DNA of 64,000 bases from Brucella pseudogrignonensis (lineage in GTDB: Bacteria; Pseudomonadota; Alphaproteobacteria; Rhizobiales; Rhizobiaceae), in the NCBI RefSeq assembly GCF_002252525.1, contig NZ_NNRM01000044.1, positions 1-64,000 on the forward strand. Direction: 5' to 3'. The translations under genes were made by a program, and so were the position numbers. Shown here in pieces: positions 1 to 64,000 of the stretch. The notes under the pieces were generated by a model that worked only from the letters and a program-made list of their open reading frames with translations, made no database searches and was not told the origin of the DNA. Every line of letters starts with the position of its first letter. Position 1 is the stretch's first letter.

Positions 1-130
1 AGATCGCCGAAACCTATAATTTTTATTGAGGTGTTCGCTTGCCGACCGGTTTGTGTCCTGCGCCTGCCGGTCATTCTTCTCGCAGCGATCCATGATCATC
101 GAACCGCGATACATCGTAAGAGAGAATCTG

Positions 131-349
131 ATGCCCTTTCGTTCCGACACTTTCCTTGGAACCTACAATCCTGATCAACTCAGGTCATTGCAACACGCCT
201 TTCGTGAGACCTGCATTGAATTGGGAAGAACAAACCTGACCCTTGCAGAGCAGCATAGGCTGGCAAAAATCATCTATGGCATTTATGACAGTGGCATCGA
301 AGATCCGGTGGCAATCGCGCGGATCGTCCGGCATGCTGAGAGCATCTGA
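131..349 (+). CDS. Small conserved rhizobial-type protein, function unknown
   Basis: A 72-residue protein. The ATG at 131 is preferred over an upstream in-frame start at 26 because the protein proper begins with MPFRSDTFLGTYNPDQL. Short proteins beginning in this way and rich in Arg/Glu helices are common in Hyphomicrobiales and have no assigned function. The body is predicted helical (residues 12-70), with no signal peptide and no membrane segment, so it is probably cytosolic. It stands alone, with a gap of about 240 bp before the broken LysR gene. I recognise the family type but not a role. Confidence 0.7.
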   Translation: MPFRSDTFLGTYNPDQLRSLQHAFRETCIELGRTNLTLAEQHRLAKIIYGIYDSGIEDPVAIARIVRHAESI

Positions 350-586
350 GGGGTTTGAATCGCTGAAAACGCGCATATCGATGCTGACATGGATTTTGTG
401 TGGGAGCCCTGCGATCGGCTTTGCAGACATTTGGGCATTGTATTGCTGGACAGGGCGCTGAGCTAAAAGCGGGTGCCGGCTGCGGAAAGCCGTGTAAAAT
501 CCCGTCCTTTCGCGCAGAGAAAGATGCTAACCTTTTGCGGGCAGAGCAGGAATTGCGCGACTGCGACACAATTCGGGGGGACTGTT

Positions 587-1556
587 TTGGATAGTGCGAC
601 GATTCTGACCATTCATTCGTTGTTATCGACCTGTTCCATTCGAGAAACGGCGCGCCTGGAGGGGCGCGCCGCTTCCACCGTCAGCGCTGCGCTGGAGCGG
701 ATGGAAAGCGCACTGGTCATTCCGCTTTTGCGGCGCGAGGGCGCCGTTCTCAGTCTGACCCTCGAAGCACAAAAGCGTGTGAAGCTTTTTGATGAGGCGG
801 CGTATCTCTGTCGCTCTTTGTTTGCCGTTGGCGGCAGCACAGTCCTTCGACCGACCATTCGCTTTTCCGCGCTTATCCGGTTTTTGGTCGCCGCCAAGAC
901 CGGAAGCATACGTGCTGCCGCAAAAGAGCTGGGCGTGGGACAGCCGCAACTGACGCGTCAGCTTTCAGAACTTGAACGCAGTCTCGATTGCGCGCTGCTG
1001 TTGCGAACCCGAACCGGCGTGCGTTGCACAGCGACCGGCGAGAGGGGCCAACACGGCGGAGGAGTTGGTTTCCGGTCTCAAAAGCCGGCGCTATGACGCT
1101 ATCCTCATTGATCATGGCGACTTTTCAAAAGAATTTGACGGGCGAGTGGTTTCCGATGCCCCGCTTGCCTTGATCGGCGATCACCGCATCATGGCAGAGC
1201 TGAAGGGCGATATGGCAAAGTTCCTGCTAAGGCATCTGCTGGCGCTTCCCAGCGTGAAGAGCGGGATAATGCAGCACGCGATGCACTATCTTGAAGGCGT
1301 ACTCGGTCCGCTAACGCAAGCAAAGCTTCGACTGATGGAGATGGATTCAATTCCAGTCATCATCAATCTTGTGACCCGCCATGGTTATCTTTCGATCCTG
1401 CCGGAACCCGTCGTGGCGCGTCTTCCCTTCCCCATCACCCAATATCCTCTGGGCGCCGAGCATCGCCAGATACTTTCCTTTGTCTGGCGACGGAACACTT
1501 TTGCACCAAAGATGTTAAATGAGATGGTCTCGCTGCTCACTGAAGATAGCGCGTAG
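587..1556 (+). pseudogene. Broken LysR-type regulator with two N-terminal HTH domains
   Basis: Coding sequence starts at a probable TTG (587) behind a G-rich ribosome site at 575-580. One frame, open to 1096, encodes two successive LysR-like winged helices: a first ending near SAALERMESALVIPLLRR and a second containing IRAAAKELGVGQPQLTRQL. The reading then moves to another frame near 1040-1060, which gives the second half of a LysR effector domain (from about RYDAILIDHG to the stop at 1556). The linker helix and the first part of the effector domain are missing, so a deletion plus frameshift is the simplest explanation. It lies just upstream of the osmF operon in the same direction and may once have regulated it. 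Alternatives are a sequencing error for the frameshift alone, but that would not restore the missing residues. Confidence 0.65.
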
Positions 1557-1646
1557 AAATTTGTTTCTCGCGATACATTGGCTGAGAGGCCTATAAACGC
1601 GGTGGGGATGGGTTGCATTTGCCGAGACATCCTCTGTTCGGAATCT

Positions 1647-1658
1647 GGGATATATCCC
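1647..1658. promoter_or_regulatory. 12-bp perfect palindrome upstream of osmF
   Basis: GGGATATATCCC is a perfect palindrome about 63 bp before the osmF start codon, in the promoter region of the importer operon. It may be an operator, but no intact regulator gene lies next to it (the LysR gene is broken). No factor can be assigned from the sequence. Confidence 0.35.
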
Positions 1659-1720
1659 GGCCCGGTGTTTTTAAATAGCCTGAAACGTAAACAGCCAATG
1701 ACTGTGAGGGAGAACATAGG

Positions 1721-2635
1721 ATGAGAACATCGGTGATTTTGGCCGGCATGCTGGCCGGCATGGTCTTTTCGGCAACGTCAGGCTTTGCGGCTGATGTGGT
1801 GGTTGGGTCGAAAATCGATACTGAGGGCGGTGTTCTGGGAAACATCATTTCGCAGGTGCTCAAGGCCAATGATATTGCGGTGATCGACAAGATCCAGCTC
1901 GGCGCAACACCGATCGTGCGTGAGGCGATTACTCAGGGGCAGATTGACATCTATCCTGAATATACCGGAAACGCTGCCTTCTTCTTCAACAAGGGCGATC
2001 TGGATGTGTGGAACAAACCCCAGGCAGGCTATGAAGAGGCAAAGAAACTCGACTATGACGCCAACAAGATTGTCTGGCTGACACCGGCCAATGCAAACAA
2101 TACCTGGGCAATCGCGTTGCGCCGCGATGTCGCTGAGCCGAACAAGCTGAAGACGCTGAGCGATTTTGGCAAATATGTCAGTGATGGCGGCAGCGTGAAG
2201 CTTGCGGCCTCTTCGGAATTCGTCAGCTCCGCCACCGCGCTGCCGGCGTTTCAAACCGCCTATCAATTCACCCTCAAACCGGATCAGCTGATTACGCTGT
2301 CGGGCGGCGATACGGCCGCAACGATTGCCGCTGCGGCGCAACAGACATCGGGCGCGAATGCGGCGATGGTCTATGGCACGGATGGCGGCATTGCGCCTGC
2401 TGATCTGATCGTCCTTGAGGACGACAAGGGTGTGCAGCCGGTCTATCTGCCCACACCGATCATTCGGGAGGCCGTCTTGAAAGAGCATCCACAGATTGCT
2501 GATATTCTCAAGCCGGTTTTTGAATCCTTCACGCTGGAAAGCCTGCAGGAACTCAATGGGCGTGTTCAGGTTGGCGGTGAGCCGGCGAGTGATGTCGCCC
2601 GTGATTATCTCACCAAGAACGGCTTCATCAAGTAG
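1721..2635 (+). CDS. osmF: Osmoprotectant ABC transporter substrate-binding protein
   Basis: A 304-residue periplasmic binding protein of the OpuAC/OsmF (YehZ) family, which binds glycine betaine or related quaternary amines. It has a typical signal peptide (residues 1-23, ending SGFAA) and then the family opening VVVGSKIDTEGGVLGNII, followed by QGQIDIYPEYTGNA, the usual ligand-domain motif. The start at 1721 has a GGGAG site about 8 bases upstream. It is the first gene of a four-gene unit with permease, ATPase and second permease, the same gene set as enterobacterial yehZYXW. A stable hairpin follows the gene (2653-2672). The exact ligand is not decided by the sequence. Confidence 0.9.
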   Translation: MRTSVILAGMLAGMVFSATSGFAADVVVGSKIDTEGGVLGNIISQVLKANDIAVIDKIQLGATPIVREAITQGQIDIYPEYTGNAAFFFNKGDLDVWNKPQAGYEEAKKLDYDANKIVWLTPANANNTWAIALRRDVAEPNKLKTLSDFGKYVSDGGSVKLAASSEFVSSATALPAFQTAYQFTLKPDQLITLSGGDTAATIAAAAQQTSGANAAMVYGTDGGIAPADLIVLEDDKGVQPVYLPTPIIREAVLKEHPQIADILKPVFESFTLESLQELNGRVQVGGEPASDVARDYLTKNGFIK

Positions 2636-2652
2636 TCCCGGCCTTTTAGGAT

Positions 2653-2672
2653 CAGGATCCGACAGGATCCTG
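2653..2672 (+). repeat. Intercistronic hairpin after osmF
   Basis: CAGGATCC and GGATCCTG form an 8-bp perfect stem around the loop GACA, 17 bases after the osmF stop. There is no T-tract, so this is more likely an mRNA-stabilising or attenuating hairpin that lets the binding protein be made in excess over the membrane subunits than a full terminator. Confidence 0.5.
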
Positions 2673-2750
2673 CGACGGTAGCCAACGCCTGCGGGAAGAA
2701 CGTCAGGTGTTGGCGCTGCGGATGGCTTTAATGGATGAACAGGATCCACC

Positions 2751-3953
2751 ATGCAGATAACCGCAGGTCGAAACACTGCAGCCGCATTACGTTTCAGCAT
2801 CGATCGACTGGGGGTGGTGATAGCCCTCATCCTTATTCTCTCGCTGATAGTCCAGCCCTTTGCTCTTCTGCGACCCAATCGGGTTGCGGCAACGGCGCCG
2901 GTGCAGCTTGTTGACGCTCTGCCATTCACGCAGGCGGTTTTTCTGATGGGTTTGATTCTGATCACAGTGGCGTTGCTGGTGGTGCGCTCACCGCTCAGGC
3001 TGCGGCTTTCTGCTCTGATTGCAACCCTGATCGCTGTCGCGATAGCGATCGGGCTGAGTGCGGACTATCTGACACCTGCTGGCAATAATTATGCGCGTGT
3101 TTCTCCCGGCGGAACCGTGTGGCTGATCACCTTTGCGCTGGCCCTGGCGATTGGTGACACTCTGGTCCGCATGCGACTGGCGCCGTTGTCGCGGTTGGCG
3201 GCATTGTTTATCTTCGTGGCACTGCTGGGGCTGTTCCTTTATAGTGGTGTGTGGCGGGATGTTTCCATCCTCAAGGAATATGCCTCACGACGGGATGCCT
3301 TTGCCAGTGCGCTTCGGACCCACGCGCTACTGGCAATTGGATCGCTGATCGCAGCCTTTCTCATTGCGACGCCGATTGGCATCCTCATCCATCGCTTCAA
3401 ACGGTTGCGCGACGCCGTCATCTCGTTTTTTAACGTCATCCAGACCATTCCCTCGATGGCCTTGTTCGGCGTGCTGATTGCCCCTTTGGCCTGGGTAGGT
3501 ATCCATATGCCTGGCGCTGCCGCACTGGGTATTGCAGGCATTGGTCCCGCCCCTGCTTTTATTGCTCTGGTTGCCTACGCGCTGCTGCCAATCGTTTCGG
3601 CAACGGTAACCGGACTGGATAACGTGTCGCCTTTGGTGGTGGACGCGGCGCGCGGTGTCGGAATGACCCGCCGGCAACGTCTACTGTCGATTGAACTGCC
3701 CCTGGCCTTTCCGGTCATATTGACCGGGATCCGCGTGGTGCTGGTGCAAAATATCGGCCTTGCCGTCATTGCCGGACTGGTGGGCGGCGGTGGCCTTGGA
3801 ATGTTCGTCTTTCAAGGCATCGCCCAGACGGCAACCGACCTTGTGTTGCTCGGCGCCTTGCCGACTGTCGCCATGGCGTTCATCGCCGCTATCCTGCTTG
3901 ACGCGCTTGTTGAAATCAGCCGGGCGCCGCAGCATAAGGAACAGAGCCCATGA
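2751..3953 (+). CDS. yehY: Osmoprotectant ABC transporter permease (YehY-like)
   Basis: A 400-residue inner-membrane permease. The N-terminal half carries several extra hydrophobic segments (about residues 20-40, 60-80, 85-105, 120-140, 150-170). The C-terminal half is a BPD_transp_1 domain with the coupling region around VVDAARGVGMTRRQRL, which contacts the ATPase. This long form with additional N-terminal helices is the YehY type, unlike the short partner at 4885. Its stop overlaps the ATPase start by 4 bases, so translation is coupled. It forms a heterodimeric channel with the product of 4885-5619. Confidence 0.88.
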   Translation: MQITAGRNTAAALRFSIDRLGVVIALILILSLIVQPFALLRPNRVAATAPVQLVDALPFTQAVFLMGLILITVALLVVRSPLRLRLSALIATLIAVAIAIGLSADYLTPAGNNYARVSPGGTVWLITFALALAIGDTLVRMRLAPLSRLAALFIFVALLGLFLYSGVWRDVSILKEYASRRDAFASALRTHALLAIGSLIAAFLIATPIGILIHRFKRLRDAVISFFNVIQTIPSMALFGVLIAPLAWVGIHMPGAAALGIAGIGPAPAFIALVAYALLPIVSATVTGLDNVSPLVVDAARGVGMTRRQRLLSIELPLAFPVILTGIRVVLVQNIGLAVIAGLVGGGGLGMFVFQGIAQTATDLVLLGALPTVAMAFIAAILLDALVEISRAPQHKEQSP

Positions 3954-4888
3954 TTGAGATTGCCAACCTCACCCGTCTTTATGGCGCACAAAAGGCGGTC
4001 GATGACGTCTCCTTGACCGTCAATGCAGGAGAGATTGTGGTGATTGTCGGCACCTCCGGCTCTGGCAAGACCACATTGATGCGCATGATCAATCGACTGG
4101 TGGAACCCAGCGCTGGCGTGATCAAGATTGACGGCAAGGACAATCGGGAGGTGAGTGCGCATATTCTGCGTCGCGGCATCGGTTATGCCATTCAAGGCCA
4201 TGGCCTGTTCCCACATCGCAGCATTGCCGAGAATATCGCCACTGTGCCGCGCCTGCTTGGCTGGGACCGCGCCCGGATTGCCGCCCGGGTCGACGAGTTG
4301 CTTTCCCTGTTTCATCTCGATCCGGCGGTCTATCGCGATCGGATGCCTCATGAGCTTTCCGGCGGCCAGCAACAGCGGATCGGGGTGGCGCGGGCTTTGG
4401 CCTCCAATCCGGCGATATTGCTGATGGACGAACCCTTTGGGGCGTTGGACCCGATTATCCGTGACAAGGCCCAGGAAGATCTCCTGGCGATCCAGAAACA
4501 TTATCGGACGACGATTGTGCTCGTCACCCACGACATGGAGGAGGCGATCCGTCTTGGGACACGAATTGCGGTGATGGATAAGGGCCGCCTTTTGCAATAT
4601 GCGACACCGCAAGAGATTATCGCGCGCCCCGCAACCCAATTTGTGCATGACCTGCTGGGCGGGGGCAGTGACCGGGTGTTCCGCCTGCTATCGCTTGTCA
4701 CCGTCGATGGTCTTGTCGAGCCTGGTGATGCAAATGGCGATCCAATCGCAAGTGATATGTCTTTGCGCGAGGCGCTGGGGGCAAGCCTTTGGTCAGGCCG
4801 CACCGCCTTGCCCGTGCGCCGCGACGGCGCAATTATCGGCCGTGTGACCCGAGTGGCGATTGAAGACCATGCCCGGAGCATTGCATGA
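3950..4888 (+). CDS. yehX: Osmoprotectant ABC transporter ATP-binding protein (YehX-like)
   Basis: A 312-residue cytosolic ATPase of the OpuCA/YehX family. Visible motifs are the Walker A sequence GTSGSGKTT near residue 32, the signature LSGGQQQRIGVARAL, Walker B ILLMDEPFGALDP and the switch histidine in VLVTHDMEEA. About 75 residues follow the nucleotide-binding core, in the place where OpuCA proteins carry paired CBS modules, so any regulatory region here is short. The gene overlaps both neighbours by 4 bases (ATGA-type junctions), showing a tightly coupled operon. Confidence 0.92.
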   Translation: MIEIANLTRLYGAQKAVDDVSLTVNAGEIVVIVGTSGSGKTTLMRMINRLVEPSAGVIKIDGKDNREVSAHILRRGIGYAIQGHGLFPHRSIAENIATVPRLLGWDRARIAARVDELLSLFHLDPAVYRDRMPHELSGGQQQRIGVARALASNPAILLMDEPFGALDPIIRDKAQEDLLAIQKHYRTTIVLVTHDMEEAIRLGTRIAVMDKGRLLQYATPQEIIARPATQFVHDLLGGGSDRVFRLLSLVTVDGLVEPGDANGDPIASDMSLREALGASLWSGRTALPVRRDGAIIGRVTRVAIEDHARSIA

Positions 4889-5619
4889 AACCGGGTGGGA
4901 TTTTGAAAACTGTACTGCTGATCGTTCTCGTTTGCTTCGTCATGAAGCCGGAATGGTTTGCAGGCGCGCTGGCGCCCTTCACACGAAACGATGCGCCCGC
5001 CATCTATACGCAGAATTCGCTGCTGGCGCTCACAATCAATCATCTGGTTCTGGTGGGGCTTGCGACAATGGTTGCGACCATCATTGCGGTAACGCTTGGC
5101 ATTCTGACTACGCGGCCGGGTGGGCGGGAATTTCTGCCACTTTCGCGCGCCATCGCCAATATCGGCCAGACCTTCCCGCCAGTGGCGGTTCTGGCGATCG
5201 CGGTTCCTATCTTTGGTTTCGGCTCGGTTCCAGCTTTCATTGCGCTGCTGCTTTATGGCCTGCTGCCGATCTTCGAGAATACGCTGACCGGTCTGACTGA
5301 GCTGGAACCCGCAGTGGTGGACGCTGGACGAGGAATGGGGATGACAGACCGGCAATTGCTGATCAATGTTGAATTGCCGCTGGCCCTTCCGGTGATCTTG
5401 TCGGGTGTGCGTCTGGCGGCGATCATCTCTCTGTCGACTGCCACAATCGGCTCGACGGTGGCTGCGAGCACGTTGGGCGAAGTGATTGTGGCGGGTCTCT
5501 TGACTGGCAACACCGCCTTCGTTTTGCAGGGCGGTTTCATTGTCGCGGGCCTTGCCATCCTGATCAATGCGGGTTTCGTGGCGCTGGAAACGCGATTTCG
5601 CCGTAACACTGCCCAATAG
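4885..5619 (+). CDS. yehW: Osmoprotectant ABC transporter permease (YehW-like)
   Basis: A 244-residue permease with an N-terminal hydrophobic segment and one BPD_transp_1 domain of about five more helices. The ATPase-coupling loop is recognisable in AVVDAGRGMGMTDRQLL and closely matches the one in the partner permease at 2751. It is the last gene of the unit; the GC-rich palindrome GCGCTCGAGCGC follows at 5636-5647, without a T-tract. Confidence 0.9.
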   Translation: MKPGGILKTVLLIVLVCFVMKPEWFAGALAPFTRNDAPAIYTQNSLLALTINHLVLVGLATMVATIIAVTLGILTTRPGGREFLPLSRAIANIGQTFPPVAVLAIAVPIFGFGSVPAFIALLLYGLLPIFENTLTGLTELEPAVVDAGRGMGMTDRQLLINVELPLALPVILSGVRLAAIISLSTATIGSTVAASTLGEVIVAGLLTGNTAFVLQGGFIVAGLAILINAGFVALETRFRRNTAQ

Positions 5620-5783
5620 CGTGTAGGAAATATCAGCGCTCGAGCGCCGGCTCCACACGGAACTTCACCTCGTCATGGGATGATCATTGATGGCGCGGTG
5701 GCGACGCGCGCGCCGAATTATTCTGTCAAAACGACCATCCAAGTGGCAGGCAAGCGCGGCCGGCGCTGAGCTCCAGAGACAAG

Positions 5784-5902
5784 AAAGCCCGCTTCGCTGG
5801 GAGGAGGAGTGCGAAGCGGGCTGATCTGGAAAACGCGGCTTTGGGAGGAGGAGTGCCGCGCTTCATGTTCAGTCCCTGGGAGGAGGAGTGAGACTGAACA
5901 TG
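5784..5902 (-). ncRNA. Array of three CCUCCUCCC-loop hairpins ('cuckoo'-type sRNA)
   Basis: Read on the minus strand, three hairpins follow each other, each with the loop core CCTCCTCCC. The stems are 5864-5874 with 5892-5902 (11 bp), 5834-5839 with 5855-5860 (6 bp) and 5787-5796 with 5812-5821 (10 bp, perfect). The stems differ in sequence while the loops are nearly identical, so pairing is conserved by compensation. The last stem is followed by TTTCTT and can act as the terminator. Rhizobial cuckoo RNAs and the Rhodobacter CcsR RNAs share this anti-Shine-Dalgarno loop and tandem layout; they are known or proposed to act on mRNAs under stress. I see no clear promoter, so the 5' end is uncertain. 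No protein is encoded between 5620 and 6421. Confidence 0.75.
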
Positions 5903-5980
5903 TTCTAACTACGCATTTTGGCGGGGTCTCACAACATGCAAAAATGCATGGCTGTTATGCGCAGGATCTGGGAATGCAAA

Positions 5981-6018
5981 ACCGCCCGGCAGCGGCAAAC
6001 GCGCCCAGGCGGTCTTTT
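5981..6018. terminator. Possible bidirectional terminator hairpin
   Basis: ACCGCC (5981-5986) pairs with GGCGGT (6008-6013). Four A bases precede and CTTTT follows, so either strand would give a GC stem followed by U residues. It lies upstream of the minus-strand hairpin RNA array and may insulate it. The remaining DNA to 6421 shows no gene that I can support. Confidence 0.45.
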
Positions 6019-6421
6019 CCTCCCAGAGGCCGGTCTTCTATCAGCAATTACTCAGTAGAGCAACAAGTATCCCGAAGTACATAATCCCACTATTTTAGTG
6101 TGATCATAACAATAGTCCGGGTGCCGAAGTCGTTTGGAAGAGAAAATCGATCGTCCCGTATCGCGGGTGTGGGCGGGGGGCTTGGGCGCGCGATACGGGG
6201 AGCTTCCTGCGAACAGGGTGCAAGCCAAAGGTAAGGCTATTTGAGAGAAAGCGAAATGACAGATTGTTGCGGTTGCAAATCGTAAGTGCAGCAACCTAGG
6301 AAGAACGAGCGACGGCTTCAGCCCGCCCAGGCAAGCCAACACCACAGATCGCAAAGGTTTTGCAGGTTCTACAAACGCTCGGTTGTTCGATCCATATTTT
6401 TGCTCCTGGGGAACGGAGGAA

Positions 6422-6739
6422 ATGACGGTAAGGGTTCTCAATGTCTGGTGGGATGGTCGCATCGTCGGGCTATTCACCCAGGATAGGCACGGTGATATCG
6501 GCTTTGCCTACGCCGGAGCTTGGTTTGATGACGAAAAGGCGCTTCCGCTGTCTGCCTCCTTCCCAAAGCGTCCGGAACGGCTTTCCCGTCAAGAATGCCG
6601 ACCATTTTTCGGCGGCCTGTTGCCCGAGGAAAGACAGCGCCCGAAGATAGAAATGGTGGGCGAGGATGAGCTGCCATTGGGGCGTGATTTTTGCGCGATG
6701 TCAATCGTGCAGCCTGGCAGGCACGCGTCTGGGGATTAA
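6422..6739 (+). pseudogene. N-terminal remnant of a HipA-type kinase gene
   Basis: The frame from the ATG at 6422 encodes about 105 residues resembling the N-terminal subdomain of HipA serine/threonine kinases: VLNVWWDGRIVGLFTQD, then FGGLLPEE. HipA proteins are usually about 400-450 residues and the kinase domain with its catalytic Asp is absent here; the frame ends one base before the tail of the oppositely oriented monooxygenase gene. No hipB-like antitoxin gene is visible upstream. This is therefore a truncated, probably inactive toxin remnant. A functional short N-terminal protein is possible but less likely. Confidence 0.6.
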
Positions 6740-6740
6740 G

Positions 6741-8207
6741 CTATGGCGCCAGGTCGCTAAGATATTTTAAAATCACCCGCATATCCTGTGAGGCACAGGC
6801 GATGTAGCCGTCGGGTCTGACCAGATAGCAAATGTCAGAACTATCACTTTCGTGAATCTGCGGCTCAACCAGATTGGCAAACCGCGATAGGGTCTCCGCT
6901 GCCATCTGGAATTTGCCGCCGAAAAGCATAAAGCGACCGTCCATCGAGGGTTGCGCTGCCTGCCGCGTGCCCGGTTTGATGAAACGCTCCCCCGGCTGCG
7001 GCCCCCAGGCAGCAGCCGGCCCGTTCAGTGGGCTCTGCGGGTAATGGATCGACAGTTCGGTAACCGCGCTGCCGATCAGATGTTGGACAGGAGCTGCTCC
7101 CAGGATGTGATGGGCGGCAAAGTTGCGCAACATCTGCAGGACCGGGTTTTTCAAGATGGCGATTTTGGTCAATCGTCCCGAAGATTTAAGCACATCGTCG
7201 CCGACAAGGCTGCGCTCAGCCGAATAGCTGTCGAGCAGATCCTCTCTGCATATTCCCTTGATGACGAGCGCCAGTTTCCAGGCCAGATTGAACGCATCCT
7301 GCATACCGGTGTTCATCCCCTGGCCCCCGGCAGGGCTGTGGATATGGGCAGCATCGCCTGCCAGAAAAATTCGTCCGTATCGGTAAGAGCGCAGTTTGCG
7401 ATCATTGATCCGGAATCCCGCAAGCCAGACTGGATCACGCAGCGTGCAGGCCAGGGCGGTTCTCTCATCGATCAACCGCTGCAGATCGGCAAGCGACGGC
7501 GGCACAGCTTCGCCGCTCTCATTGCTGTCAATATTGGCGATGACGCGATAGCGTTGCCGGGAAATCGGGAACACAACCAATATGCCGGTTCGATGCCAAT
7601 GCACCGATACCTCGGGCGCAAGTGAAGCATCAGCGATATGGACATCGCCCAGTACCCAGTGACTATCGAGCGTCTCACCGGCAAACTCTCCACCGGTTGA
7701 TTTGCGCAGCAGCGAATGCGCGCCGTCACACCCAATCAGCCATTGGCCGTGTAGCGTTTCGTGTAGGCCCGTTGCGTTGATTGTGTCGAGCTGGACGCCT
7801 GCATCCTGCTGTAATGCTGCCACCGCTTCAACGCCGCGTTCAACCCGGACACCCTGTTTGTTGAGCATATCCTCAAGAAGGCGCTCGGTCTCAGATTGCG
7901 GGATCATCAGCGCAAATGGATAGGCCGAAGGAACCGCGCTGACATCAAGTCGGCCGAGAAGATTTTGTTGATTGCAGATCGAGATCTTTGTCACCACAAG
8001 GCCAGCATCAACGAAGGCGGACGCGCGCGCTCCCAGCAATTCAAGCGTCCTGCTCCAGATCACCAGCGCTTTTGACTGCTGTGTTGGCGCAACTGCCTTG
8101 TCGATGATGCGGACGGCGATATTCAGCCGGGTCAGTTCCAAAGCGAGAGTGAGCCCGACCGGGCCGGCACCGACGATCAGAACTGGTGGTTTACTGCTAT
8201 CTGCCAT
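6741..8207 (-). CDS. FAD-dependent aromatic-type monooxygenase
   Basis: A 488-residue class A flavoprotein monooxygenase of the PheA/TfdB/UbiH group, which uses NAD(P)H and oxygen to hydroxylate a substrate. It has the dinucleotide motif VLIVGAGPVGLTLALEL at the N-terminus, the second FAD motif GDAAHIHSPAGGQGMN near residue 285, and the thioredoxin-like C-terminal end with YLVRPDGYIACAS. The ATG at 8207 is chosen over an upstream start because AGGAG lies 8 bases before it. It is downstream of the DUF6790 gene and the AraC regulator in the same direction, beside a TonB receptor, so a role in modifying an imported iron chelate or related aromatic compound is inferred. Confidence 0.85.
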   Translation of the reverse strand: MADSSKPPVLIVGAGPVGLTLALELTRLNIAVRIIDKAVAPTQQSKALVIWSRTLELLGARASAFVDAGLVVTKISICNQQNLLGRLDVSAVPSAYPFALMIPQSETERLLEDMLNKQGVRVERGVEAVAALQQDAGVQLDTINATGLHETLHGQWLIGCDGAHSLLRKSTGGEFAGETLDSHWVLGDVHIADASLAPEVSVHWHRTGILVVFPISRQRYRVIANIDSNESGEAVPPSLADLQRLIDERTALACTLRDPVWLAGFRINDRKLRSYRYGRIFLAGDAAHIHSPAGGQGMNTGMQDAFNLAWKLALVIKGICREDLLDSYSAERSLVGDDVLKSSGRLTKIAILKNPVLQMLRNFAAHHILGAAPVQHLIGSAVTELSIHYPQSPLNGPAAAWGPQPGERFIKPGTRQAAQPSMDGRFMLFGGKFQMAAETLSRFANLVEPQIHESDSSDICYLVRPDGYIACASQDMRVILKYLSDLAP

Positions 8208-8377
8208 CAAGCGAGCTCCTTCCGACACGACTCCCAGCGTTTGGCGTGCCGCATAAGGCGATTGACGAGAGCGGCAGCCTCGGCGCTGCGGTACTGGGGC
8301 TTGTCGAGCAATATTGCATTGTTCAGCACCGGTCTTGCAAGCCAGTATGCCGTCATGATGCAAGCGCGCAACCGCGA

Positions 8378-8860
8378 TCACCCGGTCCGGCGGATCTTGT
8401 TAAGAAGGTAAATAAGAAGCAGCGTCCTGAGCAGAGTTGCAATCAGCAAAGGACCGATATTATCCGGTGCGAAATCGCCGGCGGTCAACGCTTGGCTGAT
8501 ATGGCCCATGGCTGTACCAATGTAAAAGAGAATGGCGTAGAGCGCGATTGCACATTTGAACCCGCGACTGCACCAGAATGCCGTTATCGCGACAACACCC
8601 ATCGCAAGATCAGCAATCCCTATTTCCGTTTCGAAAGGGCTTGGTGACCAGCCAATCTGGGCCGAGGCGATTGCTGAAAAAAAAACGTGAAATATACCGG
8701 CCCAAACCCCATCGATCCCGACGGCAAGCAGAAGCAGCCAGCTGAGCTGGCGGGTCCCAGTGTGATCACGCTTGTGGATTGCCAGCACCACACAAAAAGC
8801 AATCAGCGTGAGGATCGAGGGCAGATTGGACAAAATGAAACGGATAGCATCTGCGATCAT
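8378..8860 (-). CDS. DUF6790-family integral membrane protein
   Basis: A 160-residue inner-membrane protein with about four or five hydrophobic segments (roughly residues 12-28, 40-60, 82-95, 103-120, 138-155). The segment FHVFFSAIASAQIGW followed by SPFETEIGIADLAMG resembles the DUF6790 family, whose function is unknown. An AAGGG site precedes the ATG. The gene lies between the AraC regulator (200 bp upstream) and the monooxygenase, all on the minus strand, which suggests one unit. That gap of about 200 bp carries no gene. Confidence 0.7.
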   Translation of the reverse strand: MIADAIRFILSNLPSILTLIAFCVVLAIHKRDHTGTRQLSWLLLLAVGIDGVWAGIFHVFFSAIASAQIGWSPSPFETEIGIADLAMGVVAITAFWCSRGFKCAIALYAILFYIGTAMGHISQALTAGDFAPDNIGPLLIATLLRTLLLIYLLNKIRRTG

Positions 8861-9061
8861 TGACAGGCCCTTTGCAACGAGACAGGAGATCGGCTTTTCG
8901 ACACGCGCGGTCGCGATCAGGGGCAGATCGGACCCTCAATAGATCGATTGACGTGTTGCCACATCCCCAGAATTGCTGATGCGACCACAATCCCCTTCGC
9001 CAGGCATTGTGCGCTGCGATCTGCCCGTAATCAATCCCAGCCACGAACAGCGCTTTGATTA

Positions 9062-10009
9062 TCAGCCTCGATATCGACTTGGCAGCATGCCTTTTTCCTG
9101 ACGGAAAGCCTTGCTGAAATGACTGAGATTGTCAAAACCCACCGTGTAGGCCGCCTCGGTGACGCTCATACCGCTTGAAAGCAAGGCTGCGGCAGCATTC
9201 AGACGCGCCGTACGAAGACAGCTGTGGATGGAGCGGCCAATCTCCATGCGAAAGGCTTCCTTGAGCCGTCTTTCGTTCAGTCCGACCTCGCGCGCCAGGC
9301 GCGGGATCGTCCAATCCGTGCTGTATTGGGCTTCGATAATGGCGACGGCAGCATCAAGCTTGCGCATTTCATCAGGGTTCAAATTTCTGACAGGCTTGCC
9401 GGTCTTGCCCCGTGCAACCACATCAAGGCCGATACTGAGGGCTTCAACTGCCTTGCTGTAAAGATGCAGCTGTCGGGCCATGCCCTGTTCATATCGACAT
9501 TGCAGCAGGCTTGTTGCCGCTGCAATCAGTTCGGGTGGCGCCTTGAATCCGACCAGAAACACATCCTGTTCTGGCAAGCTGTTCTGCGTCATCACCGGCC
9601 CACCCAGTCTTGCGAGAGACACACCCCCCAGTTTTTTGAGCAAAGCGGCTTCGAAACGGATGTCGACGACCCGCAGTCTTCGCCCTGCCCGCACGCAATT
9701 TTCACCCCGTGTCTGTCGGTTACAGGCAAACAGCACGGCGGCTCCTGGCTTCAAGGCGAAAGGGACTGCACCATCGACAGACAATGTGCCGTCGCCATCC
9801 AGGAAAACCGAAAGCGAGAAGGTGGCCGGACCTTCCGGGTGAAACACCGTGTCTTCAGCCGGCGTCACGTCAATCATGAAAATCGTGACGTCACTATCGG
9901 GTTGCTCGACGCGGGTGAAGGCGCGCCAGCCGAGCTGATCGATCTTATCATCGACCGCGTCGCGCCAATGATCAGCGGTTTGCTGGAGGGAAGGATCTGA
10001 AAATGTCAT
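9062..10009 (-). CDS. AraC-family transcriptional regulator (PchR-like)
   Basis: A 315-residue regulator. Residues about 1-205 form a ligand-sensing region and residues about 215-315 form the paired helix-turn-helix of the AraC family: IPRLAREVGLNERRLKEAFR in the first helix-turn-helix and AAYTVGFDNLSHFSKAFRQ in the second, ending KGMLPSRYRG. PchR-type members next to TonB receptor genes activate siderophore uptake when they bind the ferric chelate. This gene diverges from the receptor gene at 10136, with about 125 bp between them, the classic arrangement for that control. Confidence 0.88.
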   Translation of the reverse strand: MTFSDPSLQQTADHWRDAVDDKIDQLGWRAFTRVEQPDSDVTIFMIDVTPAEDTVFHPEGPATFSLSVFLDGDGTLSVDGAVPFALKPGAAVLFACNRQTRGENCVRAGRRLRVVDIRFEAALLKKLGGVSLARLGGPVMTQNSLPEQDVFLVGFKAPPELIAAATSLLQCRYEQGMARQLHLYSKAVEALSIGLDVVARGKTGKPVRNLNPDEMRKLDAAVAIIEAQYSTDWTIPRLAREVGLNERRLKEAFRMEIGRSIHSCLRTARLNAAAALLSSGMSVTEAAYTVGFDNLSHFSKAFRQEKGMLPSRYRG

Positions 10010-10135
10010 CTCTCGCTCGGCTTTCGGGCAATTAGTCCCGTTTGCGTCAATCGGTGTTCAAAAAACGTTAGCCGATATCTCGATAAAGTGGAATAGAGGC
10101 CTCAAGTTTTAATCTGGCGGCTCCGGTGGATCAAT

Positions 10136-12181
10136 ATGCGTAACGTGAGAACGATAATTTGGGCAAGTTCGGTCTGTTGCTCGGCGGTGAGCTGCACGGC
10201 TGCTTTCGCACAGGAGAGCCAGGGAATTGTTCTGGAGACAATCACGGTCACCGCATCCAAACGCCAGCAGGCATTGAACAGGATTGACGGCTCTGTTTCT
10301 GTGATAAGCGGAGAACAACTTGAACAGCGCGGCGTGCGGACAGTCGACGATCTCCAGAAGGTCTTTCCTGGATTGAGCATCGGCAATCGAGGCAATCGCA
10401 TCTATTCCAATGTCACCATTCGTGGCCTGTCTTCGCCGGACTATTTCAATCCAAGTGTACAAATCTATGTCGATGGTGCACCGCAGACCCCTTCAACATT
10501 TTCGCAGATGCTGGTGGATGTGGATCGCGTGGAACTGTTGCGCGGCCCGCAGGGCACGCTTTACGGTGCCAATGCCTATGCGGGCGTTATCAATATTGTC
10601 ACCAAGAAGAACAAGGAGAACCTTTTCTTCGTCCAGTCGACGCTTTCTGTCGAGGAGCCGTCAATTCAGATTGGCGGAACTGCTGTCATAACGCCCGACA
10701 CGCTGTTTCTCGACTATGCCGGAACATTTGCGCATTTCTCCGGCGATATGGATGATCGCACCACAGGCGACAACAATATCAACACATCCGACAATGGATT
10801 TGGCCGCGCGACATTGCGCTACGCGCCCACTGGCGGTGATTTTGACGCATCGATCACCTATTCACGCGAATGGCTGCGTTCGCACGAAGAGGTCTATGCC
10901 TTCCAGCGAGATGTGGATGACCGCATTTATGATAGCGGTCTCTACGGCGAACTGCCGCTTCTCAAGCGCAAGGTCACCAATATATCCGGTCAGTTGAATT
11001 ATCGCGTCGGGGACGTCACGCTTTCAAGCATTTCCGCCTATCAGGAAAGCGATGTCATGCGCAATTTTTCATCCGGCGCCGGTTCGCGTTATTTCTGGCC
11101 TCAGAACGACAAGCTGTTCACGCAGGAACTCAGACTGGCCTATGAAAGTGACATATTGAGTGGGGTGGCAGGGCTTTGGTACAGCCATGACGATTTCACC
11201 GGCACCAAGAACGGCTATTCTGGCTATTATGGCGACGCTCGCAACAATGTCATCAATGATAGCCTCGCAGCATTCGGCGAAGTCACATGGCATGTGAATG
11301 ACAGGTTCGATCTGACGGGTGGCCTGCGCGCCACATATGATCGCTCGCATATTGATGCCTATCGCGAAGACACATATGCAACCGGCTATGGCTTCGATTT
11401 CGACAACAAGGCCCATTTCACCAGTCTTCAGCCGAAAATCGCCATTGGCTATGAACTTGCAGCCGATACCCGGCTGTTTGGCGTGATTTCGCGTGGCTAT
11501 AAGCCCGGCGGCTTCAATCACAGCATTTCCTCGATTGTCGATGCAGCGCCTTATGATGCTGAATCCGCATGGAATTTCGAGACTGGGGTAAAGTCTACGC
11601 TTTTGGGTGGCGCGGTCGATATATCGGCGTCAGTCTATTATATCCGCTCCACCGACAAACAGATCTATGTTGGCATGATCGGTCAGCAATTCATCCGCAA
11701 TGCCGGTGAAGCGAGCAGCACCGGCCTTGAGCTGGAAGGGACATGGCGTGCAACAAATCGCCTGACGCTGACCGGGAATGCCGCTTTCGGACGCTCTGAA
11801 TTTACCGATTTTACCGACCCTTATACCGGCGTAAGCTATGATGGAAATCATGTTCCTTATGCACCCGACGTCACTGCTCATGTGAATATTGCCTACGTGC
11901 TAAGCGAAGATATCCTCAATGGCACCTTAACGGCAAATGGTGGGGTCAATTATAACTCCAAAGTCTATTTCGACGAAGCCAATGCCACCGGTCAGGATGG
12001 CTTTGCCACCGTTGATGCAAGCCTTGATTTTGCCAATGCAACAGGCTTCAAGGCACAGCTTTATGTGCAGAACATTGCCGACAAGAGCTATAAGACCTCG
12101 GGTTACGTAAACGGCCCCTATGAGCTCGGAACCCTGGGCAAAGGTCGCAGCTTTGGCCTGACCTTGCGCAAGGATTTCTAA
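10136..12181 (+). CDS. TonB-dependent outer-membrane receptor (siderophore type)
   Basis: A 681-residue outer-membrane receptor. It has a signal peptide (residues 1-25, ending AAFAQ), a TonB box (ETITVTAS), a plug domain with VDRVELLRGPQGTLYGANA near residue 140, and a beta-barrel ending in an aromatic residue (LTLRKDF), the signature of BAM-assembled proteins. The length fits the ferric siderophore receptors. The MFS gene starts 4 bases after the stop. Control by the divergent PchR-like regulator is likely. The substrate cannot be named; the neighbouring permease points to a siderophore taken up by an RhtX/FptX-type route. Confidence 0.92.
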   Translation: MRNVRTIIWASSVCCSAVSCTAAFAQESQGIVLETITVTASKRQQALNRIDGSVSVISGEQLEQRGVRTVDDLQKVFPGLSIGNRGNRIYSNVTIRGLSSPDYFNPSVQIYVDGAPQTPSTFSQMLVDVDRVELLRGPQGTLYGANAYAGVINIVTKKNKENLFFVQSTLSVEEPSIQIGGTAVITPDTLFLDYAGTFAHFSGDMDDRTTGDNNINTSDNGFGRATLRYAPTGGDFDASITYSREWLRSHEEVYAFQRDVDDRIYDSGLYGELPLLKRKVTNISGQLNYRVGDVTLSSISAYQESDVMRNFSSGAGSRYFWPQNDKLFTQELRLAYESDILSGVAGLWYSHDDFTGTKNGYSGYYGDARNNVINDSLAAFGEVTWHVNDRFDLTGGLRATYDRSHIDAYREDTYATGYGFDFDNKAHFTSLQPKIAIGYELAADTRLFGVISRGYKPGGFNHSISSIVDAAPYDAESAWNFETGVKSTLLGGAVDISASVYYIRSTDKQIYVGMIGQQFIRNAGEASSTGLELEGTWRATNRLTLTGNAAFGRSEFTDFTDPYTGVSYDGNHVPYAPDVTAHVNIAYVLSEDILNGTLTANGGVNYNSKVYFDEANATGQDGFATVDASLDFANATGFKAQLYVQNIADKSYKTSGYVNGPYELGTLGKGRSFGLTLRKDF

Positions 12182-12185
12182 GCTC

Positions 12186-13406
12186 ATGCCGGATGCCAAA
12201 GCTTCCAGTCTGCTGCGCATTCTTGTTGCGGCAGGCGGTATCTACACCGCGCAGAGCCTTGTCGGAGGCCTCACTTTCATGGGGATTCCAGCAGTCTTGC
12301 GCGCTGACAATGTGGCGCTCGACAAGATAAGCCTCGTCTCGCTGGTCATGCTTGTCTGGGCCTTGAAGTTTCTCTGGGCTCCAACGCTCGAACGCCTGCG
12401 TATCCTGCCCAATGGCAGACGCCGATCGCGCGGGATAATGGTTTGTGGCGAAGTGATAACCGCAGCTCTGCTCGTTGCGCTCGGCTTTACGGGCGCCGCA
12501 AGCTTCACAATGATCATTGCCTTGCTCCTGCTCCTGGCGGTCGCTTCGGCGACCATCGATATTGCCTGCGATGCCTTTATCATCGAGCAACTGGCGCAAG
12601 ACAGCCGCGGGCCAGGCAATGTTGCGCAGGTTGGCGGTGGTTACCTCGGCCTGATTTTCGGCAGTGGTCTGTTTGTAACGACTGTGGCGCTTCATGGTTG
12701 GCTCGCTGCTTGCATCCTGCTCGCCTGTCTGGTGATTCTGATGAGTCTGCCGATGCTTTTGACACGGGAGGCTCCTGTTGCGCCGATTGCAATGGCGAGC
12801 ATGCCCAGCCTGGTTGATGCGTTTCAGCGCGTCGATATTCGAACCGGCCTGGTTCTTGCTGTGGTGTTTGAAATGAGTGGCCGTCTTACCCAGTCTCTGA
12901 CCGGCCCGTTTCTTGTCGATGCTGGCGTTCCACTTTCCCTGCTGGGCATGCTCAATGGATTGGGTGGTGTGACGGCCGGTATTTGCGGCGCGGCGCTTGG
13001 TGGATGGATCGTACATCGGCGCGGACCGGTCAAAGCCGTTTTTTCCATCGCTGCAGCCCATGTCATCGCCCTATGCAGTGTGGCCTTGATCGTTGCACTC
13101 GGGATAAGGCATCTGCCGCTGCTGGTGACACTATTCATGATTGAAACTGCGGTGATGGCCGCGGGCTTTGTTGCCATTTACGCGCGACTGATGGGCCTTG
13201 TATCTCCATCACAGCCGGGGGTCGACTTCACGCTATTTCAAAGCGCAAGCGCCATTGCCGCCGCCTTGTTCGGTACAGGCGGAGGCCTTCTCGCCCATCA
13301 AGCCGGCTACGCAGCAAGCTTTGTCATGTCGGCTGCGCTTTCAATGCTGACGCCACCCCTCCTAATCATCCTTGAGCGCCGTCTGACAAAGGGAACCGCC
13401 GCATGA
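12186..13406 (+). CDS. MFS transporter of the RhtX/FptX type (siderophore import)
   Basis: A 406-residue inner-membrane protein with about twelve hydrophobic segments. The late motif SPSQPGVDFTLFQSA is typical of the RhtX/FptX group, single-protein permeases that carry ferric or free siderophores (rhizobactin, pyochelin) across the inner membrane in place of an ABC importer. It starts 4 bases after the receptor gene and overlaps the next gene by 4 bases, so the three are a coupled operon. Some relatives (AmpG, acetyl-CoA carriers) share the fold, so the assignment rests on context as well. Confidence 0.82.
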   Translation: MPDAKASSLLRILVAAGGIYTAQSLVGGLTFMGIPAVLRADNVALDKISLVSLVMLVWALKFLWAPTLERLRILPNGRRRSRGIMVCGEVITAALLVALGFTGAASFTMIIALLLLLAVASATIDIACDAFIIEQLAQDSRGPGNVAQVGGGYLGLIFGSGLFVTTVALHGWLAACILLACLVILMSLPMLLTREAPVAPIAMASMPSLVDAFQRVDIRTGLVLAVVFEMSGRLTQSLTGPFLVDAGVPLSLLGMLNGLGGVTAGICGAALGGWIVHRRGPVKAVFSIAAAHVIALCSVALIVALGIRHLPLLVTLFMIETAVMAAGFVAIYARLMGLVSPSQPGVDFTLFQSASAIAAALFGTGGGLLAHQAGYAASFVMSAALSMLTPPLLIILERRLTKGTAA

Positions 13407-14599
13407 CCAAGCCAGTTGCCGTGATCAATGGAGCCGGCGTAGCGGGTCTTGCTGCCGCCTGGTGGCTGGACAAAGCCGGCTGGCAATCCGTCATCATCGA
13501 GCGGGCCGAAAGCCTGCGTGACAACGGCTATATGCTGGGCCTGTCAGGGCTGGGCTATCAGACGGCGGCGCGTATGGGATTGCTGAAGGCACTCAACGCT
13601 GCATCCTACACGATCAATGAGAACATCTATAAGGACCGGAAGGGCAAGGAGCTGTTGCGACTTCGCTATCGCGACTTCATACGCGACCTTCCCTATCTTG
13701 CGCTTCGTCGCAATGATCTGGTCCGGGCTCTCGCAGATGCGCTTCCTGACACGGCATCGATCCGCTTTAACGATCACATCGAAAGCTTCACGGACAAAGG
13801 TGATCGCGTCGAAGCACGGCTTGCCAGTGGCGCAATTCTCCAGGCCGATCTGTTGATCGGTGCGGACGGATTTCGCTCTTCGACACGGCAACAACTGTTC
13901 GGCTCCGACAACAACGATCCTGGTTGCCTGCAGCCCCTTGGCTATTATTTTGCAGTCTATGATGTCGCTGCCCCACGAAGTTTTGAGACCGATTTTCTGT
14001 CCTATGCAGAACCCGGCCATCTCGCGGAATATTATTCATTGCACGGCGGACGACTGGCGGCGATGCATGTCTGGCGCGATCAGCGCGCGGGGTTCGACAA
14101 AACTGAAGACCGTTATGATCTTCTCAAAAATGTCAGCAGTCAAAGCCATCCGGAAGTGCGGTCCCTGCTGGAGCAGGCACAGCAGCAAGGATCAAACCTG
14201 CTCATTGACAGCCTTACCATGGTTGAGCTTCCGAAATGGTCGCAAGGTCGCGTGCTCTTGTTAGGCGACAGCGCCCATTGTCTGACACTGGTTTCCGGTC
14301 AAGGGGCCGGCATGGCACTTGCCTCCGCAGAAATGCTCGGAAAGGCTTTGTTGGCTGAAGCCGACCTCGACAAGGCACTGGTTCTACACGAACAGAAATT
14401 ACGGCCGATCATCGGGCGGTTACAGGCACGCAGCCGTAAAATGGCGGCAATGTTCATTCCAAGAAGTGCCTTTGCCTTTCACTTACGCAATTTCATCATG
14501 CGCAACATGCCGCGCGCCTGGCTTGGACGCTATTTTACCAATGCGATCAAGGCGGAAGTCGCTTTGGCCACGCCGCCGAACCTCGACAAGGGCGAATAG
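13403..14599 (+). CDS. FAD-dependent monooxygenase (TetX/UbiH-like)
   Basis: A 398-residue flavoprotein monooxygenase with the FAD fingerprint VINGAGVAGLAAAWWL at the N-terminus, the GADGFRSSTR motif in the middle and VLLLGDSAHCLTLVSGQGAG near residue 290. It is shorter than the one at 6741-8207 and lacks the thioredoxin-like tail, so the two are not recent duplicates. The start overlaps the MFS stop (ATGA), placing it in the receptor operon. The likely role is modification of the imported chelate, for iron release or detoxification. This is inferred from position, since the substrate is unknown. Confidence 0.85.
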   Translation: MTKPVAVINGAGVAGLAAAWWLDKAGWQSVIIERAESLRDNGYMLGLSGLGYQTAARMGLLKALNAASYTINENIYKDRKGKELLRLRYRDFIRDLPYLALRRNDLVRALADALPDTASIRFNDHIESFTDKGDRVEARLASGAILQADLLIGADGFRSSTRQQLFGSDNNDPGCLQPLGYYFAVYDVAAPRSFETDFLSYAEPGHLAEYYSLHGGRLAAMHVWRDQRAGFDKTEDRYDLLKNVSSQSHPEVRSLLEQAQQQGSNLLIDSLTMVELPKWSQGRVLLLGDSAHCLTLVSGQGAGMALASAEMLGKALLAEADLDKALVLHEQKLRPIIGRLQARSRKMAAMFIPRSAFAFHLRNFIMRNMPRAWLGRYFTNAIKAEVALATPPNLDKGE

Positions 14600-14650
14600 C
14601 GCAAGGCGCGACCCCGCTGCTCAACAGACAACGGGGGAATGCGCTCACGC

Positions 14651-15874
14651 TTACTGACTGGAAATCAGTGCATGGACGAGATCGGCCTCAAGATCTGCCG
14701 GGTCTTCAAGACCCACGGAAATCCTTATCAATTGGGGGCCGATGCCAAGGTCATTTTTCTGTTCTTCGGGGACGACGGCATGGGTGAGCGAGAATGGATG
14801 CTGGATAAGGCTTTCCACGCTGCCGAGGCTGACGGCGAAGTGGAAATAGCGGGTCGCTGTCAAAATACGCTCGACCCTTGCCAGATCCCCTTCGACATCG
14901 ATGGAGACCACACAGCCAAAATTGAACATCTGCTGCCGGGCCAGATCATGCTGGGGATGACTGGCCAGTCCCGGATAGATGACCTTGCGCAATCCCAGTT
15001 CCTGCCCGCGTCGTTCCAGGCTCCGCGCCAATGTAAGCGCGGTGTCCGCCTGCCTTATGCAGCGGATTTCCAGCGTCTTCAGCGAGCGATGCAGAAGCGC
15101 ACAATCGGGAGGCGACATCACGGCACCAAGGGCATTTTGAAGATATTGCAGACGTTCACCCAATTGAGCGGGGGCCTGCGCAGACACGGCCACCACACCG
15201 CCCAGCAGATCGGAATGTCCGTTGAGCATCTTGGTTGCCGAATGGACAACAACATCGATCCCGTGTTCGATGGGACGCTGTCCTGCGGGGGAAGAAAATG
15301 TGCTGTCGCAGACGGTGACGGCACCGGCTTTTCTGCCCAATTGTGCCACCATTGACAGGTCAACAATCCGCAGGGTCGGATTGGAGGGTGTTTCGAACCA
15401 CAACAGGGCAGGCTTGTGATCCTGCACGGCTTTGACAAGCGCGGTCTCGTCCGAAAAATCGACAAAATGGACTTCATGGCCTGCCGTAAGCGGTCGCACA
15501 TCGGCAAGCAGACGATAGACACCGCCATAAAGATCGTTGTGCGCGACGATCGACGAGGCTGCGGGCAGCGTTTCCAGCAAGGTTGCAGCGGCAGACAGCC
15601 CACTGGGAAATGCAAAGGCGCGTTCTGCGCCCTCGAGATCGGCCAGGCAGGTTTCAAGCGCGTTGCGTGTGGGGTTGCCACTGCGGCTATAGTCAAAGCC
15701 TTTGCTGGATCCGATACCATCCTGAACATAGGTTGTGGCGTGATAAACCGGCGGGATCACCGCGCCTGTCAAGGGGTCGGGCCCCTGACCGACATGCACC
15801 GCGCGTGTTGCAAATTGCGGCTGGTTGCGAAGAAGCTTGTTCGTCACCTTTGTGTCTTTCCATTCTTGCCGCAT
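14651..15874 (-). CDS. Trans-sulfuration PLP enzyme (cystathionine synthase/lyase family)
   Basis: A 407-residue fold-type I PLP enzyme of the Cys/Met metabolism family. The phosphate-binding segment YSRSGNPTRNALE and the lysine motif HSATKMLNGHSDLLGG (Schiff-base Lys) are clear, and IRISVGLEDPADL near the end binds the substrate carboxylate. Family members act as cystathionine gamma-synthase, gamma-lyase or beta-lyase, or as methionine gamma-lyase; the sequence alone does not separate these. The ATG at 15874 has a purine-rich site very close to it; an in-frame GTG at 15847 is an alternative. It converges on the monooxygenase gene and is transcribed separately. Confidence 0.88.
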   Translation of the reverse strand: MRQEWKDTKVTNKLLRNQPQFATRAVHVGQGPDPLTGAVIPPVYHATTYVQDGIGSSKGFDYSRSGNPTRNALETCLADLEGAERAFAFPSGLSAAATLLETLPAASSIVAHNDLYGGVYRLLADVRPLTAGHEVHFVDFSDETALVKAVQDHKPALLWFETPSNPTLRIVDLSMVAQLGRKAGAVTVCDSTFSSPAGQRPIEHGIDVVVHSATKMLNGHSDLLGGVVAVSAQAPAQLGERLQYLQNALGAVMSPPDCALLHRSLKTLEIRCIRQADTALTLARSLERRGQELGLRKVIYPGLASHPQHDLARQQMFNFGCVVSIDVEGDLARVERILTATRYFHFAVSLGSVESLIQHPFSLTHAVVPEEQKNDLGIGPQLIRISVGLEDPADLEADLVHALISSQ

Positions 15875-15902
15875 GTCCCTCGGGGGCGCGGCCTGTCTCG
15901 TC

Positions 15903-16445
15903 CTAATAATCGATGAGCTCGCTGGTATCCTTGAGATAGAGCGGATGTCCGGGGGAACCGTTATTGGTGATCTTGAGCGCCTTGAGTTTCACGCCCGCAG
16001 CCCGCAGCGCATCCGTTACCGCCTGACCGTGATGCGCCAGTTTCTTGTGCAGGGATCCATAGGCCATGACCACGATCTGAGCGCCCAGAGCCTGTTCGAC
16101 AATGGTTTGCAGATTTTCCGCAGTGCAGGGTATCACGTCGTCTTTAAGCAACATCTTGGGATTGGTCGCGCGATAGTCCATGACATTGCATTTCACAAAG
16201 CGTCCGTAGCCCCATCGGCGCGTGAATTTCTGCTCCTTGAAGACGGTTGGATCATCGACATTGAAATCGGCTGTGCTTGGATTCATGCCGATCCACAGCA
16301 CGTAGCCCTGTTTTTCCGCGCCATCCCATTCCCGCTTGAGAAGCCGGCGATAACGGCCACAGGGGGAGAAAATCGCATCGCTCCTGATCTCGGATTTGAC
16401 TTTGAGGCGGACCTTGCCGCCAGGATCATGGAGTTGGTGGCTCAT
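15903..16445 (-). CDS. DUF1643-family protein
   Basis: A 180-residue cytosolic protein matching the DUF1643 family, with the core GYVLWIGMNPSTADFNVDDP, then NVMDYRATNP and the C-terminal GSPGHPLYLKD. The ATG at 16445 is preferred because the residues before it (from an upstream start at 16562) show no family features. DUF1643 proteins are often found with nucleic-acid or mobile-element genes, but no function is established. It is separated by 28 bases from the trans-sulfuration gene in the same direction, so co-transcription is possible. Confidence 0.75.
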   Translation of the reverse strand: MSHQLHDPGGKVRLKVKSEIRSDAIFSPCGRYRRLLKREWDGAEKQGYVLWIGMNPSTADFNVDDPTVFKEQKFTRRWGYGRFVKCNVMDYRATNPKMLLKDDVIPCTAENLQTIVEQALGAQIVVMAYGSLHKKLAHHGQAVTDALRAAGVKLKALKITNNGSPGHPLYLKDTSELIDY

Positions 16446-16817
16446 TGCTGCTCGATCTTTCCTGTCTTCACCACTTGCTGTGCCCCTTTTAAACACAACA
16501 TCGCCTTTTGACGACAACAATTCGCCAGGGTTAACAGGCGTGCAGGTGGCAGCTCGCTTCACATCCTATGCTCGCGATAAGGGCGGGTGGCGGCACAAGC
16601 GGGTTGTTCTGATATCGTCTGCCTCCTTGATGCCGAACCGCAACTTGTAAAGTGCGGGCGGTATCTTCGAGCATCGATCACCCATTCTAGCTTTCGATCA
16701 GCCTTTTTTTGCTTGCTTGAGAACGGAGGGACCGGCGTTTGGCGGCTTTCATCTCGATTCCTTAATGTTTTCAGGCTAGAACGGCGCGGATGAACCACCC
16801 CCACCTGTGAGCGACCG

Positions 16818-17963
16818 TTGGAACTCGATCAGAACACTCTTTTCTTCGCCGCCGGCATTTGCTCGCTCGCTGTCGCGCTGACAATTTTGACCGTTTGGTA
16901 TCAGAACAGATGGGACCAGTTTTTGTTGTGGGGCTGTCTGGGCATGATCGTGCTCGGGATCGGCTCTGTGTTTTATTATTCCTCCGATCTGGCGCTGGCC
17001 CCCTCTTCGATGATTGCTTTCAGCATCATGACCTGTGGTTTCATGCTGTTACTTGTCGGGGCCAATACGGTGTCAAAGCCCCGGATCGATTCCAGCCTGC
17101 TTCTCCTTGCAACAGCAATCATGACCAGCGTCATCATCACACCAATCCTGATCGGTTATGCGGGAATAGGCATTGCTATCTTCAATATTTTTGCCGCCGC
17201 CATCCTGATCAGGATCGGAACCGTATTCATGTCGGTCTATCAAGAGGCGCCGGTACCGGTTTTCGGCATGGTGACGCTTTATTTCCTGACCGCCCTTTCC
17301 TTTGTTCTGTGTGCTCTGGTTATTGTGGCGAACCAGCAATGGACCATGCGGACAATTCCAAGCAACTGGGCCGAGGATCTCAATGCCATCATGGCCATCA
17401 TCGGCATTACCGGCATCGGTGCCTTATCCTTGAGCTTTACTCAGGCGCGCATTGCAAAGCGTCATGCCAATGAAGCCCGGATCGATAGTCTCACGGGATT
17501 GTTGAACAGACGGGCGGTATTCAGTCTGCTTGCAACCACGCCACTGAAGGCTGGTGATGCGGCCATTGCCTTTGATCTTGACGGTTTCAAAGCCATCAAT
17601 GACACGCATGGCCATGCAGCAGGTGATCGCGTTTTGGAGGAATTCGCCAATATTCTGCGCAGCCTGGTGGGAGAGAGCGGGCTGACCGCGCGGCTAGGCG
17701 GGGAAGAGTTCCTCGTGGTGATGAGAGATATGAGCAATTTCCATACACTGGCAATTGCCGATGCGATCCGCGAGCGTTTGTCAGCCTTCACCTTTGATGG
17801 CAATGCCGGACCTTTTCAGACGACGACAAGCGCCGGGATTGCCTTCTTCACGCTTGCAGACCGAGAATTTGATGTGGTTTTTCAGCGCGCTGACGCGGCG
17901 CTTTACCGGGCCAAGGGACTGGGGCGCAACCGGGTCTGCACCGAATTGCAGGTCGTGGCCTGA
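16818..17963 (+). CDS. Membrane-bound diguanylate cyclase (GGDEF)
   Basis: A 381-residue protein. The first 215 residues hold about six hydrophobic helices, and a GGDEF domain occupies residues about 220-375. The active-site motif is GGEEF at residues 294-298, and DLDGFKAINDTHGHAAGD binds metal and GTP. It should make cyclic di-GMP at the inner membrane. No RxxD inhibitory site is evident upstream of the motif (the residues there are ESGLTARLGGEEF). The start is a TTG with a weak ribosome site; no ATG or GTG lies close by in frame, so the start is uncertain. It stands alone. The 255 bp before it hold no gene. Confidence 0.88.
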   Translation: MELDQNTLFFAAGICSLAVALTILTVWYQNRWDQFLLWGCLGMIVLGIGSVFYYSSDLALAPSSMIAFSIMTCGFMLLLVGANTVSKPRIDSSLLLLATAIMTSVIITPILIGYAGIGIAIFNIFAAAILIRIGTVFMSVYQEAPVPVFGMVTLYFLTALSFVLCALVIVANQQWTMRTIPSNWAEDLNAIMAIIGITGIGALSLSFTQARIAKRHANEARIDSLTGLLNRRAVFSLLATTPLKAGDAAIAFDLDGFKAINDTHGHAAGDRVLEEFANILRSLVGESGLTARLGGEEFLVVMRDMSNFHTLAIADAIRERLSAFTFDGNAGPFQTTTSAGIAFFTLADREFDVVFQRADAALYRAKGLGRNRVCTELQVVA

Positions 17964-18119
17964 GCCTTTTTCCGCTCGGCCCAATCACCAGCAAGGATTT
18001 GGAGCCGCCACTCACGAGATATTCAAGGCGTTAGCAGAGTTGAGCGGGCCGTGGGGAACTCGCCTGCCATGACACCGTTTTGTTGCGGGTGGTCAACCCT
18101 GCTGGAAGGAAAAGGCGTG

Positions 18120-18446
18120 ATGGTGAAATATTCGACGATAGCCGCAGTGATCGCATCGGTTCTGATATCGGCTGCGCCAGCTTATGCGCAGAGTATTGAG
18201 ATCGGTCCGAACGGCATTCAGGTCAACCCGGATGGCGAGCGCCGTATGATGCGTGAGCGCCGGCCCGATCGTGGTGAGATCAGCGAGCGGCGTGCGGCGC
18301 GGATTGCGCGCGATGAAGGCATGGATGAGGTGGAGACGATTGCACGACGCCGGGGCGTGTTTGTTGTGCGCGGCATCGATCGCCGTGACAATGATATGCG
18401 TGTGGTGATTGACCGTCTGACCGGTGATGTGCTCGAAGTTCGATAG
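18120..18446 (+). CDS. Small secreted PepSY-like protein
   Basis: A 108-residue protein with a signal peptide (residues 1-23, ending APAYAQ), an acidic/arginine-rich middle and a C-terminal half of PepSY type: ARDEGMDEVETIARRRGVFVVRG, which is followed by the strand pair ending VIDRLTGDVLEVR. PepSY modules bind or inhibit periplasmic partners. The ATG at 18120 follows GGAAGGAAAAG; a GTG directly before it (18117) is also possible. It is monocistronic and is followed by a strong terminator. The exact partner is unknown. Confidence 0.7.
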   Translation: MVKYSTIAAVIASVLISAAPAYAQSIEIGPNGIQVNPDGERRMMRERRPDRGEISERRAARIARDEGMDEVETIARRRGVFVVRGIDRRDNDMRVVIDRLTGDVLEVR

Positions 18447-18627
18447 AGGCACGAGCCGGCTAACGCTCCGTGCACTGCGCCGCGGATGCGCATCCTGCAT
18501 CCAAAAGGTCGATCAGACCGGTATTTTTCGAAGCTTGGGCTTGATGTTCGCTTGACCTTGGTCGTCTTCGACCTAAGTCTGGATTATTCGTGGTTTCGAT
18601 GGCGTTTTTCATTTGAAGCCGTGAACA

Positions 18628-18663
18628 CCCCGGTCGTGACCTCATCCGACCGGGGACTTTTTT
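18628..18663 (+). terminator. Rho-independent terminator
   Basis: CCCCGGTCG (18628-18636) pairs perfectly with CGACCGGGG (18647-18655) and is followed by ACTTTTTT. It is the clearest terminator in the window, 180 bp after the small secreted protein gene. The rest of the interval 18447-19019 shows no gene that I can support. Confidence 0.8.
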
Positions 18664-19019
18664 GGGGTCAAGATACTGAGAGCGTCAACTGGGTCATCGG
18701 CCGTTTGCAGGACCTTGCAGACCAGGTTTGAGCGAACGCGAATGCATCCGCGAGGAGCAGCGTGATAATGAAAGCCGGGATTTTCAGCGACCCGTGCGAC
18801 GTCAGCCATCAAGTCGGGCGCGGTGCTTGCGAGAAGAGGCCGCCAGGCGAAAGGAACGGAGGCGACATTCTGAGCGTCACGCAATTGGCCCAATCAATGT
18901 TTATCGAACAAAGCAGGTTTTGACGGAATGTATCCCCCTCCAACAGGTTGCCAAACGGCACTAATTGCTTCAAGTAGTTTGCTCAAGCGATGCTGAAGCA
19001 CCAATAGCGAGACAAAAGT

Positions 19020-21107
19020 TTGCGTACTGGTTTTATCTTTATCTTTCTCTTTCTGGCGGTTGTTTCTCCGGTAAAAGCACTCGAGACGAGCAGCGCACCT
19101 GTTCTCAAACCCACGCAGCAACAGGCCGAAGCCGCGCAATTGACGGCGGAGTTTCTTCAGCGGTTCCATTACAAGCCTGTCAAGCTCGACGATGTTTTGT
19201 CTGCCCGCATCATGGACCGCTTCATTGATGCCCTCGACCCTGACCGCCTGATTTTCTTGCAGGCTGATGTCGAGAGTTTCAAAACGCGCAGCAAAGAGAT
19301 TGACGACGGTATCAAGAACCAGGATTTGAGCATTCCGTTCGCGATCTATAATATTTATGGCGAGCGCATTGATGAGCGGATGACATTTGCGCGTCAATTG
19401 CTCAATGAGAAATTCGATTTCAGTTCGAACGAGTCCTATTCGATCGCGCGCTACAAGAAGCCCTGGCCGGCCTCGACTGCGGAGCGTGACGCGTTGTGGC
19501 GCAAGCGGATCAAGAACGACTGGCTGCGGCTCAAGCTGGCCGGAAAAGAGGATGCCGCCATTCGCGACACTCTGACGAAACGCTATGAAAACACGCTGGC
19601 ACGGGCCAACAAGTCGAAGGCCGATGATGTCTTCCAATTGTTCATGGCCGCTTACACGACATCGGTCGACCCCCATACCGATTATTTTGGCGCCAATGCG
19701 TCGGCGGAGTTCGACATATCGATGAAACTATCTCTGGTGGGCATTGGTGCGGTGCTGCAGGAGCGGGATGAATTCACCACGATCCGGGAACTGACAGCGG
19801 GCGGCCCGGCACAATTGTCGGGAAAACTGTTGGTGGGCGATCGCATTGTCGGCGTTGGCCAGGGCAAGGACGGCGCGATCAAGGAAGTCGTCGGCATGCG
19901 CCTGGATGAAGTTGTGCAACTGATCCGCGGCGACAAGGATTCGGTGGTGCGTCTTGAAATACTGCCTGCCGATGCCGGTCCGGATGGTCAGCATCGGATT
20001 ATCAGTCTGGTGCGTGACAAGATCAGCCTCGACAAGCAGGCGGCACAGAAATCGGTGTTTACGCTGCAACAGGGCGAGAAGACCCGGAAGATAGGTATTA
20101 TCAAACTTCCGGCCTTTTACGAGGATATTGAAGCCCGGCGCAAAGGCGACAAGAATTACCGCAGTGCAAGTCGCGATGTTGCGCGATTGCTTGGCGAACT
20201 CAAGCAGGAAAAGGTGGACGGGGTGCTGCTCGACCTGCGCAACAATGGTGGCGGTTCGTTAAGCGAAGCGATCGACCTTACCGGTCTTTTTGTCGGCAAG
20301 GGGCCGGTGGTTCAGCAGCGCAATGCCAAGGGTGAGATCCAGGTGGAAAGCGACAAGCTTCAGTCGCCTGCCTGGACGGGACCGCTTGGTGTCCTCATCA
20401 ATCGTGGATCAGCCTCGGCTTCGGAGATCTTTGCTGCCGCGATTCAGGATTATGACCGCGGTGTGATCATCGGAGAGCCGAGCTTCGGCAAGGGCACCGT
20501 GCAGACTGTGGTTAATCTCGATGAAGTCGCCCAAAGTCCGACACCAAAATTTGGCGAGTTGAAGTTCACCATCGCTCAATTCTTCCGCGTCAATGGCGGA
20601 ACCACGCAATTGCGCGGTGTCACCCCCGATATCCGCTTGCCGGGGCTGTTCAATCTGAAGACTGTTGGCGAGGAAAGTTTCGATAACGCCCTGCCATGGA
20701 CGGAAATCAAAGCGACAAAATACCGGAAATTTGGTGCCGCAAAGGCGCTGCTACCGCAATTGCAGCAACGCCACGACGAGCGGGTGAAGGCCAATCCGGC
20801 GTTTCAGCGTTTCGTGGAGGACGTCGACGCGCTGGCCAAACAGCGCGACAAGGCAACCATATCGCTCAATGAGAAGGAGCGGCGCGCAGAAATCGAGGCT
20901 GCGTCCAAGCGGGCGCGGGCCGAGGGTGAAAATGGCGATGAAGCCAGCGTTGATGATGGTCTGCAGGCCAATGAACGCAGTCTAAGCGACGATCTCGCGC
21001 GAGAAAAAGCCCGTCAATCGGCCAAGGACACCTTGCAGGACGAGGCAGCATCGATCGTGATCGATCTGGCCGATCTGCAGAACGGCCGTCCGCAAACCGG
21101 AAAGTAA
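19020..21107 (+). CDS. prc: Carboxy-terminal processing periplasmic protease (Prc/Tsp)
   Basis: A 695-residue S41 protease of the long Tsp type. It has a signal peptide (residues 1-20), an N-terminal helical region, a PDZ domain (about residues 235-320, including VGIGAVLQERDEFTTIRELT), the protease domain and a DUF3340-like C-terminal tail. The catalytic serine lies in GSASASEIFAAA (about Ser466) and the lysine in GEPSFGKGTVQ (about Lys491), with the family's 25-residue spacing. It degrades periplasmic proteins with apolar C-termini and trims lipoproteins and murein enzymes. The start is TTG with a poor ribosome site, so the start is less sure than the protein. Confidence 0.92.
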   Translation: MRTGFIFIFLFLAVVSPVKALETSSAPVLKPTQQQAEAAQLTAEFLQRFHYKPVKLDDVLSARIMDRFIDALDPDRLIFLQADVESFKTRSKEIDDGIKNQDLSIPFAIYNIYGERIDERMTFARQLLNEKFDFSSNESYSIARYKKPWPASTAERDALWRKRIKNDWLRLKLAGKEDAAIRDTLTKRYENTLARANKSKADDVFQLFMAAYTTSVDPHTDYFGANASAEFDISMKLSLVGIGAVLQERDEFTTIRELTAGGPAQLSGKLLVGDRIVGVGQGKDGAIKEVVGMRLDEVVQLIRGDKDSVVRLEILPADAGPDGQHRIISLVRDKISLDKQAAQKSVFTLQQGEKTRKIGIIKLPAFYEDIEARRKGDKNYRSASRDVARLLGELKQEKVDGVLLDLRNNGGGSLSEAIDLTGLFVGKGPVVQQRNAKGEIQVESDKLQSPAWTGPLGVLINRGSASASEIFAAAIQDYDRGVIIGEPSFGKGTVQTVVNLDEVAQSPTPKFGELKFTIAQFFRVNGGTTQLRGVTPDIRLPGLFNLKTVGEESFDNALPWTEIKATKYRKFGAAKALLPQLQQRHDERVKANPAFQRFVEDVDALAKQRDKATISLNEKERRAEIEAASKRARAEGENGDEASVDDGLQANERSLSDDLAREKARQSAKDTLQDEAASIVIDLADLQNGRPQTGK

Positions 21108-21377
21108 ACCTGCGCGACCCGATCAGCGCAGGTGTTCCTCGGCCTTGATCAACGAGACAGAGACCGGCGCTGAATGCCCTTTTTGCGAAACGAGGGTGCG
21201 GCGCGGCAGCCGCGCCCACACAATCCGAGTTGGATCCGAAGCAAGGAGGGCTCGGGCTTTCGCGTTGATTGCGGTCGAGAGACGGCTGTCTCGGTCAAAA
21301 TCGCGCGCTGATGGAGCGGTGATTGAGCAGGAGGGCAAGGCAAGGGACCCGACATCCGCCGCCACATGCGGCGGCGG

Positions 21378-22367
21378 CTAGCCAATCACCGAAAGACGCT
21401 CGCGGTATTTGTCGACAATGACGGCAAGGATGATGACAAATCCGGTAATCATCTGCCGCATGAAATCGCTAAGGCCGAGCAGGACCAGACCATTGGCCAG
21501 CACCCCGATAATGACAGCTCCCAGCAAGGTTCCCAGGATCGATCCGCGGCCGCCAGTCAGGCTGACACCGCCGATAATGACCGCGGCAATGGCATTTAGT
21601 TCGAAGCCGATGCCAATGATTGGGCTCGCCACATTCAGACGAGCCATATAGATGATAGCACCGATACCAACCGCTGCGCCGGCAATGGTGAAGGCAGCGA
21701 TCTTGTACCAGAATACCGGATGACCAGCGAGCCGCACGGCCTCTTCATTGTTGCCGATACCATAAAGCAGCCGGCCGAACACGGTGCGGTTAAGCACGAA
21801 CCAGCCCAGTGCCACCATGGCCAGCGCCACCAGAAAGGCCAATGGGATTCCCAAAAGCGTCTGGGAGCCGAAGGCATTGAAAGCCGGTGGAAACGAGTAG
21901 ATGGCGCGCGCGTCGGTGACCTGAAGGGCCGCGCCACGGGCAATATTGAGCATCCCAAGCGTAACAATGAATGATGGCAGCCCCCAATAGGCACTAATGA
22001 AGCCGTTAAGGAAGCCACAGGCGATACCAATGCCGACCGAAGCCAGCGTTGCGAGCGCGACCGCTTCACCGACGCCGAGCCCGGGAATATTCATCACCGT
22101 CCCGCCCACAACCGCGCAGAGTGCGAGCAGCGAGCCGACCGATAGATCAATGCCCCCAATCAGAATGACAAAGGTCATTCCGATTGCCAGAATGAGATTG
22201 ATGGTGACCTGGGTCAGAATATTGGTGATGTTGTTGAAGGACAGAAAATGCTGGGTCGTCAGTGAGAAGACGACGATCAGCAAAAGCAGCGCCAGCGCAA
22301 TACCAGAGTCGCGCAACAGATTTGCAAGGCGGATCGAGGAGGCGCGCTTCGGTGCAACATTAACCAT
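21378..22367 (-). CDS. Sugar/nucleoside ABC transporter permease (RbsC-like)
   Basis: A 329-residue inner-membrane permease of the BPD_transp_2 (RbsC) family with about ten hydrophobic segments. Typical features are the early LILAIGMTFVILIGGIDLSV, GTVMNIPGLG and the late NAIAAVIIGGVSLTGGRGS. It overlaps the ATPase gene by 8 bases and is the last gene of the binding protein-ATPase-permease unit. A GC-rich hairpin (about 21354-21375) follows the stop without a T-tract. The 270 bp between this gene and prc carry no convincing gene. Confidence 0.92.
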   Translation of the reverse strand: MVNVAPKRASSIRLANLLRDSGIALALLLLIVVFSLTTQHFLSFNNITNILTQVTINLILAIGMTFVILIGGIDLSVGSLLALCAVVGGTVMNIPGLGVGEAVALATLASVGIGIACGFLNGFISAYWGLPSFIVTLGMLNIARGAALQVTDARAIYSFPPAFNAFGSQTLLGIPLAFLVALAMVALGWFVLNRTVFGRLLYGIGNNEEAVRLAGHPVFWYKIAAFTIAGAAVGIGAIIYMARLNVASPIIGIGFELNAIAAVIIGGVSLTGGRGSILGTLLGAVIIGVLANGLVLLGLSDFMRQMITGFVIILAVIVDKYRERLSVIG

Positions 22368-23934
22368 GGTCTGCCATTCCTTTTGCTAAGGCGGTCGGCT
22401 GGGATTTGATTGTCTGATAGGCAAGACTGAGGATACGCTCTTCGGAAAACGCGTCACGCTGCAATTCACCAGTGATGCGGTGACTGGCCATGACCAGGAT
22501 GCGGTCCGAAAGTGCCATCAGTTCGGGCAATTCGCTTGAAACCACCAACAGCCCCCGCCCGGCGGCGGCAAAGGAGCGCAACAACGCATAGATCTCGGCC
22601 TTGGCACCCACATCGACACCGCGGGTCGGCTCATCGAGCAGCAGCACAGAGGGTGAGCGGGCGAGCCATTTGGCAAGAACCACCTTTTGCTGGTTGCCAC
22701 CCGACAGGGTCGCAACAGGATCATTGAGTGATCCAAATTTCAGCCTTAATTCGGACGCCTTCTGTTCAGCCAGTCTGTGTTCACGCTGACGATTCAACAG
22801 TCCCAGGGTCGACACATCCTGCATGTCGGCCAGACTGATATTGGCTGCGATGGGCATTTCGAGGATCAGGCCCTCATCCTTGCGGTCTTCAGTCACAAAG
22901 GCAAGGCCTGCCTTGATGGCCTTTGCCGGCGAATGGAGGCTGCATTGGATGCCTTCGATGCGGACCTGCCCGGAAATCGCCTTGTCCAATCCGAAGATGG
23001 TGCGCAGCAATTCGGTACGGCCGGCGCCGATCAGCCCGCCGATACCGAGGATTTCGCCCTTGTGAAGGGTCAGACTGACCCCATCTTCATGCGGGGAGCG
23101 ACTATGTCTGAGCCGGTCGACCTGCAGCAGGATATCCGGGGTGGCCACGCTGGCAACCTTGGCAAGCATTGGATCGATGAGATTGCGTCCGACCATGCCC
23201 TGGATGAGGTCATCGCTCGTGGTTTCAGCGATGGCTCGGGTAAAAACGGTCTTGCCATTGCGCATGACCGTGACGGTCTGGCAATGCGCGAAGATTTCAT
23301 CGAGATGATGCGACACAAAGACGATGGCCACACCCTGTTGCCTGAGCCGATCAACCAGCTCGAACAGGCGGCGGGCTTCGTGGGCGGTCAGGGTTGCGGT
23401 GGGTTCGTCAAGGATCAGAATACGGCTGTCGCTCATCAGGGCACGGGCAATTTCGACAAGCTGGCGATGCGCGATACCCAGGCGTTCGACCGGCAGGGTG
23501 ACGGCGATGTCCTTTAGGCCGATGGCATCAAGCGCGTGCCGGGCCTGTCGATGCAGGGCGGCGCGATCGAGAAGTCCGAAGGCATTTCGCGGCAGCTTCT
23601 CAAAACAGATATTCTCAGCAACCGACATGGACGGAAGCTGGCTGAATTCCTGATGGACGACCTGGACGCCCGAATTCTTGGAGTCTCTTGGCGATGCCGG
23701 ATCATAGGGCTGTTGGCAAAGCACCATCTCTCCGGCGTCGCGTTTGATAATGCCGCTCATGATCTTGATCAGGGTTGACTTGCCGGCACCGTTCTCACCG
23801 ACCAGACCGTGCACTTCGCCGGACCGCAGGTTGAGATCGACCCCGTCGAGAGCGATGACGCCACCAAATCTCTTTTTGATACCGGCCAGCGACAGGATCG
23901 GGGCTGCTTGCGCAACCTCAGGCAGTTCGGCCAT
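22360..23934 (-). CDS. Sugar/nucleoside ABC transporter ATPase (RbsA-like, duplicated)
   Basis: A 524-residue protein with two ABC cassettes, as in RbsA. The first has a complete Walker A (GENGAGKST) and ILILDEPTATLT; its signature is the usual variant (LGIAHRQLVEIARAL). The second has a degenerate P-loop (GLIGAGRTELLR) but an intact signature LSGGNQQKVVLAKWL and LLLDEPTRGVDVG. This asymmetry is normal for the family. The ATG at 23934 follows GGAGA and is preferred over a start 13 codons upstream. The leader contains a hairpin and five short tandem repeats (23947-24030). Confidence 0.93.
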   Translation of the reverse strand: MAELPEVAQAAPILSLAGIKKRFGGVIALDGVDLNLRSGEVHGLVGENGAGKSTLIKIMSGIIKRDAGEMVLCQQPYDPASPRDSKNSGVQVVHQEFSQLPSMSVAENICFEKLPRNAFGLLDRAALHRQARHALDAIGLKDIAVTLPVERLGIAHRQLVEIARALMSDSRILILDEPTATLTAHEARRLFELVDRLRQQGVAIVFVSHHLDEIFAHCQTVTVMRNGKTVFTRAIAETTSDDLIQGMVGRNLIDPMLAKVASVATPDILLQVDRLRHSRSPHEDGVSLTLHKGEILGIGGLIGAGRTELLRTIFGLDKAISGQVRIEGIQCSLHSPAKAIKAGLAFVTEDRKDEGLILEMPIAANISLADMQDVSTLGLLNRQREHRLAEQKASELRLKFGSLNDPVATLSGGNQQKVVLAKWLARSPSVLLLDEPTRGVDVGAKAEIYALLRSFAAAGRGLLVVSSELPELMALSDRILVMASHRITGELQRDAFSEERILSLAYQTIKSQPTALAKGMADHG

Positions 23935-23946
23935 GAATATTCTCCG

Positions 23947-24000
23947 CTGCAAGGGGCTGCAAGGGGGCTGCAAAGGGTCTGCAAGGGGTCTGCAAGGGGG
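23947..24000 (-). repeat. Five tandem 10-11 bp repeats in the intercistronic leader
   Basis: On the plus strand five units of CTGCAAGGGG (with an extra G or T and one A variant) follow directly from 23947 to 24000. On the transcribed minus strand this is CCCCTTGCAG repeated just before the ribosome site of the ATPase gene. The units resemble one arm of the adjacent hairpin, so they probably arose by duplication of that arm and could offer alternative pairing partners. Confidence 0.7.
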
Positions 24001-24030
24001 TGGCTTTGTTGCAAAGCCACCCCCTTGCAG
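23990..24030 (-). repeat. 19-bp perfect inverted repeat after the binding-protein gene
   Basis: The arms 23990-24008 and 24012-24030 are perfect complements around a 3-base loop, three bases beyond the stop of the binding-protein gene on the minus strand. Without a T-tract it is more likely a 3' stabiliser or attenuator that raises binding-protein output relative to ATPase and permease than a full terminator. Confidence 0.75.
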
Positions 24031-24033
24031 CGA

Positions 24034-24969
24034 TTATTTCAGCTTGTCAGCCGTGATCAGCTCAAGATCCGTTTTGACCCAGCCGGTCAATGGCGCACTA
24101 CCGGCCACCACTTCAAGCGCCTTGTCGATGCCCATCGCTGCCATTTGCGATCCGAACTGGTCGACGGTGGCAAGCACTTTGCCCGCCTTGATTTCCGGCT
24201 GGATGGCCGGCAGATTATCAAAGCCGACCACCTTGATATCGTTGCGCTTTGCAGCGTCGAGTGCCTTGACCACGCCAAGCGCCATCGAGTCGTTGGCGGC
24301 CATCACACCCTTTATATCGGGATGGGCCGTCAGCATGTTGGTGAATACCGAATTGGCTTCCTCGGTTTCCCAATGCGCAGTGCGGGAATCAAGCGTTTCG
24401 AGCCCGCCCGCCTTGACCGCATCGTCAAAGCCGAGCTTACGCTGCACCGCGTTGTCGGCGCCCGGATTGCCTTCCAGGATAACCACCTTGCCACCCTTGC
24501 CGATCGCCTTTGCCAGTTCATCACCTGACATCTTGGCGCCCGCACGATTGTCCGGCCCGACAAAGGCCAGTTCGAGTCCTGCATCCTTCTTTGCCTGAGC
24601 GTCCAGCTCGACATCGATATTGACCACCACGACACCGGCGTCAACCGCCCGCTTGAGTGGTGGCACCAGCGCCCGTGAATCGGCTGGCGCAATAACGATT
24701 GCGTTGACATTCTGGGTGATGAAATTTTCGACCGCATTGATCTGTGCTTCAATATCGGTTTCTGACTGCATGCCGACGGCCTTCAGCTCATAGGTGCCTT
24801 TTTCCTTGTTATGGGCCTGTGCACCTTCGAGCATGTTCTTGAAGAATTCGTTGGCGAGTGACTTCATCACCAGCCCGACAACCGGCTTATCGGCGGCAAA
24901 GGCCGCGATAGGTGTCCCAATCAGACCGCATGCAACCGTGGCTGCGGCAAGCAAAGTGTTAAAGCGCAT
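24034..24969 (-). CDS. Sugar/nucleoside ABC transporter substrate-binding protein (RbsB-like)
   Basis: A 311-residue periplasmic protein of the Peripl_BP_4 family with a signal peptide (residues 1-26, ending AAFAA). The family pattern is clear: VGLVMKSLANEFFKNMLEGA, then NVNAIVIAPADSRALVP, KVVILEGNPGADNA, VMAANDSMALGV and KVVGFDNLPA. The ATG at 24969 has GGGGAGG 5 bases upstream and is preferred over a longer frame. It is the first gene of the importer unit and diverges from a secreted nucleoside hydrolase, which suggests the ligand is ribose, a nucleoside or a related sugar. That is inference from context. Confidence 0.92.
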   Translation of the reverse strand: MRFNTLLAAATVACGLIGTPIAAFAADKPVVGLVMKSLANEFFKNMLEGAQAHNKEKGTYELKAVGMQSETDIEAQINAVENFITQNVNAIVIAPADSRALVPPLKRAVDAGVVVVNIDVELDAQAKKDAGLELAFVGPDNRAGAKMSGDELAKAIGKGGKVVILEGNPGADNAVQRKLGFDDAVKAGGLETLDSRTAHWETEEANSVFTNMLTAHPDIKGVMAANDSMALGVVKALDAAKRNDIKVVGFDNLPAIQPEIKAGKVLATVDQFGSQMAAMGIDKALEVVAGSAPLTGWVKTDLELITADKLK

Positions 24970-25154
24970 GATAACCTCCCCGGTACATCGCAGCGATGGT
25001 CGCAACCAATCCGGCGATGCGATTGTCGATTGACGATTGTATATCTTGCCCGCCGCACTGGTCTGGCACGGCACGCTCTCCTGCCCTGTGACCGCAGTTT
25101 GTAACACGGCGGCCATGGCGCCAATCAAAAACAGAAGGGCGAGAGCGAGTCAAT

Positions 25155-25168
25155 ATGAAACGGTTCAT
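25155..25168. promoter_or_regulatory. Operator copy 1 for the LacI regulator
   Basis: ATGAAACGGTTCAT is a near-palindrome of the LacI/GalR type (ATGAA..C-G..TTCAT around a central CG). The reverse complement of exactly this sequence occurs at 25302-25315, on the other side of the divergent promoter region. The only LacI-family gene in the window lies just downstream (26529). This copy is on the side of the importer genes. Confidence 0.7.
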
Positions 25169-25301
25169 TCCCCTGCGCGGCCTTCCCGTAACTTTTTGCC
25201 TCCAATATTGCAGTTATCGCCGTTCTGTGATCATCTTTCCCTGTCCTCGCTGGAAAACACAGCGGGGGAAGGCTGAAAAGTCAAATTGTTATATTTTTCG
25301 A

Positions 25302-25315
25302 ATGAACCGTTTCAT
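25302..25315. promoter_or_regulatory. Operator copy 2 for the LacI regulator
   Basis: ATGAACCGTTTCAT is the exact reverse complement of the copy at 25155. The centres are 147 bp apart, 14 turns of B-DNA at 10.5 bp per turn, which would place both sites on the same face and favour looping by a LacI-type dimer pair. It lies 64 bp before the nucleoside hydrolase start, next to an AT-rich TATATTTT stretch that may be a promoter. Confidence 0.7.
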
Positions 25316-25378
25316 TTCGCCATTATCACATTTTTCTGGCAGAGGCGGTTTTCGCAGGAGGAACAGGAGGGGTTACCA

Positions 25379-26470
25379 ATGAAGCGACTATTCGCAGTTT
25401 TGTGTCTGGTTACTGGCGTGGCTTTTACCGGCCTTGCGCAGGCGGAGAGCCAGAAAATGATCATCGACACCGATTTCAGCACAATCGGCGATGATGGCCA
25501 GGTCTTGATCATGGCCGCACAGCTCGACAGGCAGGGCACGCTGGATCTGCTGGGTGTCACGGTGGTGACCGGCAATAACTGGCTGCGCCAGGAAGTTGCC
25601 GATGCATTAAAGGCGGTCGAGCGACTGGGGATTGAAGACAAGGTCGGCGTCTATGCCGGTGCCAATCTGCCTTTGGTTCACGACCCCCGCAGTTTCGAGA
25701 ATGAACGTGCCCTGTTCGGGTTTGGCGAGAGTTACAAGACAGCATTTCATCGTCCTGAACCGGCCGACAGTGATGTGATCGCACCACCGGACGGTTTTGC
25801 AAACAAAGCCAGGCTTCAGCAACAGGATGCTGTCGATTTCATCGTCAGTACGGTCAAAGCCAACCCGCATGAGGTTACATTGCTGGTGATTGGTCCGGCC
25901 ACCAATATTGCATTGGCGATCCGCAAGAGCCCGGAAATCGTTCCGCTGATCAAGCGTATCGTCTACATGGCAGGGGCGGTCGACGTCAAAGGCAATACAA
26001 CGCCGGCGGCTGAGATGAATGTCTGGGTTGATCCCGAGGCTGCGCGCATTGTCATGCGTTCCGCCATCCCACAAGCCGTCATTCCGCTCGATGTTACCAA
26101 TATCACGCAGCTTGACCGGGCCACCTTTGAAAAAGTGAGCAAAGGCGACGGCGCGATCGCGAAGCTTTTTGCCGACAGCTGGATGGCTGAAAGCTTCGCC
26201 AAGGACAAAAATGCCAAGGCGAGTGTCTTCGATACGCTGGCGCTCGCTTATGCGATCGACGAAAGCTTTGCGACCAGGGTCGATGATCTTTACATGGATG
26301 TCGACATCGCCTTCGGCCCCGGTTATGGCCGCACGCTGGGCTATTGGCAGGCGCAGCCAACCGCGTTATTGCAAAAGATGAAAGTGATCAAGGAATTCGA
26401 TAGCAAGCGTTTTTTCGATCTTTATGTTGATCTGATGCAGCGGCCGGTGCCGATCCAGTTCGACAAATGA
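25379..26470 (+). CDS. Secreted nucleoside hydrolase (IUNH family)
   Basis: A 363-residue protein with a signal peptide (residues 1-22, ending GLAQA), so it acts in the periplasm. The Asp cluster IIDTDFSTIGDDGQ matches the calcium/ribose site of inosine-uridine hydrolases, and VIGPATNIALAI and AEMNVWVDPEAA are also family motifs. The C-terminal HDP-type motif is FDTLALAYAID, so the metal-binding Asp is kept but the usual His is Phe, which may change base preference. It cleaves nucleosides to base and ribose. The ATG at 25379 follows AGGAGGGG. It diverges from the importer and precedes the LacI gene. Confidence 0.87.
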   Translation: MKRLFAVLCLVTGVAFTGLAQAESQKMIIDTDFSTIGDDGQVLIMAAQLDRQGTLDLLGVTVVTGNNWLRQEVADALKAVERLGIEDKVGVYAGANLPLVHDPRSFENERALFGFGESYKTAFHRPEPADSDVIAPPDGFANKARLQQQDAVDFIVSTVKANPHEVTLLVIGPATNIALAIRKSPEIVPLIKRIVYMAGAVDVKGNTTPAAEMNVWVDPEAARIVMRSAIPQAVIPLDVTNITQLDRATFEKVSKGDGAIAKLFADSWMAESFAKDKNAKASVFDTLALAYAIDESFATRVDDLYMDVDIAFGPGYGRTLGYWQAQPTALLQKMKVIKEFDSKRFFDLYVDLMQRPVPIQFDK

Positions 26471-26528
26471 CAATGGTGAATGCCTTTCGCAACAGCGCGG
26501 AGGGCATTCGCAGCGGCGGGGCATAGGC

Positions 26529-27518
26529 ATGGTGACAATCAGGGACGTGGCAAGGCGGGCGGGCGTTTCGGTGGGAACGGTTTCACGGGTGCTCAGCGAC
26601 AATGCTGCGGTGACGCAGAGCTTGCGTGCCGCGGTGGAACAGGCGGTCGCAGAGCTCGGCTATCGTCCCAACAGTCTGGCGCGTGGCTTGCGCCGCCACA
26701 GGACCAACATGATTGCCCTGGTTCTCCCCGACATTACCAATCCCTATTTCTCGGAGTTGGCACAACGCATCGAAGCTGCAGCTCATAGCTACAATCATCT
26801 GGTGGTCCTTGCGGATACCCACGGGGACCTGGCCCGCGAAGAGCAGCAGATACTCGGCTTGCGAGCACATCTGCCTGCCGGGTTTCTGGTGGTCCCGGTC
26901 GACAGTCAGTCGCGGCCTTCCCTCACCGGCTCGGTCCGCACGATTGCGCTTGACCGCCCTTATGGCAACCATCCTTTTGTTGCGGTGGATCATTATGCGG
27001 GTGGCGAACTTGCGGCTCGTCACCTGCTGGCGCTCGGGCACCGCCGGATCAGCTATATCGCCGGGCCGTCAGGGCTGACGATTTCTGCACGGCGGCGCGA
27101 GGGATTTCTGGATTGTTGCCAGCGGGCGATCCAGGCGCAGGAAGTTGCAATGGCGATGCCTGAAATTCTCGAGGCGGGGTTCGACTATCATGCGGGTGAA
27201 GCTCTGGCGGCGCGTCTGTTCATGCGCAAGCATGACGAATTGCCGACCGCCATTGCTACCGCCAGTGACCAGCAGGCGATCGGCATCATGCGCGGTGCCT
27301 CCGATTATGGCCTGTCGATCCCGCGTGATCTGTCGATCATCGGTTTTGATGACATTCCCCTGGCGGGTCTGACAACGCCGCGTCTGACCACCATTGTGCA
27401 ACCGGTCAGAGAGATTGCCGAGACGGCTGTTGCAGCATTGTTGAACCCGGAAATGCCGCAGGACACAGTTCTGCTTTCCCCGACGATCAAATTGCGCGAA
27501 ACCACGATCAGGCTGTGA
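26529..27518 (+). CDS. LacI-family transcriptional regulator
   Basis: A 329-residue repressor with the LacI helix-turn-helix at the N-terminus (TIRDVARRAGVSVGTVSRVL, then the hinge NSLARGLRR), and a periplasmic-binding-protein-like sensor domain from residue 60. It lies 58 bp after the nucleoside hydrolase gene in the same direction and is probably co-transcribed. The two identical operators in the divergent region upstream are the obvious targets, so it probably controls both the hydrolase and the importer, and itself. The inducer is expected to be ribose or a nucleoside derivative. Confidence 0.92.
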   Translation: MVTIRDVARRAGVSVGTVSRVLSDNAAVTQSLRAAVEQAVAELGYRPNSLARGLRRHRTNMIALVLPDITNPYFSELAQRIEAAAHSYNHLVVLADTHGDLAREEQQILGLRAHLPAGFLVVPVDSQSRPSLTGSVRTIALDRPYGNHPFVAVDHYAGGELAARHLLALGHRRISYIAGPSGLTISARRREGFLDCCQRAIQAQEVAMAMPEILEAGFDYHAGEALAARLFMRKHDELPTAIATASDQQAIGIMRGASDYGLSIPRDLSIIGFDDIPLAGLTTPRLTTIVQPVREIAETAVAALLNPEMPQDTVLLSPTIKLRETTIRL

Positions 27519-27609
27519 TCGCTGGCTGTTGCAGCGCTTTGAAAGCGTCATCAACAGCCTGCGGCTATATGGAAGGCTGCCGGCTGGGTTTCGCGGCGAG
27601 CCATGGCGC

Positions 27610-27637
27610 GACCTGGCCCATTCAAGCCGGCCAGGTC
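27610..27637. terminator. Hairpin between convergent genes
   Basis: GACCTGGCC (27610-27618) and GGCCAGGTC (27629-27637) are perfect complements between the end of the LacI gene and the end of the converging ABC ATPase gene. There is no T-tract on either side, so this may be a bidirectional transcript-end hairpin rather than a classic terminator. Confidence 0.45.
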
Positions 27638-27655
27638 ACGCAGGCCCGGTCGAGA

Positions 27656-28717
27656 TCACGATGCGCGGGCAAACAGCCACACGCTCTCGCGCGGAATATC
27701 GACCCAGACCGGCCCTTCCGGCAATTCCCTGGCGCCGAAGGCCTTGGCTGCCAGGTCGCCCGATCGCAGGCGATATTCCCAGCGGTCGCCGAGATAGAGA
27801 CAGGCGTCGAGCTGCATTGGCTGCCGCGCCGCGCCGGGCTTGTCATGGACAGCAATCTGTTCGACACGAATGACCGCCTTATCGCGCGCCTCATCTGATT
27901 GTCCGATCATCACGCCTTCGAGCTGCCAGTCGCTGCCATGGATAGCAGCAGTTTCACCGGAGCCGCGAATTTCACCATGCGCGACATTGTTTGCACCAAG
28001 AAAATCCGCGGCATAAAAACTTTTGGGCCGCTGATAGATTTCCTGCGGACTGCCTTCCTGGACAATCGCCCCATTGCGCAACAACAGGATATTGTCGGAG
28101 GCGGCCAGCGCTTCCGACTGATCATGGGTGACAAGAACCCCACAGATCTCGAGATCCAGGATAAGCTTGCGGATCCAGTAGCGGGCTTCCTCGCGCAGTT
28201 TCGCGTCCAGATTGGACAGCGGTTCGTCCATCAGCAATACGCGTGGTTCATAGACCAGCGCACGACAGATGGCGACACGTTGCTGCTGGCCACCGGACAG
28301 CTGGTCGGGAAAGCGTTCGGCAAGATGACCGAGGCCGATTTTCTCCAGGGTCGCCTGAACGCGCTTACCGGCTTCGACCTTGCTGATACCGCGCAGCTTG
28401 AGACCATAGGCGACGTTTTCCATCACCGTGCGGTGTGGCCAGAGCGCATAGGACTGGAACACCAGACCGATATTACGGTTTTCAGGGGCAACGGTCAGAC
28501 CCTTGGCTCCGTCCAGCATCGGTTTGCCACCGATGCTGATGCGACCCTGCTCCGGCTGTTCGAGACCAGCAATGCAGCGCAGCAGGGTGGTCTTGCCGCT
28601 GCCTGATGCACCGAGCAGCGACACGATCGATCCGCGCTCGGCAGTAAAGGACGCGCCCTGGAGGATATGCAGGCCACCGAGATATTTATGAACATTTTGG
28701 ACAGTCAGTTCAGTCAT
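27656..28717 (-). CDS. ABC importer ATP-binding protein (AfuC/FbpC/PotA-like)
   Basis: A 353-residue ATPase with Walker A GASGSGKTTLLRC, Q-loop LVFQSYALWPHRT, signature LSGGQQQRVAICRAL, Walker B VLLMDEPLSNLDAK and the switch His in VLVTHDQSEA. A TOBE-like region occupies the last 110 residues. This class serves ferric, sulfate, spermidine, phosphonate or sugar-phosphate importers, so the ATPase does not define the substrate. It overlaps the permease gene by 8 bases and is the last gene of the minus-strand unit. Confidence 0.92.
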   Translation of the reverse strand: MTELTVQNVHKYLGGLHILQGASFTAERGSIVSLLGASGSGKTTLLRCIAGLEQPEQGRISIGGKPMLDGAKGLTVAPENRNIGLVFQSYALWPHRTVMENVAYGLKLRGISKVEAGKRVQATLEKIGLGHLAERFPDQLSGGQQQRVAICRALVYEPRVLLMDEPLSNLDAKLREEARYWIRKLILDLEICGVLVTHDQSEALAASDNILLLRNGAIVQEGSPQEIYQRPKSFYAADFLGANNVAHGEIRGSGETAAIHGSDWQLEGVMIGQSDEARDKAVIRVEQIAVHDKPGAARQPMQLDACLYLGDRWEYRLRSGDLAAKAFGARELPEGPVWVDIPRESVWLFARAS

Positions 28718-30461
28718 GGATTTTAGCTCCCAGACGAAGGGCGAGGCCTAAGCCTGCGCCGGTAAGGACGATACTCACGAAGGCAAGTGCGGCAATGGTG
28801 TCCATGGCGCCCGACTGGATCATCGAGACCATCAGCGATCCGATCACTTCAGTGCCGGCGCTCATCAGATAGATACCGGTGGCATAATCACGCAGGAACA
28901 CGATCATGATGAGCGCCCATGCCCCGACCAGTCCGGGACGAACGATGGGGATGACCACATCACGCCAGGTCTGGGTGATTGTCGCCCCCGTGGTACGCGC
29001 TGCTTCCTCAAGCTCCGGGCTCACCTGGATCAAGGTGCCCTGGAGAAGACGCAGGCCGTAGGAAAGGCCGACAATGAGATAGGCGATGAACAGGCTTATC
29101 AGCGTGGTTCTAAGCGGGACCAGGAAGGGAATGAACAGAAACAGCCAGAAGAAGGCCAGACCGATGATCAGGCTTGGCATGGATCGGGGAAGCAGGATCA
29201 TATAGTCGAGAACGGTGTTTGAGACATCGCGATTGCGATGACCCGCGAGACCGACGATCAGGTAGAAAGCGACCGCCAGCGCACCCCCCACCACGGCGAG
29301 CAGGATGGTGTTGAACACGCCGCGATAAAGACTTGGCACTTCAAACAGCGCGTTGAAATGCCGGGTGGTCAGATGTGCGAAGGGATTGACGCCCTGCCCC
29401 CAGGCATCGACAAATGCCCGAAGCACAATGCCACCGATCGGCAGGATCACCGACAGAAACAACCAGAAGCCGATCAGCGAGAGGGCGACGATCTGGCCGG
29501 CGCGACCAAGACGCATCACGGTGGTCCGCGCGCCCTTGCCACCCAGCGCGGCATAGCGGCGACTATGGCGCAACAGGCGCCGCTGGTACCAGACCAGCGG
29601 CAATGTGAGCAGAACGAGAAGCACCACGACGACAGCCATCAACTGATAGGTCGGCACCCCGAACAAGGTGGTGAGCTTGTAGATATAGGTTGTGAGAACA
29701 TTGATGCCACTGGGGTCGCCCAGCACCAGAGGAACGCCGAACATCTCGAAGCCGATCAGGAGATTAAGCGCGGTGGCAAAGATCAGCGCCGGAAGCACCA
29801 TCGGCACGGTCACATCGCAGCACACACGCCAGATCGGTGCGCCGCTGATGCGCGCCGCCTCTTCCAGATCCGATGGCAGGTTGCGCATGGCTGCAGAAAC
29901 ATAAAGATAGACATGGGGGACATGGGCGAGACCGGTGACCAGGACGATGCCGGTCAGCGAATAGATATTCCAGGGCACAAAGCCAAAAATGTCTCGTGCG
30001 AGGATCGACAGGAAACCGGAAGGGCCGATTGCCACCGTATAGCCAAAGGCCAGCACCAGTGCCGAGATGAACATGGGCACCAGCACGATCACCTCCAGAG
30101 CCTTGCGAAACCGTACATCGGTGCGGGTCAGCAGGAAGGAGAGGGCGGCGCCCAGCGGGACGGCGATCGCCACCATGCCCACAGCCATGATGACCGTGTT
30201 CCACAGAGCGTCGTAAAACATCGGGTCGACGAGAATATATTGATAGGCACTCAGCCCGATCGTGGCACTGGCGCTGAAGAACGGGCCATCGAGAAAGCTC
30301 TGATAGAGGATCAGGGCGATCGGGGTAAGGACGCTCAAAGTCAGCAGGCCGATAACCAGCCGTCGGAACGCCAGCGCCTCGCCTGGCGCCCGCAATGTCT
30401 TTTGCCGACCGTTTCGAGCGGTGGCGTGGGTGAGATTTTGACTATAACTATCCGCCGGCAT
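28710..30461 (-). CDS. Fused double-domain ABC permease (AfuB/FbpB-like)
   Basis: A 583-residue inner-membrane protein that carries two BPD_transp_1 permease domains in one chain, residues about 30-300 and 325-580, with about twelve hydrophobic segments. Two coupling loops are visible: DLEEAARISGAPIWRVC and ELEEAARTTGATITQTW. The fusion replaces a permease heterodimer, as in FbpB and AfuB. The gap of 175 bp to the binding-protein gene holds a 9-bp inverted repeat (30577-30617). Confidence 0.92.
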   Translation of the reverse strand: MPADSYSQNLTHATARNGRQKTLRAPGEALAFRRLVIGLLTLSVLTPIALILYQSFLDGPFFSASATIGLSAYQYILVDPMFYDALWNTVIMAVGMVAIAVPLGAALSFLLTRTDVRFRKALEVIVLVPMFISALVLAFGYTVAIGPSGFLSILARDIFGFVPWNIYSLTGIVLVTGLAHVPHVYLYVSAAMRNLPSDLEEAARISGAPIWRVCCDVTVPMVLPALIFATALNLLIGFEMFGVPLVLGDPSGINVLTTYIYKLTTLFGVPTYQLMAVVVVLLVLLTLPLVWYQRRLLRHSRRYAALGGKGARTTVMRLGRAGQIVALSLIGFWLFLSVILPIGGIVLRAFVDAWGQGVNPFAHLTTRHFNALFEVPSLYRGVFNTILLAVVGGALAVAFYLIVGLAGHRNRDVSNTVLDYMILLPRSMPSLIIGLAFFWLFLFIPFLVPLRTTLISLFIAYLIVGLSYGLRLLQGTLIQVSPELEEAARTTGATITQTWRDVVIPIVRPGLVGAWALIMIVFLRDYATGIYLMSAGTEVIGSLMVSMIQSGAMDTIAALAFVSIVLTGAGLGLALRLGAKIHD

Positions 30462-30576
30462 GGATTGACCTCCGGGAAAACGCGCGATGAACGGGAAGGC
30501 TGCCCAGCCCTCCCCTCAGCGACAGAACGCAATCGGGTTTGGGACGCGAGCAGGGATGGCTGTGACCGTGACGGTT

Positions 30577-30617
30577 CTGTCCGGCGTGACTGCCGTGCTG
30601 TGCAGCCGGCCGGACAG
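30577..30617 (-). repeat. Inverted repeat after the binding-protein gene
   Basis: CTGTCCGGC (30577-30585) and GCCGGACAG (30609-30617) are perfect complements. On the minus strand the hairpin follows the binding-protein stop by about 20 bases and precedes the permease gene. The position suggests differential expression within the operon, like the hairpins after the other two binding-protein genes in this window. Confidence 0.5.
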
Positions 30618-30636
30618 ATTGCTGAGCGGTGGCTTA

Positions 30637-31701
30637 TCAGCCTTTCAGGGCAGCCCGCCATTGCCTGAGAAACTTGATCCGCTTTTGCGGATCCATCAAA
30701 TTGAGCAGGGTTTCATCAAGCGCGATCGGCTTGAGATTGCCACCGACAAGTGTGTTGAGGCTATCAACATTATAGCCCTCATTCACGTCCTTGCGCAGCG
30801 CTGGCATGCCCTTGGAGGCAAGCGCTGTCTGGCCTTCCTGCGAGAGCAGGAAATCGATGAACAGCTTGCCGGCATTGGGGTGCGGGGCATCCTTGAGCAG
30901 GCCGGTCACGCGGGAGAAGGCAGGCGTATAATCCTTGCCAAAGGCCACGCCGAGATTGGGCGCACTCTTGACCCAGTCAAGAGCATAGGAGCCAATCAGA
31001 TTATAGGCCAGGACGTTTTCACCCGAAACAACGGTTTCACGCATCGAGCCGGTCGAGGAATAGGACTTGCCCTTGGCCTTTCCCAAAGCATTGGTGAGGT
31101 CCCAGAAATTCTGTGTCTGATCAAGATCATTGGTCTGGATCAAAAAGCCGACGCCGGATTTTTCCGGGTCAAAGGTCGCAAGGCGACCATCATAATCACC
31201 GCTGGCAATAAAATCGATCAGCTCCTGGCGGGTTTGCGGTACCTTGTCCTCTTTCAGTGCGGTCTTGTTGTAGATCATGCCGATCGGTTCGATCGAGGTT
31301 GCGTAGACGACGTCCTTATATACGGCCCAACCAGGCAGAGCGGCAGTTTCTGTTGATTGGTAGGGTGCGAGATAGCCGTCGACGGCGAGTTTGACGCCCT
31401 GGTCCATCGCTGATGTCCAGAACAGGTCTCCACCTACCTGCCCTGCCGCCGCCTCGGAGATCACCCGGTTATAGACACCATTGGTGCCAATATCATTGTA
31501 GTCGACGCGAATGTCGGGATATTTTTTGGCAAAGGCGTCGAGAGCCGCCTGGGCCTGGGCCTGGTCGGTGGCAGAATAGATGGTCACCGATCCTTCCTTG
31601 CGCGCCGCTTCAACAAGCTCGGTTCTCGCCGTAAGGCCAGGCGTGGCGGACAGGATCAGTGCGCCCCCGGTGATAAGCCCATAAGAAAAATTGCGTTTCA
31701 A
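30637..31701 (-). CDS. ABC importer substrate-binding protein (AfuA/FbpA-like)
   Basis: A 354-residue periplasmic binding protein with a signal peptide (residues 1-25) and the type II binding-protein fold of the ferric/sugar-phosphate/phosphonate class: KEGSVTIYSATDQ, GDLFWTSAMDQGVKLA and VLAYNLIGSYALDW. The adjacent Tyr-Tyr pair that holds iron in FbpA proteins is absent throughout. With a Pho-box-like site in the divergent promoter region this argues for a phosphorylated organic substrate (as for AfuA) rather than iron. That is inference. The protein at 34052 is a clear paralogue. Confidence 0.88.
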   Translation of the reverse strand: MKRNFSYGLITGGALILSATPGLTARTELVEAARKEGSVTIYSATDQAQAQAALDAFAKKYPDIRVDYNDIGTNGVYNRVISEAAAGQVGGDLFWTSAMDQGVKLAVDGYLAPYQSTETAALPGWAVYKDVVYATSIEPIGMIYNKTALKEDKVPQTRQELIDFIASGDYDGRLATFDPEKSGVGFLIQTNDLDQTQNFWDLTNALGKAKGKSYSSTGSMRETVVSGENVLAYNLIGSYALDWVKSAPNLGVAFGKDYTPAFSRVTGLLKDAPHPNAGKLFIDFLLSQEGQTALASKGMPALRKDVNEGYNVDSLNTLVGGNLKPIALDETLLNLMDPQKRIKFLRQWRAALKG

Positions 31702-31763
31702 AATGCAGGTCCTCCCAAAGTGATTCCGTTTTCCCGGGAAGAACTGGCGTCAAACAGAAAACT

Positions 31764-31815
31764 ATACTTTGTTGTTTACAATACTTATCGATTTTTTCTG
31801 TCCGCAACAAAGTAT
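31764..31815. promoter_or_regulatory. Inverted repeat in the divergent promoter region
   Basis: ATACTTTGTTG (31764-31774) and CAACAAAGTAT (31805-31815) are exact complements 41 bp apart centre to centre, about four helical turns. They lie 63-114 bp upstream of the binding-protein start in AT-rich DNA. A pair of half-sites for the neighbouring response regulator, or for another dimeric factor, is possible. A hairpin function is less likely because of the long spacer. Confidence 0.45.
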
Positions 31816-31932
31816 TCCCGCATTTTACAATGCAGACTCAAGCTTTCAGTTGATCGATATCCTCCCAAGGATACAGAAAAGCCATTCACTCCTACGAATA
31901 GCCTTTCATAATACATATATTCTACGGTGAAA

Positions 31933-31950
31933 CTGTCAGGAACCTGTCAT
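31933..31950. promoter_or_regulatory. Pho-box-like direct repeat
   Basis: CTGTCAGGAACCTGTCAT consists of two CTGTCA heptamer-type units spaced by 11 bp, matching the rhizobial Pho box layout (CTGTCAT, four bases, CTGTCAT). A weaker third unit (TTGTTAG, 31954-31960) continues it. It lies 53 bp before the response-regulator start. It could be bound by PhoB or, as both are OmpR/PhoB-type regulators, by the response regulator encoded next to it. Confidence 0.6.
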
Positions 31951-32002
31951 AAATTGTTAGGTTTTAGTTGCCGGGAAACATTTTCTATGCAATCTATCGG
32001 CA

Positions 32003-32677
32003 ATGCGCATCCTTTTGGTTGAAGACACACGGGATGTCGGGGAGGCAATCAATCAACGGCTGGTGCGGGTGGGGCATTCAGTCGATTGGGAGACGGACGG
32101 ACTCGTTGCCGCCGAGATTCTCGACTTCACCGATTACGATCTGATCATTCTTGACGTCATGCTCCCCGGGCTTGGCGGCTTTGACATCCTGCGCCGGCTG
32201 CGCGCCGCCAAGAAGACGGTTCCGGTTCTTGTTCTCACTGCGCGCTCGGAGATTGAGGATCGGGTCAGCGCGCTTGATCTGGGTGCCGATGATTATCTGG
32301 TCAAACCGTTTGACTTTCGCGAATTGGAGGCACGGGTCCGGGTTTTGTTGCGCCGCAACAGCGGCGAGACCACCAATATCATCGTCTGCGGCAATCTTCA
32401 GCTCGACCGGCACAGCCGCAATGTGCGGATCGGCAATCGCGAGGTGCAGCTCAAGCGCCGTGAAATCGCCATTCTGGAGGTTTTTGCCAGCCGGCCCGGC
32501 AGGCTTTTCAGCAAGGATGAGCTGATGGACACGCTGTTTGGCTTCGATGAAGGGGTCAATCACAATGCGGTTGAACTCTACATCAGCAGAATTCGCAAGA
32601 AGATCGAGGGATCGGGCGTATCGATCATGACGCAACGCGGGATGGGCTATCAATTGGTGATCGATGAAAGCGCATGA
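32003..32677 (+). CDS. OmpR/PhoB-family response regulator (TctD-like)
   Basis: A 224-residue response regulator. The receiver domain (residues 1-115) has the phospho-acceptor Asp in DLIILDVMLPGLGG near residue 51 and the conserved Lys in YLVKPFDF. The DNA-binding winged helix is in residues 125-222, ending MTQRGMGYQLV. It is the first gene of a three-gene unit with a sensor kinase (14-base overlap) and a binding-protein paralogue, and it diverges from the AfuABC-like importer, which is its likely target. Confidence 0.93.
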   Translation: MRILLVEDTRDVGEAINQRLVRVGHSVDWETDGLVAAEILDFTDYDLIILDVMLPGLGGFDILRRLRAAKKTVPVLVLTARSEIEDRVSALDLGADDYLVKPFDFRELEARVRVLLRRNSGETTNIIVCGNLQLDRHSRNVRIGNREVQLKRREIAILEVFASRPGRLFSKDELMDTLFGFDEGVNHNAVELYISRIRKKIEGSGVSIMTQRGMGYQLVIDESA

Positions 32678-34055
32678 ACCCTCGCTGTTCTCGCGGCTGT
32701 TTATCCGGGTTGGCCTTGTTCTGGTGATCGGGGCGAGCCTTCTGATCACCGCGGCCTGGTTTTACGGCCAGACGGCTTCCAACAAGACCTATGACCAGCT
32801 GCTGCAGGGGGCTGCCATGCAGATTGCCGAGGGGGTCACGCAGATTGACGGCCAGTTGATCGTCAATCTGCCTTCCTCTGCCTTTGAACTATTGGGATTT
32901 GCGGAAAGAGACAGGATTTTTTATCGCATTGTCGGGCCCGATGGCGCGGTTGTGAGCGGGTATCCGGATTTGAATATCCATGATGATCTTGGTGCCGCGC
33001 GGCGTGCGCCGAAACTTGCGACAGAAATCTATCGCGGGGCCGAGGTGCGGATGATCACGGTCGCGCGGGCGCTGGCCGATCAGGCCGAGGCGGGCTGGGT
33101 CTATGTGGTGCTGGCGCAAACCACCGAGGCGCGGCGTGCTCTTGCGGCGGAAGTCACACAAGGCGCAATGCTGATTGTCGGCGTGATGGTTGTGCTCGGA
33201 CTTGCCGGGACATTCCTTGCAGTGCGCTATGCGCTGCGGCCCGTCACCAGCCTTGCCGATGCGCTCCGGCAACGCAATCCGGAGGATCTGACGCCGATGC
33301 AGACACCAGCACCCGATGAATTGCGGCCTTTTGTCGGTGCGATCAATTCCTTCATGACACGGCTGGATCTGCGGGTGGTGCGACTACAGCAATTCATTGC
33401 CGATGCCGCCCATCAGATCCGCACACCCTTGACGGCACTTGCCGCCCAGGTCGATATGCTGGATGCCGATGCCATGAGTGAAGCTGATCGCGAACGCACA
33501 CGGCGCATCAAGCGCAGAACAGGCGAATTGGCACAATTGACCAACCAGTTGCTCAGCCATGCCATGGTCATTCATCGTGCAGGGGTGGTGCAGCTGGAAG
33601 TCATCAATCTGGTAGAGGTGAGCCGCGCGGCGTTTCACCATGCGGTCCCGCTGACAATCGACCCCGACATGGTGATATCATTTGAGGCTGGCGAGACCGG
33701 GCTGATGGTCAAAGGGGATCCTGTCAGCCTGCGCGAAGCCATCGCCAATATTATCAACAATGCGCTTAGCCACGGCGCGATCTCGCGGCTGGAAGTGCGC
33801 GTGCAGCGCGTTGATGGGCGGATCTGTGTTGAGGTTGAGGATGACGGACCGGGCATTGCGCCCGCAAACTGGGATCAGATGGTACGCCGGTTCAACGCAG
33901 CATCGCCCAAGGCAGGCGCGGCCTCGGGGCTTGGCTTTGCCATCGCGGCGGAGGTTGCATCGGCCCATGACGGGATCATCCGCTTTCGCGAGAAGGGCGA
34001 GACCGGCTTCACGGTGATCCTCGATTTGCCGCGCGCAGGGGAGGATGGACGGTGA
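32664..34055 (+). CDS. Sensor histidine kinase (TctE-like)
   Basis: A 463-residue inner-membrane kinase with a transmembrane segment near residues 12-32, a periplasmic sensor region (about 33-165), a second transmembrane segment (about 168-190), a HAMP-like linker and the HisKA domain with the phosphorylated His in FIADAAHQIRTPLTAL. The ATP-binding domain has NIINNALSHGAI and VEDDGPGIAPANW. TctE-type kinases respond to small organic acids or phosphorylated compounds, often through a periplasmic binding protein, and such a protein is encoded directly after it with overlapping stop and start. Confidence 0.93.
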   Translation: MKAHEPSLFSRLFIRVGLVLVIGASLLITAAWFYGQTASNKTYDQLLQGAAMQIAEGVTQIDGQLIVNLPSSAFELLGFAERDRIFYRIVGPDGAVVSGYPDLNIHDDLGAARRAPKLATEIYRGAEVRMITVARALADQAEAGWVYVVLAQTTEARRALAAEVTQGAMLIVGVMVVLGLAGTFLAVRYALRPVTSLADALRQRNPEDLTPMQTPAPDELRPFVGAINSFMTRLDLRVVRLQQFIADAAHQIRTPLTALAAQVDMLDADAMSEADRERTRRIKRRTGELAQLTNQLLSHAMVIHRAGVVQLEVINLVEVSRAAFHHAVPLTIDPDMVISFEAGETGLMVKGDPVSLREAIANIINNALSHGAISRLEVRVQRVDGRICVEVEDDGPGIAPANWDQMVRRFNAASPKAGAASGLGFAIAAEVASAHDGIIRFREKGETGFTVILDLPRAGEDGR

Positions 34056-35149
34056 GACTTTATTTCTTTGCCTTTTTGCTTTCAGGACTGGCAAGCTATG
34101 CGCAGGCCCAGTCGGATGAAGGAACGACCACCCATTTTCCGTCGCTTGATACGGAAATCGCCCGCCTGGTGATCCATGGCGCGGCCGACACCTCGGCGCT
34201 CAAGCCGTTGTTGCGCGATTTTCAGGTCAGCGAGCCGCATGTCGCGATCGACTATACCGACTTTGTCACCAATGAGCTGTATCGGGAGGCAGATAGCGCC
34301 TGTCGTGAAGGCCGCAATTTCGGTGATTTACTGTTGTCTTCTTCGGTGGATCAGATGGTGAAGCTTGCCAATGACGGCTGCGCTCTGGCCCATGTCTCGG
34401 CGCAGACGCGCGGCGCTGAAAATCATGCCAATAACTGGCGCAACGAGGTCTATGGCTTCACCTTCGAGCCATCGGTGATTGTCTATCACAGCGATTACGT
34501 GGATCCGGAGGAGGTGCCGCATACCCGGGCTGAACTCGCGGATCTGTTGCGGCGCAAACAGGAATTCTACCGCCGTCATGTCGCCACCTACGACCTGCGG
34601 GAATCGGGTGTTGGCTATTTGCTGGCCTTTCTTGACGCGGAGCAGAATTCGACCGCCTATGGGCGCTTGCTGGAGAGTATGAGCCGTGTGGACACGCAAT
34701 TGCGGTGCTGCAACAACTCGATCCTGAGCGATCTGGACGAGCGCAAGATCTATATCGGCTATAATATCATCGGATCCTATGCCTATGCGGCAAGCCTGCG
34801 CAATCCCAAGCTCAAAATCGTTCTGCCGCGCGATTATACGCTGGTTCTAAGTCGCGCGGCCTTTATTCCAAAACAGGCCGGTCAGGCGGCGCTGGCCGCG
34901 CGTTTTCTCGATTATCTGCTGTCCGAGCGCGGGCGGAGGGTGGCGCGTGAGCAAGCGTTTTTCTTTTCGCGTGATGGCAGCCTGCCTTCAGGCGTGGATG
35001 GACCACCATCGCTGATCGAAAGCGGGGTGGGACGGCTGGTGCGGATTGGCCCTGCTCTGCTTGCAACCCAGGACGGCGCACAGCGCAAGCGTTTCATTGA
35101 CGACTGGACCGAGGTGATGGCCCCGACCGTTGCGCCCGGCCCTCAGTGA
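34052..35149 (+). CDS. Periplasmic binding protein, probable sensor partner of the kinase
   Basis: A 365-residue secreted protein (signal peptide 1-19, ending YAQAQ) that starts with GTG overlapping the kinase stop. It aligns along its length with the importer's binding protein at 30637: DYTDFVTNELY with DYNDIGTNGVY, SSSVDQMVKLANDG with TSAMDQGVKLAVDG, ESGVGYLL with KSGVGFLI, and IGYNIIGSYAY with LAYNLIGSYAL. It has extra cysteines (RCCNNS) absent from the paralogue. The operon position suggests it delivers ligand state to the sensor kinase instead of to a permease, as in PgtABC-type systems. The direct partner is inferred. Confidence 0.82.
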   Translation: MRLYFFAFLLSGLASYAQAQSDEGTTTHFPSLDTEIARLVIHGAADTSALKPLLRDFQVSEPHVAIDYTDFVTNELYREADSACREGRNFGDLLLSSSVDQMVKLANDGCALAHVSAQTRGAENHANNWRNEVYGFTFEPSVIVYHSDYVDPEEVPHTRAELADLLRRKQEFYRRHVATYDLRESGVGYLLAFLDAEQNSTAYGRLLESMSRVDTQLRCCNNSILSDLDERKIYIGYNIIGSYAYAASLRNPKLKIVLPRDYTLVLSRAAFIPKQAGQAALAARFLDYLLSERGRRVAREQAFFFSRDGSLPSGVDGPPSLIESGVGRLVRIGPALLATQDGAQRKRFIDDWTEVMAPTVAPGPQ

Positions 35150-35174
35150 GTGGCGTTTCTGAAATGGGCCGCAG

Positions 35175-35762
35175 TCAGCTGTTGGCGTTGCGGATCAGTG
35201 TCATGGCAGCAAGCCCGGCCGTCTCGAAATAAGCCGGTTCGCGATGAAGAAGTACGGTGGCAAAGGCGCCGTCAAGCAAGAGCATGATCTGAGCTGCGAG
35301 CCTGCGCGCATCGACAATGTCTTGCCCCTCTGCGAAAAGGCAACACAACCAGTCTTCAACCCGCTTCTTATGCGCCCTTCCCGCAACCAGGGCCGGATGG
35401 CCCGGGAACTCGACAAGTTCGACCGCACTGCGCAGAAACCCACAGCCTTGCCAGTCTTTGCGGCGCGCGGCGCGTGCGAGACCCAAGAAAATGCCATTGA
35501 CCTTTTGGGCCACATCCCCGGGGCTGCGGGCATACCATTGTTTGAGGATTGAAAGATTTGGCGCGTCGCGCGCTTCTAGACAGGCGGCGATCAGATCATC
35601 CTTGCTGCGGAAATGATAATAGAGGCTACGCTTGGTAAGGCCGGCGCGTTCGGCGATGAGATCAACGCTTGCCGCCCTGATGCCCTGCTGGTGAAAGAGC
35701 CGGGATGCCGCCTCAATGATACGGTCGCGTGTGGATACACTGTCTAAAGCCATCGACATCAT
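35175..35762 (-). CDS. TetR-family transcriptional regulator
   Basis: A 195-residue repressor with an N-terminal TetR helix-turn-helix (GIRAASVDLIAERAGLTKRS, then YYHFRSKDDL) and a C-terminal ligand domain. It diverges from the alpha/beta hydrolase gene with about 80 bp between them. Three in-frame ATG codons (35762, 35759, 35753) are possible starts; an inverted repeat (35763-35784) directly upstream probably is its operator. The ligand is unknown. Confidence 0.88.
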   Translation of the reverse strand: MMSMALDSVSTRDRIIEAASRLFHQQGIRAASVDLIAERAGLTKRSLYYHFRSKDDLIAACLEARDAPNLSILKQWYARSPGDVAQKVNGIFLGLARAARRKDWQGCGFLRSAVELVEFPGHPALVAGRAHKKRVEDWLCCLFAEGQDIVDARRLAAQIMLLLDGAFATVLLHREPAYFETAGLAAMTLIRNANS

Positions 35763-35784
35763 GTATACCGCCTAGTGAATATAC
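35763..35784. promoter_or_regulatory. Candidate TetR operator between divergent genes
   Basis: GTATA (35763-35767) and TATAC (35780-35784) are inverted around CCGCCTAGTGAA, immediately upstream of the TetR start codon and 60 bp before the hydrolase start. The length and position fit an autoregulatory TetR-family operator controlling both genes. Confidence 0.45.
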
Positions 35785-35843
35785 TCAAGGTGGAATAGTC
35801 GTCATTCTCGCGTCTGAACCCGAACAGCAAAGCGGCAGGCGTG

Positions 35844-36755
35844 ATGGAGCGACCAGCAGAAAGCATCGTGATCGATTGTGTTGACGGTGTCCGGTTACAC
35901 GGACATCGATGGGCCGCGCCGGGTCTTCGACAACACGGCGTCATCATCATCAATCCGGCAACGGGTGTCCGCGCATCCTATTATCATCGCTATGCGCAAT
36001 TTCTCTCAAAGCACGGCTTTGAGGTGCTGACCTATGATTACCGCGGGATCGGTGCGTCGCGGCCGGCAAGCCTCAGGCACAGTCAGATTTGCTGGCGTGA
36101 CTGGGGCGAGAAGGATTTTGAGGCGGTGCTGCGGTTCACCTATGAGCAAAGCGGGCTTTCTCCACAGGTGATCGGTCACAGCATTGGCGGGTTTTTGCCT
36201 GGTCTTGCGCCAAGCAATATCCTGGTCAGCCGGATGCTGACCGTGGGTGCGCAATTTGCGTGGTGGGGCGATTATCAGAGAAGCCAGAGACTGCAGCTGT
36301 TTTTCAAGTGGCATGTGGTCATGCCGGCGCTCACCGCATTGTTCGGATATTTTCCTGGCAAGCGGCTGGGCTGGCTTGAAGATCTGCCCAAAGGCGTTGC
36401 CAATGAATGGAGTTTGCGTCGATCCCGTTTTGAGCGAAGCTATCCAGAGCCATTGCGCGGTGAGGTGCTCAATACTCTGAGCAGTTTCCGTGCACCCATT
36501 CTCGCCGTGGCGGTGAGCGATGACCCCTTGGCCACGGAGCGGGCAATCCGTCGCGCGCTCAGCTATTATAGCGCTGCGGATGCGCAGTTAATCATGATTT
36601 CGCCGGATGATTATCACTGCGCCCGTATCGGGCATTTTGATCTTTTTCACGACCGTCATCGCATGGGCTTCTGGCAGCAGAGCATCGGATGGTTGCTTAA
36701 TGGTCAAAATCCCTGGCGCGAACGAAGGATTGACGGCGCCTCAATTGACAATTGA
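35844..36755 (+). CDS. Alpha/beta hydrolase
   Basis: A cytosolic hydrolase of about 303 residues of the serine-aminopeptidase/lysophospholipase-like fold. It has the oxyanion segment IIINPATGVRASYYHRYA, the nucleophile elbow GHSIGG near residue 117, a candidate Asp in AVAVSDDPLATE and a candidate His in RIGHFDLFHDR. The substrate is probably an ester but cannot be named. The ATG at 35844 directly follows an in-frame GTG. It is divergently transcribed from the TetR gene and is its likely target. Confidence 0.82.
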   Translation: MERPAESIVIDCVDGVRLHGHRWAAPGLRQHGVIIINPATGVRASYYHRYAQFLSKHGFEVLTYDYRGIGASRPASLRHSQICWRDWGEKDFEAVLRFTYEQSGLSPQVIGHSIGGFLPGLAPSNILVSRMLTVGAQFAWWGDYQRSQRLQLFFKWHVVMPALTALFGYFPGKRLGWLEDLPKGVANEWSLRRSRFERSYPEPLRGEVLNTLSSFRAPILAVAVSDDPLATERAIRRALSYYSAADAQLIMISPDDYHCARIGHFDLFHDRHRMGFWQQSIGWLLNGQNPWRERRIDGASIDN

Positions 36756-36878
36756 TCGCAAAAGCAGTGCGACCAGACGGGGCGTGAGGATTGCGTGAAG
36801 GCGCTGCATTTGTTTGAACAGGAAACCGCTCAACCGCAACATAGTGGCTGAGATATGGATGATCTGGCTCGCGGCATA

Positions 36879-36908
36879 ATGCCTTAAACTTCTATCAGCT
36901 TAAGGCAT
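36879..36908. terminator. Hairpin between convergent genes
   Basis: ATGCCTTAA (36879-36887) pairs perfectly with TTAAGGCAT (36900-36908), in the 210-bp gap between the hydrolase and the converging MFS gene. No T-tract follows, so it is a possible bidirectional transcript end only. Confidence 0.4.
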
Positions 36909-36967
36909 CATGCAGCAAATTGCATCTGGCAGGGCGAGGTCTGGGCGCCGGTAGGGCGCACGGCGCT

Positions 36968-38290
36968 CTAATGCCGCGGCGGCAGCACAGGAAGCGGTTC
37001 GGCACGGCCGACGATAAAGGCATAGGAAAACGCGCCAACCACCGCCATGATCGCAGCCATCAGAAAGGAGGGTGTGTAGCTTCCCCCGAATTGATCGAGC
37101 AGGAATCCGAACAGAAACGGGCTGATGATCCCGGCGATATTGGAGGCAAAATTCTGAATGCCACCAATCGATGCGACATGGTGCGAGCTTGGCGCAACAT
37201 CGGCCGGCAGCGACCAGATCGCGGTCGCGGCGATGGCCAGAGAGCTATAGGAGACTGCGAGGAAGAACAGCGCGGCGTAGAGCGATTCAACCATCGCGGC
37301 GGGCAGAATGGCTGCACCGCCCAGCATGCCGCCGACCATCACCGTCTTGCGCACGGTGGTGACATTGGTGCCGCTGCGGATGGCCCGGTCGGCCAGAAGG
37401 CCGGCGATCCAGGCGGTGACCACCGCCGCAAGCCCGGGCAACATGCCGTAAAGTCCGAGCTCGGTGAGATTAAGTCCACGGGCGGTCTTCAGATAGGTCG
37501 GAAACCACGTCAGGAAGAAATAGATGACGAAGTTCAGGCAGAAGAAGCCGAGCATCATTCCCCAGACGGTGCGGTAGCGAAACAGATCGATCCAGCGAAT
37601 TTTTTGGGCTTCCAGATCGTCATTGTCATCGGTACGGGCGCCATTCTGGATGATATATTGACGCTCGAGATCATTGGCGCGTGGATGGTCATTGGGATCC
37701 CGATAGGTTTTATACCATAGCAGCGCCCAGACGATGCCGATGGCGCCCAAGATGATAAAGGAATAATGCCATGTCGCAAAGGCGATGATCGAGGTGACAA
37801 TGGGCAATGCCAGGACAGTCCCGACGCGCGAGCCGGAATCAATGACAGCAGTTGCAAAGGCGCGTTCGTTTCTGGGAAACCAGCGCGATGCCGCTTTGGT
37901 TGCTGCGGGATAGGCCGGTGCCTCGCCGGCGCCAAGAAAGAAGCGAACGGTAAAAAAGCTCCAGAAGCTGTTGGCAAGCGGCGTCAGCGCGGTGAAGACC
38001 GACCACCAGACTGCGGCAAGTGAAAAGCTTTTGCGCGCGCCCAGCTTGTCGGTGATCCAGCCAGCAAACAGCATCATGCCGTCATAGGCCCAGAAAAACG
38101 CACCCAGGATCAGACCCTTTTGGGTATTGGTGAGGTTGAGGCCGAGTTCCTGATCGATGAAAGGCAGAGCAACGCTCATATTGGCGCGGTCAAGGTAATT
38201 GATCGCAATACCGATGAAACACATGAAAAGAATGAAATAACGGAAGCGTGTGGCACCAGATGGCGCCTTTTTTGAAGTGTCCATTCCCAA
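36968..38290 (-). CDS. MFS transporter, anion:cation symporter (sugar acid) type
   Basis: A 440-residue inner-membrane protein with about twelve hydrophobic segments. The opening YFILFMCFIGIAINYLDRAN and the loop motif GWITDKLGARKS are typical of the anion:cation symporter (ACS) family, which carries galactonate, glucarate, tartrate, phthalate or hexuronates. It lies 50 bp after the Ldh-family dehydrogenase gene in the same direction, so transporter and enzyme probably handle the same hydroxy acid. The substrate is not decided by sequence. Confidence 0.9.
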   Translation of the reverse strand: MGMDTSKKAPSGATRFRYFILFMCFIGIAINYLDRANMSVALPFIDQELGLNLTNTQKGLILGAFFWAYDGMMLFAGWITDKLGARKSFSLAAVWWSVFTALTPLANSFWSFFTVRFFLGAGEAPAYPAATKAASRWFPRNERAFATAVIDSGSRVGTVLALPIVTSIIAFATWHYSFIILGAIGIVWALLWYKTYRDPNDHPRANDLERQYIIQNGARTDDNDDLEAQKIRWIDLFRYRTVWGMMLGFFCLNFVIYFFLTWFPTYLKTARGLNLTELGLYGMLPGLAAVVTAWIAGLLADRAIRSGTNVTTVRKTVMVGGMLGGAAILPAAMVESLYAALFFLAVSYSSLAIAATAIWSLPADVAPSSHHVASIGGIQNFASNIAGIISPFLFGFLLDQFGGSYTPSFLMAAIMAVVGAFSYAFIVGRAEPLPVLPPRH

Positions 38291-38340
38291 TTTCCTCCCG
38301 GGATGTATCTTCGCTCGTCTCTGAGGGGCAATGGTGCTGA

Positions 38341-39423
38341 TCAGCCCGATTGTTCAATCGGCGCAGGCGGGGCGACGTGAAAGCGTGCAGCGAGATCGGC
38401 AAATGATTGCATCGTCACCGGATCAATCTTCACACCGTGCGCATCACGCTGCTTTGCCACCTGCCATTCGCGATCGCCGGGCGCCATGACAGTGCAGGAC
38501 TGTCGGGCCGGCGACGTGCGCAGCGTGTCAAGATAGCGGGTCATGCCGGCGTCAAACAGCGCAGGGTCGATAAAGGCGTCCGGCTTGAGCGCAAGGACAA
38601 AGGCCCCCATTTTGCGCGGAGTGGAAAAATCCGGCCCGCCCATCGGCGCGATATCGAAACTCAATGTCATCCCGGTGAGAACGGCACTGAGAATTTCTGC
38701 AAGCCCTGCCAACGCTGCCCCCTTGAAGCCGAATTCACCACCCATTGGTGCCAGCATTGCGGCCTTCTTTCCCTCAAGCGTGTCAACGCCATCCGCATCG
38801 GAGGCCACGCCTTGTGGCAGCGGCACGCCGAGGCTCTGATAGAGCATGACGCGGTTATAGGGGATTGAACTTGTGGCCATATCGAGCAGCCACGGCTGGG
38901 GTCCGGTGGTGGGAACGCCGACCGCGATAGGGTTGGTGCCATGAAAACGCATGGCGCCGTCATGCAGGCGCACGAAGCTGTCGGAATTGCAGACCGCAAT
39001 GCCAATATAACCTTGACGCGCGGCCTCAAGCGCATAGGCGCCGGCGGCGGCGAAATGCGAGCTGTTCTGAATAGCGACAGCACCGATACCAAACTGATCG
39101 GCAAGCGCGGTGGCCCGCGCCATCGCGGTAAAAGTCGCAAGAGCGCCATGGGCATGATCGGCATCGAGCGTTTCGATGGCTCCGAAACTGCGGACCGCCC
39201 GAAGGCTTGGTGTCTTGTTAATGCGGCCGCCGAGCAGTGCGGTGACATAATGCGACAAAAGACGCACACCGTGACTGTCCACGCCAAGGCGGGTGCCGTG
39301 CATCATGGCGCGGGTTGCGGCATCTGCGGTCGCATCATCAGCGCCACAGGCGGTGAGAACTTCCGTGCAAAATCGCTCAAGCGCGCTGAGTGAAAAGGCG
39401 GCCTCATGATCAGACTGCTGCAT
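38341..39423 (-). CDS. Ldh-family NAD(P)H-dependent oxidoreductase
   Basis: A 360-residue dehydrogenase of the malate/L-lactate (Ldh_2, YlbC/DlgD) family. Family features are DATADAATRAMMHGTRLGVD near the start, AIQNSSHFAAAGAYALEAA and FHGTNPIAVGVPTTGPQ. Members reduce or oxidise 2-oxo/2-hydroxy acids such as 2,3-diketogulonate, ureidoglycolate, lactate or sulfolactate. The ATG at 39423 has a GGAGGAG site upstream and is preferred to a start 7 codons earlier. It is the first gene of a unit with the ACS-type transporter and diverges from the GntR gene. Confidence 0.9.
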   Translation of the reverse strand: MQQSDHEAAFSLSALERFCTEVLTACGADDATADAATRAMMHGTRLGVDSHGVRLLSHYVTALLGGRINKTPSLRAVRSFGAIETLDADHAHGALATFTAMARATALADQFGIGAVAIQNSSHFAAAGAYALEAARQGYIGIAVCNSDSFVRLHDGAMRFHGTNPIAVGVPTTGPQPWLLDMATSSIPYNRVMLYQSLGVPLPQGVASDADGVDTLEGKKAAMLAPMGGEFGFKGAALAGLAEILSAVLTGMTLSFDIAPMGGPDFSTPRKMGAFVLALKPDAFIDPALFDAGMTRYLDTLRTSPARQSCTVMAPGDREWQVAKQRDAHGVKIDPVTMQSFADLAARFHVAPPAPIEQSG

Positions 39424-39447
39424 TATGATACTCCTCCAGCTCATAAT

Positions 39448-39467
39448 GTCTTATGCATGCACTATAC
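39448..39467. promoter_or_regulatory. Candidate GntR operator
   Basis: GTCTTATGCATGCACTATAC is an imperfect 20-bp palindrome (7 of 10 positions) with TGCATGCA at the centre, 25 bp upstream of the dehydrogenase start codon. Its position between that gene and the divergent GntR gene makes it a candidate operator. Confidence is limited as palindromes of this kind can occur by chance. Confidence 0.4.
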
Positions 39468-39705
39468 AATAATCTCTGTCAACGCAGTCCGCCATGAAAA
39501 TTCCTGGCGCTCAGCGGCCATGCAGGATCACCTCTTGTCGTGCTCCGTCCTCAGCGATTGGGCACGGCAAGAATGCGAAAGGCCACTTTACTCAATGCGT
39601 TGAACGTGGTCTTTCTGGATCTGAAACCGGTTGTGGGCCGGCCTATTCATCTGCGCAGTCGCGGATAGCGAGAGCAATGCGGCCGATCAGTGGAAGGACA
39701 TTGTG

Positions 39706-40674
39706 ATGCGGGGTGCAGCACCCAGGCTTTATCAGAGTGCGCGCGACAGACTTGCGCTCGACATCGCCAATGGTGGTCTGGTCGAAGGCCAGCGCTTGTC
39801 CGAGACCTGGGTGGCTGAGCATTTCGGCATCAGTCGCGCGCCCGCGCGCCAGGCACTTGTCGAACTTGCAGCGCAGGGCCTGCTCGCAAAGGAGCAGGGT
39901 CGCCGTGGCTATGTGGTGGCAGCATCGGCGGACGTGAAAGGCTCAAATGAGGGTGCGGTGGCCAAGCGCGGCCCCATTCAGTTCCTGCCGAGCTGGCAAC
40001 GCATCTATAGTGGGATTGAGCGGGAGATCTTTGCCCGCACGTCGATTGCCAGCTGGCGGGTCAATGAGCTGGCGCTGGCCAAACATTATGGTGTCAGTCG
40101 CACGGTCGCGCGTGACGTGGTCGCACGCTTGCAGCAGCGGGGTATCATCGACAAGGCGGAAGGCGGCCGCTGGCTTGCGCCAGCACTGACGGACAAGCGC
40201 CTGCATGATCTTTTCGAGCTTCGTTGGGTTCTTGAGCCGCTGGCGCTCGAAAAGGCGCTTCCGCGCCTGCCTGAAGATCTGCTGATCAGGCTGCGCGCCA
40301 ATCTTGACGCGGCCGTGCTCGCTGCGCAGGTGAGCGCGGCAACGCTCGACGCACTGGAACAGCAGCTTCATGTCGAGCTGCTTGGATATTGTGACAACCA
40401 GGCGCTTTTGGAAGCGGTGCGACTGCCACAGACCTTGTTGGTCGCCCACCACTTCCTCTATCAGTGGACGTCAGGACTGTTTGCGACAGAGCCATTTCTG
40501 CCCGAGCATCTCGCGATCGTGGCCGCATTGCAATCGGGTGATCTCAACGGCGCACAGGCGGCACTGGTTGATCATCTGCAGATTTCGCATGAACGCGCGA
40601 TGCTGCGCGTTCAAACCATTGCCGGCACGATCGAGCCTTATGACCTGCCCTATCTGGAGCGCCAGGACGGCTAG
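39706..40674 (+). CDS. GntR-family regulator with two winged-helix domains
   Basis: A 322-residue regulator with two successive GntR-type winged helices: residues about 10-65 (VAEHFGISRAPARQALVELA) and about 88-145 (LALAKHYGVSRTVARDVVARL), followed by an FCD-like ligand domain (residues 150-305). Standard FadR/GntR proteins have one such DNA-binding unit and about 230-250 residues, so this is a domain-duplicated form. The ATG at 39706 follows GGAAGGACATTGTG. Divergence from the dehydrogenase/transporter unit suggests it controls those genes, with a hydroxy acid as effector. Confidence 0.87.
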   Translation: MRGAAPRLYQSARDRLALDIANGGLVEGQRLSETWVAEHFGISRAPARQALVELAAQGLLAKEQGRRGYVVAASADVKGSNEGAVAKRGPIQFLPSWQRIYSGIEREIFARTSIASWRVNELALAKHYGVSRTVARDVVARLQQRGIIDKAEGGRWLAPALTDKRLHDLFELRWVLEPLALEKALPRLPEDLLIRLRANLDAAVLAAQVSAATLDALEQQLHVELLGYCDNQALLEAVRLPQTLLVAHHFLYQWTSGLFATEPFLPEHLAIVAALQSGDLNGAQAALVDHLQISHERAMLRVQTIAGTIEPYDLPYLERQDG

Positions 40675-40753
40675 GAGACGAGGCAAGCCGCTGCGGTTTT
40701 GCGCCATGACGCGGCGCGTCAGCAGGCGGGTTTGATGGCTCAATCGGCCGCAT

Positions 40754-41236
40754 TTAAAGTGACGGGCCCTTGCGCCGGGCGAGAGCGACGAATTGCAGCG
40801 TTACGCCCAGGATCAGAACAATTAGCAAGCCAGCCTGCGCGCCCAGCAACAACGGCGAATTCAGCTCGGTGACGAGCGGGTGACCGTCGGGAACACGGCG
40901 CAGGATCTCGCTGACCGTCGGCACCATCAGCAGAAAGGCTGACAGGCTGAGCAGCAGTTCAATATAGGTCGAAGCAGCGCGCAAGACGCTGAGGCGGCCG
41001 ACGCTATAGCCGGCGATCAGCACTGCGAGCGTCACGCCGCCAATGACAACGCTCACCGTTTGTCGCGCGACGAGAAAGGTCGTCAATGCGCCAATCAGCA
41101 TGAACAGCAGATAGAGCCTGCCGGCCCGCGACGCAGACACAATCCGCCCGTAGCGCAGGAACATGTAAAGGGCGAGCGGGATTGCCGGGAGGCTACCGAG
41201 CGTGAGCACCCACCCTAAGGGGGAAATGCCAAACAT
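40754..41236 (-). CDS. Integral membrane protein, function unknown
   Basis: A 160-residue protein with about five hydrophobic segments (roughly residues 5-25, 35-55, 58-80, 85-110, 130-152). I do not recognise a family. The ATG at 41236 follows GGAG and is preferred to one 11 codons upstream. The gene carries upstream the same 16-bp sequence that lies at the promoter of the TetR gene at 41332, so it is probably regulated by that repressor and may be its effector gene (for instance in transport or membrane stress). Confidence 0.65.
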   Translation of the reverse strand: MFGISPLGWVLTLGSLPAIPLALYMFLRYGRIVSASRAGRLYLLFMLIGALTTFLVARQTVSVVIGGVTLAVLIAGYSVGRLSVLRAASTYIELLLSLSAFLLMVPTVSEILRRVPDGHPLVTELNSPLLLGAQAGLLIVLILGVTLQFVALARRKGPSL

Positions 41237-41276
41237 GTCAAAACTCCAGAAAACAAGCGGCTTGATCAACAGGTAT

Positions 41277-41292
41277 ACCTACTAGAAGGTAG
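41277..41292. promoter_or_regulatory. TetR operator copy upstream of the membrane protein gene
   Basis: ACCTACTAGAAGGTAG is the exact reverse complement of the site at 41922-41937. It is a pseudo-palindrome (ACCTAC/GTAGGT-type arms around CTAG). Two identical 16-bp sites before two neighbouring genes, one of them a TetR gene, strongly suggest a shared operator. Confidence 0.7.
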
Positions 41293-41331
41293 ATTTTTGG
41301 ATGAGACTGGCGCCGCATCACGCCCGTGCGG

Positions 41332-41913
41332 TCAGCGCGCGGTCAGGCGTTGCAAAAGCGGTTCGGTAATTTTCGAAAACATGGCCGGATCGCCATAGGC
41401 GCGTGCCGAGAGCATGGCGCCATGTATGCCAGCCATGAAGGTTTCAGCCTCGATTTGCGGCGCATGCTTTAATCGGATCGAGCCATCCGCCTGCCCGCGT
41501 TCGAGCACGGCTGCCAACCAGCGCGACAGAGACTTGAAATAGGCCTTGATCTCGGCAGTCAGCGGCTCAGGCAGAACCGGCAATTCGCTCGCCAGCAACG
41601 CACAGACACAGAACGGGGTTTCGCCACCCTCGATACAGTCGCGCCAATAATGACTATAGGCGCGCAATTGCCCGGCGGGCTCGGGGATCGTCGCTTCAAG
41701 ATGCGCAAATCCCGCCTTTGTTTCGGTATGGTGTCGTTGGATGAGAGCGGTGACGAGATCGACCTTGCTGGGGAAATGGTGGTGAATGCTTGCCTTGCGG
41801 ATCAGCACAACGGCGGCGATATCGGCATAGCTGAATCCATTATAGCCGCCCTTGAGAAGGAGGCTTTTCGCACAGGCAAGAATATCATCGGCAGTGGTTG
41901 AAAACGTGGTCAT
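41332..41913 (-). CDS. TetR/AcrR-family transcriptional regulator
   Basis: A 193-residue repressor with an N-terminal helix-turn-helix (YADIAAVVLIRKASIHHHF, then PSKVDLVTALIQRH) and a C-terminal ligand domain with PEPLTAEIKAYFKSL and SIRLKHAPQIEAETFMAGI typical of the TetR_C group near efflux or reductase genes. The start codon lies 8 bp from a 16-bp operator that recurs before the membrane protein gene at 40754. The repressor probably controls itself and that gene. Region 41938-42318 (about 380 bp) shows no gene. Confidence 0.9.
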   Translation of the reverse strand: MTTFSTTADDILACAKSLLLKGGYNGFSYADIAAVVLIRKASIHHHFPSKVDLVTALIQRHHTETKAGFAHLEATIPEPAGQLRAYSHYWRDCIEGGETPFCVCALLASELPVLPEPLTAEIKAYFKSLSRWLAAVLERGQADGSIRLKHAPQIEAETFMAGIHGAMLSARAYGDPAMFSKITEPLLQRLTAR

Positions 41914-41921
41914 GCGCTAAT

Positions 41922-41937
41922 CTACCTTCTAGTAGGT
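41922..41937. promoter_or_regulatory. TetR operator copy at its own promoter
   Basis: CTACCTTCTAGTAGGT sits 9-24 bp upstream of the TetR start codon and is identical, in reverse complement, to the site at 41277-41292. Binding here would block the repressor's own transcription. Confidence 0.7.
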
Positions 41938-42318
41938 TGATTGTCAACCATCCCGCACATTCTCGCCTGCTGCCCCAAAAAGCCTCTAGGGCAATCTGGC
42001 CTGATCGCAGCCTTGCCGCCCCATTTTGCAACGATCACTTGGGACAGGCGAAGCTGCTGCTCGGCCCGTTGCATGGTTTCGAATGCAGATTCGATCACAA
42101 TGCGATCAATGGATCTTGATTGTAGAAAGCGGCTTTACACCCGCACCGCGGGCAACGGCAAATGGATTGCGCTGCGCGACGAGGCCTGACTTGTGCACAA
42201 ACTGGAAATAGTGCGCGACCAAATTATATAAGCACGTGAATATATAGATAAATTGTGCCATCTTCACTTTGATTTAGGCAATTCTCTTTACTGATCTTAA
42301 CTATCATGGAGAAATGCG

Positions 42319-42849
42319 ATGAAACTCATTCGATCCTTTTTTAGCCTATCCCTTTGCTTGTCGCTTTGCTTGTGTTTGTCGCTGTTGTCGAATGGCGGCG
42401 CCCAGGCTGAACCGCTTGGCCATCCTGTAGCAAAACCCATTCTGGTGATATCGGGCAAGATAGCCAATACCAATGTCGGCGATACAGCCCAGTTTGACCG
42501 CGACATGCTGGAGGCGCTCGGCCTCGAAACCGTTGAGACGGCCAATCCCTGGTATGATGGTCGCGTGCGCTTTGAGGGCGTATCCATCGACAAGCTGATG
42601 CGTTTGGTCGGCGCCAAGGGAACGAAGGTGACAGCGGTGGCGTTGAACGACTATGTCAGTTCGTTGCCGATGGAGGATTTCAAGAAGTTCAAGGTGATCC
42701 TGGCGATGAAGCGCGACGGCAATTACATGGCGGTTCGTGACAAGGGCCCCCTGTTCATCATTTACCCATATGACAGCGACCCGCAGCTCCAGAGTCAGAC
42801 CTACTACACGCGCTCTGCCTGGCAGGTTGCCAAGCTCATCGTTGAATAG
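42319..42849 (+). CDS. Secreted molybdopterin-domain-like protein
   Basis: A 176-residue protein with a signal peptide (residues 1-30) that contains a low-complexity Leu/Ser/Cys stretch and ends GAQAE. The mature part has the fold pattern of the oxidoreductase molybdopterin-binding domain (ISGKIANTNVGDTAQFD, WYDGRVRFEGVSIDKLM, LNDYVSSLPMEDF, and the C-terminal TYYTRSAWQVAKLIVE). It lacks a catalytic partner domain and an obvious cofactor-binding Cys in the mature chain, so it may be a non-catalytic ligand binder. It starts an operon with a membrane GGDEF-EAL protein and may act as its periplasmic sensor. Confidence 0.7.
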   Translation: MKLIRSFFSLSLCLSLCLCLSLLSNGGAQAEPLGHPVAKPILVISGKIANTNVGDTAQFDRDMLEALGLETVETANPWYDGRVRFEGVSIDKLMRLVGAKGTKVTAVALNDYVSSLPMEDFKKFKVILAMKRDGNYMAVRDKGPLFIIYPYDSDPQLQSQTYYTRSAWQVAKLIVE

Positions 42850-42858
42850 AGGCAAAAT

Positions 42859-44820
42859 GTGAGACGTATTCTGGGCGTAATTATATTCTGTTTCGTGCTG
42901 GCAACGGCTTATATTGCCTATGTCATTGCCGAGCGACAGACTGCGCTTCAGAAATTCTCGCGCTACAATGATTCCTGGTCGATCGGTCAGACCGTATCGG
43001 AATATATGCGGCTGGAGCATGTGCTTTCGGCCTATGCGCTTGATCCAAGCGACGATCGTCGCGAAGAGGCGCGTCTGCGTCTTGACATCATGCTGGGGCG
43101 CCTTGAATTGCTGCAGCAGGGCAACCTGCGTGCGTTCATTCAGGACGACACGCAACGTCGCGCACTCTTTCTCAAACTCAGCGACATCCTGCATCGTCTC
43201 GACGCAGGTTTTGACCAGTTGAATGACGAGAGCCTGCGCCAGCAATTGCAGGCGATGGCCATGCTTGACGGCCCGATGACAGCGCTTGCGTCAGCAGCGG
43301 TCGAATATGATGTCGGCCTAATCGACACCGCCCAGGCAGAAGTACGGCAGCTGCATCTCATCTATACAGGCCTTGCAGCCGGGCTGATCCTGTGTGGTGT
43401 TGTGCTGGTTCTGCTGTTGTTGCGCCATAACAAGCTGCTGGATCGCGCACATGGCAAGATGCAGCGGCTGACCAATGACCTTCAGGAAGCGACCGGCGAG
43501 CTGCAGTCGCAGAATTATCGCCTTGAACATGATGCCCATCACGATGCGCTGACGGGTTTGCCCAATCGTGTGCTGTTTCGTCAGGATCTGGAAGAACGGT
43601 TGCGCGCAGCGCAAAGTGGCCTGCAATCGGCGATCATCCTGCTTCTTGATCTCGACGGTTTCAAGGATGTCAACGACACACTCGGCCATGATGTCGGCGA
43701 TGCCTTGCTGCAGGCGGTTGCCAGTCGATTGGCAAAGATTGGCAGGGATGGCGACGTGGTCTGCCGACTGGGCGGCGATGAGTTTGCGCTTCTGACCACC
43801 GGCATTGCCGAAGCGGACGCGCTCGCACTTGCCTCAGATTTGATGGAGGCCATCAGCCGCCCCTATCTGATCGGCGAGCTGGAAATCAAGATTGGTACCT
43901 GCGTTGGCGTTGCGATCTCGCAGGGTGAGCCGAATACAGAGGAATTGTTCAAGCATGCCGATCTGGCGCTTTATGAAGCCAAGGCGCTGGGGCCGGGCCA
44001 TGCCAGTCTTTTCCGGTCGCAAATGCAAACGCGGCTGCGCGACAAGAAGTCGTTTGAGGCCGATCTTCAAAAGGCGTTGCTCAACGGCGAGATGACCGTT
44101 TTCTATCAACCCCAGGCCCGGACAGACACCAGAGAGATCTGTGGCTATGAAGCGCTGGTGCGCTGGAACCATCCGGTGCGTGGCGCAGTGTCCCCGATGG
44201 AGTTCATCCCGGTTGCCGAGCGGATTGGCTTCATCAATTCACTGGGCGACTGGGTGCTCAAGACTGCCTGCCTGGAAGCGGTGAGATGGACCAGACCCTT
44301 GAAGATTGCTGTCAATCTATCGCCGGTCCAGTTTCGCAACCCCGGCCTGATTGAGGCGGTAACCGAGGCGCTTGAGCAAAGCGGTCTGGACGCCGAGCGG
44401 CTGGAACTGGAGATCACGGAATCCGTCTTGCTGGACAAGAACGAGCAGACGCTAAATACATTGCGGCAATTGAAGGCGCTCAGCATCCAGATTGCCATGG
44501 ATGATTTCGGCACCGGCTACTCCTCTCTGGGGAGTCTGAGCGGCTTTCCGTTCGACAAGATCAAGATTGATCGGTCCTTTGTCCGCGATGTCACGACGCG
44601 CCTTGATGCACTGGCGATTGTTGAACTTGTGACCGGCGTTGGTCGCAGTCTCAAAATGACAACCATCGCCGAAGGGATCGAGACGGAAGAACAGTTTGAA
44701 TGTCTCAAGCGGCTGGGTTGTGATCAGGTCCAGGGTTATCTGATCGGCAAGCCGGTACCGGCATCGGAGCTCCGCGATGTTCATCAAAAGGATCGCTACG
44801 ATCTGAAAGCGGCGATCTGA
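42859..44820 (+). CDS. Membrane-bound GGDEF-EAL cyclic-di-GMP protein
   Basis: A 653-residue protein starting with GTG behind GAGGC. It has a transmembrane helix at residues 4-22, a periplasmic helical region (23-165), a second helix (170-192), then a GGDEF domain with an intact motif (GGDEF near residue 305) and an EAL domain with EAL near residue 431 (GYEALVRWNHP), the metal site DDFGTGYSSL and GIETEEQFE. Both active sites look complete, so it may make or break cyclic di-GMP depending on the signal. It is 9 bp after the secreted domain protein, which may feed it a periplasmic signal. Confidence 0.9.
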   Translation: MRRILGVIIFCFVLATAYIAYVIAERQTALQKFSRYNDSWSIGQTVSEYMRLEHVLSAYALDPSDDRREEARLRLDIMLGRLELLQQGNLRAFIQDDTQRRALFLKLSDILHRLDAGFDQLNDESLRQQLQAMAMLDGPMTALASAAVEYDVGLIDTAQAEVRQLHLIYTGLAAGLILCGVVLVLLLLRHNKLLDRAHGKMQRLTNDLQEATGELQSQNYRLEHDAHHDALTGLPNRVLFRQDLEERLRAAQSGLQSAIILLLDLDGFKDVNDTLGHDVGDALLQAVASRLAKIGRDGDVVCRLGGDEFALLTTGIAEADALALASDLMEAISRPYLIGELEIKIGTCVGVAISQGEPNTEELFKHADLALYEAKALGPGHASLFRSQMQTRLRDKKSFEADLQKALLNGEMTVFYQPQARTDTREICGYEALVRWNHPVRGAVSPMEFIPVAERIGFINSLGDWVLKTACLEAVRWTRPLKIAVNLSPVQFRNPGLIEAVTEALEQSGLDAERLELEITESVLLDKNEQTLNTLRQLKALSIQIAMDDFGTGYSSLGSLSGFPFDKIKIDRSFVRDVTTRLDALAIVELVTGVGRSLKMTTIAEGIETEEQFECLKRLGCDQVQGYLIGKPVPASELRDVHQKDRYDLKAAI

Positions 44821-44823
44821 TCC

Positions 44824-45615
44824 TTGCTGTTGGTTGCATCGCTTAGCGCTGGCGGTAGCCTTGCAAATCAGCTAGGTCAGGTGCCATCGCAAACTCGACT
44901 GCGTCATGACGCAGGGAAACCGGGCAAAGACGTGTTGAACGTACATGGCATTCGTGTGCCGATCACCTCGGAAGAGGTTTCTCCGATCATCTGGCAGGCT
45001 CTCGAGAACCAGTCTTATGAGGCCAAGGAGGCACGATCGGTCTTCAGGGCGGTCAAACCCGGCGACCGGGTGCTGGAACTCGGCGCGGGCATCGGCATTA
45101 TCACCGCAACCATCGCCAGCATTCCCGATGTCACCGTCTGGGCGTTTGAGGCGAACCCGGCCACCGCAGCCCTTGCCGAGCGGGTGATTGCTGCCAATGA
45201 AATTCACAATGTTGTCTTGACTCAAGGGATTCTCACGGCTGGCCAGCCGCGCTCGCATGTCTTTTATGTCAGGCAGGATCTGTGGATGTCTTCGATGGAT
45301 GAAGCCCAAGGCCCCTATCAGAGCCGCATGGAACTGCCATCCGCCAATATTGATGATTTCATCACCGCGCACGCCATCAACGTTCTGGTCATGGACATTG
45401 AGGGGGCAGAGCGTGATCTGCTTTCCAATGCCGATCTGCCGGGCATTGAGCGGGTTTTTCTGGAATTGCATGACCATCTTTATGGGCTTGCCGGTATCCG
45501 TGACATCACCCATGCCCTGACCGGCAAGGGCTTTGCTTATGATCCGCGCGGGTCGCAGGGGCCCTGCGTGCTGTTTGCAAAAGATGACGGCGCCCGGCTT
45601 TATTGTCCCGACTAG
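44824..45615 (+). CDS. FkbM-like SAM-dependent methyltransferase
   Basis: A 263-residue protein with a class I methyltransferase core: VLELGAGIGIITATIA binds SAM near residue 82, VWAFEANPATAALAE is the second motif, and INVLVMDIEGAERDLL near residue 182 matches FkbM methyltransferases. The start is TTG three bases after the stop of the GGDEF-EAL gene, giving a coupled three-gene unit. The first 40 residues are not part of the fold and the start could lie further downstream. FkbM enzymes methylate sugars or natural products; the link to the cyclic-di-GMP gene suggests an exopolysaccharide role, which is only inference. Confidence 0.75.
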   Translation: MLLVASLSAGGSLANQLGQVPSQTRLRHDAGKPGKDVLNVHGIRVPITSEEVSPIIWQALENQSYEAKEARSVFRAVKPGDRVLELGAGIGIITATIASIPDVTVWAFEANPATAALAERVIAANEIHNVVLTQGILTAGQPRSHVFYVRQDLWMSSMDEAQGPYQSRMELPSANIDDFITAHAINVLVMDIEGAERDLLSNADLPGIERVFLELHDHLYGLAGIRDITHALTGKGFAYDPRGSQGPCVLFAKDDGARLYCPD

Positions 45616-45797
45616 GCGGTTTCTTCACCGCAGGCTGCCGCAGCGGTGTGAAGCGCAATAACCCATGAGCGTTTGGCCGCCGAAAAAGCCAATAATATGA
45701 GTTCTTCGATCTTGTTTTGCGACATGCATTCGGATTATAGCAAATCCGGGCCCAACAGGCCTTGATAAGCCCCGCAGGAAACCGAGGATCTCCCCCC

Positions 45798-46823
45798 GTG
45801 ATCACCATCAAGTCTCTTCTGGCCGCCGCATGTTTTTCGGCGCTGCTGGCATTCCCCGTCGATCTTGCTGTGGCGGCGTCGACGCATTATCCGCTGGTGC
45901 TTGAGAATTGCGGTGCCAAGGTTACCTTCGACAAGGCACCACAGCGGGCGATCGGGCTTGGACAGAACAGCGCCGAAATCCTGCTCCTGCTTGGTCTTGA
46001 GGACCGGATGGCGGGCACCGCATTCTGGCCGAGCAAGGTTCTGCCTGAGCTTGCGGCTGCCAATGCGAAAGTCAAGCTGCTGACCGTCGAGTTTCCGACC
46101 TTTGAAGCGCTGCTTGCGCAGGACCCGGATTTTGTTGCTGCAGCATTGCCAAGCCTGGTGGGACCGAGCAGCAAAGTCGCCAAACGCGAGGATTTCGACA
46201 AGGTTGGTGTCCCGACCTATCTATCGCCAAGCACTTGTTTGAGCACCATTGAGGTCAAGGATGAATATGGCAGCCGCGATCAATTATGGAGCATGGATCT
46301 TCTGTATCAGGAGATTGACGAGCTATCGCAGATTTTTGATGTGACCGATCGCGGTCAGGCGCTGATCGCCGATCTCAAGGCGCGTGAAACCGCTTTGCGG
46401 AGCCGTGTTGCAACGGGCGGCAAGAAGCTTGGTTATGTATTCTGGTTCTCCAGCCAGTCGCCTTCCGCTGACGCCTATCTGGGTGGCGGCAATGGCGCAT
46501 CCAGTTACATTGCTGACGTTTTGGGTGGTGAAAATGCCATCAAGTCCAAGGCCGAATGGCCAACGCTTGGCTGGGAAAGCATCATTGCGGCCAATCCCGA
46601 TGTCATCGTCGTTGCCAATCTGGACCGCAATCGCTGGGAACTCGACAAGCCGGAAGCCAAAATCGCATTCTTGAATTCCGACCCAGCGGTCAAGGAAATG
46701 CCAGCAGTCAGGAACCGGGCCATTGTGGTTATGGACGGACAGGCGATGAACCCGACGATCCGCACACTTTATGGCGCAGAGCAGGTCGCCGAACAGCTCA
46801 AAGCGCTCGGCCTGCTTCAGTGA
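45798..46823 (+). CDS. Ferric siderophore/corrinoid ABC substrate-binding protein
   Basis: A 341-residue periplasmic protein of the type III (FecB/BtuF) family with a signal peptide (residues 1-26). The GTG at 45798 behind GAGGA is preferred to a TTG further upstream. Motifs include LENCGAKVTFDKAPQRAI, GLGQNSAEILLLLGL and GWESIIAANPDVIVVAN. It is the first of three overlapping genes with permease and ATPase. Family members bind siderophores, haem or vitamin B12; the ligand is not decided here. The 180 bp before it contain no gene. Confidence 0.9.
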   Translation: MITIKSLLAAACFSALLAFPVDLAVAASTHYPLVLENCGAKVTFDKAPQRAIGLGQNSAEILLLLGLEDRMAGTAFWPSKVLPELAAANAKVKLLTVEFPTFEALLAQDPDFVAAALPSLVGPSSKVAKREDFDKVGVPTYLSPSTCLSTIEVKDEYGSRDQLWSMDLLYQEIDELSQIFDVTDRGQALIADLKARETALRSRVATGGKKLGYVFWFSSQSPSADAYLGGGNGASSYIADVLGGENAIKSKAEWPTLGWESIIAANPDVIVVANLDRNRWELDKPEAKIAFLNSDPAVKEMPAVRNRAIVVMDGQAMNPTIRTLYGAEQVAEQLKALGLLQ

Positions 46824-47860
46824 TGGTGCGCCGCCAGTCTATCGGGACAGGCGTGATGAGCGCGTTCATGCTGCTGCTATCGCTGTTGGCAATCCTTCTG
46901 GTCGTGGGCATCAGCACGGGGATTGGCGATCTGCCAATCCCGCTTTCCACCACGTTTTTTGCTGTCACCAATCGGCTCGGCTGGACCGGGGTTGAACTCA
47001 ACCGCATTCATGAGACCGTCATCTGGGACTATCGTCTGAGCCGGGCTCTTGTTGCTGCCTTCTGTGGTGCGGGTCTCGCCCTGTCGGGTGCGATCATGCA
47101 GTCCTTGTTGCGCAATCCCCTGGCTGAACCCTATGTGCTTGGCATTTCGGCGGGTGCTTCCACCGGCGCGGTCGCCGTGGTGATCCTGGGTCTTGGGGCG
47201 GGTGCGGTCTCGCTGTCAGCGGGCGCGTTTGCCGGCGCGTTTCTGGCTTTCTTGTTTGTTGCCCTTCTCTCCAATGGCACGCGCGGCGGCGCTGATCGCA
47301 CCATTCTCGCAGGCGTCGCTGCCTCGCAGCTTTTCAACGCCGCGACCTCCTATATTGTCACCACATCCGGCAATGCCCAGCAGGCACGCGATGTGATGTT
47401 CTGGCTGCTCGGCAGCTTTGGTGGGGTGCGCTGGCCAGAATTCCTGCTGGTGGCTGTGGTGATTGCCCTGGGACTGCTGATCTGTCTGTTTTATGCACAG
47501 GTGCTCGACGCCTTTGCCTTTGGCGACGAAGCCGCCGCATCGCTGGGCGTGAATGTTGGCCGCGCCCGCATTGTATTGTTTGCGCTGACCGCGATGATGA
47601 CAGCGACAATTGTCAGCATGGTCGGCTCCATTGGCTTTGTTGGACTGGTTGTCCCGCATGCGGCGCGTTTTCTGGTCGGGCCGCTGCATATCCGCTTGTT
47701 GCCGGCCTGCGCGATCGGCGGAGCGATTTTCATGGTGCTGGCCGATATTGCATCGCGCGCCCTGGTTCCGCAGCAGGTTCTCCCGATCGGGGTGGTGACT
47801 GCGCTGGTTGGCGTGCCGTTCTTTTCGATCATTCTTTACCGGTTTCAGCGCGCATCATGA
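46823..47860 (+). CDS. FecCD-family ABC permease (siderophore/corrinoid)
   Basis: A 345-residue inner-membrane permease of the FecCD family with about ten hydrophobic segments. LSGAIMQSLLRNPLAEPYVL and GLVVPHAARFLVGP are family hallmarks and the permease is expected to form a homodimer. The ATG at 46823 overlaps the stop of the binding-protein gene (TGATG), so the two are translationally coupled, and its own stop overlaps the ATPase start. Confidence 0.92.
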   Translation: MVRRQSIGTGVMSAFMLLLSLLAILLVVGISTGIGDLPIPLSTTFFAVTNRLGWTGVELNRIHETVIWDYRLSRALVAAFCGAGLALSGAIMQSLLRNPLAEPYVLGISAGASTGAVAVVILGLGAGAVSLSAGAFAGAFLAFLFVALLSNGTRGGADRTILAGVAASQLFNAATSYIVTTSGNAQQARDVMFWLLGSFGGVRWPEFLLVAVVIALGLLICLFYAQVLDAFAFGDEAAASLGVNVGRARIVLFALTAMMTATIVSMVGSIGFVGLVVPHAARFLVGPLHIRLLPACAIGGAIFMVLADIASRALVPQQVLPIGVVTALVGVPFFSIILYRFQRAS

Positions 47861-48621
47861 CGATCAAGGCGGAAAATATCAGCTGGACAATAGGCGGCAA
47901 GACTGTGCTGGATGGCGTGTCATTTTCGGCAAAGCCTGGCCAGATGCTTGGGCTTCTGGGACCCAATGGCTCCGGCAAGACATCCTTGCTGCGGCTGCTT
48001 GCCGGGCTGAGGCGCCCGACGCGTGGCCGCGTGCTGTTGGATGCGGCTGATCTAAACAAGATATCCCGGCGCAAGCTCGCGCAACGCGTGGCCTTTGTCG
48101 AGCAACATGCTACCACCAATGCCAATCTGAAGGTGCTCGACGTGGTCAGGCTTGGCCGTTTTGCGCACAGGTCGATGTTTTCAGGCTGGACGGGGCATGA
48201 TGAAAATGCGGTCGAGGATGCGCTTGAACGCACCGGCATGCAGGCCAAGCGGCAGGATTATTGGCAGAGCCTGTCGGGGGGCGAGAAACAGCGCGCGCAT
48301 ATCGCGCGGGCTTTGGCGCAGCAGCCCCAGGAACTCATTCTTGACGAGCCCACCAATCATCTTGATATTCAGCACCAGATGAGCCTCTTGAAACTGATTT
48401 CCAGCCTGCCGATCACCAGCATCATCGCCTTGCACGACCTCAATCATGCGGCCATGTTCTGTGATGCATTGATGGTGATGCAGGCAGGCAGGATTGTGGC
48501 CTATGGCACAGCCGAAGAGGTGATCCAACAGCAGCTTCTAAAGGACGTGTTTCATGTCGATGCGCGGGTGGAGATCTCGGCCCATTCGCAGCGCCCGCAT
48601 ATTCATTTTCTAAAGGATTGA
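47857..48621 (+). CDS. FecE/BtuD-like ABC ATPase (siderophore/corrinoid)
   Basis: A 254-residue ATPase with Walker A GPNGSGKTSLLR, the signature LSGGEKQRAHIARAL, Walker B LILDEPTNHLDIQ and the switch His in ALHDLNHA. This completes a full type II importer with the two genes before it. It overlaps the permease stop by 4 bases (ATGA) and ends the unit. Its iron or haem specificity is not visible from the sequence. Confidence 0.92.
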   Translation: MTIKAENISWTIGGKTVLDGVSFSAKPGQMLGLLGPNGSGKTSLLRLLAGLRRPTRGRVLLDAADLNKISRRKLAQRVAFVEQHATTNANLKVLDVVRLGRFAHRSMFSGWTGHDENAVEDALERTGMQAKRQDYWQSLSGGEKQRAHIARALAQQPQELILDEPTNHLDIQHQMSLLKLISSLPITSIIALHDLNHAAMFCDALMVMQAGRIVAYGTAEEVIQQQLLKDVFHVDARVEISAHSQRPHIHFLKD

Positions 48622-48744
48622 GCGCAGCCGCGCGCTGTGGTCTTGTCGATGCGGGGCCGCAGCGGTGAGACGTGATGAGACTCGCCGTGCGAAAACTGCT
48701 AGGATGACCCGGTCAATGCACCAAACCGAAGCCAGGAGACAGCT

Positions 48745-48894
48745 ATGAAACTCGCTTTCTTGACGACAGCAGCGCTCGTTTTGTCCGTGACATTTGCGAT
48801 GGCGGACTGCCCGGGCCACAGCGCGCAATCGACAAAGATGGAAAAGCCGCAGACGACTGCGAGCATTGAGACCACGATACCGACACAGAAATGA
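48745..48894 (+). CDS. Small secreted protein
   Basis: A 49-residue protein below the size of most gene calls. The ATG at 48745 follows AGGAG by 6 bases. The first 20 residues form a signal peptide (ending TFAMA) and the mature part begins DCPGHSAQ, with Cys and His close together, then a Thr/Lys-rich tail. Small secreted proteins of this form are common in rhizobia and have no known function. It is 120 bp after the ABC ATPase gene. A metal-related role is a guess from the single Cys/His cluster only. Between 48895 and 49103 there is no gene. Confidence 0.6.
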   Translation: MKLAFLTTAALVLSVTFAMADCPGHSAQSTKMEKPQTTASIETTIPTQK

Positions 48895-49103
48895 CCCGCC
48901 TAAAAATGCTGCCGAAACCAAGGGCTGCAATGTCCTCTGCCTGAAGCGATTGGCGGAGCGGCTTGATCAGGGCCGCTTCGCCACGCGCCAACGCCGCCCC
49001 GGATCGCGCGACTGCATCACAAGCGCAGCCTTTTAGCGGTCGCTTTAAACCGGGACCGCCCTCTCGCATCCGCATGATGTTTGCGTGGCTGTCAGGGCCC
49101 AGT

Positions 49104-52100
49104 TTATTGCCGCTCTTTGTCGCTGCTCCGGCTCATCCTTTCGCTCAGCCACTGCACCATGAAATAGATGCCGGGTGTCAGCAGCAGGCCGATGGTGGTT
49201 GCGGCGACCATCCCCCCGAAAATCGTGACACCGACCGCCTGGCGCGCACCGGCGCCGGCGCCTGAGGACAGAACGAGTGGCAGAATACCAAGGATGAAGG
49301 AGACGGCAGTCATCATCACTGCACGAAAGCGCTGTTCGGCGCCCAGACGCGCCGCATCGCGGGCGCTTGAACCGGCCTCGCGCTTCTCCTTGGCGAATTC
49401 CACGATCAGAATAGCATTCTTGGCAGCAAGACCGATCAGCAACACCAGCGCGATCTGGACATAGAGGCTGTTTTGCAGTCCAAACAGGCTGAGGGCTGCG
49501 ACCGCACCCAGCAGCGCTGCCCCCAGGGATACTATGACCACCAGCGGCAGGCTCCAGCTTTCATATTGCGCCACCAGAAACAGATAGGCGAACAGGAAAG
49601 CCAGCGCAAAGACCAGGGCCTCCTGACCACTGCTACGGTTTTCCTGAAACGACAAGCCCGACCATTCATAGCCGTAACCGTCGGGAAGCGCGGTGGCCGC
49701 AACATCCGCCATCGCGCTCATCGCTTCGCCACTGCTGGCGGCGGGGGCAGGCACGGCATTGATCTGGGCGGAGACGGAGAGATTGTATCGTGTGATGACG
49801 AAGGGTGCCAGCACGGTCGTCAGGGACACCACGCCGCGCAAGGGGACAAGCGTTCCGGTGCGATTTCTGACATGGAGTTTGAGGATATCTTCTGCATGGG
49901 CGCGAAAGTCGGAATCCGCCTGCAGATTGACCTGGAACACCCGACCATTGAGGGTGAAATCATTGACGTAGCGGGAACCGAAATTGGCGCCAATGGTGGC
50001 ATAGATGTCGGACACGCTCAGGCCAAGCGCCTCGGCGCGGGCCCGGTCCACATCGACATAGATTTGTGGCACATTGGCATTGAAGGTGGTCGCTGCGCCA
50101 CCGATTGGCGCTTGCCGGTTGAAATAGCCCAGCAAAGCAGTGGTGACCTGTGCGATCTCCTCGGGGGACTGACCTTGCAGGGCCTGCAGGCGGAAATCGA
50201 GCCCGCCCACCGAACCAATGCCGGCAATGGCCGGCGGCGCGAACACGGCGACATTCGCCCCTGGGATCTGCATGAACTGGCGACGCAGCGCCGCAATAAT
50301 GCTGTTGAGCTGCAGGGCCTGGGTCTCGCGATCGTCCCAGGGGGCAAGCGCTGCCACCGCCATGGCACCATTGGGCGTGCTGGTGGATTGCAGGATGCTG
50401 AAGCCTGAGACGGTGATGACGTCTGCAACGCCGGCAGTCTCGCTCAGCACTTTGCGCACATCCTCGACAATGCGATTGGTGCGTTCGAGCGATGCGGCGC
50501 TGGGCAGCTGAATATCGACAAACAGCGCGCCCTGATCCTCGTCGGGGAGAAAGGTTGCCGGCAGATTGGTAAACAGCAGATAGGCGCCGGCGAAGCAGGC
50601 GACAATGCCGGCAAGCGGGATATACCAGTGTCTGACGGTCAGCCCCACCAGATGACCATAGCCGTCGCGGGTGCGTTCCATGAAGTGGGTGAACCAGGCA
50701 AGCGGGCCGCGTTGGAAGCCGGTCTGATCGCGCCTGAGCAGCAGCGCGGCAAGTGCAGGACTGAGTGTGAGCCCGACAAAGGAGGAGATGATCAGGGCCG
50801 ATGAAATGGTGACGGCAAACTGCCGGTAAAGTTGTCCGCCAATTCCCTCCAGAAAGGCTGTCGGGGTCACGACGGCGAGCAGCACCAGGGTTGTGGAAAT
50901 AATCGGACCAGTGATCTGGCGCATGGCTGTGCGGGTCGCTTCGACAACGCTGATTTCGGTTGCATCATCAAGCACATGCTTGACATTCTCGACCACCAGA
51001 ATGGCGTCATCCACCACCAGTCCGATTGCCAGAACCAGCGCGAGCAGCGAGATCATATTGAGTGAATAGCCGAGCGCCAGCAGCACGGCGATCGCTCCGA
51101 GCATGGAGACGGGAATGGCAAGGGCGGAAATCAGGGTGGCGCGCCAGTCCTGCAGAAACACGAAAGTGACGGCGAGGACGATCAGGAACGCTTCCAGAAG
51201 GGTTCGGGTGGTGAGCTGCAGGCTGGCTTTGACGAAGCGGGTTGCATCATAGACCACGTGATAATGCAGGCCCGGCGGAAAGCGCGCCGAAAGACGCTCT
51301 AGCTCTGCTTCCACGGCTTGTGCGGTGTCGATCGCATTGGCACCCGGCGCCTGATTGATCTGCAGCATCGCCGATTGATGGCCGGCAAAACTCGCGCTGG
51401 ATGCGTAATTGCGGGCGCCCAGTTCCAGCCGGGCAATATCGCGCAGGAAGACTTTTGCGCCGTCTGCGCCGGTGCGGATGACGATAGCGCCGAATTCCTC
51501 GGGATCGCGCAGGCGGCCTTCAGCGACCAGCGTATATTGCAGTTCGGTGGCTTCCCGCATCGGCGGCGCCCCGGCCTGGCCGAGGGTCGCCTGAATATTC
51601 TGGCGTTGAATGGCGGCTGCAACCTCATCGACCGATATGGCAAGAGCCTCCATTCTTTGTGGGTTGAGCCACACCCGCATGGAATATTCGGAGGCCCCCA
51701 CCACGCTTGCCTCACCGACGCCGGCCACCCGCGAAATCGCATCAACGATGGTTGTGGTGGTGAAATTGGTGATTTCAAGGGCGTTCAGGCTGTCATCCGG
51801 GGAATAGAATGCGATGCCGAGCACAAAATCCGGTGAGCGGGCGCGCACTGACACACCTTGTTGTGCAACCGCGGCGGGCAGACGGGAGATCGCCAGCTGC
51901 GCGCGATTTTGCACATTGATCTGTGCGAGTTCCGGATCGGTGCCCACTTCAAACGTCACCGAAAGCGCATATTGCCCGGCATTGGAACTGGTGGACGACA
52001 TATACATCATGTCATCGACGCCATTAATGGCGGTTTCAAGCGGGCCGCCCACTACATCGGCGATCACTTCTGCACTGGCGCCGGGATAGAAGGCGGAGAC

Positions 52101-52235
52101 GGTGACCGTGGGGGGCGATATTTGCGGATATTGCTGGATGGGCAGGGCAAAGATTGCAATTGCGCCGGCAATGGAGATCAGGATTGAAATGACGATGGCA
52201 AGGCGGCTACGGCGGATGAAGGTCTCGGAGATCAT
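49104..52235 (-). CDS. RND multidrug efflux inner-membrane pump (HAE1, AcrB-like)
   Basis: A 1043-residue proton-driven efflux transporter, the usual length of the AcrB/MexB family. It has an N-terminal helix ending [20 protein letters not shown], two long periplasmic loops and the transmembrane Asp pair in [13 protein letters not shown] near residue 405. The start overlaps the stop of the adaptor gene by 4 bases. It forms a tripartite system with the membrane fusion protein (52232) and an outer-membrane channel that is not encoded here. Substrates are probably hydrophobic drugs or similar compounds. Confidence 0.93.
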
Positions 52236-53383
52236 TGTTCCGCCCCTTCGCCATCATTGGCTTCGCGCGGTGCGACCAGTTGCTGATCGGCGATGCGTTG
52301 CAGCCCCTGGGTCACGATCTGTTCGCCTTGCTTAACGCCGCTCGTGACGGCCCATCGATTGCCGATGCGCGCACCGGTGACGATCGCGCGTCGCGAAACC
52401 TTGTTGTCTGTACCGAGCACGAAGACATATTTGCCCTGTCGATCCTGCAACACGGAGGCCATTGGCACCACAGGCAGCGTACCGATTGCGTCATCGACGA
52501 GTTGAACAGCCACCACCTGACCTGGCACGAGAAGCTGGTCTGGATTGGCAAAAAGTGCACGCACGGCCACGGTTCCGGTCTGGGCGCTGACTTCATTATC
52601 GATGAACTGGATGGTTCCACGCTGCGGATAGCTGGTGCCATTGGCGAGAACCAGGCTGAGCGAGAATTGTTGTGGCGTGACTGCCTGTCCGGCGGCGTCC
52701 TGCTGGCGCAGGCTGACCAGGGCGCGGTCGGTGATGGAAAACACCACACGCACCGGATCAAGCTGGACAATGCGCGCGAGCGGACCACTGCCTGGGCCAA
52801 CGAGATTGCCAACAGACACCAGCGAGCGGCCAATGGTTCCTTCGATCGGTGAGCGGATCTGGGTATAGGACAGGTTGAGGCGGGCGGTGTTGAGATTGGC
52901 CTCCGCGCCCTGCACGTCGGCGCTGGCAATATCGAAAGCGGCCTGTGCGTCATCGAGCGCCGCCTGCGAGGCGGTATTGCGATTGGCGAGCGTCCGGGTG
53001 CGCGTCAGTGTCTGTCGGGCAGCGTTCTGGTTGGCTGTTGCGCGGGCCAGCTGCGCCTGCGCCAGCGTGAGGGCCGCCTGCAAGGCATCGGGTTCGATTT
53101 CAAAAAGCAGATCTCCCGCCTTGATGGGCGCGCCCTGCTCGAAGGCCTTGGCTTTGAGAAAACCGGTAATGCGCGCCTGGATATCGACGGCCTCGATGGC
53201 TTCGATCTGTCCATTAAAGCGTTGCGGCGCTGCCGCAGAGGCAACAGCGACAGTCTCGACCACAACGGCGGGCGCCGGCGCGGCTGGCGGCTGTTGTGCC
53301 TTGCCTGCGGTTACCGATGCCATGATGAGAACGGCCAGAAGCATGGCCCCCCTCAGATTTTGATGAACCAGAGCCCTTTTCAC
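52232..53383 (-). CDS. RND efflux membrane fusion protein (AcrA-like)
   Basis: A 383-residue periplasmic adaptor. It has a signal peptide (residues 1-30, ending TAGKAQ) but no lipobox Cys, so it is probably cleaved by signal peptidase I. Then come the biotinyl-lipoyl half ([16 protein letters not shown]), a coiled-coil hairpin (residues about 105-165), a second lipoyl half and beta-barrel regions ([19 protein letters not shown]). It is the first gene of the two-gene pump unit; no adjacent TetR-type repressor gene is visible. Confidence 0.92.
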
Positions 53384-53416
53384 CGCCGGATCTCCCTCAA
53401 GATGGTGGGTGTTCAG

Positions 53417-53974
53417 TCACGCATTTCTGGTCGTAAAGGCAATTCCCACATAAGCGAGGCCGGCGATCAGCAGCGCGATGCCGGCGATTGATCCCGAAGG
53501 CAGGTCACGGATCAGTGGCCATTTGAGTACAAGCGCTGCACTGGCCATCCAGGCGATGATCCCCGACAGGGTAAACCACCACCATCCGCCCTCGGGTCGG
53601 ATCTTCAACGACATGGCGATCTGAAGAAAGCCATGAACAAAAACCACAATGGCAATCAGAAGCGTGATCGCCAGAGCGCCCTTGAGCGGATTGAGACAGA
53701 TCATGATACCACCGACCAGCTCAACGACCCCGGACAATTCCTGCCAGACAAATCCGGCCCAGCTCTTCACCCATAATGACTGGATGATCTTGATGACGCC
53801 GATAGCCACCAGCACCAGTCCAAACACCGTACTGGCGGCAAATTCCGAAAAGACCGGCAATAGCAGGCAGAGCACCCCGCCCAGCAACAGCAGCATTCCC
53901 AGCAGCAGAAAGCCGCGCCATTTGCGCTGCTCGACGGTCCTGCGTTGCATTTTCAGCAGTTGGGGAACATTCAT
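53417..53974 (-). CDS. HdeD-family acid-stress membrane protein (DUF308)
   Basis: A 185-residue inner-membrane protein with six hydrophobic segments of the HdeD/DUF308 family. The repeating pattern of a small-residue helix pair, such as GLVLVAIGVIKIIQS and IVVFVHGFLQIAM, is typical. HdeD-like proteins help acid resistance at high cell density, but the mechanism is not known. It lies 33 bp upstream of the efflux adaptor gene in the same direction and may be co-transcribed. The 110 bp before it carry no gene. Confidence 0.82.
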   Translation of the reverse strand: MNVPQLLKMQRRTVEQRKWRGFLLLGMLLLLGGVLCLLLPVFSEFAASTVFGLVLVAIGVIKIIQSLWVKSWAGFVWQELSGVVELVGGIMICLNPLKGALAITLLIAIVVFVHGFLQIAMSLKIRPEGGWWWFTLSGIIAWMASAALVLKWPLIRDLPSGSIAGIALLIAGLAYVGIAFTTRNA

Positions 53975-54086
53975 CCCTCAATCCTCACGGGGTTGAAAAC
54001 GGACTGACTGCTTGCTGGTAAGATAGGATGGTCTGCTCATATGAACACGTTTGTATTTAAGAGTACAGAGCATAATATTGGCAAAG

Positions 54087-54806
54087 TTAATGCTGATGTG
54101 GCCAGTCACTCTCCTCAAGTTTTACCCAGCTGGTCGAAATTATGCTTGAGCGCAGGCTTAACTGGGCGACCAGCGCCTCCACAGCCCCATCCTCTTCTTT
54201 GCCGGTAAACAGGGTTGCCTCGACTTCCATGTCATCACTGCCTTCCAGACGATGGCTGCGAATGGCGTGGAAGCGCAGTTTTTTCAGATCCAGCGCCTGG
54301 ATGAGCAAGGCGCGCACCGCGATTTCGCTTTCAGGAGGGCATCGGAACCGCACCCGGTAATATTGTTCGCTTTGCGGCGTGATGAAGGAATAGCGGTCCA
54401 CCAGCGTCGCGATCTTGGGTAGCGAGAGATTGAGGCAGACAATGAAAAACGCAGTCTCAATCGCCAGGAACCAGAAGCCATAGCCGGTAAGCACGCCGAC
54501 GGCGCCGGTACTCCAGATGGTTGCCGCCGTGCTCAGGCCCTTGACGCTGGCCCCGTCCTTGATGATGAGGCCAGCCCCCAGAAAGCCGATCCCGGTGACC
54601 ACCTGCGCGCCCATGCGCGGATCGGCGACGATCCCCAGCGCGTGGGGAAGGGAGGCATAAGCGGCAGCGCCCAGTGCCACCAACCCGTGCGTGACAAGGC
54701 CGGAATGGCGTTGGCGCAGCTGTCGTTCCAGTCCGATAGCGGATCCGAGCAGCAGTGCCAGACAAAGATTGAGCATGATTGATTGCAGTGCGACAAGTTC
54801 GCTCAT
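54087..54806 (-). CDS. mgtC: MgtC/SapB-family membrane protein
   Basis: A 239-residue protein with four or five N-terminal hydrophobic segments and a C-terminal ACT-like cytosolic domain (from about residue 150). The family motif HGLVALGAAAYASLP, then GAQVVTGIGFLGAGLIIKDG, is clear. MgtC supports growth in low magnesium and survival in host macrophages, and it inhibits the F-ATPase in Salmonella. The ATG at 54806 is chosen over one 12 codons earlier. It is divergent from the GntP gene, with about 360 bp between them where I see no gene. Confidence 0.88.
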   Translation of the reverse strand: MSELVALQSIMLNLCLALLLGSAIGLERQLRQRHSGLVTHGLVALGAAAYASLPHALGIVADPRMGAQVVTGIGFLGAGLIIKDGASVKGLSTAATIWSTGAVGVLTGYGFWFLAIETAFFIVCLNLSLPKIATLVDRYSFITPQSEQYYRVRFRCPPESEIAVRALLIQALDLKKLRFHAIRSHRLEGSDDMEVEATLFTGKEEDGAVEALVAQLSLRSSIISTSWVKLEESDWPHQH

Positions 54807-55167
54807 CAACGCTTTGCTTTCCTTTGACCCTTGCGCGCCCAACTGACTGGCTGCTGCGCATTGCGGTGCGGATAACAGGGGAAGGTCACCGGCAAGGCTG
54901 CAACGGACGGCGGCCTGCGATGAGACAATTTAACGGTATCTGGCAAGTCGACGGTTTGCGGCAGCAAGAAAGGATCCATGGTTGCTCCGACTTCACGAAT
55001 GGCTGCGAGGACTTGGGACACCACAGTTGATTGGGACTTTATCCGAGCATAACAGCGCTGTCACAAATATCGTTTCATTATGATGCTTGTATTCTTCAAA
55101 TTAAAGTTGTTTTATGAAGGAAATTTCGCAGGCATTCTTACCAGTATCGACTGAGGGGTCAGATAAT

Positions 55168-56607
55168 ATGGGTTTGCTCGGAATATTACTCGGCCTCGTT
55201 CTTCTTATGTGGTTTGCCTATCGCGGTTGGAGCGTGTTGATGCTTGCGCCGGCGGCAGCCTTGCTGGCGGCGCTGATTTCCGGCGAACCGCTGCTGGCCA
55301 ACTGGACCACCACCTTCATGACCGGAACGGCGAATTTCGTGGCCCGCTGGTTTCCATTGTTTTTGCTGGGCGGCATTTTTGGCAAGCTGATGGATGACAG
55401 CGGATCGATCACCGCAATTGCCCATTCGCTGACCGAGCGGCTTGGTGTGAAGCGGACGATGCTGTCGGTCGTGCTGGCTTCGGCCGTGGTGACCTATGGC
55501 GGGGTCAGCGTGTTTGTCGCGTTTTTCGTGCTGGTTCCCATGGCGCGCGAGATGTTCAAGGCGGCCAATATACCGGCGCGGCTGATGCCGGCGGCGATTG
55601 GTCTGGGCGCATTCACCTTCACCATGTCGGCAATGCCAGGCACGCCTTCGACCAACAACGCCATCCCGATGCCCTATTTTGGCACCACGACCTTTGCCGC
55701 CCCCGGCTTGGGGATCATTGCCTCGATCATCACGCTGGCCTTTGGCATGTGGTGGTTGCAGCGCGCGGAGGCACGGGCGCGGCTTGCCGGCGAGAATTAT
55801 GTCGACGAACCAAGTGAGGTGGAAATCACCGAGAAGCTCAGAGAGCAATCCACCCTGACCGGGGACTTCGATCCGGCCGAGCTCGACCACGGTGTCCGCG
55901 CCACCGACAAGCCGTCCTTCTTCGTGGCGCTGCTGCCGCTTCTGGTGGTGATCGTCGTCAATTTTCTGATGGCGCTGATCATTCTCCCCCGGCTGGATTT
56001 TTCTTTCCTGAGCCAACCGCCCTGGGGGATTGATGTCTCTTCGGCAATCGGGCTCTGGGCAGTGCTGATAGCGCTTGCGGCTGCGATCCTGACGCTGATC
56101 ATCGCCAATTTTACCCGTTTGAAGGCCATCCGGGAAAGCCTGGATGCCGGAGCCAATTCCTCGGTTCTGCCAATCCTGACCATCGCCAGTCTTGTTGGCT
56201 TTGGTGCGGTGGTTGCGGCCATGCCGGCTTTCATGCTGGTGCGTGATGCGGTGCTTGAGGTCCCCGGCGGCCCGTTGGTGTCACTGGTGGTCGCCATGAA
56301 CGCACTGGCGGCGCTGACCGGCACCGCCTCAGGCGGTATGGCGATCGCGCTCAATGCGCTGGGTGAACAATATATGCACCTTGCCAATCAATATGGCATT
56401 GACCCGGCCCTGATGCATCGCCTGACGGTGATCAGTGCCGGCACCTTGGATGCATTGCCGCATAATGGCACAGTGCTGCTGCTTTTGCAGATCAGCAAGC
56501 AGACCCATGCCTCAAGCTATTTCGACATGGTGATGACGGTGATTGTCGGGGTGATCATTTCGCTGGCTGCCGTCTTCATCCTGGGATCGATGTTTGGTTC
56601 GTTCTAA
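55168..56607 (+). CDS. GntP-family organic acid permease
   Basis: A 479-residue inner-membrane transporter of the gluconate:H+ symporter (GntP) family with about twelve hydrophobic segments. Typical features are FLLGGIFGKLMDDSG near residue 70, AMPGTPSTNNAIPMPYFGT and the C-terminal TLDALPHNGTVLLLL. Carried acids in the family are gluconate, D-serine, glycerate and others, so the substrate is open. The ATG at 55168 is preferred over one 18 codons upstream because of GAGGGG before it. It lies upstream of ureJ in the same direction, but the role differs. Confidence 0.88.
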   Translation: MGLLGILLGLVLLMWFAYRGWSVLMLAPAAALLAALISGEPLLANWTTTFMTGTANFVARWFPLFLLGGIFGKLMDDSGSITAIAHSLTERLGVKRTMLSVVLASAVVTYGGVSVFVAFFVLVPMAREMFKAANIPARLMPAAIGLGAFTFTMSAMPGTPSTNNAIPMPYFGTTTFAAPGLGIIASIITLAFGMWWLQRAEARARLAGENYVDEPSEVEITEKLREQSTLTGDFDPAELDHGVRATDKPSFFVALLPLLVVIVVNFLMALIILPRLDFSFLSQPPWGIDVSSAIGLWAVLIALAAAILTLIIANFTRLKAIRESLDAGANSSVLPILTIASLVGFGAVVAAMPAFMLVRDAVLEVPGGPLVSLVVAMNALAALTGTASGGMAIALNALGEQYMHLANQYGIDPALMHRLTVISAGTLDALPHNGTVLLLLQISKQTHASSYFDMVMTVIVGVIISLAAVFILGSMFGSF

Positions 56608-56637
56608 CCTGTGTTTTTTTGTCGAAAGGACGCGACG

Positions 56638-57225
56638 ATGAAAAGATCTTCGGTTCTTGCAACTCTTGTCCTCATGGTGACAAGCAGTCCTGCATTTGCA
56701 CATTTGAACCCTGCAGAACACGGCTCGTTTGCTGCGGGCTTCACCCATCCGCTGACCGGCGCTGACCATATTCTGGCCATGGTGGTGGTGGGTCTTTGGG
56801 CCGCGATGCTGGGTGGGCGCGCGCTTTATGCGGTGCCGTTGAGTTTTGTCGGCGTGATGGTTCTGGGCTTTGTGGCAGCGCTGTCGGGATTGCCGTTGCC
56901 TTATGTGGAGCCAGTCATTCTTGCCTCGGTGATTGTGATAGGTCTGCTGGTGGCGCTGGCCTTTCACGCTTCCACCCGCAATGCCGCGCTGATCGTCGGT
57001 TTTTTCGCATTCTTCCATGGTTATGCCCATGGCGGTGAGATCGGCAGCGCGAGCTTCCTCTCCTATGCAACCGGCTTCGCGCTTGCCACCGCGCTGCTGC
57101 ATGCCGCAGGGATTGCGGCCGGTCTTGCGCTGGGCAGTCTGGCGAAAGGAAAATCCGGGCAGCTTGCCGTCCGCATTGCCGGTTCGCTGGCAGCGTTAAG
57201 CGGGGTTTATCTCGCCATTGGATAA
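56638..57225 (+). CDS. ureJ: HupE/UreJ-family membrane protein
   Basis: A 195-residue protein with a signal sequence (residues 1-22, ending SPAFA) and six or so hydrophobic segments. HLNPAEHGSFAAGFTHPLTG at the start of the mature region and FFHGYAHGGEIG in the middle carry the histidines of the HupE/UreJ family, proposed nickel permeases next to hydrogenase and urease genes. The ATG at 56638 follows GAAAGGA. Its stop overlaps the ureF start, which supports a role in supplying nickel for urease. Confidence 0.88.
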   Translation: MKRSSVLATLVLMVTSSPAFAHLNPAEHGSFAAGFTHPLTGADHILAMVVVGLWAAMLGGRALYAVPLSFVGVMVLGFVAALSGLPLPYVEPVILASVIVIGLLVALAFHASTRNAALIVGFFAFFHGYAHGGEIGSASFLSYATGFALATALLHAAGIAAGLALGSLAKGKSGQLAVRIAGSLAALSGVYLAIG

Positions 57226-57988
57226 GGTGCGTCCGATTTCCCCGGCTTTTGCGCGACGCCAGCCCGACGCCGAGACTGGATCTGAGAGTAACCGTGAGGC
57301 AGGCGCGAGCCATGAACTGCCGCCCGCCTCGCCGTTGCATCTGCTGCGGCTGGTAAGCCCCAACCAGCCGGTGGGGGGCTTTTCCTATTCGCGTGGACTG
57401 GAATGGGCTGTTCATGCAGAGATCGTCACCGATGCCGCAAGCTGCGCCGCCTGGATCATCGGGCTGCTCAAACACAGCTATGCGACGCTTGATGGCGCCC
57501 TGTTCTGGCGGATGATGCAGGCGTTGCAGCGACAGGATAATGCCGAATTCGAGCGGTTGAATGACTGGCTCAGCGCCAGTCGCGAAAGCCATGAACTGGA
57601 ACTGGAAGACCGGCGGATGGCAGAATCCCTGTTGTCACTGCTGCGCAGCTTGGACGGCGGGGGTGGGGAGCGGTTCAGCTTGACTGGCCATGCGAGCTAT
57701 CCGGCAGCCTTTGCAATTGCCGCTTCTCATTGGGGCATTGCGCCATTTGATGCCTTGCGGGGTTTGATGTGGACAGTGGTGGAAAGTCAGGTGACCGCCG
57801 CGATCCGCCTGGTCCCGCTTGGCCACACGGCGGGTCAGCGCATTCTCATTGCGGCGGTTGACGCTATTGAGACTGCGGCGCAGAAGGCTGCCACCCTGAG
57901 CGAAGAGGATATTGGTAATATGGCGCCGACACTGGCGATGGCCAGTGCCTGGCACGAAACCCAATATAGCCGGCTATTCCGGTCTTAG
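57218..57988 (+). CDS. ureF: Urease accessory protein UreF
   Basis: A 256-residue urease maturation factor. UreF forms the UreDFG complex that checks GTP-dependent nickel delivery to urease. The all-helical family pattern is clear from residue 42: LLRLVSPNQPVGGFSYSRGLE, then SRESHELELEDRRMAESLL, and AAIRLVPLGHTAGQRILIA. The annotated start is a TTG that overlaps ureJ by 8 bases; an in-frame GTG at 57227 is an alternative. The first 35 residues are not conserved. Its 3' end overlaps the converging urea channel gene by 15 bases. Confidence 0.9.
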   Translation: MDKVRPISPAFARRQPDAETGSESNREAGASHELPPASPLHLLRLVSPNQPVGGFSYSRGLEWAVHAEIVTDAASCAAWIIGLLKHSYATLDGALFWRMMQALQRQDNAEFERLNDWLSASRESHELELEDRRMAESLLSLLRSLDGGGGERFSLTGHASYPAAFAIAASHWGIAPFDALRGLMWTVVESQVTAAIRLVPLGHTAGQRILIAAVDAIETAAQKAATLSEEDIGNMAPTLAMASAWHETQYSRLFRS

Positions 57989-59017
57989 GCGGTCGGCCTT
58001 GCGGAAGGCCGCGCGATTTTGCTCTGGTGTGGTTGCCTCGGCCGGCAGCACCGGTATCAGCGCCTTGAAGGCATATTGCCCCAGCAGCATGATCCAGGTG
58101 ACGATGACGAAGGTCGAGGTGAGAACTGGCATGCCAATCGGCTTGAGAAAGATTGCAACCGATGCCCAGAGCCAAGTGGCGATCACGGCACCGAAGATTG
58201 CATAGAGGAAGCTGCTCCAGTTCAGCACGAGAAAGAAGCCGCCCAGGGCCATTGCGGTAAGCGCAGCATTATAGCCGAACAGCCCGTCGCGAATGGCGCC
58301 TTCCGGTCCCCCGAACAAAGCGGCCACCAGAGCACCGGTGCCGGCACCCAAAAGTCCCATCATCGCAGAGATGCGGGAATTAACGGCGATAGCGCAAAGG
58401 ATGATGTAGCCGGTAATCCAGTTGTCCTGGAAGAAGATCTGCCCGATCGCTGTTCCGATCCCCATATACCAGGTCGGGAGCAGATAGGGCGCTGCGTAGG
58501 AGAATTGTTCCGGGGAGACCGGCTTTGCCATCGGGCCGGCATCGATGGCATCAAATTTCAGGATGGCAAACAGCAATAGCCAGCCAACCAGCACGAAGGG
58601 CATGGTCAGCGGGGCAACCTTATAGGGTGCCATCAGAGTTGCGATGGCTGCAAAGGCCATGGTGGAAAAGGCTGCGCCGCAGAGCAGATAGACCGCCATG
58701 GCCGGGGACGGCCAGGCACCTGCCTGAAAATCCGCACTGGTGAAGGCGACGAGCGCCAGCGCGACCAGACAACCATTGAAACCATAGAGCCCGTCGCGAA
58801 CAAGCGCTCTATCGGCTTTGAGCAGCAGGGCGGTCGCCGTGCTGGCCACAACGCCTAAAAGGCAGATCACAGCGTAGATCCAGGAATTGAACACAATGCC
58901 CAGAAGAATGATCAGGCCCGAGAGCGGATTGTTCTGAAACACAACCTGGGAGATGCCGCGCAGGGTCCAGTCAACAAAGCGCAGAAAGGCATGATCGCTC
59001 AAACTTGCAGCCGGCAT
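57974..59017 (-). CDS. Urea transporter (UT family)
   Basis: A 347-residue inner-membrane protein of the urea channel family (UT-B-like, Yut), with two homologous halves of five or so helices. The repeated motif is VRDGLYGFNGCLVALAL in the first half and IRDGLFGYNAALTAMAL in the second, with QNNPLSGLIILLGI and QDNWITGYIILCAIA as the other signature pair. It would let urea in for the urease encoded directly upstream on the same strand (35-base gap). The ATG at 59017 follows GAGGGGACATCCT and is preferred to one 7 codons earlier. Confidence 0.93.
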   Translation of the reverse strand: MPAASLSDHAFLRFVDWTLRGISQVVFQNNPLSGLIILLGIVFNSWIYAVICLLGVVASTATALLLKADRALVRDGLYGFNGCLVALALVAFTSADFQAGAWPSPAMAVYLLCGAAFSTMAFAAIATLMAPYKVAPLTMPFVLVGWLLLFAILKFDAIDAGPMAKPVSPEQFSYAAPYLLPTWYMGIGTAIGQIFFQDNWITGYIILCAIAVNSRISAMMGLLGAGTGALVAALFGGPEGAIRDGLFGYNAALTAMALGGFFLVLNWSSFLYAIFGAVIATWLWASVAIFLKPIGMPVLTSTFVIVTWIMLLGQYAFKALIPVLPAEATTPEQNRAAFRKADRLRPE

Positions 59018-59052
59018 AGGATGTCCCCTCTTCCTCACCCTGTCCCCTTTTG

Positions 59053-60756
59053 TTAGAACAGGAAGTAACGCTGCGCCATCGGCAGGACGTCGGCCGGTTC
59101 GCAGCTGATGAGTTCCCCGTCCACCCGCACCTGATAGTTTTGCGGATCGACCTCCAGTTTTGGCGTCAGGCCATTATGGATCATATCCTTCTTGCGGATT
59201 GTCCTTATTCCCTTGACCGCGACCAGCTGCTTTTGCAGCTTGAGCTTTTCGCCAATCCCGTCATTGAGCGCCGCCTGCGACACGAAGGTAACGCCGGTCG
59301 AACCGATGGCCCGGCCCATGATCCCATACATTGGCCGGTAGTGAACCGGCTGCGGGGTTGAGATGGAGGCATTGGGATCGCCCATTGGTGCCATTGCAAT
59401 CATCCCGCCCAGCATGACCAGGCTTGGTTTCACCCCGAAGAATTCGGGCTTCCACAAGACGAGGTCGGCTCTTTTTCCGACCGCCACGGAACCGATTTCA
59501 TGGGCGAAGCCATGGGTGATGGCCGGGTTGATGGTGTATTTCGCGATATAGCGCTTGGCGCGAAAATTGTCGTTGCGGCTGCTGTCGGGATTGAGCGGGC
59601 CGCGCTGGACCTTCATTTTATGGGCGGTCTGCCAGCAGCGCAGCGTGGTTTCGCCGATCCGGCCCATGGCCTGGGAATCCGATGACATCATCGAGAAGAC
59701 ACCGAGATCATGGAGGATATCCTCGGCGGCGATGGTCTCGCGTCTGATCCGGGATTCCGCGAAGGCCACATCCTCGGGAATCTTGGGACTGAGGTGATGG
59801 CAGACCATCAGCATGTCGAGATGTTCGTCAACCGTATTGATCGTATAGGGCCGGGTTGGATTGGTGGAGGAGGGTAGAATGTTCTCTTCTCCCGCCGCTG
59901 TAATGATGTCTGGGGCATGACCGCCACCGGCGCCTTCGGTATGAAAGCTATGGATGGTGCGGCCTTTCATGGCAGCGAATGTGTCCTTGACAAAGCCGCT
60001 CTCATTGAGAGTATCGCTATGCAGGGCGACCTGAATATCTTCTTCGTCGGCGACGCTCAGACAGGTGTCGATCGCCGCAGGTGTGGTCCCCCAGTCCTCA
60101 TGCAGCTTCAGACCAACTGCCCCGGCCCGGATCTGTTCGCGCAAGGGTTCGGGCATGCTCGCATTGCCTTTGCCGAGCAGGCCGACATTGATGGGCAGCG
60201 CTTCAATTGCCTCAAGCATGCGGTGGATCGCCCAGGGGCCGGCGGTAACGGTGGTGGCCAGTGTTCCCACAGTGGGACCGGCACCACCACCCACCAGAGT
60301 GGTGGTGCCGCTGGCCAGCGCCTCCTCTGCCTGTTGCGGGGCGATGAAATGAATATGGGTGTCGATGGCACCGGCGGTAAGGATCTTGCCTTCGCCGGCA
60401 ATCACATCGGTGCCAGGACCGATCACAATATCAACACCGGGCTGAATGTCGGGATTGCCGGCCTTGCCGATACCGGTAATGCGGCCGCTTTTGATCCCCA
60501 CATCGGCCTTGATGATCCCCCAATGATCCAGAATGATCACATTGGTAATGACCAGATCGGCGGTTTCGGCGGCCGGACGTTGCCCCTGGCCCATCCCGTC
60601 ACGGATGACCTTGCCGCCACCAAATGTGACTTCCTCGCCATAGATGCAACGGTCTTCCTCGATTTCGATGATCAGTTCGGTATCCGCCAGGCGCAGTCGA
60701 TCGCCGATGGTGGGACCGTAAAGTTCGGCATAGGCCTGTCTGGAAATACTTCCCAT
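59053..60756 (-). CDS. ureC: Urease alpha subunit
   Basis: The 567-residue catalytic subunit. The nickel ligands and catalytic residues fall at the same numbers as in Klebsiella urease: H134 and H136 in DTHIHFIAP, the carbamylated K217 and H219 in [10 protein letters not shown]246 in [11 protein letters not shown]272 in [16 protein letters not shown]319 and H320 in VCHHLSP, and D360 in [12 protein letters not shown]. It hydrolyses urea to ammonia and carbamate in the cytoplasm. It is in a unit with ureD, ureA and ureB upstream (9-base gaps between A, B and C) and the urea channel downstream. Confidence 0.97.
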
Positions 60757-60765
60757 CTGTCCCTC

Positions 60766-61071
60766 CTAGAGCTTGCCATTGATCCTGGCATTGAAGCCAT
60801 AGACCTCCCGATTGCCGTCGAGCGCCACCAGTTCGACCACCCGATCCTGTCCGGGTTCAAAACGCACGGCGGTCCCTGCGGGGATATTGAGCCGGAATCC
60901 GCGGCTGGCTTCACGGTCAAAGATCAGCGCCGCATTGGTTTCGTAGAAATGATAGTGGGAGCCGACCTGGATCGGTCTGTCACCGGTATTCTCAACCCGC
61001 AGGCTGCGAGTTTCACGGCCCGCATTGAGCGTAATCGACCCCTCTTCAATGAAGTATTCTCCGGGTATCAT
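60766..61071 (-). CDS. ureB: Urease beta subunit
   Basis: A 101-residue structural subunit of the size normal for bacterial three-subunit ureases. It begins [18 protein letters not shown] and contains [14 protein letters not shown] and [10 protein letters not shown], the family core. It forms the (UreABC)3 apoenzyme with the 100-residue UreA and 567-residue UreC. It has 9 bases to each neighbour and each gap contains a purine-rich ribosome site (GGAGG-type). Confidence 0.95.
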
Positions 61072-61080
61072 GCGACCCTC

Positions 61081-61383
61081 CTAGGGAATGGGGTTATGGA
61101 CGGTGACCAGCTTGGTACCATCCGGGAAGGTGGCTTCGACCTGGATGTCATGGATCATCTCGGCAACACCCTCCATCACGTCATCGCGGGTGAGCAGCGT
61201 CGCACCGAACGACATCAGCTCCGCAACGGTCCTGCCGTCTCTTGCCCCTTCCAGGATTTCGGCCGAAATATAGGCCACGACTTCCGGATAGTTGAGCTTC
61301 AGTCCCCTCGCCTTGCGGCGCTCGGCAACCAAGGCTGCGGTAAAGATCAGCAGTTTATCCTTTTCGCGTGGCAGTAATTCCAT
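61081..61383 (-). CDS. ureA: Urease gamma subunit
   Basis: A 100-residue structural subunit of the expected length. Motifs include [20 protein letters not shown] at the start, [11 protein letters not shown] in the middle, and [19 protein letters not shown] at the C-terminus. It associates with UreB and UreC. It follows ureD by 27 bases, giving the order ureD-ureA-ureB-ureC-channel on the minus strand, and is not fused to UreB as in some Helicobacter-type enzymes. Confidence 0.95.
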
Positions 61384-61410
61384 CGGCTTACCCTCTCCAA
61401 ACTAACTGAT

Positions 61411-62235
61411 TCAAGTGGCCCAGATCCTGGGTGGGGCCGCCACCTTGCCGAGGCCGGCTTCCCGCAGGACTTCCCAGGCCTGCCGCAACAGCTGCTTGGC
61501 CTCGGACATGCGTCCGCCCAGATAGCGGCAGACGATCACCCGATCGAGCCGGCTGACCGAGAACAGGCTTGCGCTGTGGCCCGATTGCGCCACCCGAATG
61601 CGGTCAACCGCGTCCTCGTCGGCCGCTCCGGCATAGACCATGGTTGCGAGAATGGGTTGAGCGTTGAAGGCGAAGGCGGCGTCACTGGCAGCATCGCCGC
61701 CTTTCAGACAGAACTGCTCGAAAAAGATTGGCTTTTGATCGCGAAAGATTTCAAGGCGCTGGCGGACTTCACCTTGCTTAAAACGCTCGCCGCAGGCCGG
61801 CCGGCCCAGACAGACAATATCCCATCCCAGATAACGCGCGTCGCCCGTCAGGTTGACCCGGGTGCTGATTGCGGCACGGGCACCGTTGAAGACAATGGTT
61901 TCCTGCGGAAGATATTCGCATATGCCGCCCGCCCCGACTGTGATGTCGGTCGACTGGGTACTTTTTTGCTGTTGTGAACAATAGAACTTGGTGGCGCCCG
62001 GCGTCGTCAGCACGGTTCTGGAGCGATCCGCCAGATGACAGTGGATCGAGAGAATATCGCCGGCTGCGACCCCGCCGGGCGGATGCAAAAGATAGACATG
62101 TGCACTGCCATCCGCCTCCGGGTAGAATGGACGTTGCACAGCAAGCGGTCCCACATGCCGCCGCCGAACGAGCCGGGTGGAGGAAGTGTTGTGCTCGAAC
62201 CACAGTTCGAGCTCGGCATGCCACCCTTTGCTCAT
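61411..62235 (-). CDS. ureD: Urease accessory protein UreD
   Basis: A 274-residue maturation factor that binds the apoenzyme and serves as the scaffold for UreF and UreG in nickel insertion. Family motifs are VYLLHPPGGVAAGDILSIHC, then TPGATKFYCS and YLPQETIVFNGA. The first gene of the minus-strand unit, it diverges from ureE with about 210 bp between them, where I see no palindromic operator. The ATG at 62235 is preferred to a TTG one codon earlier. The ribosome site is weak. Confidence 0.92.
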   Translation of the reverse strand: MSKGWHAELELWFEHNTSSTRLVRRRHVGPLAVQRPFYPEADGSAHVYLLHPPGGVAAGDILSIHCHLADRSRTVLTTPGATKFYCSQQQKSTQSTDITVGAGGICEYLPQETIVFNGARAAISTRVNLTGDARYLGWDIVCLGRPACGERFKQGEVRQRLEIFRDQKPIFFEQFCLKGGDAASDAAFAFNAQPILATMVYAGAADEDAVDRIRVAQSGHSASLFSVSRLDRVIVCRYLGGRMSEAKQLLRQAWEVLREAGLGKVAAPPRIWAT

Positions 62236-62449
62236 CAACGACTGCTACTCCCATGGAGCTTAAGAACTTCGATGCGATTGGGATATGCGGCAAGAAAATG
62301 CTAAAAAAGCGAAAGTTGAATGACAATAACTCGACAATTTGTGTTGTACAAGCTTAATTGTAAGAGGATCTGAGCCTGTATCGGGAATTGATTGGGCCTG
62401 ATTAAGTCTTGTCTTCTTCTCGTAACACTTTGAAGTTAGTGGAGGACCT

Positions 62450-63034
62450 ATGCGCAAAGTGATAGCGATCCGACCTGGTTCCGAACTCAGTCGGGATAAA
62501 AGCATGACGGTGACCGGCAGGCTGTCGCTTGCCCATGATGGGCGGCATCTGCGTCGCAAGGCTGTTGAACTGACGGATGGAAGCCGGATTTTCCTTGATC
62601 TACCGCAGGCGGTTGTTCTGAGAAGCGGCGACGCGCTCGTTCTCGAGGATGGCGCGCTGGTGTTGGTCGAGGCTGCCAATGAAGCGCTTTATGAGATCAC
62701 CGCATCAAGTCCGAAGGCGCTTAGCGAGCTTGCCTGGCACATCGGCAACAGGCACCTTCCAGCCGAAATCGCGCTTAAGCGGATATTGATCCTGCGGGAT
62801 CATGTCATCAAGACCATGCTGGAAGGTCTTGGGGCACAGGTCACCGAGATTCTGGCACCGTTTAATCCCTTGCGCGGCGCCTATTCCGGCCAAGTGGGCG
62901 ATCACGGTCATCACCCCGTGCATGATCACAGCGATAGTCACGGCCACAGCCATGAACATAAGCATGAACATAAGCATAAGCATGAGCATGAGCATGAGCA
63001 TGAGCATGAGCATGAGCATGAGCGATCACGCTAA
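62450..63034 (+). CDS. ureE: Urease accessory nickel metallochaperone UreE
   Basis: A 194-residue nickel chaperone. The N-terminal peptide-binding domain and the C-terminal metal domain (GNRHLPAEIALKRILILRDH, then PFNPLRGAYSG) match the family. The tail (from about residue 157) is a His-rich sequence, GHGHHP-like at first and then an alternating His-Glu/His-Lys run encoded by hexamer repeats (62981-63022), which would bind many nickel ions. The ATG at 62450 follows GGAGGACCT. It is 33 bases before ureG, in an operon on the plus strand. Confidence 0.94.
   Translation: MRKVIAIRPGSELSRDKSMTVTGRLSLAHDGRHLRRKAVELTDGSRIFLDLPQAVVLRSGDALVLEDGALVLVEAANEALYEITASSPKALSELAWHIGNRHLPAEIALKRILILRDHVIKTMLEGLGAQVTEILAPFNPLRGAYSGQVGDHGHHPVHDHSDSHGHSHEHKHEHKHKHEHEHEHEHEHEHERSR
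62981..63022 (+). repeat. Seven perfect CATGAG hexamers in ureE
   Basis: Seven exact tandem CATGAG units encode seven His-Glu pairs in frame. Degenerate units (CATAAG, CATGAA) precede it from about 62956. The hexamer keeps the frame when copies are lost or gained, so the length of the metal-binding tail can vary without a frameshift. Confidence 0.9.
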
Positions 63035-63067
63035 CGCCTGTCAATTTGTCGAGGGAGGAGAGCTTTG

Positions 63068-63685
63068 ATGGCTTCGAAAAATGGACCATTGCGCATTGGA
63101 ATTGGCGGGCCGGTTGGCTCTGGAAAAACGACCTTGACCGAACATCTTTGCAAGGCATTGCGTGCGCATTATTCCATCGCGGTGATCACAAACGACATCT
63201 ACACCAAGGAAGACGCCTTGATCCTGGCAAAGCGCCAGGCCTTGTCGGAAGACCGCATTTTGGGCGTGGAAACCGGTGGTTGTCCGCACACGGCGATCAG
63301 GGAGGATGCATCGATCAACCTACAGGCCATTGCCGAGATGAACCGAAAATTTCCGGATCTCGACATGGTGTTTATCGAGTCGGGCGGTGACAATCTTGCC
63401 GCCACTTTCTCGCCGGATCTTGCGGATCTCACCCTTTATGTGATTTCAGTCTGTCAGGGCGAGGAAATCCCGCGAAAGGGCGGCCCGGGCATAACACGAT
63501 CGGACTTCCTCATCATCAACAAGAGCGATCTCGCGCCTTATGTGCATGTCGATCTCGATGTGATGCGGTCCGACGCGCAAAGGATGCGCGCCGGCAGACC
63601 CTTTGGCTTCACCGATCTCACGCGCGGAACCGGACTGGATCGGGTCATTGAGTTCATTGTCGAGGATGGTGGGCTGTCACGCTAA
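63068..63685 (+). CDS. ureG: Urease accessory GTPase UreG
   Basis: A 205-residue SIMIBI-class GTPase. The P-loop is [13 protein letters not shown] near residue 17, the metal site Cys-Pro-His is in [13 protein letters not shown], and [20 protein letters not shown] with the NKSD-type motif [11 protein letters not shown] complete the family pattern. It uses GTP to drive nickel from UreE into the urease complex with UreD and UreF. The ATG at 63068 follows GGAGGAG; a TTG just before it is less likely. It converges on the partial gene after it by a 4-base overlap. Confidence 0.95.
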
Positions 63686-64000
63686 CGGTTCTGCAGGCGA
63701 TCGATCACCCGCACGGGCAGATGCAATGCGAGCGAGGCCTGTTCGAAAGCGCCCTGCCCGGCGGCAACGAAACTATCGTCCAGACCGGCATATTCGTCGG
63801 TGATGAGACGCCGCAGCAGGTGGCCCGATCCCAGCAGTTTGATCAGGGTGTTGGAACTTGCAAACAGGCTGTGGCCACCGCGGTCGACCTGAGAAATATC
63901 AAGCACCTGAATATTCTTGTTTTGCAGGAAGGCGATATCAAAGCCGCTGCCGATGCGCGGTGCGCCACCGGCCAGTCGCCGCGATATGTCGAGTGCGCGG
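63682..64000 (-). CDS. DUF900-type alpha/beta hydrolase, C-terminal part
   Basis: The reading frame enters from the right edge of the window and ends at 63682, so only the last 105 residues are visible. The segment [18 protein letters not shown] matches the strand-helix that precedes the catalytic Asp/His region in DUF900-type hydrolases, and the following [15 protein letters not shown] and [15 protein letters not shown] fit the family end. The nucleophile lies outside the window. The 5' end cannot be called. A GTG at 63906 would give a shorter frame, but the coding signal continues upstream of it. Confidence 0.6.

What the first reader, a model, noticed from the sequence alone, without database searches (positions are those of the whole stretch)
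5784..5902. Three-hairpin CCUCCUCCC-loop RNA locus
Seen directly: three successive minus-strand hairpins with the same loop core CCTCCTCCC and different, individually paired stems, the last with a terminator-like T-run. Known: cuckoo RNAs of Rhizobiales and CcsR RNAs of Rhodobacter have this loop and layout and are linked to stress and to base-pairing with GGAGG-rich ribosome sites. Inference: a single transcript or processed units could sequester many mRNAs, since strong GGAGG sites occur in many genes of this window.
Basis: partly seen in the sequence, partly recalled or inferred. Interest (0 to 1): 0.75.

Follow-up and report, generated by a model that had tools for sequence, protein, structure and literature searches.

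The report
Anti-ribosome-site RNA with SD-mimic neighbour
The three hairpins are a known kind of bacterial small RNA (alpha-r14/NfeR1, "cuckoo") thought to block ribosome-binding sites; beside this copy sits a short, conserved, apparently undescribed RNA gene that carries a ribosome-site look-alike and may act as a decoy for it.

Summary
Window 5782-5906 (-) matches Rfam RF02344 (ar14) at 85.7 bits (cut-off 58.8); all three CCUCCUCCC motifs sit in hairpin loops, which 0 of 1000 loop-preserving shuffles reproduced. It is the known alpha-r14/NfeR1 "cuckoo" kind, not CcsR (24.2 bits, cut-off 65.3). The genome is Brucella sensu lato and holds seven copies: one stand-alone, three behind DUF1127 genes, and three, this one included, in a two-RNA cassette.

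New here: the cassette's second element, about 6031-5978 (-), is a predicted 54-60-nt transcription unit: promoter-like hexamers, a Shine-Dalgarno-like seed, then a covarying terminator. Genus-wide, 56 of 57 strong model matches lie 75-232 nt upstream of a cuckoo RNA, same strand; the orphan is an orthologous site where the cuckoo RNA is gone but the companion remains. Among 199 family genomes, strong matches occurred only in the four of this genus. The seed can pair with the cuckoo loops, so a cis-linked sponge is plausible, with precedent in Caulobacter CrfA. Against it: one of three subfamilies pairs poorly, some relatives have the cuckoo RNA without companion, any ribosome site would pair as well, and there are no expression or binding data.

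The parts
5782..5906 (-). alpha-r14 / NfeR1-type sRNA with three anti-SD hairpins
   Evidence: RF02344 85.7 bits, E 4.5e-14, cut-off 58.8, model positions 1-123
5864..5902 (-). hairpin 1 (loop motif at 5878-5886)
   Evidence: fold of 5782-5908; motif
5831..5863 (-). hairpin 2 (loop motif at 5843-5851)
   Evidence: fold; motif
5786..5822 (-). hairpin 3, terminator-like, short interrupted T-run (loop motif at 5799-5807)
   Evidence: fold; in a 20-sequence alignment each of the 9 predicted pairs of the last hairpin has changes on both sides
5905..5934 (-). putative cuckoo promoter (TTGTGA 5929-5934; GTAGTTAG 5905-5912), by alignment to the paralogues' TTGTAA ... CTATTT
   Evidence: conserved columns among 10 loci; coordinates; inferred, the sigma-70 scan of 5600-6300 found none
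5945..5959 (-). LysR-type (VtlR/LsrB-like) box CATAACAGCCATGCA, 12 of 15 to the VtlR motif printed in PMC12595884
   Evidence: best match starts 53-58 nt before the model's 5' end in 4 of 4 own copies with their own promoter (3 to 5 mismatches); 4 sites in the window at 3 mismatches or fewer, 5.99 expected, so the letters alone are not significant
5978..6031 (-). companion RNA (candidate sponge): SD-like seed TGGGAGGA at 6018-6025, terminator hairpin 5978-6013, no start codon found after the seed
   Evidence: cassette conservation, model R1 65.0 bits at 5972-6044, fold z -2.56 with 3 of 200 shuffles as stable, start codons, coordinates; 5' end inferred
6038..6063 (-). putative companion promoter hexamers (TTGCTC 6058-6063; TGATAG 6038-6043)
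   Evidence: position shared with paralogues; inferred
6083..6102 (-). imperfect dyad before the companion promoter (in relatives ATAATCATAC-N6-GTATGATTAT)
   Evidence: 8 loci of this subfamily printed; regulator unknown

Best explanation
Window 5782-5906 (-) encodes one of seven alpha-r14 (NfeR1/cuckoo) small RNAs of this Brucella sensu lato genome. It is most likely transcribed from its own promoter under a VtlR/LsrB-type LysR regulator. Each of its three hairpins presents CCUCCUCCC in the loop; the loops pair with GGAGG-type ribosome-binding sites of many mRNAs, probably chiefly transporter and metabolic genes, and block translation start. Shown here: sequence, structure, family membership, copy number, box position. 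Inferred from S. meliloti NfeR1: LysR activation, target silencing, redundancy of the loops. In addition this copy is part of a two-RNA cassette: a conserved 54-60-nt companion transcription unit lies just upstream, carries an SD-like seed, and is proposed, as inference only, to titrate the cuckoo loops. The confidence given is for the first part; the companion's role is scored under the rivals.
For: RF02344 over the cut-off; 7 copies over the cut-off in the own genome; each of the 35 genus genomes searched, own included, has 3-8 matches at E <= 0.001; 116 of 121 family genomes at E <= 0.001, 108 of 121 over the cut-off. Loops held by paired stems; in 101 distinct triple-TCCTCCC loci among those held, the motif lies in a hairpin loop in 101, 98 and 101 for the three hairpins. 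LysR-type box at the same offset in 4 of 4 own copies with their own promoter and 249-316 nt upstream, before the DUF1127 gene, in the other three; 42 of 52 distinct companion-bearing loci have it with 4 mismatches or fewer, 15 of 50 others (no shuffle control for this tally). S. meliloti NfeR1: same motif, LsrB box at -72 to -57, silencing lost when the three motifs are mutated (PMC10746234, passages); SMc03121 is silenced by both NfeR1 and AbcR1/2 (PMC8844928, passages).
Against: No transcript data; only one of six S. meliloti NfeR1 copies was detected by Northern blot (PMC7143759, passage). The box letters alone are not rarer than chance in the window; own copies C8 and C48 match with 5 mismatches, equalled by 233 and 179 of 500 shuffles, and C36 with 4, equalled by 44 of 500. 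The last hairpin's T-run is short. No sigma-70 promoter was found by scan in 5600-6300. RNAalifold on 20 rows recovered only the last hairpin.
Confidence: 0.87

Rival explanations
1. The companion is a sponge (decoy) RNA: a separately promoted 54-60-nt transcript whose GGAGGA-type seed pairs with CCUCCUCCC loops of the cuckoo RNAs and relieves ribosome-site blocking.
For: 56 of 57 genus matches with E <= 2e-5 lie 75-232 nt upstream of cuckoo loops, same strand (matches; neighbours; window); own genome 3 of 3. Of 28 distinct elements picked by dyad plus terminator without asking for a seed, 28 carry ACTTGGAGGAG (drawn from loci already held, most of them fetched because of a cuckoo RNA or model R1). 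Pairing corrected for opening the companion: window -10.1 kcal/mol, 5 of 200 shuffles as strong; four relatives -8.4, -12.9, -8.5 and -6.3, with 0, 0, 2 and 9 of 200. G032 kept the companion at an orthologous site where the cuckoo is missing. Precedent: CrfA sponges four anti-SD alpha-r8 sRNAs in Caulobacter (PMC12559287: abstract, passages, part 1 of the Discussion).
Against: Any SD pairs with these loops, so complementarity is not specific. Subfamily B3 (13 of 41 distinct 5' parts) has only 4-7 nt of perfect complement, and 11 of those 13 are not better than shuffles at 0.05; so are 3 of the other 28. RNAcofold found no binding (0.0 to -0.9 kcal/mol per hairpin, shuffled seeds as strong or stronger in 300 of 300 for both sequences tried), though that program cannot pair a closed hairpin loop with another strand. 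A start codon lies near the seed in 4 of 41 or, with a wider reach, 9 of 41, 10 in all, so some copies could be translated; the window copy is not among them. G004, G028 and G033 have a cuckoo RNA of this type without companion, and G026 has no companion match either.
Confidence: 0.36
2. The companion is the 5' part of one long precursor: a terminator/attenuator that limits read-through into the cuckoo RNA, with the SD-like stretch as a regulatory site, possibly bound by cuckoo loops themselves.
For: Same strand, short and steady distance, terminator just upstream.
Against: A LysR-type box and promoter-like hexamers for the cuckoo lie between terminator and cuckoo, and such a box also precedes cuckoo loci without companion. 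The orphan in G032 has no cuckoo left to attenuate.
Confidence: 0.2
3. The companion is an independent sRNA, a 30S decoy or, in some copies, a tiny mRNA, whose seed acts on something other than the cuckoo RNAs; the linkage only reflects duplication as one cassette.
For: The seed would pair with any CCUCC stretch; the cassette is duplicated as a unit; 10 of 41 distinct copies have a start codon near the seed.
Against: No unlinked strong match was found in 35 genomes except the one site without a cuckoo.
Confidence: 0.32
4. The hairpin locus is a CcsR locus with a DUF1127 (CcaF1-like) gene.
For: Same loop motif; three other own copies do follow DUF1127 genes.
Against: CcsR1 24.2 bits, cut-off 65.3; no DUF1127 ORF before the window copy.
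Confidence: 0.03

Closest known systems
alpha-r14 / NfeR1 (Rfam RF02344; S. meliloti NfeR1 = SmelC397, and the similar SmelA075)
   Same: Three hairpins with CCUCCUCCC loops, full-length model match, several copies per genome, LysR-type box upstream
   Different: Seven copies in three arrangements here; this copy has a companion unit that was not found strongly outside the genus in the genomes searched. The NtrC site of PnfeR1 was not tested here and is reported as not evident in Brucella (PMC10746234, passage)
CcsR1-4 / CcaF1 of Rhodobacter sphaeroides (RF02791)
   Same: Loop motif; a DUF1127-plus-cuckoo arrangement occurs at three other loci of this genome
   Different: Window copy fails the covariance cut-off and has no DUF1127 gene in front
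CrfA sponge of Caulobacter (targets anti-SD sRNAs SisA-D, alpha-r8)
   Same: Would-be logic: a purine-rich RNA neutralising a multi-copy anti-SD sRNA family
   Different: CrfA pairs through a G/A-rich stem-loop and was found with Hfq; here the seed is near the inferred 5' end of a shorter RNA encoded beside its would-be target, and there is no experiment. CrfA and the companion were not compared by sequence
QrrX sponge of Vibrio cholerae
   Same: One sponge against a family of sibling sRNAs; a LysR-type regulator takes part in that system
   Different: qrrX lies next to its LysR regulator gene (PMC9732341, passages); here the LysR-type box belongs to the sRNA, not to the supposed sponge

Membership tests
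alpha-r14 (RF02344) | Covariance score over the curated cut-off (58.8) | tested here: met
   85.7 bits, positions 1-123
alpha-r14 (RF02344) | Three hairpins, each with CCUCCUCCC unpaired in the loop, stems variable | tested here: met
alpha-r14 (RF02344) | Several copies per Rhizobiales genome | tested here: met
   7 over the cut-off in the own genome; 108 of 121 family genomes have at least one over the cut-off
NfeR1 (S. meliloti) | LsrB-type LTTR box upstream of the core promoter | tested here: inconclusive
   Positionally steady box but letters not rarer than chance in the window; no binding test
NfeR1 (S. meliloti) | NtrC site upstream of the LsrB box | not tested
   reported as not evident in Brucella (PMC10746234, passage)
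NfeR1 (S. meliloti) | Silences mRNAs by pairing at the ribosome site | not testable with these tools
   only complementarity was counted
CcsR (RF02791) | Covariance score over the cut-off (65.3) | tested here: not met
   24.2 bits
CcsR / CIN1 arrangement | DUF1127 gene in front | tested here: not met
   none before the window copy; present before copies C14, C42:48814 and C36
Sponge sRNA (CrfA/QrrX type), companion element | Conserved complementarity to the sRNA's seed | tested here: inconclusive
   7-11 nt in the 28 distinct copies of B1/B2, 4-7 nt in the 13 of B3
Sponge sRNA, companion element | Stand-alone transcript | tested here: inconclusive
   dyad, hexamers, seed and terminator conserved; no RNA data
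Sponge sRNA, companion element | Lowers level or activity of the sRNA | not testable with these tools
   needs experiment
Any Rfam family, companion element | Match in Rfam 15 | tested here: not met
   none of the 6 matches with E up to 5 in 5650-6450 overlaps the companion

The most novel reading that the evidence does not exclude
Brucella sensu lato has evolved a dedicated, genus-specific sponge RNA encoded directly in front of the anti-SD sRNA it titrates: a 54-60-nt Shine-Dalgarno mimic with its own regulator site, duplicated as one cassette with the cuckoo RNA, able to act in trans on the whole cuckoo family (seven copies here) and kept even where its neighbouring cuckoo RNA has been deleted.
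Probability: 0.34. Interest if true: 0.72.

Novelty: new variant of a known kind. Interest (0 to 1): 0.45.

Why it matters
The hairpin RNA alone is a further member of a studied family. The companion suggests a testable answer to a question about these RNAs: how a cell with several near-redundant RNAs, all carrying the same generic anti-ribosome-site loop, keeps them from curbing translation broadly. A separately controlled SD-mimic made next to the cuckoo gene would be an economical off-switch.

Tried and rejected
CcsR membership: rejected on score and context. Chance arrangement of loops: rejected. Synteny with the osmoprotectant transporter: of 80 loci fetched with the neighbouring permease (6 kb flanks wanted; some cut by contig ends), only L047 and L079 hold a group of two or more exact CCTCCTCCC, both about 3.5 kb from the permease, and none of L040-L045 (Brucella, Falsochrobactrum) does; so the neighbours do not explain the copy.

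Companion as coding: the short ORF readable in the window is not kept in relatives. Start codons near the seed: 4 of 41 distinct copies at the first spacing tried, 9 of 41 with a wider reach, 10 in all, four of them ATG in subfamily B3; the window copy has none. So coding is not excluded for every copy. Companion on the other strand: T-run and hexamers lie on the cuckoo's strand; the scan did list one weak terminator-like site on the + strand at 6010-6032. The conservation profile was circular (rows picked by the seed) and replaced. RNAcofold gave no binding; kept as a negative result. RNAalifold on 20 alpha-r14 rows found only the last hairpin.

Companion wider afield: 13 of 199 family genomes had a match at E <= 0.01; the strong ones were the 4 of this genus, the other 9 had E 2.3e-4 to 0.0099 and were not followed up; stricter filters applied. 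Of 30 alpha-r14 loci from other genera, 3 had an SD-like hexamer within 330 nt upstream (L195, L197, L222), not examined further. In the genus search 5 of 62 matches (E 1e-4 to 0.009) were dropped: they lack the seed and look like other terminators, though two of them (G018, G009) have a single TCCTCC about 220 nt downstream. No plasmid match for one cassette.

Literature: no cuckoo or NfeR1 sponge was seen in the listings (one search showed 12 of 1,113 papers, 20 of 28, 15 of 16). In PMC8844928 (passages) a sponge is proposed for AbcR1/2; in PMC7143759 (passages) the one sponge mention is a reference on GcvB. The cuckoo-family paper PMC4615179 is not held. Published Brucella sRNA lists (PMC9751625, PMC12772402; passages) were not compared with the companion.

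Full report
What is there. On the minus strand at 5782-5906 lie three hairpins whose loops each hold CCUCCUCCC. Rfam RF02344 (ar14) matches over its full length at 85.7 bits, cut-off 58.8, E 4.5e-14. Three such loops inside paired stems are far beyond chance: 0 of 1000 loop-preserving shuffles; 0 of 200 dinucleotide shuffles fold as well (z -9.06).

Organism and copies. The nearest named relatives of the neighbouring permease are Brucella pituitosa (86%), B. rhizosphaerae (85%) and B. grignonensis (83%), so the genome (5.53 Mb, 53 contigs) is taken to be Brucella sensu lato, Ochrobactrum group; the species was not determined. It has seven ar14 RNAs over the cut-off. Their upstream regions are of three kinds: one stand-alone copy (C8); three that follow a 48-residue DUF1127 ORF (C14, C42:48814, C36; Pfam PF06568), the arrangement described for CcaF1-CcsR in Rhodobacter and called CIN1 (PMC10253847, passages); and three with a companion element (C38 = window, C48, C42:196839).

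Known family. PMC3927594 (passages) describes S. meliloti SmelA075/SmelA099 with three or four hairpins and CCUCCUCCC as an anti-Shine-Dalgarno motif, multi-copy, presumed to block ribosome sites. PMC10746234 (passages) describes alpha-r14: NfeR1 is activated by LsrB, repressed by NtrC, said to be Hfq-independent, and silences ntrB through three redundant motifs. PMC7143759 (passages) adds that NfeR1 is SmelC397, has six copies of which one was detected by Northern blot, and is needed for survival in hypersaline medium. The cuckoo paper (PMC4615179) is not held. Reach: 116 of 121 family genomes at E <= 0.001; in 190 genomes drawn across the class 5, own included, at E <= 1e-5, and only the own genome over the cut-off (stricter filters).

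Control of this copy. PMC12595884 (passages) prints the VtlR-binding motif CAATGCAGCCATGCA and reports that VtlR activates AbcR2 and three DUF1127 genes in B. melitensis. That VtlR is the counterpart of LsrB is my own knowledge. The window has CATAACAGCCATGCA at 5945-5959 (-), 12 of 15. Best matches start 53-58 nt before the ar14 model in the four own copies with their own promoter, and 249-316 nt before it, ahead of the DUF1127 gene, in the other three. The letters alone are weak evidence: 4 such sites in the window, 5.99 expected; C8 and C48 match with 5 mismatches, as good as 233 and 179 of 500 shuffles, and C36 with 4 (44 of 500). Steady position is the argument. It suggests, no more, that the whole cuckoo complement answers to one regulator.

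The companion. Alignment of paralogues and orthologues showed that conservation continues upstream of the cuckoo promoter: an SD-like motif (TGGGAGGA in the window, 6018-6025; GGAGGAGG in others), then a terminator hairpin (5978-6013 in the window), preceded by hexamers and a dyad. Twenty-seven distinct copies, chosen from cuckoo loci, gave a 12-pair helix with 96.9% of cells paired; 11 cells in two pairs are changed on both sides (shuffled mean 3.8, 0 of 500 as high), while the number of such pairs and of further pair types is no higher than in shuffles (430 and 406 of 500), and one pair is broken in 10 of 27. A covariance model (R1) run over whole genomes found the element in 31 of 35 genus genomes; the own genome has exactly three matches, all in front of cuckoo copies. 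Of 57 matches with E <= 2e-5, 56 have cuckoo loops 75-232 nt downstream on the same strand (window); two of these 56 show fewer than three TCCTCC in one group by the simple scan (G030, G012). The model was trained on cuckoo-linked copies, so the claim is limited to their homologues.

Conservation of the seed. In subfamily B2, picking elements by dyad plus terminator only, 28 of 28 distinct sequences carry ACTTGGAGGAG while neighbouring letters vary; the pool was the loci already held. In the window's subfamily B1 all 8 loci printed carry GGGAGGA or GGGGAGGA. In B3 the motif drifts (GGAGGAG, GAGGGAG, GGCGGAG, GGCGACG), perfect complementarity to the loop falls to 4-7 nt, and 11 of 13 distinct copies pair no better than shuffles at 0.05, against 3 of 28 in the others.

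A natural deletion. In G032 the cassette site, recognisable by downstream sequence shared with L170, L166, L160 and L168, lacks the cuckoo RNA and most of its promoter, while dyad, hexamers, seed and terminator of the companion remain. Conversely G004, G028 and G033 have a cuckoo RNA of this type with a LysR-like box (clear in G004 and G033, poor in G028) and no companion. Each can exist without the other; the companion looks like a gain within the genus, or a loss in those lines.

Mechanism. Most likely: VtlR/LsrB-type activation, then loop-to-ribosome-site pairing of the cuckoo RNA (supported by the S. meliloti work, inferred here). In the window 13 of 49 crude gene calls have at least 6 nt complementary to the loop before a possible start, control 1 of 49. 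For the companion my leading reading is a sponge: seed-loop pairing corrected for opening the companion is -10.1 kcal/mol in the window (5 of 200 shuffles as strong) and -6.3 to -12.9 in four relatives (0 to 9 of 200). Against it: ordinary ribosome sites pair as well, B3 pairs poorly, RNAcofold gives nothing, 10 of 41 distinct copies have a start codon near the seed, and there is no RNA evidence.

Precedent and novelty. CrfA in Caulobacter sponges four anti-SD sRNAs of another family (PMC12559287; abstract, passages, Discussion part 1), and QrrX sponges the Qrr siblings in Vibrio (PMC9732341, passages). No cuckoo or NfeR1 sponge was seen in the listings, and no Rfam match overlaps the companion. 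The hairpin RNA is thus a further member of a known family; the two-RNA cassette is a new variant if the companion is expressed.

Noticed in passing
window 60324-60604 (+): Rfam RF02514 (5_ureB_sRNA) over its cut-off (79.7 bits, cut-off 40), antisense to a urease alpha-subunit gene (59056-60756 -). The match may simply reflect conserved urease coding sequence rather than a true antisense RNA.
   Followed up: partly
L003 (own contig C14), upstream of the match at 1501-1621: This DUF1127-linked copy has a fourth CCTCCTCCC between short inverted arms, between the DUF1127 stop codon and the three-hairpin unit.
   Followed up: no
window 6155-6199: Inverted repeat CCCGTATCGCGC ... GCGATACGGG upstream of the cassette; one similar arm precedes the C48 cassette, and the only other match in the own genome is at the very end of contig C41.
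   Followed up: partly
G018, G023, G009, G029, G001, G012, G006, G010 (e.g. L150, L152-L157): Divergent pairs of cassettes, companions about 350-380 bp apart, each upstream of its own cuckoo RNA and of different subfamilies (B2 and B3).
   Followed up: partly
window 1721-5619 (+): Osmoprotectant-type ABC transporter operon (OpuAC binding protein, two permeases, ATPase) convergent with the cuckoo RNA; none of its four start regions is among the 13 with 6 or more complementary nt.
   Followed up: partly
upstream of B2 companions, e.g. L170, L166, L160: Conserved 18-bp dyad TTTCAGTAATTTCTGAAA about 22 nt before the -35-like hexamer; regulator unknown and different from the dyad of the window's subfamily.
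   Followed up: no
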